Positions 1 to 29,285 of a stretch of DNA of 29,285 nt are shown here, one piece after another. The notes beneath the pieces are model-generated. The model saw only the letters and a program-made list of their open reading frames with translations, was not told the DNA's origin and did no database searches. Numbering within the stretch: the first letter of the stretch is position 1; each line of letters opens with the position of its first letter. Position numbers and translations under genes: made by a program. The stretch spans positions 1 through 29,285 of the IMG/VR virus record IMGVR_UViG_3300042541_002754; one strand, written 5' to 3'. Source of the DNA: a virus.

Positions 1-81
1 TCTCCTTTAGTTTTGGTTTTTTTATCATAATTTAAAATTACTAAAATTTAATGTAATAACCTATTAAAAGTTAATAAATTA

Positions 82-393
82 TTAATTAATGGTTTCATCA
101 TTAGTTTCCTCAGGAGTAGTTGGATCTACAATCTTTTCTTTTTGAATATGACTAACAATATACCCCGATATTGCAAATTCAATCCCTGACCAAATAGCCA
201 TATCGGATGATGTCATTGTTGGTATTTTTTCAATCAGGAAATAAATCATACCCCATTGAGCTATAATAAAAGCGATCCCTGACTCTATTCTTTTCTTGGA
301 GAAGTAAGAATCCTGTCCAGTGTAAATTTTACCAATTTCGGTAAAGAGCCATTTAATGTTTGTCCACCCTAAAAAATAAGTCTTTTTTTTCAT
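82..393 (-). CDS. small two-helix membrane protein, holin-like topology
   Basis: A 103-aa protein of unknown function. After a basic, aromatic N-terminus there are two probable membrane segments, at about residues 37-57 (rich in I, F and W) and 63-82, followed by a short acidic hydrophilic tail ending in PTTPEETNDETIN. This size and topology resemble small phage membrane proteins such as holins, but no holin family signature is visible, so lysis function is only a possibility. The ATG is preceded by a late-promoter-like motif (404-415), which groups it with the presumed virion and late genes. It reads in the same direction as the tagged gene 534-1043 but is separated from it by a terminator-like hairpin. 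Confidence 0.75.
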   Translation of the reverse strand: MKKKTYFLGWTNIKWLFTEIGKIYTGQDSYFSKKRIESGIAFIIAQWGMIYFLIEKIPTMTSSDMAIWSGIEFAISGYIVSHIQKEKIVDPTTPEETNDETIN

Positions 394-403
394 AATGTTT
401 TTT

Positions 404-415
404 ATTATAAATATT
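404..415 (-). promoter_or_regulatory. late-promoter-like motif AATATTTATAAT
   Basis: Reads AATATTTATAAT on the coding strand, ending 10 nt before the start codon of the small membrane protein. One of about fourteen copies of the RATATTTATWAW motif found upstream of start codons in this window. Confidence 0.5.
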
Positions 416-452
416 TACTTTTTATGGTTTGTTACTATCATTTATAATTGCA

Positions 453-485
453 TAAAAAAAGGGGTGGTAGCGAAACCTTCCCCTT
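453..485 (-). terminator. Rho-independent terminator for the 534-1043 gene
   Basis: On the minus strand a GGGG...CCCC stem, continued by GGT/ACC after a small internal loop, is followed directly by seven Ts (454-460). It lies just downstream of the stop codon of the 534-1043 gene. Confidence 0.6.
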
Positions 486-533
486 AATCTTGTTACCATA
501 ACGATAACGATCCTAAAAGTCCTCTTTCGAGGA

Positions 534-1043
534 TTATTTTTCTTTAACTAACATTAAACATCTCTTTAAATATTCTTTAGCTCTTGGAGTTGGATCAGAA
601 TGTCTTAATACTTTTTCAATATCCTTAACTAATTCTTCACCATGTTCATTTTCTTTATATAATTCAATAACTTTATCCATTGCTGTATTACACTCATTAT
701 TTGTTTCGTCGTGATACTTCTTATTTCTAAACCCATTTAAATGGTTCATTAAGTTATAAGATAAGTGTTCACCCCCATCATTAACATCATGTAACCGTAA
801 AGTCTTTAACATGTCTAAAGTATCTATCATACCGTTGATACCACCATCTCTTTTAAAAAGACTTGAAGTGTAGTTTTTAAAGTTTTTAGAAGGCCCAACG
901 ATATCGTCCAATGGGATTATATTTCCGGCCACACACCTTTGTTTTTGTTCCCCATCTGTTTTAGGTTCAATGCGTTGCTCTTCTAATATACGTTGTCTAA
1001 TTAGTTTTCGAAGCTTCTGTTCATCTATGATTATTTTTTTCAT
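534..1043 (-). CDS. tagged protein of unknown function
   Basis: A 169-aa soluble protein that I cannot assign to a family. Its N-terminus, MKKIIIDEQKLRKLIRQRIL followed by EEQ, is a basic amphipathic helix ending in an I-x-E site. It matches the tag seen on the 17248-17610 protein (IIKLTESDLMHIVRRVIQEQ). I read it as a capsid-targeting/prohead-processing tag like those of T4 internal proteins, so the mature protein would start near residue 22. The rest is charged and probably helical, with paired cysteines at C37 and near residues 118 and 162. A late-promoter-like motif precedes it and a terminator follows it, so it appears to be a single-gene transcript. Function is unknown; virion location is inferred. 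Confidence 0.8.
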   Translation of the reverse strand: MKKIIIDEQKLRKLIRQRILEEQRIEPKTDGEQKQRCVAGNIIPLDDIVGPSKNFKNYTSSLFKRDGGINGMIDTLDMLKTLRLHDVNDGGEHLSYNLMNHLNGFRNKKYHDETNNECNTAMDKVIELYKENEHGEELVKDIEKVLRHSDPTPRAKEYLKRCLMLVKEK

Positions 1044-1056
1044 TTTAAAATTCTTT

Positions 1057-1069
1057 ATTATAAATATTC
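1057..1069 (-). promoter_or_regulatory. late-promoter-like motif GAATATTTATAAT
   Basis: Coding-strand GAATATTTATAAT, 13 nt before the ATG of the tagged 169-aa gene. A near-perfect copy of the window-wide motif. Confidence 0.55.
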
Positions 1070-1109
1070 GTTTATATTGAATTATTCGTCTATCTTAATA
1101 TGAAAAATG

Positions 1110-1325
1110 TTAATTTTCAGGATCGTCAGATAAAGATTCATATGGGGGAAGTATAAACTGTAACCAAATATCAAAGATTAATACGTAAACCCACCATGTA
1201 ATGTCCTCAATTGGGTGTTCAATAGGGTTTTGATGTGACATGTATAATAATGCAACCATTTTATAAATGATGTAGAATCTTAATACTAATAGTACGAATC
1301 CTAATGTTTTTGAGAATCTATCCAT
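1110..1325 (-). CDS. small two-helix membrane protein
   Basis: A 71-aa protein with two hydrophobic stretches, about residues 8-29 and 43-60, joined by a short loop containing HPIEHPIED-like polar residues and ending in an acidic tail (ESLSDDPEN). No recognisable family. It sits 4 bp downstream of the P-loop kinase stop codon on the same strand and is probably co-transcribed with it. It has neither the late motif nor a clear promoter of its own. Confidence 0.65.
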   Translation of the reverse strand: MDRFSKTLGFVLLVLRFYIIYKMVALLYMSHQNPIEHPIEDITWWVYVLIFDIWLQFILPPYESLSDDPEN

Positions 1326-1329
1326 ATTT

Positions 1330-1734
1330 TTACAATTTTATTTCAAAGCGATTTTTCATAATTTTAATTTTATCTTCTGGAACACCATGTTGATTTATCC
1401 CACCATGACGGTTTTCAACAATAAGTGTAAAAGTTTTATACCCATACTCTTTCGCTAATTTAAAGTATGGTTCCATTTCCCATTCTTGTGTGAAGGTGTT
1501 TGATACAACAATCTTATCAACATTAACTTGCGCCCCATCCGTTCTCATCCACACCTCAGTTTGAGCCCTACAATATTCGTGAGCCAGCTTTATTTTACCC
1601 CCATCAAAACTGTAATTACCATCAACATCAACAAAATATTGATCAGCTTCAATGTGTATTCCACCAAGAGTTTTAGCAAATGTTGACTTACCTGAACCAG
1701 AGATCCCCCTGACAATATATAAGATTTTTTCCAT
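1330..1734 (-). CDS. P-loop kinase-like ATPase (AAA_33 / polynucleotide kinase-like)
   Basis: A 134-aa protein beginning MEKILYIVRGISGSGKSTFA. The Walker A loop GISGSGKST is at about residues 10-18, followed by an acidic EADQYFVDVDG segment typical of the AAA_33 / N4BP2L1-like group, which is related to polynucleotide and small-molecule kinases. The family phosphorylates nucleic acid 5' ends or small substrates; the substrate here is not known. A longer reading from 1761 would add MMFFIYLYV, but that stretch overlaps a good promoter (TTTG at 1767-1770, TATCTTTA at 1739-1746), so the start at 1734 is preferred and the mRNA is nearly leaderless. A polynucleotide kinase role would fit the RNA ligase at 20602-21648. 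There is no phosphatase domain, so this is not a full T4 Pnkp. Confidence 0.8.
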   Translation of the reverse strand: MEKILYIVRGISGSGKSTFAKTLGGIHIEADQYFVDVDGNYSFDGGKIKLAHEYCRAQTEVWMRTDGAQVNVDKIVVSNTFTQEWEMEPYFKLAKEYGYKTFTLIVENRHGGINQHGVPEDKIKIMKNRFEIKL

Positions 1735-1738
1735 AACA

Positions 1739-1770
1739 TAAAGATAAATAAAAAACATCAATAAAACAAA
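1739..1770 (-). promoter_or_regulatory. Bacteroidetes-type promoter of the P-loop kinase gene
   Basis: TTTG, 20-nt spacer, TATCTTTA on the minus strand (consensus TTTG / TAnnTTTG). The -7 element ends 4 nt before the ATG at 1734, which predicts a leaderless transcript and decides the start codon. Confidence 0.55.
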
Positions 1771-1892
1771 AAAGAACCCTTATTATAGGAATATTTTAAG
1801 TATTTCAGTAACTTTAATCGTAGTTAAATAAGCCCTAACATACATGTCAGAGATTATTTTGGGATAATGTTTCACAACATTAAATATACACC

Positions 1893-2915
1893 TTATTTAT
1901 TAAATCTTTTCAATGCGTTCTCAGTTATGAAAATAAATTCAGAATCTTTAAATTCTTCGAGATTTGTTGAATTTGTGTAAGACATTGCCGACTTCAAATA
2001 ATCCTTAAAATTGTCAACCCACGACTCCAAGGTATATTCAACTTTATTATATTTAACAATCCCTTCTGATGTTGTTAACTTCTCTTTCCCCCATTTTTTT
2101 TGTACCTCTTTAGTACTCATACCTCTAAACTCTTTATAAAAATATTTTCTTGTTTTTGGGAATGTATTCCAAAGATAAAAAGAATGTTTTTCTAATAATG
2201 GGATTCGTTTAAATAATTTAGTTGGAGAACAAGATTCAAGAGTTTTGTTTAGAACTCCCCCTAACATTACATAATCAGCCCCAAGAGCCAACGCCTTAAT
2301 AATGTCATCATAATTCCTAAATCCACCGTCAGCAATTATCTTAGTTGTATAGTTACCATTTTTTTTAATTTGGTAACATTCATTAATTAATGACCCCATT
2401 GGGTAATGTATTCCAGTATTCGCAGAAGTTAAACATCCGCTACCACCACCAATACCAACTCGAATAAAATCAACCCCAAGTTCTGCAAACTTTTCATAAG
2501 TTTTTGGGTTGGCAATATTCCCAACAATAATCCTGTGTTTAGGGTTTGTTCTGATCTCACAAAACTCTTTACATAGATCATATAGTTTTACCATATGACC
2601 ATTCGCTATATCAACAAGAATGTTAAGTTCGTCATCGAATGAATCGTCGCCATACCATTCAATCACTTTTTCAAACTCATCTAATGAAATTGATGAAAAT
2701 GTTTGATCCCCATGTAGAAATCTGGGTAAACATACCTCCAATTTCTCATCAAGAAATTTATTGTAATTATCTAAATCAATTACTGTATCCATTGGGGATA
2801 CAAAAAGTGGTAGTTTATCATCTGAGGTGAAAATATCAATCTGAGATCGACTATTGATTGAGGAGATAGTTTCAGGAACTAATGTGATATCTTTAAAATC
2901 GAATTTTTTATTCAT
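1893..2915 (-). CDS. GMP reductase / IMP dehydrogenase-family enzyme
   Basis: A 340-aa TIM-barrel protein of the IMPDH/GMPR family. Visible landmarks are the N-terminal FDFKDITLVPE entry, PLFVSPMDTV at about 36-45, VGNIANP at 131-137, the active-site loop GIGGGSGCLTS with candidate catalytic C161, the phosphate-binding IIADGGFR at 194-201, VMLGG near 217, FRGMS, and TSEGI. There is no CBS (Bateman) insert. The SEG motif followed by a late K-SAMSYTN-like segment is closer to GMP reductase, which converts GMP to IMP with NADPH, than to IMPDH. The active-site loop deviates: the usual G-P-G-S-x-C-T-T-R becomes GGGSGCLTSA, so the usual Arg is absent. A nucleotide-pool role (purine salvage) during infection is likely, but substrate preference is open. 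A promoter TTG-N20-TATGTTTT lies just upstream. Confidence 0.85.
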   Translation of the reverse strand: MNKKFDFKDITLVPETISSINSRSQIDIFTSDDKLPLFVSPMDTVIDLDNYNKFLDEKLEVCLPRFLHGDQTFSSISLDEFEKVIEWYGDDSFDDELNILVDIANGHMVKLYDLCKEFCEIRTNPKHRIIVGNIANPKTYEKFAELGVDFIRVGIGGGSGCLTSANTGIHYPMGSLINECYQIKKNGNYTTKIIADGGFRNYDDIIKALALGADYVMLGGVLNKTLESCSPTKLFKRIPLLEKHSFYLWNTFPKTRKYFYKEFRGMSTKEVQKKWGKEKLTTSEGIVKYNKVEYTLESWVDNFKDYLKSAMSYTNSTNLEEFKDSEFIFITENALKRFNK

Positions 2916-2919
2916 ATTA

Positions 2920-2950
2920 AAAACATAAGAAAAATGAACATTAAAGACAA
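2920..2950 (-). promoter_or_regulatory. probable host-type promoter of the GMPR-like gene
   Basis: TTG (2948-2950), 20-nt spacer, TATGTTTT (2920-2927) on the minus strand, close to the TTTG/TAnnTTTG consensus. It ends 4 nt before the start codon. Confidence 0.4.
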
Positions 2951-2956
2951 CTAAAT

Positions 2957-2967
2957 ATATTTATAAT
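2957..2967 (+). promoter_or_regulatory. late-promoter-like motif ATATTTATAAT
   Basis: Perfect core copy, ending one base before the ATG at 2969. If used as a -10 element the transcript would be leaderless or start within the gene, so either the motif acts as a leaderless promoter or it has a translational role. Confidence 0.5.
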
Positions 2968-2968
2968 T

Positions 2969-3943
2969 ATGTTAACAGATACAGAGATTGATAGACTTAA
3001 TAAATTTTTAGAAAATAAGACTTTTACTTATAAAGGAGAACTAATTGAAAATTCCAGCTGGCGAGCGGACTTAGATTATAAATTTGAAATCATCAGGAGT
3101 AAAAGGATGATTAGTGTTGGGGAGTATTATGATTATGTGAGTATCTCCTTAATAATGTTTAATTTTAGAGATAAGGTAAGTCAACTTATGTTTGATTCCC
3201 AAGATACGAAAGGGTCAGAATTTTGGACGAATTTTTTAAATAGTCATTTATTCTTTTTTAAATATCAAATGATTAAAAGTGTTGAAAATATTTTGATTAA
3301 CTTTGACTCCGATATTAGAATTGTTATTGATAAATTTAATGTAGAACTACCTGAAAAGGAAAACATACAAGAACAAAAAATGACTAGAGGAACGATACGA
3401 AATGTTGTTAAAGACATTGTAAACATCTTAAAAACTAAATCAACTGGGGAGTATTCTTTACCGGATAATGATTATGGGGGTGGATACGATTTTAGTCAAT
3501 TCCCTGTGGAATTTTCTGTTGAACTATATTTGGAACACACCAATAGTTTTAATGGATATAAATTAAATGCTCAATATTCATCTGAGGATGATGTTATTGA
3601 AATTAAAATCATTTACAATCCGTCCGATTTAAAGACATCATTGTATGATATTGTTGGAGAGTTAAATGAAGTTGTTGCTCATGAATTAGAACATTCATTA
3701 CAAGGGTATCGAGGGGATTATGATGGTGAAAGAGATGAGGAAACAGATTCTTTAACATATTATCTACAACCTCATGAGATTCCGGCTCAAGTTGCTGGAT
3801 TTAAAAGACTTTCAAAATTAAGAAGAATTCCATTTGAATCAGTTGTTAGAGATTGGTTTAGAACACACACAGAAATTCACGGGTTAACTGAAGATGAAAG
3901 AGAAATTGTTATTAATAAATTATTAAATTATGGTAAACCTTAA
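2969..3943 (+). CDS. HExxH zinc-metalloprotease-like protein with an internal tag
   Basis: A 324-aa protein in two parts. Residues 1-130 are a helical domain with no recognised family. Residues about 133-156 (IQEQKMTRGTIRNVVKDIVN) look like the amphipathic tag found at the N-termini of other proteins here, including an I-Q-E site. The C-terminal part carries VVAHELEHSLQG (H238, E239, H242) and, 27 residues on, QPHEIPAQ (E270), which could supply the third zinc ligand. This is the pattern of gluzincin-type peptidases. The substrate is unknown; cleavage at the internal tag could release the protease domain. The stop codon is 2 bp from that of the convergent gene 3946-4572. Confidence 0.75.
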   Translation: MLTDTEIDRLNKFLENKTFTYKGELIENSSWRADLDYKFEIIRSKRMISVGEYYDYVSISLIMFNFRDKVSQLMFDSQDTKGSEFWTNFLNSHLFFFKYQMIKSVENILINFDSDIRIVIDKFNVELPEKENIQEQKMTRGTIRNVVKDIVNILKTKSTGEYSLPDNDYGGGYDFSQFPVEFSVELYLEHTNSFNGYKLNAQYSSEDDVIEIKIIYNPSDLKTSLYDIVGELNEVVAHELEHSLQGYRGDYDGERDEETDSLTYYLQPHEIPAQVAGFKRLSKLRRIPFESVVRDWFRTHTEIHGLTEDEREIVINKLLNYGKP

Positions 3944-3945
3944 TT

Positions 3946-4572
3946 TTACTTTCGGAATCTATTAATTAGCTTATTAATCAATTCTTTTAAGATAACCCCC
4001 GAAATAGTTAAAAGACCAAATCCCGCCAATCTTTGAACAATGTGAGAAGGCTCAACTGATGAAGGATCACCTTTAGCCAAATTATAAATCATTGGAATTA
4101 GGGGTATAATAAATGTGTAACTCATAATATTAGTTACTTTATGAAGGGTAATACCCAAACTACCGATAAAATCCAAAAAAACCCTTTTCAATTCGTCACT
4201 TTTCTTAAGGACAGATTTAAATGGTTTTATTAAACCCTCTTCTTTTATCTTATTATATATTTTTGAAACAAATTCTTTATTATCAACATAATATGATGAA
4301 ATGACACCCATTAATATTAAACTGAGTTCAAGATCTGAAAGATCTGGATATCTTCCGGCTAAGTAATCTTCTAATGGACTAACAAAACCGCCGATAGTTG
4401 CACCCCAAGTAATTAAAAATTCTAAATTAATACCTACTTGTTTTGAGGAATCTTTAATGATTTTTTTAGCAAATTCGTAATTTTGGGTGATAATATCCCC
4501 AAATTTTCCACCAGATTCTTCAGATAATAATAATCTTTTTTGGTGTTCAGTAATTAAAATTGTTACACTCAT
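3946..4572 (-). CDS. tagged multi-helix membrane protein
   Basis: A 208-aa protein starting MSVTILITEHQKRLLLSEES. The first 20 residues match the recurrent tag (ITE...LLLSE, an L-x-E site followed by ESGG). Beyond it are several hydrophobic segments at about residues 49-68, 80-96, 135-165 and 180-200, separated by charged loops, so it could be membrane-inserted. No family was recognised. A tagged, membrane-active protein would fit a virion component that enters the host envelope during DNA delivery, but this is inference. A late-type motif AGTATTTATTAAC is 2 nt before the ATG. Confidence 0.75.
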   Translation of the reverse strand: MSVTILITEHQKRLLLSEESGGKFGDIITQNYEFAKKIIKDSSKQVGINLEFLITWGATIGGFVSPLEDYLAGRYPDLSDLELSLILMGVISSYYVDNKEFVSKIYNKIKEEGLIKPFKSVLKKSDELKRVFLDFIGSLGITLHKVTNIMSYTFIIPLIPMIYNLAKGDPSSVEPSHIVQRLAGFGLLTISGVILKELINKLINRFRK

Positions 4573-4574
4573 AC

Positions 4575-4587
4575 GTTAATAAATACT
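4575..4587 (-). promoter_or_regulatory. late-promoter-like motif AGTATTTATTAAC
   Basis: Coding-strand motif 2 nt before the ATG of the 3946-4572 gene. It shares a 50-bp divergent intergenic region with an oppositely oriented copy at 4594-4604. Confidence 0.45.
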
Positions 4588-4593
4588 TTGATT

Positions 4594-4604
4594 ATATTTA
4601 TTAT
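4594..4604 (+). promoter_or_regulatory. late-promoter-like motif ATATTTATTAT
   Basis: Forward copy 18 nt before the ATG of the KOW-like gene. With 4575-4587 it forms a divergent pair, showing that the motif is directional and follows the gene on each strand. Confidence 0.5.
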
Positions 4605-4622
4605 CATAACAAGTATTAAAAA

Positions 4623-5240
4623 ATGATAAATCCTAAATTAAAAGTTGGTGATAGAGTGAGATTACTTCATATGGATGGAGAGACCTCTGTAATGCCAGGG
4701 GGGGTTGGTACGGTAACAACTGTTACAAGATTCTTAGATGAAGACCAATATAACGTATCATGGGATAATGGTAGTAAGTTAGCTCTACTATCAAGTGTTG
4801 ATTTATGGGATACTCCTATAGATAAAAAACGAACTAAATCTGTCGAAGAAAGAGTAATCACCAAAAAAAGTATTACTGAAATTGATGGCGAAAATAAGGT
4901 GTTTCTAAAAAACCTTGATATTTTTAAACATTTTAATATGAGGTTTTTAAATAATTATTTAAGAGACATTAGAGAATCAGGTATTACAAATATGCTTTTG
5001 GCATCACCATACCTATATATGGGTAAGGATAGGATAAAACATGAGTTCAAGTATAAAGAGGTTGATGAGGAGTTACTAAAAAAAGTTTTGAATGGCGCTG
5101 ATCAAGCCCAATCAGAAATGATTAATGGTACCATTAAAGCGTTAAACGCTGAAAAAAAGGAAGATAGTCTTGAAAATATTAACAGATACATCTCAAGATA
5201 TGCAACCAGAGTGCTTGAGAATTATATACATTTATTTTAA
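4623..5240 (+). CDS. KOW/SH3-like domain protein of unknown function
   Basis: A 205-aa protein. Residues 5-62 form a small beta domain of KOW or SH3-like type: LKVGDRVRLLHMDG, then GGVGTVTTV, then QYNVSWDNGSKLALLSSVDLW. This is the pattern of a short beta-barrel that reads 'property, constant, value'. Residues 75-205 are charged and helical with no recognised family. The function is unknown. A late-type motif upstream suggests late expression. Its last 9 bp overlap the end of the convergent gene 5232-5522. Confidence 0.75.
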   Translation: MINPKLKVGDRVRLLHMDGETSVMPGGVGTVTTVTRFLDEDQYNVSWDNGSKLALLSSVDLWDTPIDKKRTKSVEERVITKKSITEIDGENKVFLKNLDIFKHFNMRFLNNYLRDIRESGITNMLLASPYLYMGKDRIKHEFKYKEVDEELLKKVLNGADQAQSEMINGTIKALNAEKKEDSLENINRYISRYATRVLENYIHLF

Positions 5241-5522
5241 AATAAATTCCCACACATCATTTTTCTTTCTTGGGGTAATGTTTAAATCTAAAAAAACCGC
5301 ATTTTGTTTTCCAGCATAAAGACCTAAAATATTAAAGTCGTAGAATTCTTCTGACTCTTGTTCGGTCATACCATCTCTTTCTTGTAGAATGGATAAAATT
5401 GTTGGTTTAGAATAAAGGATTCTTCTATCATTACCAAATTCCTCAACAATACCGATTATTGCACTCTCTAAACCATTTAGCAAAATTGCACCTTCGGCAT
5501 ATTCATCTATATCTATTCTCAT
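5232..5522 (-). CDS. conserved phage-type small protein, unknown function
   Basis: A 96-aa acidic protein. The pattern ESAIIGIVEEFG...RRILYSKPTILSILQERDGMTEQESEEFYDF recalls a small protein often seen in phage genomes, but no function is known to me for that family. No signal peptide or membrane segment. Its 3' end overlaps the convergent KOW-like gene by 9 bp, and its 5' side is divergent from the zinc-knuckle gene at 5584. A degenerate late motif (AAATATTTTTAAT) may precede it. Confidence 0.75.
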   Translation of the reverse strand: MRIDIDEYAEGAILLNGLESAIIGIVEEFGNDRRILYSKPTILSILQERDGMTEQESEEFYDFNILGLYAGKQNAVFLDLNITPRKKNDVWEFILK

Positions 5523-5558
5523 GATTTAAGAATATTAAAAATATTTCATTTAATCAAC

Positions 5559-5569
5559 ATATTTATAAT
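5559..5569 (+). promoter_or_regulatory. late-promoter-like motif ATATTTATAAT
   Basis: Perfect core copy 14 nt before the ATG of the zinc-knuckle gene at 5584. Confidence 0.55.
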
Positions 5570-5583
5570 TAAAACAAATCGTT

Positions 5584-6249
5584 ATGAACCAATATTTTTT
5601 TAAAATGACAAATGAGGAAAGAACTAGTATTCTTGACCAACATAAACATGTCTATGATGGATATGTTACAAACTACGCTAACCAAAATGAACAACCGTTA
5701 TATGTGCAGGACTTTGCCAATGACAAAGGGGGTGTCACACTTAACAATAAAGGTGAAATTACCACATATAAAAATATGGGTATCAATGAGAGTATCCTTG
5801 AGAATGATCAGGATGATTCTTATATGGTAAGTGTTGGCGAACAATTGGATATGATTGGTGATGGTGATGATGATTTAAAAAATGGAACAACATCTGGACA
5901 CGATGATGAAGAACGTAGTGGATGTTCTCATTGTGACAGTAAAGATAGTGACTTTGAAAGTGATGAGTGTCCTCATTGTAATGGTAGAGGTCATGATGAA
6001 TTCACTGGTGAAGAATGTGAATGGTGTGATGGTACAGGAACATCAGATTCATTTAGTGATGAAGATAATGATTGGGAAGGCAATCCTTACGATTATATGG
6101 ATGATGGTGGTTTTATGGATGATAAACCAGAATCGTTTGACGATATTGATATTCGAGTTTTAAAGTTAGATCCTGAGGATATGACAGAAAGTCTACAAGA
6201 ACAAGTAAATAAAACTTTAGATATGTTTAGAAGATTTAAAAATCTTTAA
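5584..6249 (+). CDS. tagged protein with DnaJ-like zinc knuckles
   Basis: A 221-aa strongly acidic protein. The N-terminus contains MTNEERTSILDQHKHVYDGY, a variant of the recurrent tag, and an I-N-E-S site lies at about residues 68-71. Residues 112-150 carry three zinc-knuckle half-sites, GCSHCDSK, ECPHCNGRG and ECEWCDGTG. The last two match the CxxCxGxG repeats of the DnaJ cysteine-rich domain, which binds zinc and unfolded protein. There is no J domain. The rest is Asp/Glu-rich and probably disordered, ending in a second helix (TESLQEQVNKTLDMFRRFKNL) similar to the C-terminal tags at 22358-23068 and 23065-23661. Virion or assembly-chaperone roles are possible; neither is shown. Confidence 0.8.
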   Translation: MNQYFFKMTNEERTSILDQHKHVYDGYVTNYANQNEQPLYVQDFANDKGGVTLNNKGEITTYKNMGINESILENDQDDSYMVSVGEQLDMIGDGDDDLKNGTTSGHDDEERSGCSHCDSKDSDFESDECPHCNGRGHDEFTGEECEWCDGTGTSDSFSDEDNDWEGNPYDYMDDGGFMDDKPESFDDIDIRVLKLDPEDMTESLQEQVNKTLDMFRRFKNL

Positions 6250-6315
6250 TGTGACTTTTCAATACTTTTAAAATATTTCTTAAGTATTGTTAACTTATTT
6301 TAAAATTGTTAAAGA

Positions 6316-6627
6316 ATGGAAATCAAAGAATTAGTATCACATTATCTAAATGAGTCGTCAAAGACTCTTGACGTTACTTTCAGAACCACGTTAGATAGCG
6401 AGGATGAAATTAGGGAAGACCAAATCTATTTTGATGAGATAACAGATTTTGGGTATGACTTCGTTTCAAATATAACAGATAGTTATGGTAGTTTACGTGA
6501 CGACGACTATGATGATGATGATTATGATGACGACGATTTATTTGTCGATGATCAAGAAATCACATCATTTTTAAATGAATATTATTTAATATACCCAGAC
6601 AAACTACCTTCCTCAGAATTATTTTAA
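6316..6627 (+). CDS. small highly acidic tagged protein
   Basis: A 103-aa protein beginning MEIKELVSHYLNESSK, a short form of the tag with an L-N-E-S site. The middle is a run of Asp and Tyr (DDDYDDDDYDDDDLF at about 67-81) encoded by a GAT/GAC repeat, followed by a hydrophobic C-terminal stretch. Such acidic tracts mimic DNA charge or bind basic proteins, but no function can be named. Its stop overlaps the end of the convergent lipoprotein gene by 4 bp. Confidence 0.7.
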   Translation: MEIKELVSHYLNESSKTLDVTFRTTLDSEDEIREDQIYFDEITDFGYDFVSNITDSYGSLRDDDYDDDDYDDDDLFVDDQEITSFLNEYYLIYPDKLPSSELF

Positions 6628-7130
6628 GGCCCAACTCTCGTTAAATATATTGTAATAGACTCATCAGATCCTGAATTACCATTCGACCATAACCCTGTTG
6701 TTCGTAATGTTAAACTTTCAATCTCATCGCTAATAATCTTAAAAGTTCTGGTAGTTGAATTTACATCGAATTGAATATACCCCAAATCATTTATCGAATG
6801 GTGACCAATTATTGTATAATAATATTGTTTACCCCAAATAACTTGACCTGATGGAAGAGATGTTGGACAAAATGAGATGACGCTGTAATCCAAATGCCAT
6901 TTTGTAAACCCCACACTAACAGTGTCGATTGGAAAATTATCATTGGGGTTTATATATTGATCACCAGGTTGGTATACCGTATCGCCAGGAGACGATGAAT
7001 TCTCAATTTTAGAATATGTGATTTTATCAACAACATATTCACCACTTAAACTTAAAGAAGTTGGTTCTGAATATTTTAAACAAGATGTTAATAATGATAG
7101 GGTTAAGGAAATAAAAATCAGTTTTTTCAT
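6624..7130 (-). CDS. lipoprotein with host-type promoter
   Basis: A 168-aa protein with a lipoprotein signal peptide: MKKLIFISLTLSLLTSC, where LLTSC is the lipobox and C17 the predicted lipidated residue. The mature part is beta-rich (alternating polar and hydrophobic residues, many Ser/Thr/Tyr) and resembles small Bacteroidetes surface lipoproteins of the lipocalin-like kind, though I cannot name the family. It would reside in the periplasm or outer membrane of the infected cell. It has its own Bacteroidetes-type promoter (TATATTTG) rather than the late motif and is inserted antisense among late genes. This makes it a candidate moron, for example for superinfection exclusion (inference). It has no packaging tag. 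Confidence 0.8.
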   Translation of the reverse strand: MKKLIFISLTLSLLTSCLKYSEPTSLSLSGEYVVDKITYSKIENSSSPGDTVYQPGDQYINPNDNFPIDTVSVGFTKWHLDYSVISFCPTSLPSGQVIWGKQYYYTIIGHHSINDLGYIQFDVNSTTRTFKIISDEIESLTLRTTGLWSNGNSGSDESITIYLTRVGP

Positions 7131-7150
7131 AGTTATAATTTATTATTATA

Positions 7151-7178
7151 CAAATATACGTATTTTTTCCGAAACAAA
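7151..7178 (-). promoter_or_regulatory. Bacteroidetes-type promoter of the lipoprotein gene
   Basis: TTTG (7175-7178), 16-nt spacer and a perfect -7 element TATATTTG (7151-7158) on the minus strand, about 20 nt upstream of the ATG. The spacer is somewhat short. Confidence 0.5.
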
Positions 7179-7189
7179 AATATTTATTG
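7179..7189 (+). promoter_or_regulatory. late-promoter-like motif AATATTTATTG
   Basis: Forward copy 2 nt before the ATG at 7192. It supports that start rather than upstream in-frame starts that would overlap the lipoprotein gene. Confidence 0.45.
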
Positions 7190-7191
7190 CT

Positions 7192-7440
7192 ATGATAAAT
7201 GATGTTGATTATATAATTTCCTTAATGAAGGAGTATACTCCGAAAGAAAATGAAGGTGAAATTGGGGAACAGGACGCTCCTGTGTCGGATACTTCTGGTA
7301 GTGGGGAACGACCTGACTACCCAACTGTAACCAAATATGATTCAAAAGTTGCTAGAACAGGCCCTGCAAACCAAATAGGTCTTACAAAATGGGCTGACAT
7401 AGTTAAGCTTAATAGAGGCCCAGCTAACACTTTACTATAA
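7192..7440 (+). CDS. small probable virion protein, unknown function
   Basis: An 82-aa protein starting MINDVDYIISLMKEYTPKEN. An amphipathic N-terminal helix is followed by a polar, Gly/Ser/Pro-rich linker and a C-terminal segment GPANQIGLTKWADIVKLNRG, ending PANTLL. The repeated GPAN motif (at about 57 and 77) is notable. I do not recognise the function. The frame stays open upstream to 7018, but that part is antisense to the lipoprotein gene and contains its promoter, so the start at 7192, directly behind a late motif, is chosen. It precedes the large virion-like genes on the same strand. Confidence 0.65.
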   Translation: MINDVDYIISLMKEYTPKENEGEIGEQDAPVSDTSGSGERPDYPTVTKYDSKVARTGPANQIGLTKWADIVKLNRGPANTLL

Positions 7441-7445
7441 CCAAG

Positions 7446-7476
7446 AGTATTTATCATTATTAAGATATTTATAAAT
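7446..7476 (+). promoter_or_regulatory. two tandem late-promoter-like motifs
   Basis: AGTATTTATCAT (7446-7457) and GATATTTATAAAT (7464-7476), the second 6 nt before the ATG of the 492-aa gene. The only place in the window with two copies in tandem. Confidence 0.55.
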
Positions 7477-7482
7477 AAAAAT

Positions 7483-8961
7483 ATGAAAAACATAAATTTA
7501 CAATTTGAAGGTATTTCAAAAAATTTAAGATATATTTTCACAGATAAAGGTATTCATGATTTGGTATCCGATAAATCTATGAAATACGAATCTCTTTCGT
7601 TAATTGACGGAATCAATATTTTACAAGAAGTTCAAAACTACGAATATAAGTCAGGTCAAATCACTCTACAAGAACATACGTCAAATCCAAGAAGAGCGAT
7701 GATTACATTATCAAATATGTTATTACCTGATAATAGTATTACAGTATTAAAAGAATGGGAAAACCATTATGGAAATAAACTATTGATGATAAACGAATCT
7801 ATCGACAATTTAATTATCGAAAGTCGAATCAATGAAGCGTGGAATGGTGTTAAAATCATGATAAACGAATATTGGGGAGAAAGCGCCGTTAATTGGGTAG
7901 GAGACACAGTTGTACAAGGAGCGAAAGCTGTAGGTGGAGCCATCAAAAGCGGAGCTAATTGGGTTGTAGATCAAGGAAAACAAATTGCTGATAAAGGAAT
8001 CGTAGGATATGTAGGTGAGAAATCAAAAAAAGTTTGGAATTGGATTAAAGAAAAGGCGACCGCCGCTTGGAACTGTTTAACAGGAAGTTTTGTCGAATGT
8101 TTAATGGAGAATCTTAGAAGTGTTATGTATAGTGTCGTAGGTATTGCGGTTGAGACTTTTTTAGCAGTTACAGGAATAGGAGCTCCGATCCCAATGGTTT
8201 TATGGGGATTAATGTTAATATGGGATGTATACAAAATGTTTAGTGGTAAATATGCAGGTGGTGAATACGCATTTAGTTGGGTGGACATCCTTTTTGATGT
8301 TCTTGGTATTGCATTTGCGGGAGCTCTTGGTAGTGTTTTAGCCCCTATTCGAGCGGTCTTTAAAGGTGTTGGAGGTGGAATTGCTGGAATTTTTGCTAAA
8401 GGGGTTAAAATGGGTGGAAAAGTAGGGGGAGCATTTAAAAGTATCGGAAGTTTCCTCGCTAAAAGTGGGAGTAAAATCATGGGAGCCATACAATCGGGAG
8501 CTCAATGGATTTCTAAAAATTTTGGTATTTCTTTTCTTGAAAGATGGGTTGGTAAAGCGAAAGGTGTTGTTGATGATATCGCTAAAGTAGCCACAAAAGG
8601 AAAGGTTGGTTCAGTATTAAAGGCTGGAGGCGAAAAAGCTGGTTCGGCATTAAAAGCTGGAGGTGAAAAAGCGGGTTCAACATTTGGTAATATAAAGAAA
8701 GGATATTCAAAAGCCTTTGACAACACAATTGGTAAAGTAGGCGCGAATACAAAAATGGGGAAAACTACTTTGGGGAAAGCATTATCCTCCACCGCACAGA
8801 CTGCTGTTCCTGTTGGAATTGGTATGTCCGTGTTAGGGATAGATCCATTAACGGGTAAACCGTATGACAAAGGTGGTGATGAGAGTAATGGTTTAGAAAA
8901 AAATTTATCAGCACTTACTACTGGAACCGCCGATTATTCACAAACAGGAATGTATTCTTAA
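7483..8961 (+). CDS. large glycine-rich membrane-active tagged protein
   Basis: A 492-aa protein. Residues 1-100 are a soluble head. Residues about 104-135 contain a cluster of prohead-protease-like sites: INE-S, IIE-S, INE-A and INE-Y. After the last site comes a Trp/Gly/Ala-rich region (AVNWVGDTVVQGAKAVGGAI), then strong hydrophobic segments at about 213-250 and 265-310 including GIGAPIPMVLWGLMLIWDVY and DILFDVLGIAFAGALG. This arrangement is like pore-forming or pre-toxin regions of polymorphic toxins. Near 375-405 is a tandem repeat of LKAGGEKAGS. The C-terminus is polar. I infer a capsid- or tail-internal protein processed at the site cluster and able to enter membranes during DNA delivery. 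No enzymatic motif is seen. It begins a same-strand block with 8984 and 10343. Confidence 0.8.
   Translation: MKNINLQFEGISKNLRYIFTDKGIHDLVSDKSMKYESLSLIDGINILQEVQNYEYKSGQITLQEHTSNPRRAMITLSNMLLPDNSITVLKEWENHYGNKLLMINESIDNLIIESRINEAWNGVKIMINEYWGESAVNWVGDTVVQGAKAVGGAIKSGANWVVDQGKQIADKGIVGYVGEKSKKVWNWIKEKATAAWNCLTGSFVECLMENLRSVMYSVVGIAVETFLAVTGIGAPIPMVLWGLMLIWDVYKMFSGKYAGGEYAFSWVDILFDVLGIAFAGALGSVLAPIRAVFKGVGGGIAGIFAKGVKMGGKVGGAFKSIGSFLAKSGSKIMGAIQSGAQWISKNFGISFLERWVGKAKGVVDDIAKVATKGKVGSVLKAGGEKAGSALKAGGEKAGSTFGNIKKGYSKAFDNTIGKVGANTKMGKTTLGKALSSTAQTAVPVGIGMSVLGIDPLTGKPYDKGGDESNGLEKNLSALTTGTADYSQTGMYS
8617..8685 (+). repeat. in-gene tandem repeat encoding LKAGGEKAGS
   Basis: Two and a bit near-identical 30-bp units inside the 492-aa gene, each encoding (V/A)LKAGGEKAGS. 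Third-codon positions differ between units, which suggests selection on the protein rather than a very recent duplication. Confidence 0.7.
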
Positions 8962-8983
8962 AAAATAATAAAAAATAATAAAT

Positions 8984-10327
8984 ATGGAAAAAAATATTTT
9001 ATCTGAAGAAATAAAAAGAATGGTTTTACTATCAAAATATGATAACCGTAAAACTTTAACAGAAAATGCTGATCTTGTTAATGAAATGATTGTTGAGGGG
9101 ATAGGTCAAGCTCTTGCCGATTTATTCAAAGCTGATTCTGGACTCGCAAGAGCTGCAGCTAAAGATATTGAATCTGGGATATTAAGCATTAAGGGTGGTG
9201 TAACTGACGTTAAAGGGGTTGCGTTAACGGATGGTAAAAGTGTTATGAACGCGGTTAAAACGGGTACATTAGGAGCCGTTGAACTAGGTAAAGTAAATGC
9301 CATGTTGTTCAGTAAAACTGCTAGTGACCAAGTCAGAAGGGCGATCATTAGTGATTTGATGGGATCAAAGTCTTTAGTAACCAAATTTTCTAAATTAACT
9401 GAAAAAGAGGCTATCGCGAATTTAAAGGCGACTGGTAAGTACACAGATAGTGAGATTACCCACGCAATGAAGGAGTATAAAGCAAAAGGGAATACTTTTA
9501 AAGGAAAAAGTGGTGCAACACCTAACACATCAAAACCAACAACTAAAAACCCAAAAGTAAAAAAACCAAAAGTAAAAAAACAAAAACCAGCGCCGATCCC
9601 AAATAAACCAACAAATTGGCAACAATTTAAAGATAAAATTAGAGGATTATCTCGTAGTAAAATTGTTAAATATTTAGTTGCTGCTGGAGGTATATATCTT
9701 TTATATAGATGGTTAACATCAAAAGGGACAACACCATTCCCAATATGTTTAACAACAAATATGTCAACGGAGGATTATCAAAGAATGCACGATGAGGGTG
9801 TTGATGATATTTTCATTGGGGAAACGGGTAATTCTACTATTGATATGAATGGTGGTGGTCGTTTTTCTGACAATGGAACATTTAAAACTGCAAATGGGAA
9901 ATACTCAGGTGATTGGTCGGAAGAAAATGGTGGGATTGCAATCACTATTGGTGGTCAATCTTACAATATGGCTTGTGGGGTAGTAGATCCAGAGGTGCGA
10001 TGTCCTGAAGGCCAATCTTGGGATGGTGAAAAATGTGTGCCAGTTGGACCAAATCCAAATCCAAGACCGTGGGTTAATTGCACAACATTCCCATATAAAA
10101 GAGGTTGTAAAAATAATGATCTTGTTGAAATACAAAAGTGTTTAGGAATAAGTTCTGATGGGAAATTTGGGAAAGATACTGAACGAGCTCTTAAAAATAA
10201 GGGTTATGATACAATTATTACAAAAGAACTTTATGATAAAATAATGGCGAATTGTGGTAATACAACAACAACAACGACAATATTTACACCAGAAAGAAAT
10301 GAATTCGGTAACGATGATTTAATTTAG
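8984..10327 (+). CDS. tagged virion-like protein with C-terminal peptidoglycan-binding domain
   Basis: A 447-aa protein. The N-terminus MEKNILSEEIKRMVLLSKYD is a tag variant, and at about residues 34-39 lies EMIVEGIG, an I-x-E-G processing site. Residues 40-170 are an Ala/Lys-rich helical region. Residues 178-210 form a Pro/Lys-rich linker (KNPKVKKPKVKKQKPAPIP). A single membrane segment follows at about 226-245, then a beta domain with a CPEGQSWDGEKCVP motif near 343. Residues 365-425 match a PG_binding_1-like domain: GCKNNDLVEIQKCLG, DGKFGKDTERALK. The protein ends with a Thr run and ERNEFG. The layout suits a virion protein that spans the envelope and docks on peptidoglycan. No catalytic wall hydrolase is seen in it. 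Confidence 0.82.
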   Translation: MEKNILSEEIKRMVLLSKYDNRKTLTENADLVNEMIVEGIGQALADLFKADSGLARAAAKDIESGILSIKGGVTDVKGVALTDGKSVMNAVKTGTLGAVELGKVNAMLFSKTASDQVRRAIISDLMGSKSLVTKFSKLTEKEAIANLKATGKYTDSEITHAMKEYKAKGNTFKGKSGATPNTSKPTTKNPKVKKPKVKKQKPAPIPNKPTNWQQFKDKIRGLSRSKIVKYLVAAGGIYLLYRWLTSKGTTPFPICLTTNMSTEDYQRMHDEGVDDIFIGETGNSTIDMNGGGRFSDNGTFKTANGKYSGDWSEENGGIAITIGGQSYNMACGVVDPEVRCPEGQSWDGEKCVPVGPNPNPRPWVNCTTFPYKRGCKNNDLVEIQKCLGISSDGKFGKDTERALKNKGYDTIITKELYDKIMANCGNTTTTTTIFTPERNEFGNDDLI

Positions 10328-10342
10328 TTAAAAAATATAATT

Positions 10343-12010
10343 ATGAAAGAAAAAATAATATTAGAACAAGAAGATAAAGGTGTTGTACAACAAGTTGTAG
10401 ATGCCAAAGGTAATGTACATGACGGTCTTTTAGATTTGGTTAACATGTATTGTAAACCTAGAATGATCAATTTGAAAGGTTATAATTACTCCTACGAATA
10501 TCCTTTAGAAACTGGTAAAGAGGGTTTAGCATTCCAAAGGACAGACGGAGGTTATAACTGGATTATCAATAAGGATAATCAAGTTTGGCTTCAAAGAATG
10601 GGTACTAGTGGTCAGATTGTGAAACAAGGTCCTCTCACTGAGTGTATGGGTCATATACCCACAGAAAAAATTCCACCAACAATTACTAAAAATCAGTCTG
10701 ACATAATGGATGCGTTTCATAATGGGGACAAGGGTTTAATTAAAGCAAGACCGACTGAAGATCAGATGAGGAATTATGATAAGGTTGATATGCACGAAAA
10801 ATCTCCTGAAAATTTTGACCCAGGTTTAATTTTTATGTACAGACAAAAAAGTATTGGTAATACTTTAAAGAATCAATATCCTGAAATAGAAACTCTGCTC
10901 AAAAATTCTAATTATACTTTTGAAGAGCCTTCGGTCGAGGATATACAACAATGGAATACAAAAAGACCAATATCTTTTATATTGGGGTCTAGATATAAGA
11001 CTTTTTTTAAAAATCGTCCCGAACCTGATGTATGGTTAGTTAAAGGTAAGATGGGTAAGAATCAATTTGAGGATTTGGAGAAAATAAAAAAAGAATGTAA
11101 AGTTGCCATTAAAAAACTTTACGATAGTTTTATTAAACCTGATGGGGACTCGTCAATAGCCTCTCTATCGGAAAAAATTAAAACTAAAAATATGGTTCAT
11201 TATTGTAAAAATAATAAATCATTTGCTACAGGTATTCTTGGACTTGGAAATGAATTAGAGAAATTATATTCTGAACCTGAAGAACGGAATGAGTTTGGTA
11301 TGAAATATTATAACCCAACCGGAAGATTACCTGAAAATAAGAGTAATTTAAAAAGTATAATTAGAGAGAGTTTAATAGGTGCTAAGAAAGTAAAAGAAAG
11401 AAATGTGTTAGGTGAAAGTAAAATAGTTAAAGCTAGATTATCGGTAGTCTTAGAAAACGTAAATCTTAAAACTACAAAACAAAAAGATAAGTTTTATAAC
11501 GAATTGTTATCTGAAATGATTTATTTAAATTCTCAAGGATTTGATAAAGATATAATTAAAGAAGGGTTTTGGGATTCATTAACTGGTTTACTAGGTCACG
11601 CTCCAACTGGGATTATGGAATATTTTAAAGAATATATCGGTAAATGGATAGTTGGTCATTTAACTCCAGTGGATCCTGAAGGATGGATAGGGAGTATAAT
11701 TATTACCTCAATTGGTAACTTAGATATTGGTGACATATCAAAACTAACCGATTGTAATTTCTTAACCAAATTAATTTCAAAATCTGTTGCGGAGGGTGCT
11801 ATTAGAAAAGTAACCCATGAGAAAGGGTTAGATGGCCCATTCTATGATATACTTAGAAACTCACTTGTTGATATGTTAGATGAATCAACTTTCGCTCAAA
11901 AACTTGAAGAAGGTTTGGTTAGTGTTATCTGTCCATTACTTGGTGGGGTTAAGACTAAAATGGATTCAGCAACTGATAAGTTAAAAGAAAAGGCGTTATC
12001 GCCAGTTTAA
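10343..12010 (+). CDS. tagged 555-aa virion-like protein, unknown function
   Basis: A 555-aa protein 15 bp behind the preceding gene. It begins MKEKIILEQEDKG and has several internal tag-like sites: NLKSIIRESLIGAKK at about 334-348 (I-R-E-S), and DIIKEGFWDSLTGLLG at about 400-415, where I-K-E-G is followed by an aromatic residue as in other proteins here. The motif ERNEFG at about 313 also occurs at the C-terminus of the preceding protein. The C-terminal part (residues 405-555) is moderately hydrophobic with GKWIVGHLTP and WIGSIIITSIGN. No family was recognised. Gene order and tags suggest a processed structural or injected protein. A terminator follows at 12086. Confidence 0.78.
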   Translation: MKEKIILEQEDKGVVQQVVDAKGNVHDGLLDLVNMYCKPRMINLKGYNYSYEYPLETGKEGLAFQRTDGGYNWIINKDNQVWLQRMGTSGQIVKQGPLTECMGHIPTEKIPPTITKNQSDIMDAFHNGDKGLIKARPTEDQMRNYDKVDMHEKSPENFDPGLIFMYRQKSIGNTLKNQYPEIETLLKNSNYTFEEPSVEDIQQWNTKRPISFILGSRYKTFFKNRPEPDVWLVKGKMGKNQFEDLEKIKKECKVAIKKLYDSFIKPDGDSSIASLSEKIKTKNMVHYCKNNKSFATGILGLGNELEKLYSEPEERNEFGMKYYNPTGRLPENKSNLKSIIRESLIGAKKVKERNVLGESKIVKARLSVVLENVNLKTTKQKDKFYNELLSEMIYLNSQGFDKDIIKEGFWDSLTGLLGHAPTGIMEYFKEYIGKWIVGHLTPVDPEGWIGSIIITSIGNLDIGDISKLTDCNFLTKLISKSVAEGAIRKVTHEKGLDGPFYDILRNSLVDMLDESTFAQKLEEGLVSVICPLLGGVKTKMDSATDKLKEKALSPV

Positions 12011-12015
12011 AAATA

Positions 12016-12039
12016 CCTGTGAGGTAATTACTCACACGG
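12016..12039 (+). other. stem-loop downstream of the 555-aa gene
   Basis: CCTGTGAG and CTCACACGG pair with one bulge around a 7-nt loop, a few bases after the stop codon at 12010. It has no T tract, so it is more likely a 3'-end stabilising hairpin than a terminator. Confidence 0.45.
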
Positions 12040-12085
12040 GATTAACCAATTTAAAAAAAAGGGGATATTCCAAATCTAGCAAATT

Positions 12086-12107
12086 GGGTGTTGAAAGACA
12101 CCCTTTT
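12086..12107 (+). terminator. Rho-independent terminator after the virion-like block
   Basis: GGGTGT / ACACCC stem with a 6-nt loop followed by TTTT. It ends the 7192-12010 transcription block. The interval 12011-12291 holds this, the hairpin at 12016 and a promoter; I see no gene in it. Confidence 0.65.
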
Positions 12108-12255
12108 GTATTTTATGAACATTAATGTATATGATTTCATTTCTCCTTATACTTATAGGTAATTAAGTTTAAGTATGTTAAATAAAGAAATTTCAAAATT
12201 AAATAATTCAGGGTATGAAACTAATTTATCGGTATGATTATAAAAACTCTAATGA

Positions 12256-12285
12256 TTGACAAGATTTGAAACAAAAGTATATTTA
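12256..12285 (+). promoter_or_regulatory. possible host-type promoter of the methyltransferase gene
   Basis: TTG (12256-12258), 19-nt spacer, TATATTTA (12278-12285). The -7-like element ends 6 nt before the ATG at 12292, as at other apparently leaderless genes here. Confidence 0.4.
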
Positions 12286-12291
12286 ATAGAT

Positions 12292-12945
12292 ATGGAACAT
12301 AAATATGAAAAATTGATAATGGATTTAAGTGAATTCAATTATGAAAATAAAATTTATCAAGGATTTTACAACATCCACAAAGAATTTAAATTTGGTAAAA
12401 CTGTGACTGATTTAGGATGTGGACATGGAAAATTTTTAATAATGAGTCGTAACTTAGGGTACGATGTAACGGGGATTGACGCTAGAAATGTCAGAATACC
12501 TTTAGAAGAAAAAAATATAACTTGGAAAATTCAAGATGTCTCAACGTTAGATATAATCGAAAGTGATACGGTATTATACTTTGGGTTATTATACCATTTA
12601 AACTATGAACAACAAGTAAAATTATTAAAATCTATAAAAACTGATTTATTAATAATTAACACTCATTTTGCGGTAATTGATAAGGGGATAATTAAAAACA
12701 TTACAAATAACGATAAATTATCAATTATTAATAATGGGGAGATACAAGGGGTTGTTTATGAGGAATCAAAGACTTTTGACTCGTTAAAAACTAGACCTTT
12801 AGCGTCATTCAGCAATTTAACTTCATTTTGGCCAACATTAGATTGTTTGACCGATATGTTAATGAATATTGGTGGATATACTAAGGTCTATGTGGTTGAG
12901 CCGTACTTAATGGGAGATAGAACATATATTATAGCCAAAAAATGA
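12292..12945 (+). CDS. class I SAM-dependent methyltransferase
   Basis: A 217-aa protein beginning MEHKYEKLIMDLSEFNYENK. The SAM-binding motif I is VTDLGCGHGKFLIM, followed by DVTGIDARN (motif II acidic residue) and later YFGLLYHLN, where the histidine-tyrosine pair occupies the usual motif IV region. The fold is a Rossmann-type methyltransferase; the substrate is unknown. The gene overlaps the glycosyltransferase gene by 4 bp (ATGA), so methylation of a glycan or of the same target that the glycosyltransferase modifies is likely. A longer reading from a TTG codon at 12256 is possible but would overlap the promoter, so the ATG is preferred. Confidence 0.82.
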   Translation: MEHKYEKLIMDLSEFNYENKIYQGFYNIHKEFKFGKTVTDLGCGHGKFLIMSRNLGYDVTGIDARNVRIPLEEKNITWKIQDVSTLDIIESDTVLYFGLLYHLNYEQQVKLLKSIKTDLLIINTHFAVIDKGIIKNITNNDKLSIINNGEIQGVVYEESKTFDSLKTRPLASFSNLTSFWPTLDCLTDMLMNIGGYTKVYVVEPYLMGDRTYIIAKK

Positions 12946-15461
12946 GTAAACAAATTGTTAATTCTAATTGTCCTGAATTTGGGTATGAGTTATTATCCTC
13001 AATCCCTTATGCGTATACTCTATATTTAAAAGGGGGACTTAAAGAAACTATATCGGGATTTGACACTTCAGGTATTTATTTTTTTAGTCCCAAACATACC
13101 GAGACTAATTGCCAACGTTCATGGGATAACATGAAAAAATTGTGGGACGATAAATTTCCAAATATAGTTATACATAGGTCACAACTGGATTGGGATTTAT
13201 TTACCCCCCCACCATTTAAAGATTTCTATAAAGATAAGTCAATTAAGTTTGAAAAAGAGGTTATTGTAATTTTTAACCGATACAATAAAGAATGGAGTGG
13301 GCCTCCAATTAACTATTTAGATTTACCCACATTGGATACTTTATTCACAATGTTAAGTCACGAATATCAGGTGATTTATATCAACTTAACTAAAGGGGAT
13401 AAGTATTTTGATGGAGCCAAACCGATGGACTTAAATGATGGAGAAATTTTAAAAAAACACCCTAACGTTTATAGTTTATATGATGTTATGGGGATGTATC
13501 CTGAATTATCGGTTAATGAGATACAATTAAGAATATTCCCCAATTGTACTAAATATATTTCGTCTAATGGTGGACAGTTAATTTTGTCAGCATACTTTGG
13601 GGGTGAAAATATAATTTTTTCAAAAAAATGTCGAGAACTTGACCCTAATGTCAATTCATTTTATAAATGGTATCATAAATTAGGTGGAGGGGTATTTCAA
13701 CATGTCAATAATTATGACGACCTAATAGAATTGGTAAAACAAAAATGGGTACTTAAAAAACCATTAATTAATATTTTAGTTAGAACTTCAGGGAGACCAA
13801 ATTATTTTAAAGAGTGCGTTAAATCAATTTATAATCAAACTTATAAAAATTGGAATTTAATTATTGGTGTTGACGATAAGGAATCATTATCATATACTCA
13901 GCCATCCTTAGGTAGAGATGTGATGTATGATTATTTAAAATTTGATATTCCACCCACACCTAATAGTAAAGAGTATGGGGTTAAATTCTTATATAATCTA
14001 TATTTAAATGATTTACAAAATGAGGTTAAAGATGGGTATGTTATTTACTTGGACGATGATGATAAGTTACAAGATGAACATAGTTTATTGAAGTTAACAA
14101 ATGTAATTAAAACTGACGATGATTTTGTGATTTGGAGAGTTAAATTTCCTAATCGATTAGTTCCTTCAGACAATAACTTTGGTAATCCTCCGGTAATGAA
14201 GGATATTTCGGGGATAGGTTTTTCATTCCACATTAAAAACAAAGAGATATGGGAGCCGTATAAAAGGGGGGATTACCGAGTTGCTAAAAAATTATACAAT
14301 AAGATTCCAAATACTATATTCTTAAATGAAGTGATAACCTCATTACAACGAGATGTTGAGGACGGGATGGGAAGAAAAGACGATAAGACATCTATTAATA
14401 AAACGGATTATAGTAAATCATTAAGTATAATAATCCCAACCTTTAATAATACTATCTTTATTGATGAATGTTTATCCTCAATAATCAAATCGGTTGGATC
14501 ATTAGACTGTGAGATTTTAGTCGGTATTGATAACTGCGAAAAAACATTAAGTTTAATTAAACATAGAGTTTTTGATAGTAGAATACGATTTTTCTATTTC
14601 CATCATAATGTTGGCCCATATATAGTTAAAAATAGTTTAGTTATGGAATCTAATTCTGAAACAATATTGTTTTTCGACTCTGACGATGTTATGGGGGAAA
14701 CTATGGTTAATGAAATTCTTAAATTACAGTCATTTAGCGATTTTGTAAGACCTAAGTATCTTAATTTTAATAAAACCGTACCGACAACTAATACCCCTAT
14801 TGGTAAAGAAAGACTTTTTGGTGAAGGGGTGTTTTCAATTAAGAGATCAATTTTCCTATCGATGAACGGATTCGAGGGATGGAGAACTTCTGCAGATACT
14901 GAGTTTATGGGTAGATTATATAAAAATAGTCGTAAGTCAATAAATACCCCAACCGTTTTATTTTACCGAAGAATTCATGAGAATAGTTTAACTCAGTCTA
15001 AACAAACGGGATACGGATCACGAGCAAGGTCTAACTATAATAGTCTTATTGGTAATAAAACAACATTCGGACCATTAAGTCATTTTTCAACTTCACCCTT
15101 CTATGAGGTTTCAGTCGAAAAACTTAAAACTCCTGAAGTGTTTGATGAGATTAAACATAAACGACAGATAGTTTCAAATGTTCTTGATAATATTTTAAAT
15201 AAGACTGTACCACCTAAATCATCAATAGATTACAACTCAATAAATAACGTTATTAAAAATAAAGGTGTTTATAACCCCACTGAGAGTATAAAACCAATTA
15301 GGGAAAATAAACCAATTGATAGAACGAAAATTAATGATCTTAGAAAAGATTCCTTATTAAATCAAGCTCGTGAATTTGGTGATATTAAGAGAAAAAAAAC
15401 AAGTTTCTTATCAAATATTTTTGGGGGTAATAATAAAAGAAAAGGTGGACCAACGTTTTGA
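12942..15461 (+). CDS. multidomain glycosyltransferase with two GT-A (GT2-like) domains
   Basis: An 839-aa protein in at least three parts. Residues 1-270 form a domain I cannot name with confidence; KYISSNGGQLILSAYFGGEN near 205-225 recalls the nucleotide-sugar region of GT-B/GT61-type enzymes. A first GT-A domain begins at about 274 (INILVRTSGRPNYFKECVKS) and has the metal-binding acidic motif YLDDDDKL near 365. A second GT2-like domain begins at about 492 (LSIIIPTFNNTIFIDECLSS) with FFDSDDV near 576 and an RRIHENS motif near 678. The last 100 residues are basic and probably disordered. It would transfer sugars, perhaps to phage DNA, virion proteins or a host glycan; the acceptor is unknown. 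It is translationally coupled to the methyltransferase. Confidence 0.83.
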   Translation: MSKQIVNSNCPEFGYELLSSIPYAYTLYLKGGLKETISGFDTSGIYFFSPKHTETNCQRSWDNMKKLWDDKFPNIVIHRSQLDWDLFTPPPFKDFYKDKSIKFEKEVIVIFNRYNKEWSGPPINYLDLPTLDTLFTMLSHEYQVIYINLTKGDKYFDGAKPMDLNDGEILKKHPNVYSLYDVMGMYPELSVNEIQLRIFPNCTKYISSNGGQLILSAYFGGENIIFSKKCRELDPNVNSFYKWYHKLGGGVFQHVNNYDDLIELVKQKWVLKKPLINILVRTSGRPNYFKECVKSIYNQTYKNWNLIIGVDDKESLSYTQPSLGRDVMYDYLKFDIPPTPNSKEYGVKFLYNLYLNDLQNEVKDGYVIYLDDDDKLQDEHSLLKLTNVIKTDDDFVIWRVKFPNRLVPSDNNFGNPPVMKDISGIGFSFHIKNKEIWEPYKRGDYRVAKKLYNKIPNTIFLNEVITSLQRDVEDGMGRKDDKTSINKTDYSKSLSIIIPTFNNTIFIDECLSSIIKSVGSLDCEILVGIDNCEKTLSLIKHRVFDSRIRFFYFHHNVGPYIVKNSLVMESNSETILFFDSDDVMGETMVNEILKLQSFSDFVRPKYLNFNKTVPTTNTPIGKERLFGEGVFSIKRSIFLSMNGFEGWRTSADTEFMGRLYKNSRKSINTPTVLFYRRIHENSLTQSKQTGYGSRARSNYNSLIGNKTTFGPLSHFSTSPFYEVSVEKLKTPEVFDEIKHKRQIVSNVLDNILNKTVPPKSSIDYNSINNVIKNKGVYNPTESIKPIRENKPIDRTKINDLRKDSLLNQAREFGDIKRKKTSFLSNIFGGNNKRKGGPTF

Positions 15462-15488
15462 TTATTTAATTTAAAATATGTATCTTTA
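15457..15488 (+). promoter_or_regulatory. host-type promoter for the 58-aa gene
   Basis: TTTG (15457-15460), 20-nt spacer, TATCTTTA (15481-15488). A start site shortly after it supports ATG 15505 over ATG 15478. Confidence 0.45.
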
Positions 15489-15504
15489 CAAAAAAAGAAA
15501 AAAT

Positions 15505-15681
15505 ATGTTTGTAATAATTAAACACGTAAAAGGTGAGACAGGTATTAAAGTTCCTGTGATCTTACTTAATGGTCAATCAGAAATATGGGAATTTGAAACT
15601 CATGAGGAAGCTGAAAAAATGAAAATTATTTTTGATCAAAATTCCGATTCGGGTCACAAATACGAGGTTAAGAAAATTTAA
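15505..15681 (+). CDS. small protein of unknown function
   Basis: A 58-aa protein starting MFVIIKHVKGETGIKVPVIL. It looks like a small alpha/beta domain: two strands, then FETHEEAEKMKIIFDQN as a helix, then a final strand YEVKKI. No family was recognised. An in-frame ATG at 15478 would add nine residues, but the promoter overlaps it. It ends 7 nt before tRNA-Arg. Confidence 0.6.
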   Translation: MFVIIKHVKGETGIKVPVILLNGQSEIWEFETHEEAEKMKIIFDQNSDSGHKYEVKKI

Positions 15682-15688
15682 TCATATG

Positions 15689-15761
15689 CACCCGTAGCTC
15701 AGCTGAAAAGAGCAAATCACTTCTAATGATTAGGTCCCAGGTTTGAATCCTGGCGGGTGTA
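15689..15761 (+). tRNA. tRNA-Arg (anticodon TCT)
   Basis: Full cloverleaf. The acceptor GCACCCG pairs with CGGGTGT (first pair G-U). The D-arm starts GCTC. The anticodon stem AATCA/TGATT encloses loop CTTCTAA with anticodon TCT. The T-arm is CCAGG-TTTGAAT-CCTGG and the discriminator is A. CCA is not encoded. It reads AGA/AGG, and AGA is the dominant arginine codon in these AT-rich genes, so it probably supports phage translation. Confidence 0.93.
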
Positions 15762-15775
15762 CAATTTTAATTTAT

Positions 15776-16027
15776 ATGGGAAGTCAAGATAATATATTAG
15801 AACAAGATCATAATGAGTTCGTTAATGATGAACTTTTTTGTCAAATGATTAAAGAACGAATAGAACATTCGCATTACTATAAATATCAAGGTGTCACACC
15901 TGAAGGTTTTATTTTAATACCAGAACAAACCTTAGAAAGGTTAAAAGATTTGGACTATTGGATGGAATGGAAGGACAATCCAAATATTTTAATGAGAGAT
16001 ATGAAAAAGGACACAAAAAATATGTAA
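15776..16027 (+). CDS. small protein of unknown function
   Basis: An 83-aa charged protein beginning MGSQDNILEQDHNEFVNDEL, with a Trp/Tyr-rich middle (LDYWMEWKDNP) and a basic end. No known family. The frame is open upstream into tRNA-Arg (to 15743), so the ATG at 15776, just after the tRNA, is the credible start. It may be co-transcribed with the tRNA. Confidence 0.6.
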   Translation: MGSQDNILEQDHNEFVNDELFCQMIKERIEHSHYYKYQGVTPEGFILIPEQTLERLKDLDYWMEWKDNPNILMRDMKKDTKNM

Positions 16028-16033
16028 TTTTTA

Positions 16034-16064
16034 TTGTGTGATCAATATTTTTTATATACATTTG
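16034..16064 (+). promoter_or_regulatory. host-type promoter of the archaemetzincin gene
   Basis: TTG (16034-16036), 20-nt spacer, perfect -7 TACATTTG (16057-16064), ending 4 nt before ATG 16069. Predicts a leaderless mRNA. Confidence 0.55.
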
Positions 16065-16068
16065 TTTT

Positions 16069-16686
16069 ATGGGAAATATAACATTAAAAAACATCGTAAT
16101 AGTAGGGGTAATTTTTTTCGTGATTGCGGGAATTACTGATTTTTTAGAACACAACAACTATGAATACAAAAGATTGTTTAAACTTAGTACTTGGAAAAAC
16201 TCTGAATCAACAGATGGGGGTGTTCAAGATGTTAATGATACTGTATACATTAGAGGTCTTGGTAGATATACTGAATCAGACTTGTTATTAGTATCTAAAG
16301 AAATTACTGAAGTTTTTGGTTTTAATTGTAAGATTATTGAACCTGTTAAAACCTATCCAAAATTATATGTTAAAAATACTAATAGATTGGATGAGAATAC
16401 TTGTTCAAAGTTACTTAATGGTCAAAAGAAAACTGTTTACGTTACAAAGGAATATCTTAGTGATAAGAATATGGGTGGAGCTGCGACACACCATGGTAAA
16501 TTTATAATTATTTCTAATCATTTTAATAATTTTAATCACATAAAAAAAACCACTCTTCATGAAATGGGTCATACATTGGGTATGAATCATTGTACTAACA
16601 ATAAATGTGTTATGGCGACACGTAATATCATGACATGTAACAACCAATTTTGTAATGATTGTAAAACAAAGCTTGGATTACAGTAA
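16069..16686 (+). CDS. membrane-anchored archaemetzincin-like zinc protease
   Basis: A 205-aa protein. Residues 7-25 are a single N-terminal membrane segment. The C-terminal half carries HEMGHTLGMNHC (H164, E165, H168, G171, H174, C175), then C180 and M182, and finally CNDC (C195, C198). This is the archaemetzincin signature HExxHxxGxxHCx4CxM...CxxC, with a structural zinc in addition to the catalytic one. The gap between the Met and the final CxxC is 12 residues, shorter than the roughly 17 I recall for the family. Archaemetzincins are metzincin peptidases of unclear physiological substrate. The anchor suggests action at the inner membrane or in the periplasm. It has a host-type promoter and lies in the accessory tRNA region. 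Confidence 0.88.
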   Translation: MGNITLKNIVIVGVIFFVIAGITDFLEHNNYEYKRLFKLSTWKNSESTDGGVQDVNDTVYIRGLGRYTESDLLLVSKEITEVFGFNCKIIEPVKTYPKLYVKNTNRLDENTCSKLLNGQKKTVYVTKEYLSDKNMGGAATHHGKFIIISNHFNNFNHIKKTTLHEMGHTLGMNHCTNNKCVMATRNIMTCNNQFCNDCKTKLGLQ

Positions 16687-16716
16687 AATTTTAATGTAAA
16701 TTTAATATAAAATAAT

Positions 16717-16971
16717 ATGCCAGAATTCACAACTGAAGTAGAGATTGACCCATATGAATATGTGTTAGAATGTAGTAATGATGAAATTGATGATTTAATT
16801 GAATGTCTTACAAAAGAAGGTTATCTCGACACAAAGAATATGCCGATGAGTAACAAAAAAAATCTTTTGGATGAGGAGTGGGAAGAAGTTGTTCTTAAAC
16901 TATTTTCATCCCGTTTATTAATAAATTCAGAAGATGAGGAAATAATTAGACTAATTTCTAAAAAATTTTAA
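16717..16971 (+). CDS. small acidic protein, unknown function
   Basis: An 84-aa helical acidic protein (MPEFTTEVEIDPYEYVLECS). It contains segments such as DEIDDLIECLTKEGYLD and EDEEIIRLISKKF. No family was recognised. It lies 1 bp before the next acidic gene, so the two are probably translated together. Confidence 0.65.
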   Translation: MPEFTTEVEIDPYEYVLECSNDEIDDLIECLTKEGYLDTKNMPMSNKKNLLDEEWEEVVLKLFSSRLLINSEDEEIIRLISKKF

Positions 16972-16972
16972 A

Positions 16973-17224
16973 ATGAATAAGATTAGCGTATTTAAAGTCG
17001 GTAAACCTAAAAATAAAGATAATGAGGACATTATCTTTGATGAGATGATGACAATATTAGATGAGTCTGATATGGACTCTCTAATGGAAGATGAGGATGA
17101 AGATGGGATTGATTTGATCTATGTCGCGGTTACCGAAGATAAAAGAGAAAAATTAGTTGCGTTGTTTGAAAATTATGAGGTTTTACTGCATCACGAAACG
17201 TTCGTTTTGAAAGAAAAACCGTGA
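16973..17224 (+). CDS. small acidic protein, unknown function
   Basis: An 83-aa protein with an acidic centre (DSLMEDEDEDGID) and a C-terminal alpha/beta part, IYVAVTEDKREKLVALFENY. No family was recognised. It follows 16717-16971 with 1 bp between stop and start and converges on the tagged gene 17248-17610. Confidence 0.6.
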   Translation: MNKISVFKVGKPKNKDNEDIIFDEMMTILDESDMDSLMEDEDEDGIDLIYVAVTEDKREKLVALFENYEVLLHHETFVLKEKP

Positions 17225-17247
17225 ATATTTGTGTGATTGGGATAGTC

Positions 17248-17610
17248 TTATTTTAACTCGTAATCTATAGATAATTTTCCCGATTCTTTTTTTGGTTTTT
17301 TAACCAATTGACCGGAAAAATTTGAGTCAAAAGCTTTGGCGATTAGTCGGTTTTTTAAACTTTCCCAATTTTCACCATGAGTAAATTTAGTTGGGTTTTC
17401 TTTAACTTCATCCTCAATGTCTAATAAGTCATTGATAAAATATTCTCTAGGCCTCATTGGCTTACTTGTTGCCATTTTTTGGACTTTCCTACTTGCAGAC
17501 TTAACTTTGTCTGTTAACCATCCTTCTTCCATTTCAGTTTCTTGTTCCTGAATAACTCTACGAACAATATGCATTAAGTCTGACTCTGTAAGTTTAATAA
17601 TTCTTTTCAC
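17248..17610 (-). CDS. small tagged protein (clearest packaging tag)
   Basis: A 120-aa basic protein with a GTG start. Its N-terminus, MKRIIKLTESDLMHIVRRVI followed by QEQETEMEEGW, is the most typical tag in this window: a basic strand, the LTESDL turn, an amphipathic helix, then I-Q-E and M-E-E-G sites with an aromatic residue after the Gly. The remaining part is Lys-rich (KVKSASRKVQKMATSKPMRP) and could bind DNA. I read it as an internal virion protein trimmed after targeting, comparable to the T4 internal proteins, but no homologous function is known. A late-type motif lies 11 nt upstream. Confidence 0.75.
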   Translation of the reverse strand: MKRIIKLTESDLMHIVRRVIQEQETEMEEGWLTDKVKSASRKVQKMATSKPMRPREYFINDLLDIEDEVKENPTKFTHGENWESLKNRLIAKAFDSNFSGQLVKKPKKESGKLSIDYELK

Positions 17611-17620
17611 TACTTTATTT

Positions 17621-17633
17621 TAATATAAATATC
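17621..17633 (-). promoter_or_regulatory. late-promoter-like motif GATATTTATATTA
   Basis: Minus-strand copy 10 nt before the GTG start of the tagged 120-aa gene. Confidence 0.5.
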
Positions 17634-17651
17634 TCATATGTTGAAATAAAG

Positions 17652-17682
17652 TTTGGTTATTTGAAAAATAATATTACCTTTG
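17652..17682 (+). promoter_or_regulatory. Bacteroidetes-type promoter
   Basis: TTTG (17652-17655), 19-nt spacer, perfect -7 element TACCTTTG (17675-17682). About 40 nt of leader before the ATG at 17727. The -7 sequence is identical to that of the noncoding-RNA promoter at 24090-24097. Confidence 0.65.
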
Positions 17683-17726
17683 TTAAACAATAAAAATCTA
17701 TTTAATTTTTTCTTAAAAATAATATT

Positions 17727-17933
17727 ATGACAGAACAAATAATGCGGGCACTTAAAGATGAACAAATTTCAGAACCTGAAATAATTAACCTAATTTGTAC
17801 TTATCGAAAAATGGTGAGGATAGGGATTTTAAAGGAAAAAAATTTTAAAAAACTTTTAATTAAATTAGGTGTTGATAGACCAACTGAAAATAAATTTATA
17901 CTTGCAGACCATGCGGTGTACACTTTAAGTTAA
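17727..17933 (+). CDS. small helical protein, probable early gene
   Basis: A 68-aa basic helical protein beginning MTEQIMRALKDEQISEPEII. No family was recognised. A strong host-type promoter drives it and it has no tag, so early expression in the host cell is likely. Small early phage proteins often bind host enzymes, but nothing specific is visible here. Confidence 0.65.
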   Translation: MTEQIMRALKDEQISEPEIINLICTYRKMVRIGILKEKNFKKLLIKLGVDRPTENKFILADHAVYTLS

Positions 17934-17939
17934 ATTAGT

Positions 17940-17951
17940 GGTATTTATAAT
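17940..17951 (+). promoter_or_regulatory. late-promoter-like motif without an obvious gene
   Basis: GGTATTTATAAT just after the stop of the 68-aa gene. It is followed only by very short reading frames (9 and 15 codons), so it may drive an RNA running into tRNA-Glu, or be a chance match. Confidence 0.3.
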
Positions 17952-17982
17952 AATGTCGATTTATAAATGTGATCACCAATGA

Positions 17983-18189
17983 TTAAAATAAAAAAAATGT
18001 TTGGTAGATTAAGAAAAAAAGATTAAATTCGTAAGGTAGGTATGGGGGATATGGTCGGTAATAAGTTGGTGGTCTGTCCCCCGTCAAAAATAGAAAAATC
18101 TTTGGGTTAAAATAAGGTGGTGGGTAAGAAACAGTAAACTCGTAAAGTGCATTAACTTGTTGATATGAAATGGTGAAACGAGAGTCCAT
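17983..18189 (-). CDS. doubtful Pro/Tyr-rich small protein
   Basis: A 68-codon frame starting MDSRFTISYQQVNALYEF, with PPPYFNPK and RPPTYYRPYPPYLPY. Nothing like it is familiar to me. It lacks both promoter classes and starts 25 nt from tRNA-Glu on the other strand. The region is less AT-rich than usual and on the + strand contains GGGGGA/TCCCCC complementarity around 18044-18083, so it may instead be part of a structured RNA leading into the tRNA. The stretch 17934-18446 otherwise holds only the tRNA and a promoter. Confidence 0.22.
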   Translation of the reverse strand: MDSRFTISYQQVNALYEFTVSYPPPYFNPKIFLFLTGDRPPTYYRPYPPYLPYEFNLFFLIYQTFFLF

Positions 18190-18214
18190 ATCAACTACAC
18201 ATCATAAAATATAT

Positions 18215-18286
18215 GCGGCCATCGTCTAACGGTTAGGACCTATGGTTTTCATCCATAAAATCGGAGTTCGATTCTCCGTGGCCGTA
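18215..18286 (+). tRNA. tRNA-Glu (anticodon TTC)
   Basis: The acceptor GCGGCCA pairs with TGGCCGT (first pair G-U). The D-arm is GTC...GAC. The anticodon stem TATGG/CCATA has loop TTTTCAT giving TTC. The T-arm is CGGAG-TTCGATT-CTCCG with discriminator A. CCA is not encoded. It reads GAA/GAG, with GAA heavily used here. Confidence 0.93.
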
Positions 18287-18406
18287 CTCTTGAACAAATT
18301 TGGTAAATATATTTCGAACACTTGACTTTTATAAATAAGGGGGTTTTATTGTTATATATTATTAATCTCTTGTAATAATAATGCAATTTAATTAAAAAAA
18401 AATAAC

Positions 18407-18414
18407 TATCTTTG
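18407..18414 (+). promoter_or_regulatory. host-type -7 element
   Basis: TATCTTTG matches TAnnTTTG, 32 nt before the ATG at 18447. No convincing TTTG lies at the right upstream distance, so the promoter is weaker or activator-dependent. Confidence 0.4.
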
Positions 18415-18446
18415 GTTTACTTAATAATATTGATAAACAATTTAAT

Positions 18447-18902
18447 ATGGGAAAAATATATTTAGACGACATAAGAACACCGGTTGATAAAGATTGGTTA
18501 GTGGTTAGAAGTTTTCATGAGTTAGTAAACTTGGTTAATAAACTTGGTATGGAAAATGTTAAACTAATTTCTTTAGACCACGATTTAGGAGATACTGCAA
18601 TGAAAGAATACTTCAATAACGTATCTAAAAATTACAAATTGGATTATGAAAACATTACAGAAAAAACGGGATATGACGCTGCTAAATGGATGGTTAACGA
18701 ATTCTACGATAAATATCCGAAACGTTTAACAATGAGTCGGTTTGATAAAAAACAAATACCTATCAGATTTCCTGAAGTTATTGTCCACTCAGCAAACCCA
18801 ATTGGTTCTGCAAATATAATGGGATACATTAATAACTTCTTAATGAATGAAGGTCAACCCCAAAATTGTATTCGAGTTCAAATACCTCATACCGTAAACT
18901 AA
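18447..18902 (+). CDS. cyclic-phosphate-processing receiver-like protein (cREC)
   Basis: A 151-aa receiver-like fold. MGKIYLDDIRTPVDKDWLVV gives the paired acidic residues after strand 1, LISLDHDLGD the second acidic/His motif, KTGYDAAKWM a helix, and VIVHSANPIGSANI the C-terminal His-Ser motif. This matches the receiver-like family predicted by comparative genomics to process cyclic phosphate ends of RNA. That activity is a prediction for the family, not a demonstrated one as far as I know. Its neighbours include a phosphoesterase (19171) and an RNA ligase (20602), which supports an RNA end-repair role. It has a host-type -7 element and no tag, so early expression is likely. Confidence 0.8.
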   Translation: MGKIYLDDIRTPVDKDWLVVRSFHELVNLVNKLGMENVKLISLDHDLGDTAMKEYFNNVSKNYKLDYENITEKTGYDAAKWMVNEFYDKYPKRLTMSRFDKKQIPIRFPEVIVHSANPIGSANIMGYINNFLMNEGQPQNCIRVQIPHTVN

Positions 18903-18907
18903 TTAAC

Positions 18908-19147
18908 ATGAAACAACTTTTAAATAACGTCGACTTAAAATTTGAGAGAATCGGTTTAATATTAAAACCATTAATAATATTCAATGTGATTATATATATT
19001 TCAGGTAGTTTTATTGCTTGGGATACGAATCCGATGAATTGGTTATTAATTAGGACGATCTTAGGTAGAATATCGTTAATTGTTTTGGAGTTATATATCT
19101 TTATAAAAATACCAAAGTTTTGGGGTGGTTGGGATAGACATAGATGA
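18908..19147 (+). CDS. small two-helix membrane protein
   Basis: A 79-aa protein beginning MKQLLNNVDLKFERIGLILK. Hydrophobic segments lie at about 16-36 and 46-68, and the end is basic and Trp-rich (KFWGGWDRHR). No known family. The frame remains open upstream into the cREC gene, but the ATG at 18908, 5 nt after its stop codon, is the natural start. Probably in one operon with the cREC and phosphoesterase genes. Confidence 0.65.
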   Translation: MKQLLNNVDLKFERIGLILKPLIIFNVIIYISGSFIAWDTNPMNWLLIRTILGRISLIVLELYIFIKIPKFWGGWDRHR

Positions 19148-19170
19148 GTTTAAGTTAAAAAAATTATATC

Positions 19171-19839
19171 ATGATTAAAATACAAGCGGATAGTAAAGGT
19201 AGATTCCCCAATGTGTGGATTTTTTCGGATCCCCATTACAACCACAAAAACATTTGTCGTGGTGTAACGGATTGGCGTTTGCCTGACGGAACGGTTCCTA
19301 TCCAACAAACAAGGGATTTTCCTAATTTGGAGAAAATGAATTCAACTATTGTTAACAACATTAACGATATTGTTATGCAAGACGATATTCTAATATGTCT
19401 TGGGGATTGGTCATTTGGGGGGTATGAATCTATTAGAGAATTTTGGAACAGAATTGTTTGTAAAAATATTCACCTTGTTCTTGGGAATCATGATCACCAC
19501 ATTGATAGAAACAAAGATGGATGTCGAGGATTGTTCAAATCGGTGGAACACTACAACACCCTGACAATGGGTCAAAACACGTTCAGGTTGATGCACTACC
19601 CAATGAGTTCATGGGACGGACTTAATAAAGGTATTATGCACCTTCACGGACACTGTCACCTACCATCCAATCTGAGATTTGGTGTTGGTAAACGTATGGA
19701 CGTTGGTATGGATGGTCACACAGAGTTTCGACCATATCACGTAATTCGTGAGATAGTTCCATTGTTGAGAGATAGACCAATCAGGTCTGAAATTGGTAAT
19801 GATCATCATACCGATGAAATGTTAAATGTTGTTGGGTAA
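19171..19839 (+). CDS. calcineurin-like metallophosphoesterase
   Basis: A 222-aa protein with the full metallophosphoesterase motif set: FSDPHYNHKN (D20, H22), GDWSFGG (D79), GNHDHH (N106, H107), MHYPMSSW (H142) and HGHCH (H161, H163). These bind two metal ions and hydrolyse phosphomono- or diesters. The NHKN form of motif I and the short length are typical of small phage and bacterial MPEs of unknown substrate. In context it could remove terminal or cyclic phosphates from RNA ends, or act on nucleotides; neither is established. The stop overlaps the next start by one base. Confidence 0.87.
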   Translation: MIKIQADSKGRFPNVWIFSDPHYNHKNICRGVTDWRLPDGTVPIQQTRDFPNLEKMNSTIVNNINDIVMQDDILICLGDWSFGGYESIREFWNRIVCKNIHLVLGNHDHHIDRNKDGCRGLFKSVEHYNTLTMGQNTFRLMHYPMSSWDGLNKGIMHLHGHCHLPSNLRFGVGKRMDVGMDGHTEFRPYHVIREIVPLLRDRPIRSEIGNDHHTDEMLNVVG

Positions 19840-19991
19840 TGGCGTGTAAGGAATGTCCTTGGGTTGTAAGGAATAAACATAATGATATGATAGTAAGTTT
19901 TGCCGAAAGAACGGGAAAAAAACATAACTGTCATATGACGGAGGGGAAGAAAGATTTGTGGAACGTAATTGATAAAAAAATTAAATTATGA
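19839..19991 (+). CDS. small Cys-rich protein (CxxCPW type)
   Basis: A 50-aa protein, MACKECPWVVRNKHNDMIVS followed by FAERTGKKHNCHMTEGKKDLW. The CKECPW motif plus a later HNCHM suggests a zinc site built from two Cys at the start and Cys/His later. It resembles a family of short phage and bacterial proteins that start with CxxCPW (I believe DUF6283); no function is known. The ATG overlaps the phosphoesterase stop (TAATG), so translation is coupled. Confidence 0.72.
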   Translation: MACKECPWVVRNKHNDMIVSFAERTGKKHNCHMTEGKKDLWNVIDKKIKL

Positions 19992-20107
19992 AAAAGAAGA
20001 AAGAAAAGAAAGAATACCTAACACCGATGGGTTATATGTTAAAAGTAATAAAAGAAGAAAACCCACAAGAATATGATGAATTAATTAAATTACTTAAACA
20101 AAAATAA
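19988..20107 (+). CDS. very small lysine-rich protein
   Basis: A 39-aa protein, MKKKKEKKEYLTPMGYMLKV then IKEENPQEYDELIKLLKQK. Basic start, then a helix. Its ATG overlaps the previous stop (ATGA), which supports real translation. Function unknown. Confidence 0.5.
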   Translation: MKKKKEKKEYLTPMGYMLKVIKEENPQEYDELIKLLKQK

Positions 20108-20178
20108 TATTACTTATAACTACTTGCTATACGAACTTTAAATTGTATAAAAAATGAAAGTCTTGAATAATTAATAGT

Positions 20179-20592
20179 ATGAGTAAAGACGTTGTAACAT
20201 ACCCAAGTGTATTCAGTCCTGATATTAATATAACTTTAATTTTCAAGGAAAATAAAAATTACCCATCACTTAAAAAAATGTTTAACGAATATGGATTTGG
20301 ATTTTATTCCCCCCAATTTAAAACAATCATGATTGATGGTGAAATATTTGTTAATAATGACAATATGAATACGAACGATTTAAGATTTGTTGAGGCTCAC
20401 GAAATTAGTCATTTAATAATGGATCATGATGGGTCTAGGTCTGATGATAATGAATTAGATGCTGATTTAGGGGCGTATATTCTTTTAAAAAAAAATGGTT
20501 TAGATACCACAAGATTAGAAGAAGTTTTTGAAGACCGTCACGGAATAAAATTTTCGAAAGATTTATTAGATAGAGTTAAAAATTATTATTAA
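20179..20592 (+). CDS. ImmA/IrrE-like metallopeptidase
   Basis: A 137-aa protein. VEAHEISHLIMDHDG gives HExxH (H74, E75, H78), and NELDADLGAYILLKK gives the downstream Glu (E92), the ImmA/IrrE arrangement. Members such as ImmA cleave phage repressors, and relatives cleave other transcription factors. No helix-turn-helix domain is fused here, so the target must be in trans. In a virulent phage it could cleave a host regulator or antitoxin (inference). It lies upstream of the RNA ligase gene with 9 bp between. Confidence 0.8.
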   Translation: MSKDVVTYPSVFSPDINITLIFKENKNYPSLKKMFNEYGFGFYSPQFKTIMIDGEIFVNNDNMNTNDLRFVEAHEISHLIMDHDGSRSDDNELDADLGAYILLKKNGLDTTRLEEVFEDRHGIKFSKDLLDRVKNYY

Positions 20593-20601
20593 CTTTATTC
20601 T

Positions 20602-21648
20602 ATGTTAGAAAAATTAAACAAATATCATGAGGAAGGGTTGGTGTATAAACAAGTACACCCAACTCTTCCTTTGACTATATGGAACTATAGTGAAAAAGTT
20701 CAGTACGAAGGATTGTGGGATGAAATAACTCTACAAACTCGAGGACTTGTAACTGATGATGAAGGGAATGTTGTTGCTCGACCATTTAAAAAATTCTTTA
20801 ACCTTGAAGAAGGTAAACACACACCAACTGAAGAATTTGAAGTTTATGAAAAAATGGATGGTTCATTGGGGATATTATTTTTCTATGAAGGACAATGGGT
20901 TGTCGCAACCCGTGGATCATTTACTTCCGATCAAGCAATGAAAGCTCAAGAAATGATTAAATCAAAATACATAGTTGAATCAATACCAAAAGGGTATACT
21001 ACTTTAGTAGAGATAATATTTCCGAAAAATCGTATCGTTGTTGATTATGGTGATGAGGAAAGTTTGGTTGTTTTAGGGATGACTAGTCGAATGTCGGGTA
21101 AAGAAATGGATTACGAATCGTTACTAAATGTTCATAACGAGTCTGGGATGACTGTTGTTAAAAAATATGATAAAATCACAGATTATACTTTCTTAAAGAA
21201 AATGATTGCCGATACTCACGAAGGTTTTGTGGTTAGATTTTCAAATGGTGAAAGAATAAAAATAAAAGGGGAAGAATATCTTCGTTTACATAAAATAATG
21301 ACCAACTTATCTACCACTGCGGTTTGGGAAGTTCTAAGTAACGGTGGGAATATAGAAAATTTATTAAAAAATGTTCCGGATGAGTTTTTCCAAAAAATAA
21401 AAGAATATGAACGAACATTAAAATATGGTTTTTTCCAAGTATCGGAACATTGCGGGAAATCTCACGATTATTTCAGATATGGAAAATATAACGATAAAGA
21501 TCCCGAGCCGACTAAAAAAGAGTTTGCTGAACATGTTATGAAAAATACTCACCCACCTTATAAGCAAGTTATGTTTGCAATGTGGGACAGAAAACCATAC
21601 GATCATATCATATGGAAAATCTTAAAACCTAAATTTCGAAAACTATAA
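20602..21648 (+). CDS. T4 RNA ligase 1-like RNA ligase
   Basis: A 348-aa nucleotidyltransferase. Motif I EKMDGS gives the adenylated lysine K84. TRGSF lies near 103-107. Motif III is TLVEIIFP with E137, motif IV is EGFVVRF (E207), and motif V is RIKIKGEEY (K220, K222). The order and spacing fit the Rnl1-type family (RNA_lig_T4_1), which joins 5'-phosphate and 3'-OH RNA ends with ATP. In T4 this reverses anticodon-nuclease cleavage of tRNA. Together with the P-loop kinase (1330), the cREC protein and the phosphoesterase it would form an end-healing and sealing set, relevant to the phage tRNAs or the long RNAs nearby. A terminator follows directly. Confidence 0.9.
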   Translation: MLEKLNKYHEEGLVYKQVHPTLPLTIWNYSEKVQYEGLWDEITLQTRGLVTDDEGNVVARPFKKFFNLEEGKHTPTEEFEVYEKMDGSLGILFFYEGQWVVATRGSFTSDQAMKAQEMIKSKYIVESIPKGYTTLVEIIFPKNRIVVDYGDEESLVVLGMTSRMSGKEMDYESLLNVHNESGMTVVKKYDKITDYTFLKKMIADTHEGFVVRFSNGERIKIKGEEYLRLHKIMTNLSTTAVWEVLSNGGNIENLLKNVPDEFFQKIKEYERTLKYGFFQVSEHCGKSHDYFRYGKYNDKDPEPTKKEFAEHVMKNTHPPYKQVMFAMWDRKPYDHIIWKILKPKFRKL

Positions 21649-21677
21649 AAGCTTGAGGTAACCTTGAGCTTTTTTTT
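21648..21677 (+). terminator. Rho-independent terminator after the RNA ligase gene
   Basis: An 11-bp stem AAAGCTTGAGG/CCTTGAGCTTT (two G-U pairs) with a TAA loop runs into eight Ts. One of the strongest terminators in the window. Confidence 0.85.
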
Positions 21678-21685
21678 AGTTTATA

Positions 21686-21698
21686 GATATTTATTAAG
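21686..21698 (+). promoter_or_regulatory. late-promoter-like motif GATATTTATTAAG
   Basis: Located just after the terminator and 27 nt before the ATG at 21726. It restarts transcription for the 21726-23661 genes. Confidence 0.5.
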
Positions 21699-21725
21699 AA
21701 AATAAAACTTAATAAATTTATATTA

Positions 21726-22337
21726 ATGTCGAATGAAGTAATCGTCGCCTTTATTACGGGTGTAGTTGGGCCAATAACCCTACTTTATATTAAATCACTT
21801 TTAGATAAACGAAAAACTAAACCAGATATGGTAAAAGAGGCTCTTATGGTGAGTGAATTAATCACATCTAAAATTGACCACATTAGGGAAGAATTTAAAG
21901 TTGATAGAGTATGGGTGACCCAATTTCACAATGGGGGACACTTTTATCCAACAGGTAAATCAATGGCTAAATTCAGTGTGATTTATGAATCTGTTAATGT
22001 TGGGACTAGCTCAATTCAAACGGGGTTTCAAAATATCCCTGTAAATCTTTTTTCAAAATCAATAAATCAATTATTGGAGAATGATGTGATAGAGATTCCG
22101 GATTTTAAGGATGAAACGGTTGCGACATATGGTTTAAAATATGCTGCCGAAGAATCTGGATGTAAATCAGGTTATTTATTCTCAATTAAAACCATTGATG
22201 ATAAATTTATTGGAACATTGGGTTTAGATTTCACAAAAAGAAAAACTAAACTTGATATGGAATCTATTAATCATTTACAAGTACACGCAACATCAATTGG
22301 TGGAGTTTTAATGGGACATTTAAATGGTCAACAATAA
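21726..22337 (+). CDS. membrane-anchored GAF-like domain protein
   Basis: A 203-aa protein. Residues 4-24 are an N-terminal membrane anchor followed by LDKRKTK. The soluble part (about 45-200) has the alternating strand-helix layout of a GAF-like sensor domain, with VWVTQFHNGGHFYPTGKS, FKDETVATYGLKYAAEESG and FIGTLGLDF. GAF domains bind small molecules or mediate dimers; no effector domain is fused. A late-type motif suggests late expression. The function is unknown. Confidence 0.7.
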   Translation: MSNEVIVAFITGVVGPITLLYIKSLLDKRKTKPDMVKEALMVSELITSKIDHIREEFKVDRVWVTQFHNGGHFYPTGKSMAKFSVIYESVNVGTSSIQTGFQNIPVNLFSKSINQLLENDVIEIPDFKDETVATYGLKYAAEESGCKSGYLFSIKTIDDKFIGTLGLDFTKRKTKLDMESINHLQVHATSIGGVLMGHLNGQQ

Positions 22338-22344
22338 ACTTTGG

Positions 22345-22357
22345 GTTATTTATTAAT
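22345..22357 (+). promoter_or_regulatory. late-promoter-like motif GTTATTTATTAAT
   Basis: Abuts the ATG at 22358 with no gap. A slightly degenerate copy (T for A at position 3). Confidence 0.4.
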
Positions 22358-23068
22358 ATGGGAAAAATTAAACTAGAAGATATTTTAATAATTACTGAGG
22401 AATTTTTAGGCGGTATTGATGAATTAGTCTACAACCCTATAACAAATAATCCTGCGGATGAGTTTGATAAAGGTTCTGATGGGGGTGTGGTGAAAGACAA
22501 AATACGTTGGGACAACCATGATGACCATCTACATATTGGAACAACAAATCGAGATGTGATGATGCAATTAATTGATAAGGCGCAAGGAATGGGTTTAAGT
22601 AGTACTGAAAATCCATATGCCAAAAACGACCCAAATAGTAAAGTTGATAAGGTTCACGCCACAGGAAGTTTTCATTATAAAGAGTTTGAAGGACAACCAA
22701 CAGTTGGTGCGGGAGTAGACTTTTCGGGAACCAAAGCAACACTCAGAGAGTTTATTAGATGGATTAACGCTAACTATAAGGGTAAACAGTCCCCAACAAA
22801 TGCGACTGTCGAGGCACCTGAAGCACCAAAAGGAACCACAAAAACACCTGACGATAAAACAACAATTGACACAGCAACATCATCATCAACTCCAGCGTCA
22901 ACCACAACTGACTATGGGGATTTGAGTTATTTAGATCCGTTGATTGATAAATTACCTTTAAAGGCTTTAGCAAAATCATTTGTCAACACAGGTGTTGCTG
23001 CAGAATCTACTGAATCAAAAAAAATTAATGAACAAATTAATCGAATAAAATCAATAATGAATTTATGA
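22358..23068 (+). CDS. M15-like peptidase-fold protein, apparently circularly permuted, C-terminal tag
   Basis: A 236-aa protein. Residues 51-61 read WDNHDDHLHIG and residues 103-123 contain GSFHYKEF...GAGVDFSG. M15/VanY-type DD-peptidases use SxHxxGxAxD for two zinc ligands followed later by a HxH motif. Here both elements exist (H106 and D121; H57 and H59), but in reverse order, suggesting a circular permutation. Activity on peptidoglycan crosslinks is plausible, not shown. Residues 145-190 form a Thr/Pro/Ala-rich linker. An I-T-E-E site is near the N-terminus. The C-terminus KKINEQINRIKSIMNL is a tag-like helix. It overlaps the next gene by 4 bp (ATGA). Confidence 0.72.
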   Translation: MGKIKLEDILIITEEFLGGIDELVYNPITNNPADEFDKGSDGGVVKDKIRWDNHDDHLHIGTTNRDVMMQLIDKAQGMGLSSTENPYAKNDPNSKVDKVHATGSFHYKEFEGQPTVGAGVDFSGTKATLREFIRWINANYKGKQSPTNATVEAPEAPKGTTKTPDDKTTIDTATSSSTPASTTTDYGDLSYLDPLIDKLPLKALAKSFVNTGVAAESTESKKINEQINRIKSIMNL

Positions 23069-23661
23069 GATCTTTAAACCCACTACCAAACGGTACAATG
23101 TCAACACCTTTCTTTTCAAAATCTGTTGAACTTTCATCTTATAATTCTGACACGATCATTAGCCCTAATGATGGGATTGTAGTGTCGTCAGATAAAAATA
23201 AATGTGGGGGTAATATTAAAATAGAACATTTAATTGACGGAAATTCTTATTATTCCAAATTTTGTAATGTCGGTAACATATATTCAGTTAGAGGTAATCA
23301 AGTTAGTCGAGGTGAAAGGATTGGTACTGTTGGGGATTCTCCAATAGAATATACGGTGACCAACTCAAATGGTGATAAGATGGATGTGAGAGATTTTTTA
23401 TCTGGTAACATTACATCTCCGAAAAGTCAAGACAAAGAAATTGAAAAAGAAAAATCCAAAGAAATCAAAAAAGAAAAAGAAAAATCCAAAGAACGAGAAA
23501 AAGAAAGAAACAAAAATGAAATAGATAGTACACCAATGACAAACCCTTTTATGGATCTACTCTTATCTCCAGTAACCATCACTGGTAAAGTGTTTAAAAG
23601 TATGAAAGGAAAGTCGATTAAAGAAGAAGTTGATAGAATTAAACAAATTATTAAACATTAA
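23065..23661 (+). CDS. degenerate M23 (LytM)-like protein with C-terminal tag
   Basis: A 198-aa protein. Residues 30-98 follow the M23 peptidase scaffold: IISPNDGIVVSS, NIKIEHLIDGNSYYSKF, NQVSRGERIGTVGDSPIEYTV. The zinc ligands are missing: there is no HxGxD and the final HxH is replaced by IEYTV, so it is probably not a peptidase but a structural or wall-binding version. Residues 108-155 are a Lys/Glu-rich coiled segment with repeats of EKEKSKE. The end SIKEEVDRIKQIIKH matches the C-terminal tag of the preceding protein. The two genes are translationally coupled and probably work together in the virion. Confidence 0.72.
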   Translation: MRSLNPLPNGTMSTPFFSKSVELSSYNSDTIISPNDGIVVSSDKNKCGGNIKIEHLIDGNSYYSKFCNVGNIYSVRGNQVSRGERIGTVGDSPIEYTVTNSNGDKMDVRDFLSGNITSPKSQDKEIEKEKSKEIKKEKEKSKEREKERNKNEIDSTPMTNPFMDLLLSPVTITGKVFKSMKGKSIKEEVDRIKQIIKH

Positions 23662-23695
23662 AATAACCAATTGGGGTTGTTATATATTTTTTTTT
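23662..23695 (+). terminator. possible Rho-independent terminator
   Basis: An imperfect stem ATAACC...GGTTGTTAT followed by a T-rich run (nine Ts). Weaker than the other terminators in this window. Confidence 0.4.
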
Positions 23696-23799
23696 CATTA
23701 TCATTGTATAAGATTTAAAAGAGTCGATTAAGTGAATGGTTTAATCCTATATTTTTTTCAAAACTTGACAACACATTTATTATCTATTATACTTTAAAT

Positions 23800-23955
23800 A
23801 TGAATAACGAAAACAAATCAGTAATTATGGAGGATAACACAATTTATTATTATTTCATTAATAGTGTCAAATATTGGACACCAAATTATATTTTCGCTCA
23901 ATCACGAGCAACATACCATGGTGATGGAAATGTTTACATGGAAAAAAATGATTAA
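23800..23955 (+). CDS. small protein of unknown function
   Basis: A 51-aa frame, MNNENKSVIMEDNTIYYYFI then NSVKYWTPNYIFAQSRATYH and a short end. Codon use is like that of its neighbours, and the composition (Tyr/Asn-rich with aromatic pairs) looks like a folded small protein. No strong promoter is visible, and it ends just before the RNA promoters at 23970. Function unknown. Confidence 0.5.
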   Translation: MNNENKSVIMEDNTIYYYFINSVKYWTPNYIFAQSRATYHGDGNVYMEKND

Positions 23956-23969
23956 TTAATTAAAAAAGA

Positions 23970-24001
23970 TTTGGTAAATCGAAAAACATTACCTAATTTT
24001 G
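23970..24001 (+). promoter_or_regulatory. upstream tandem promoter P1 of the structured RNA
   Basis: TTTG (23970-23973), 20-nt spacer, TAATTTTG (23994-24001). The surrounding 45 bp are almost repeated 96 bp downstream, around P2. Confidence 0.65.
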
Positions 24002-24065
24002 TACAAGAAATAAGAATAGGTCGACAATTATGATCACCTAACTTCAAAAAAAAAACAAAAAAAGA

Positions 24066-24097
24066 TTTGGTAAATCAAAAAACTTTACCTACCTTTG
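24066..24097 (+). promoter_or_regulatory. downstream tandem promoter P2 of the structured RNA
   Basis: TTTG (24066-24069), 20-nt spacer, perfect -7 TACCTTTG (24090-24097). A start near 24103 is expected. With P1 it gives a tandem promoter as at rRNA operons. Confidence 0.75.
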
Positions 24098-24102
24098 TAA
24101 AA

Positions 24103-25016
24103 CAAATCGGAAAAGTCCGAAACGTTCTTTGAAATATTATTTATCCATCAGGAAGTTGATGATGAGACCTTCGGGTTGATTCTGAGATAACTGAGAAAGA
24201 TAATCGGCCGTGTATGGTCGTTAAATAAACCACGAAAGTGGGATAAAGTGAATTTGCGAGTGTTAGTAGATTTGCGTCTTGGGAAACCGAGGTCGAGTAC
24301 ACAAGTGGGATATCATCCGACCTTTAGTATTGAGGGCGACGCTTTAGGGAAAGTGGTTGGATGGAACGGCAATGTGGATTGTCAGTCTGAGGGGGGAACT
24401 CCAATAAGAATAACCCATAGGTATCAAGCGAAAAATATAAATTCCAAATATATTATTGCGGATACCATTATAAAAGGGGACTTAAAACCGAAAGGTAAGA
24501 TAAAGAACGAGTGGTGTCGCTATTATCCTTATCAAAGATCTACCAAGATCTTGATATGAAGTAATCTTAAAATATGGAAATGGGGACATTTCACGAGGTA
24601 GTCAGGTATTCTGTTTTTCAAAAGAAAATGGATCCTAAACGAACCGCTACTTTGATTCATCCACAACACATACCTTATTACTAAATTAAGTAAAATTAAC
24701 TAAAAATAAGCAAAAGTGTTCGTTACGATATAACGGAAGTTACCCACCTATTCACTGGCTGTCAGTGGAACGTAATAACCGCAAGTTAGACCGTATTTTT
24801 ATGAAAAATCTCTAGGACGTCGAAATCCGAATCAGGACGCAATCTTGATGAGACAGGAGTAGTAAGAGAGTAGTTGTATCGTCAAGGAGTGATTGGTCTA
24901 ACCAATCGGTAATGAGTGTTACAGGACAAAATCCTGTGGATAAGAGTAGAATACATAATGACTCAAAAGACACTTAATAAAAACTATAATCTCAGGTTTT
25001 TTTAATATTCAAATAT
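24103..25016 (+). ncRNA. large structured noncoding RNA (giant phage RNA candidate)
   Basis: About 0.9 kb without a convincing gene, transcribed from tandem promoters and ending at a tRNA-Met-like element and a terminator (25116). Composition is visibly richer in G and GA runs than neighbouring coding DNA. Several perfect hairpins are visible: TCGGA/TCCGA at 24107-24120, CGTTA/TAACG at 24721-24735, CACTG/CAGTG at 24753-24767, GATTGGT/ACCAATC at 24891-24907 and ACAGGA/TCCTGT at 24921-24937. The leader holds a boxA-like element (24124-24138). Size, location beside a tRNA and phage setting recall the GOLLD and ROOL classes of giant RNAs, but I cannot match it to either by eye. A 104-codon frame inside it is judged spurious. 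RNA status is inferred from structure and promoters. Confidence 0.62.
24107..24138 (+). promoter_or_regulatory. boxB/boxA-like antitermination leader
   Basis: A 5-bp hairpin TCGGA-AAAG-TCCGA (24107-24120) followed by GTTCTTTGAAATATT (24124-24138). The latter resembles the boxA element of Bacteroidetes rRNA leaders (GTTCTTTGACATAT) that recruits NusB-S10. The tmRNA leader has nearly the same element. Confidence 0.5.
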
Positions 25017-25089
25017 AGCAGGGGGGAGGTAAGGTATTTCATTGGTCTCATAAGCCAACTCAAACTGGTTCGATTCCAGTCCGATGCTA
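25017..25089 (+). tRNA. tRNA-Met-like element (anticodon CAT) with an irregular acceptor stem
   Basis: The anticodon arm TTGGT-CTCATAA-GCCAA gives CAT, and the T-arm ACTGG-TTCGATT-CCAGT is canonical. The acceptor is not: AGCAGGG against CCGATGCT pairs as AGCA/TGCT and GG/CC with an unpaired G opposite GA. The D-arm has only three weak pairs. It could be a diverged tRNA-Met (or tRNA-Ile2 with modified C34), or a tRNA-like domain of the long RNA upstream, with which it appears co-transcribed. CCA is not encoded. Confidence 0.62.
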
Positions 25090-25115
25090 CAGTAACCACC
25101 TACATCTAATAAATT

Positions 25116-25142
25116 AAGGGAAAAATGTTTTTCCCTTTTTTT
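25116..25142 (+). terminator. Rho-independent terminator of the structured RNA/tRNA transcript
   Basis: AAGGGAAAA/TTTTCCCTT stem with an ATGT loop followed by a seven-T run. Its reverse side could also stop the GIY-YIG transcript. Confidence 0.8.
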
Positions 25143-25161
25143 ATTCTTTTTAAACTCAATC

Positions 25162-25341
25162 TTAAACAGGTGGGTCTACAATATCCTTACCATACTTTCT
25201 AATTGAATACCTTATTCTTTTACCACTACCCATATACCCACCCTCTAAATTAGATGTGTTGTGCATTCCAATATAGTATTTTTGATTAAAATTACAGGTA
25301 GTTTTGTAGATATAGTGGATATGAGGGGTTTTTCTTGGCAT
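25162..25341 (-). pseudogene. truncated GIY-YIG homing endonuclease
   Basis: A 59-codon frame, MPRKTPHIHYIYKTTCNFNQ continuing KYYIGMHNTSN and GGYMGSGKRIRYSIRKYG. This is the N-terminal half of a GIY-YIG nuclease domain of the free-standing phage type: YIY is the GIY strand, YIG the YIG strand, and GSGKRIRYSIRKYG the helix with the catalytic-region Arg. It breaks off after KYGKD and ends in IVDPPV. The metal-binding Glu and any DNA-binding domain are absent, so it is probably inactive. A late-type motif precedes it, as T4 homing-endonuclease genes also tend to have late promoters. It lies between two RNA genes and is below common gene-calling size limits. Confidence 0.78.
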
Positions 25342-25350
25342 TTTATTCCT

Positions 25351-25364
25351 TTACTATAAATATC
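25351..25364 (-). promoter_or_regulatory. late-promoter-like motif GATATTTATAGTAA
   Basis: Minus-strand copy 9 nt before the ATG of the GIY-YIG relic. Confidence 0.5.
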
Positions 25365-25395
25365 TCAAAATATAGTAAAGGAACAAAAATGTTAA

Positions 25396-25811
25396 GGGTG
25401 GAGGTAGAGGCTTCGAAGCCTCGTAGTTGTCCATAACAATTATTAAGTACTACATGTTTAGGTCATTGTTTAATTTAACAATCCGAAATCCCACAGTTCC
25501 CTTATTATACAGTTCGGTTTACTGAGAACTAATCCTCTGCCATCTGATTATCCTCTGATTGGTTAGAGTTTACACCTTTTATGGTAGATGTCACACCATG
25601 AAGACCGTTCTGTTCCTAGGTATAAGTCTATCCACCCGTTGTTTTTTTCGCCTTAGGCTACTGAAACATTTTCCTCAGTACGGATTAATCCTACCGCTGA
25701 AAGTTTGTTGATAACGTTGCCGTGTATCGATTTAAGCCAGTTTTACAAGGTTAGCTCAGCCTCGACATGCCCCGAATAATTAACTATGTCAGTCAATTCC
25801 AATTTACCCCC
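25396..25811 (-). ncRNA. ssrA: transfer-messenger RNA (tmRNA)
   Basis: The 5' GGGGGTA (25805-25811) pairs with the 3' TACCTCC (25400-25406) to close a 7-bp acceptor stem, followed by discriminator A and CC. The 5' side has TTGGAATTGAC, matching the tmRNA CTGGATTCGAC element, then GGGGCATGTCGAGGCTGAGC with pseudoknot PK1 (GAGG/CCTT and TGAGC/GCTTA). Eleven nt after PK1 is resume codon GGC (25719-25721), the same spacing as in E. coli. The 3' side has CTAAACATGTAGTAC, almost identical to E. coli CTAAGCATGTAGTAC. The tag frame runs 25721 to 25653: 22 residues starting GNVINKLS and ending TEENVSVA, then TAA. The T-arm GAGGC-TTCGAA-GCCTC has a 6-nt loop. tmRNA with SmpB rescues stalled ribosomes and tags the nascent protein. 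No smpB gene is present here. Confidence 0.88.
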
Positions 25812-25826
25812 AATATGTTAAAGAAC
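25812..25826 (-). promoter_or_regulatory. boxA-like element in the tmRNA leader
   Basis: GTTCTTTAACATATT on the minus strand, directly before the mature 5' end. It agrees with E. coli boxA (CTCTTTAACA) and with the element at 24124-24138. Confidence 0.5.
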
Positions 25827-25836
25827 GATTCTTACA

Positions 25837-25867
25837 CAAATATACGAATAAATATAACAATAACAAA
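25837..25867 (-). promoter_or_regulatory. Bacteroidetes consensus promoter of the tmRNA
   Basis: TTTG (25864-25867), 19-nt spacer, perfect -7 TATATTTG (25837-25844) on the minus strand. Transcription would start about 20 nt before the mature tmRNA, leaving a leader with boxA to be removed by RNase P. Confidence 0.75.
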
Positions 25868-25874
25868 TTTTAAA

Positions 25875-25888
25875 GATATTTATTAAAT
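25875..25888 (+). promoter_or_regulatory. late-promoter-like motif GATATTTATTAAAT
   Basis: 6 nt before the ATG at 25895, back to back with the tmRNA promoter on the other strand. Confidence 0.5.
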
Positions 25889-25894
25889 ATAAAT

Positions 25895-27289
25895 ATGGAG
25901 GAAGAAGAAGAAAATAAAAATGACGCTTATCAAGGTAGTCAGATTATCTACGAAGACAATAAAATTATCTTTTTAAAATGTAATAGTTTTGACTCTGCTA
26001 AATATTTTGGGCCAACATTTTTATCTAAGTATTACAATAGATACACTGGAGATGTTTATATTATTGTGGATAAAGAGGGGGGTGATATTATTCCAACATT
26101 ATCATATGTAATTCACAAACCTATTCGAAATGAGATTGAATACTACGATTATGATCATAATGATTTAACAATTTCCGATATTCTTGAAAAATTTCCAGAG
26201 ATTGAAGATAAAATTTATGATTTAACAGGGACTAGTGATACATACGGAGCTTTAAAGAAAATTCTTGGTGGTCAAGAGATTGATGTGTATAGATTGAGGG
26301 ATATGGATAATTTAATCAGTGGGTTTAGATTCAATGGGAATAATCCTGGTAAAAGTATGATCACAATTAGATTTGATTCATATGAGGAGTATTTTAGTTT
26401 GTTTGATTTTGATGACGATGAGATAAATTACTTAACGTCAGTATTTAGTTTAAATTACGATTTTTTTAGTAATAGGGGGTATAGTGATTGGTCTGAGGGT
26501 TATTTAATGAGAGAATTTAACAATGAAAATTTGGAGATGGTTAAGGAAATTTTAAGTTTTATTAAACCTGAGATTGCGAGTCTAAAAACCGAAGTTGAAA
26601 TGAATATTGCGTCGGAGTTATTTATGGAACTTTTCAACAGACATACAGAATCTATTATTGATGAATATACTTCAGAAATGAATTCTTGTATGCAAAGATC
26701 TGAAATTAGTGATGTGGAGGATGATTTAGCTGACGTATTTCAAAGTTATCGAATTTTCAATAAAGACGGTGCGTTTGGTAGTTATGTTACAACGGTAAAT
26801 TCTCTATTAAGTTTATATGATCTCACTAAAGAAAGGGGGTTAGACTTACATGGGGTGTTAACTAAAATTGGTCATACAATGTCTGTTGGCCCATATGAGG
26901 GAAATAGTTATGAAACGGAATGTAATGATTTTGATTCAGAATCATTTGACAAGTGGACTAATTATCATTTAAATCAAATATTAGAAAAAATTGAAGATAG
27001 TGGTGAATACTCCAATTTAAATGAATTTAGAAAAATTGTTGATGAAGTTTTATCTAAATACGAATTATCCACATATTATAGTATAAGTAGACGAAAGAAA
27101 GTTAATGAAGGATTTATAATAACTAAGATTGATCCTAAAACAAATAAATTACACATTAAATATTCTTCATTTAAAAATGGTGAGAGAGTTTTTGAAAACA
27201 GAAGTTATACTCTTGATGAATTTAAAACTTTTTTACATAATGCGGAATTATTTGAAAATAAAATTTTGAAGTCCCAAAAAAAGGTGTAA
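25895..27289 (+). CDS. large protein of unknown function, late-type promoter
   Basis: A 464-aa acidic protein, MEEEEENKNDAYQGSQIIYE. Residues 14-75 look like an alpha/beta domain with NKIIFLKCNSFDSAKYFGP and TGDVYIIVDKEGGD. The middle is rich in Asp, Tyr and Phe; the part from about 200 to 390 is helical. The end includes INEG-like VNEGFIITKIDPKTNK near 406-421, a possible processing site, and a small beta domain. No catalytic motif or family was recognised. The late-type promoter suggests a virion or assembly role. It has no N-terminal tag of the usual form. Confidence 0.7.
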   Translation: MEEEEENKNDAYQGSQIIYEDNKIIFLKCNSFDSAKYFGPTFLSKYYNRYTGDVYIIVDKEGGDIIPTLSYVIHKPIRNEIEYYDYDHNDLTISDILEKFPEIEDKIYDLTGTSDTYGALKKILGGQEIDVYRLRDMDNLISGFRFNGNNPGKSMITIRFDSYEEYFSLFDFDDDEINYLTSVFSLNYDFFSNRGYSDWSEGYLMREFNNENLEMVKEILSFIKPEIASLKTEVEMNIASELFMELFNRHTESIIDEYTSEMNSCMQRSEISDVEDDLADVFQSYRIFNKDGAFGSYVTTVNSLLSLYDLTKERGLDLHGVLTKIGHTMSVGPYEGNSYETECNDFDSESFDKWTNYHLNQILEKIEDSGEYSNLNEFRKIVDEVLSKYELSTYYSISRRKKVNEGFIITKIDPKTNKLHIKYSSFKNGERVFENRSYTLDEFKTFLHNAELFENKILKSQKKV

Positions 27290-27294
27290 CTTTG
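27265..27294 (+). promoter_or_regulatory. host-type promoter of the M20 peptidase gene
   Basis: TTTG (27265-27268), 18-nt spacer, TAACTTTG (27287-27294), inside the 3' end of the preceding gene and ending 4 nt before ATG 27299. Predicts a leaderless mRNA. Confidence 0.55.
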
Positions 27295-27298
27295 TTTT

Positions 27299-28126
27299 AT
27301 GAAAAGAGACTACGAACTTTTAAAAAGTGTTTTGTCCGTTCCATCTAAAACGTATCAAGAAGAACAAATGGTTAAATTTATAACCAATTGGTTATCTGAA
27401 AATAATATCCCATTTTTTGTTGATTCAATTTTTAATATTTATGCGACAAAACAGACTGATGAAAATATTGAATATTTTCCATGTGTTGTGGCTCATACCG
27501 ACACTGTTCACAATATTGATAGTATCAATATCCGTGAAGGGTTTTTACCGAACGATCAGAATGAAATGAAACCTTCCTTAAAGGCTTATAATGACCAAGG
27601 GAATCCAACGGGAATTGGTGGTGATGATAAATGTGGTATCTACGCTTGTTTAGAATTACTTAAAGAATTACCTAACTTAAAAGCTGGGTTTTTTGTTTCT
27701 GAAGAAACTGGGTGTCATGGTTCAAAACGAGCTGATAAGACTTTTTTTGAAAATGTTGGGTACGCAATTCAATTCGACGCTCCAGGTAATTGGATGGTTT
27801 CCGAATATTGTATGGGTGTTCAATTATTTGATAGAGACACCGAATTCTTCGATTCTTGTGATAAAGTATTAACGGAAGGGTTTAACCAAAGACAAAAATA
27901 TCAATCCCACCCTTATACTGATGTGTTCGCATTAAAACAACTTTTCGATTTCTCATGTATTAACTTTGCGATAGGATATTATAATTATCACACACCTAAT
28001 GAATATGTGATTATTGAGGATGTTTATAGTGGAATTGAGATTGGTAAAAAAATGATTGAAAAATTGGGTTATGTAAAACATTCTTTCACTCCAAGACCAA
28101 AAAATAGATACACATTATTTGATTAA
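27299..28126 (+). CDS. compact M20-family metallopeptidase
   Basis: A 275-aa protein with the full dinuclear zinc set of M20/M28-type aminopeptidases: VVAHTDTVH (H66, D68), GIGGDDKCG (bridging D110), SEETGCHGS (E135 catalytic, E136 ligand), QFDAPG (D160) and YYNYHTPNEYV (H231). Family members such as PepT or carboxypeptidases are about 370-410 residues; here the dimerisation (lid) domain is absent, leaving a monomeric catalytic core. It probably trims peptides or deacylates small substrates in the cytoplasm, perhaps recycling amino acids. It has its own host-type promoter and shares a bidirectional terminator with the ClpC-type gene. Confidence 0.87.
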   Translation: MKRDYELLKSVLSVPSKTYQEEQMVKFITNWLSENNIPFFVDSIFNIYATKQTDENIEYFPCVVAHTDTVHNIDSINIREGFLPNDQNEMKPSLKAYNDQGNPTGIGGDDKCGIYACLELLKELPNLKAGFFVSEETGCHGSKRADKTFFENVGYAIQFDAPGNWMVSEYCMGVQLFDRDTEFFDSCDKVLTEGFNQRQKYQSHPYTDVFALKQLFDFSCINFAIGYYNYHTPNEYVIIEDVYSGIEIGKKMIEKLGYVKHSFTPRPKNRYTLFD

Positions 28127-28157
28127 AAAAAAAGAGGACTAACATCCTCTTTTTTTT
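28125..28157. terminator. bidirectional Rho-independent terminator
   Basis: AGAGGA/TCCTCT stem flanked by an A run (28125-28133) and a T run (28150-28157), between the convergent M20 peptidase and ClpC-type genes. Works in both directions. Confidence 0.85.
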
Positions 28158-28158
28158 A

Positions 28159-29285
28159 TTACTCACCTTTCTTTTTCCTAGATTTTTTAATTGTTTTTAT
28201 CTTAACATCTGTACCGTCAACATAGAGAACATAATTAATATCTTCAAGAATACTCCCTTTTAAAACTTCTTCTGAAACAAAATCTTCGATCTTATCTTGA
28301 ATTGCTCGTTTTAAGGGTCTCGCCCCATAGCTCTCATCAAAACCAACTTCCGATATTAAATCTAAAACTGATTCTTCATAAGTAATATTATATTTTAAAT
28401 TAACTAATCGACGACAAAGTTTATCCATTTCCAATTTGACAATTTGTTTAACCTCATCTCGTTTTAATGTGTTGAAAATAACTACCTCATCAATTCTATT
28501 TAAGAATTCAGGTGCAAAGAACTTTTGAAGTTCTTTTTTCAACATATCACGTTTGTATTCTTCTTCAACATATGTGTTTGACTCAGTTCTAAATCCAACG
28601 CCTGATCCAAAATCTTGTAGTTTTCTAACACCAATATTTGAGGTCATAATAATAACACAGTTCTTGAAGTTAATTTTTCTACCTAATCCGTCAGTAATGT
28701 GACCATCATCCAATACTTGTAATAATGTTGAGAAGATATCTTTATTCGCCTTTTCAATCTCATCAAATAATATTACAGAATAAGGTTTATTCTTAACCTG
28801 CTCAGTTAATTGTCCCCCCTCATCATAACCAACATATCCTGGAGGAGCTCCAATTAAACGAGAAATGGTGTGTTTCTCTTGGAATTCAGACATATCCATC
28901 CTGATTAAATTATCCTCACTACCAAAAATTTCTTTAGCCAATTGTTTTGCTAAGTGTGTTTTACCCACCCCGGTTGATCCTAAGAAAATAAATGACCCAA
29001 TTGGTTTATTAGGATCTTTAATCCCTAATCTATTTCTTCTAATTGATTTAGCAATTCTTGAAACGGCTTCTGGTTGACCAATTACTTTTTTACCTAAGTT
29101 TTCATCTAAATTTGCCAATAATTGAGTTTCATTCGCATTTAACTTGGACATTGGGATCTTGGTCATGTTTGCCACGACCTCATATACTAACTCAGACGTC
29201 ACTTCTTTCTTTTGTATTTGTAATTCAGCCTCAAATTTTTTCTTCTCTAAGTCTAACTTATCTAAAATTCTTCTTTCTTTATCTC
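28159..29285 (-). CDS. ClpC/ClpB-type AAA+ unfoldase, C-terminal part (5' end beyond the window)
   Basis: The frame is open to the window edge, so the N-terminal domain and first AAA module are not seen. A charged coiled-coil stretch (LEKKKFEAELQIQKKE) leads into the second AAA+ module: VIGQPEAVSRIAKSIRRNR, Walker A GSTGVGKT, pore loop GAPPGYVGYDEGGQLT, Walker B VILFDEIEKA, sensor 1 IIMTSNIG, arginine finger region FLNRIDE and sensor 2 GARPLKR. VGFR follows sensor 1 at the position of the VGF ClpP-binding loop of ClpC, which favours a ClpC-type unfoldase able to dock on host ClpP over a ClpB disaggregase. The C-terminal basic end is KSRKKKGE. It may work with the phage tmRNA in proteolysis (inference). 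Confidence 0.9.
   Translation of the reverse strand, partial: DKERRILDKLDLEKKKFEAELQIQKKEVTSELVYEVVANMTKIPMSKLNANETQLLANLDENLGKKVIGQPEAVSRIAKSIRRNRLGIKDPNKPIGSFIFLGSTGVGKTHLAKQLAKEIFGSEDNLIRMDMSEFQEKHTISRLIGAPPGYVGYDEGGQLTEQVKNKPYSVILFDEIEKANKDIFSTLLQVLDDGHITDGLGRKINFKNCVIIMTSNIGVRKLQDFGSGVGFRTESNTYVEEEYKRDMLKKELQKFFAPEFLNRIDEVVIFNTLKRDEVKQIVKLEMDKLCRRLVNLKYNITYEESVLDLISEVGFDESYGARPLKRAIQDKIEDFVSEEVLKGSILEDINYVLYVDGTDVKIKTIKKSRKKKGE

Follow-up and report, generated by a model that had tools for sequence, protein, structure and literature searches.

A putative circularly permuted M15/Hedgehog-type peptidase and a ligand-less M23 protein with a common terminal tag in a large bacteriophage

The M15 fold, catalytically dead LytM partners and capsid targeting are each already known. 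M15/Hedgehog-like domains are present in tape-measure proteins of the Microcystis phage Mwe-JY05, the Brevibacterium phages AGM16, LuckyBarnes and Rousseau, and the cyanophage S-SM2, most of them in annotated tail proteins. They carry HP...VHxxxSxHY followed by GxAxD and [GN]HxxHxH, the latter with VIW before it, and show only weak Pfam matches, to Peptidase_M15_4 and HH_signal. The M15/Hedgehog-like domains of tape-measure and baseplate proteins (L063–L068 and L057–L061) stay below the Pfam cut-offs and look like an uncurated family.

EnvC, NlpD and ActS are M23/LytM pseudoenzymes that act beside an active wall hydrolase. In the Csd1–Csd2 heterodimer of H. pylori, Csd2 is without bound zinc (PMC5053510). 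In phage T4, gp21 cleaves after L/I-x-E, the capsid targeting sequences are removable terminal peptides of which ten residues are enough for targeting, and the C-terminus of Alt is also processed (PMC9026906).

The two genes described here come from a stretch of viral DNA of 29,285 nucleotides (IMG/VR record IMGVR_UViG_3300042541_002754), termed the window, and their products are termed P1 and P2. P1 has HP...VHxxxSxHY-like residues in common with the tape-measure domains, but in those domains the HxH strand comes last and no terminal tag was seen. P2 is proposed to place a ligand-less M23 domain beside an active wall hydrolase, as in systems of the EnvC/NlpD/ActS type and in Csd1–Csd2 (PMC5053510); it differs from EnvC/NlpD/ActS and Csd2 in that it is phage-encoded and has an M15-like putative partner and a terminal tag. 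The tag resembles both the gp21 propeptides and the capsid targeting sequences of T4 in being a short terminal signal beside L/I-x-E, with an S77 gene present in relatives, whereas the signal of T4 IPI–III is N-terminal and that of P1 and P2 is C-terminal, with a putative wall hydrolase as cargo (PMC9026906). Judging from a limited literature search, the permutation, the exchangeable enzyme beside a constant pseudoenzyme, and the tag at either end are new variants.

Gene pair and its relatives

An earlier note on this DNA described two overlapping, translationally coupled genes for virion proteins that end in one tag-like helix. Both reading frames are present as claimed, with an ATGA overlap, and the two C-terminal tails are the same motif (Table 1). 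The designation ‘virion proteins’ is an interpretation and not an observation.

Table 1. Location of genes, protein segments and RNA elements at the locus and of related features
Feature	Position	Strand	Description
Tagged window protein	8984..10327	+	N-terminal tag (MEKNILSEEIKRMVLLSKY...TLTE), LxE site; C-terminal peptidoglycan-binding-like stretch (by eye)
Carrier of second N-terminal tag	17248-17610	-	also G002 (L034, L038, L039)
Upstream neighbour of P1	21726..22337	+	203 aa; one hydrophobic N-terminal segment; GAF-like-looking domain (by eye)
P1	22358..23068	+	236 aa, ORF; putative circularly permuted M15/Hedgehog-type zinc peptidase, linker, C-terminal tag
P1 residues 45-62	22490..22543	+	hairpin strands beta3-beta4, W51, H54-x-x-H57-x-H59; C-terminal in normal-order relatives
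P1 residues 63-142	22544..22783	+	helix, strand, S-F-H106-Y, G-V-D121, helix; N-terminal in normal-order relatives
P1 linker and sub-terminal segment	22784..23023	+	Thr/Ser/Pro-rich; related to segment of L019 normal-order M15-like protein
P1 C-terminal tag	23024..23065	+	INEQINRIKSIMNL; I-N-E site
ATGA stop/start overlap P1/P2	23065..23068	+	4 bases; same overlap in L002, L003, L004, L019
P2	23065..23661	+	198 aa; catalytically dead M23 (LytM-fold) protein, charged linker, C-terminal tag
P2 residues 18-96	23116..23352	+	M23 domain; Cys47/Cys67 kept; P93/E95 at HxH place
P2 C-terminal tag	23617..23658	+	IKEEVDRIKQIIKH; I-K-E site
Conserved ORF	24248-24559		probably 5′ half of GOLLD RNA, no gene
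GOLLD RNA (RF02032)	24594-24998	+	E 1.2e-79; just downstream of P2
tmRNA gene (RF00023)	25396-25811	-	adjoins GOLLD RNA; also in L003
Normal-order M15-like slot proteins	L004:5239-5955, L019:1783-2514		

The relatives that have P1, or the gene slot that it occupies, are viral metagenome contigs. The same pair is found in L002 and L003 (63% and 51% identity), with L002 providing the P1 orthologue (63% identity), and the known P1 set is small, i.e. two distinct sequences on three contigs, the window, L002 and L003. Orthologues of P2 are those of L002, L004, L018 and L019. A recognisable P1 is absent from the isolated phages, plasmids and bacterial genome contigs searched, and among viral contigs a DNA pattern of the permuted motif picked up no loci beyond those already known. 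The one match to this pattern in genome contigs is a chance match, antisense to a coding frame.

Behind the same upstream gene (85–90% identity in relatives), L004 and L019 have a normal-order M15-like protein (SRHxxGEAVD...GHFHxSY) in this slot, and the dead M23 gene follows. These slot proteins resemble P1 in their place before the dead M23, their linker, their tail and the ATGA overlap, with the tails of both genes retained, but they differ in having the normal motif order, and a direct profile match to P1 is absent. Coupling and common tail are conserved even in these relatives with the first gene swapped. Linker likeness is evident in a profile of the P1 linker and sub-terminal segment (A3 columns 159–238), which matches G008 with an E-value of 4e-7, and in tblastn (44% over 63 aa, L019 vs L056).

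The slot is empty in L018, where the dead M23 gene begins 16 bases past the upstream gene. L006 and L009 have active and dead M23 domains in a single polypeptide, plus the tail, and the tailed protein of L010–L015 has one M23 domain, an active one. Comparison of the slot across relatives therefore defines the recurring unit as a tagged peptidase and a tagged dead M23, of which the peptidase is exchangeable. The earlier note suggested a packaged wall-penetration pair; the pairing does not stand as an obligatory one, since L018 has P2 and no first gene, while the packaging is indirectly supported by the tag.

Several other elements were observed in these genomes. The GOLLD RNA is also found downstream of the gene pair in L003, L004 and L019. 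A T4-type RNA ligase gene is split at the same place by different endonuclease-like ORFs in two contigs (L018:1350–3298 and L019:2–1073), the L018 ORF being GIY-YIG-like by eye. The 49-kb relative L006 has a group I intron (4063–4279), and a 637-aa protein of L009 (5001–6914) has three M23 domains that by sequence are active, partly degenerate and dead.

Terminal tag and its possible role in packaging or lysis

The tag has the motif L-x-E-[DE]-I-x-[RK]-I-K-x-[LM]-[MIL]. Among 747–795 scanned ORFs from the related contigs and the window it is strictly terminal, at the N or the C end and never internal. It is present at the C-termini of peptidases, their dead partners and one unrelated protein (L038:17671–18441), and at the N-termini of nine other proteins, which include a PG-binding/M23/lysozyme protein and the window protein listed in Table 1. 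A matrix of the tails scores 26–33 at the C-termini of P1 and P2, whereas 8,193 internal 18-mers from these genomes score 12.9 at most; since the tails were themselves the training set of the matrix, their score is circular. With a regular expression of looser form there is no match in 3,638 internal 34-mers. Together, these scans of internal segments rule out that the tails are alike by chance.

The tails of P1 and P2 start with I-N-E and I-K-E, and some tails have V-x-E in place of L/I-x-E. A second N-terminal tag, (K)IIRLTESDLxRLVKRVIxEQ with I-x-E at its end, is found in many otherwise unrelated proteins of the same genomes. When both kinds are considered, [IL]xE is found behind 16 of 18 N-terminal tags, compared with a background of 17.6%.

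T4 gp23 is cut at residue 65. The capsid protein of the relatives has the sequence HLINE/ASST at residue 60, i.e. a candidate site at about the same place. Genes for this gp23-type capsid protein and for an S77 prohead protease are found in five related contigs; both are absent from the window's own contig, itself a fragment. As a short terminal signal with an L/I-x-E site, the tag sequence has the form of T4-type capsid targeting. Packaging is indirectly supported, because the tag is terminal only, has [ILV]-x-E sites similar to those of T4 gp21, and occurs in relatives that encode a T4-type capsid protein and an S77 prohead protease. The tag would then direct P1 and P2 into the capsid as the T4 signals do, and the S77 prohead protease would remove it at [ILV]-x-E. 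Tag-driven packaging of the two proteins into the head is slightly favoured on these grounds. That they act at entry and not at release is a more tentative suggestion, to which we give somewhat less than an even chance.

The tail can also be looked at as a docking helix that has nothing to do with packaging but belongs to a lysis system, with P1 as an endolysin, P2 as a wall-binding or regulatory partner, and the upstream membrane protein acting as, or together with, a holin. The window protein directly upstream of P1, with its one hydrophobic N-terminal segment, is compatible with this, as is the sole DUF2061 gene, whose membrane-protein product looks holin-like by eye, found directly upstream of the tagged M23 in five related contigs; in addition, the capsid gene is ~25 kb off in relatives. 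However, the window pair has no DUF2061 gene beside it, and the gene is lacking in the window as a whole as well as in the 40-kb L018 contig. The tag is also carried by non-peptidases and by the PG-binding/M23/lysozyme protein, at either end and beside [IL]xE sites, and a 326-kb relative offers a better candidate for a lysis cassette, where an amidase without the tag lies among ORFs for small membrane proteins. Lysis as the role of the pair thus appears rather unlikely. This Amidase_2 protein (L070:1113–1718) and its neighbours (205–2705) are likely the lysis cassette of that relative. A limited literature search found no paper on DUF2061 in phages.

Motif order and probable fold of P1

P1 has the motif order first proposed for it, DHLHIG ahead of SFHY...GVD. 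The segment N53-H-D-D-H-L-H-I-G61, with H54, H57 and H59, precedes S104-F-H-Y107, with H106, and G119-V-D121, which is the reverse of the family M15 order, SxHxxGxAxD then HxH. All candidate ligand residues are invariant in the L002/L003 orthologue (63% identical). There are no histidines C-terminal to D121, and therefore a zinc site in P1, if any, must use the early HxH. H106 and D121 are 15 apart compared with the usual 7 (H-x14-D vs H-x6-D), a spacing that is 8 residues longer.

P1 has no family match in Pfam, PHROG or NCBIfam and no PDB sequence match. The P1 core has no match to the M15 families (VanY/VanX/M15_3/M15_4) at E-values up to 10, short of the curated cut-off, and PF08291 has no match anywhere in the window.

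Comparison with a doubled template is the usual way of detecting circular permutation. Seven normal-order M15/Hedgehog-like domains served as templates. They were fetched with a probe based on a motif of tape-measure-protein domains that resembles SEHPAFGGV.PVHT.GSxHYxGRAxDV; because the probe was shaped on P1, the comparison of profiles was only partly blind. The natural members found are from Microcystis phage Mwe-JY05, Brevibacterium phages, cyanophage S-SM2, one mycobacteriophage and, later, a Yimella plasmid. The template domains have the normal order, with GHxxHxH-type strands at the end, and some show weak Peptidase_M15_4 and Hedgehog matches (E 0.06–0.09).

With the single template, hhalign aligns P1 over residues 70–111 only (probability 46, score 28.1), whereas the doubled template yields a probability of 87, a score of 40.5 and a pairwise E-value of 4e-6. 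The doubled-template alignment runs from P1 residue 52 across the template C-to-N junction into the N-terminus. It pairs NHDDHLHIG of P1 (H54-x-x-H57-x-H59) with GHYNHAHFD/GHHDHLHAD, and ENP...VHATGSFHY with template HP...VHxxxSxHY; W51 is, by eye, at the position of template VIW. By comparison, 300 column shuffles reached a maximum score of 22.8 and the reversed template 12.4. Leaving out any one template gave 34.8–40.7, and the window P1 sequence alone gave 37.2. Normal-order relatives (L004, L019 and domains of phages EL, RisingSun, VH-8 and D'Alembert) scored 39.3 against the single and 39.2 against the doubled six-member profile, i.e. without gain. Profile comparison of P1 with the normal-order M15 proteins of its own relatives, single or doubled, gave no match.

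Structure prediction was based on alignments of two to three sequences. The AlphaFold2 model of residues 1–146 has a pLDDT of 49 and no PDB match; that of residues 40–146 has a pLDDT of 63 and a pTM of 0.61, which is low to middling confidence. The latter shows strand 48–53, strand 58–62, helix 65–77, strand 80–81, strand 118–123 and helix 126–139. Since the Hedgehog/DD-peptidase fold is alpha-beta2-alpha-beta2, this is the order expected of a permutant, although the model is too weak to serve as proof. For the trimmed model, the better of the two, Foldseek and VIA list folds of the ferredoxin-like or shell-protein type, all with Z below 8; these are common alpha/beta arrangements on which no interpretation is placed, and M15 is absent among the matches listed.

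These data bear on the question of whether P1 is an M15-type protein at all. If the motifs were coincidental or belonged to another fold, P1 would be a non-catalytic packaged protein. The missing family match, the resemblance of the middling AlphaFold2 model to ferredoxin-like folds, the odd H-to-D spacing and the undetected match to the relatives' normal-order M15 proteins can all be read in this way. Such a reading has to contend with the doubled-template score of 40.5, which exceeds the shuffle maximum (22.8) and holds without any one template, with the invariance of all candidate ligands, and with the normal-order M15-like protein that has the same tail in the same gene slot of relatives; it seems improbable. 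The circular permutation that the earlier note had suggested gains support from the doubled-template test with its shuffle, reversal and leave-one-out controls, and, on profile evidence, P1 is quite probably a circular permutant of the M15/Hedgehog fold class. A limited literature search found no earlier natural circular permutation of this fold.

In the proposed layout of this M15/Hedgehog-class zinc peptidase, the former C-terminal strand pair with H-x-x-H-x-H would come first, followed by a helix, a strand, SxHY, GxD and the last helix. By analogy with LAS peptidases, H106, D121 and H59 are the predicted zinc ligands and H57 the predicted catalytic residue. Zinc binding and activity of P1 appear fairly likely, and the protein may be an endopeptidase or carboxypeptidase that acts on stem peptides.

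The M23-like protein and the proposed role of the pair

P2 matches Pfam Peptidase_M23 (PF01551) over residues 18–92 with an E-value of 2.3e-9 and 37.7 bits, above the cut-off of 28.7; its orthologues in L002 and L004 score 31.2 and 37.6. When P2 is aligned with the active M23 domains that related contigs encode, HNGVDL is replaced by SVELSS, FCHM by FCNV, and RHLHF by SPIEY. None of the three zinc ligands (H, D, H) and neither of the two catalytic histidines that mark an active M23 is thus left in P2, the H and D of HxGxD being among the residues lost, in agreement with the view that it keeps the M23 scaffold without its ligands. In the dead M23 proteins the histidine of the FCH motif is changed to N or K, and both histidines of HxH are changed, to P93 and E95 in P2. 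The Glu at the second histidine of HxH, together with a Cys pair, is common to P2 and the dead domains within the L006 and L009 fusions. Conservation of Glu95 and of Cys47/Cys67 suggests that the fold has been retained and the site altered.

A pseudogene is ruled out by the intact reading frame and the conserved substitutions in all relatives. A reading of P2 as the functionless remainder of an active M23 peptidase in decay is very improbable, since the loss of every catalytic residue is accompanied by a reading frame intact in all relatives seen, by conservation of the Glu and the Cys pair down to the fused domains of L006/L009, and by retention of P2 in L018, where the first gene is absent.

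The best reading is that of a head-packaged permuted enzyme with an M23 pseudoenzyme as partner, which we consider to be marginally on the probable side. P2 as an M23/LytM pseudoenzyme would probably bind peptidoglycan, or stabilise or position its partner. Both proteins would be packaged in the head, trimmed, delivered with the DNA, and would loosen the host wall during entry. In a wider sense, T4-type giant phages related to the one described here may pack wall hydrolases inside the head by means of a tag at either end that is cut by the prohead protease, with one branch having a natural M15/Hedgehog permutant and a conserved M23 pseudoenzyme; this generalization is put forward as less probable than not.

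If true, the circular permutation of an M15/Hedgehog domain would mean that the zinc site tolerates rewiring. The terminal tag, carried by diverse proteins of phages that have a T4-type prohead protease, would, if its reading is correct, make head-packaged proteins readable from sequence in uncultured giant phages. It would also raise the question of whether in such phages it is the head, and not the tail, that delivers wall hydrolases.
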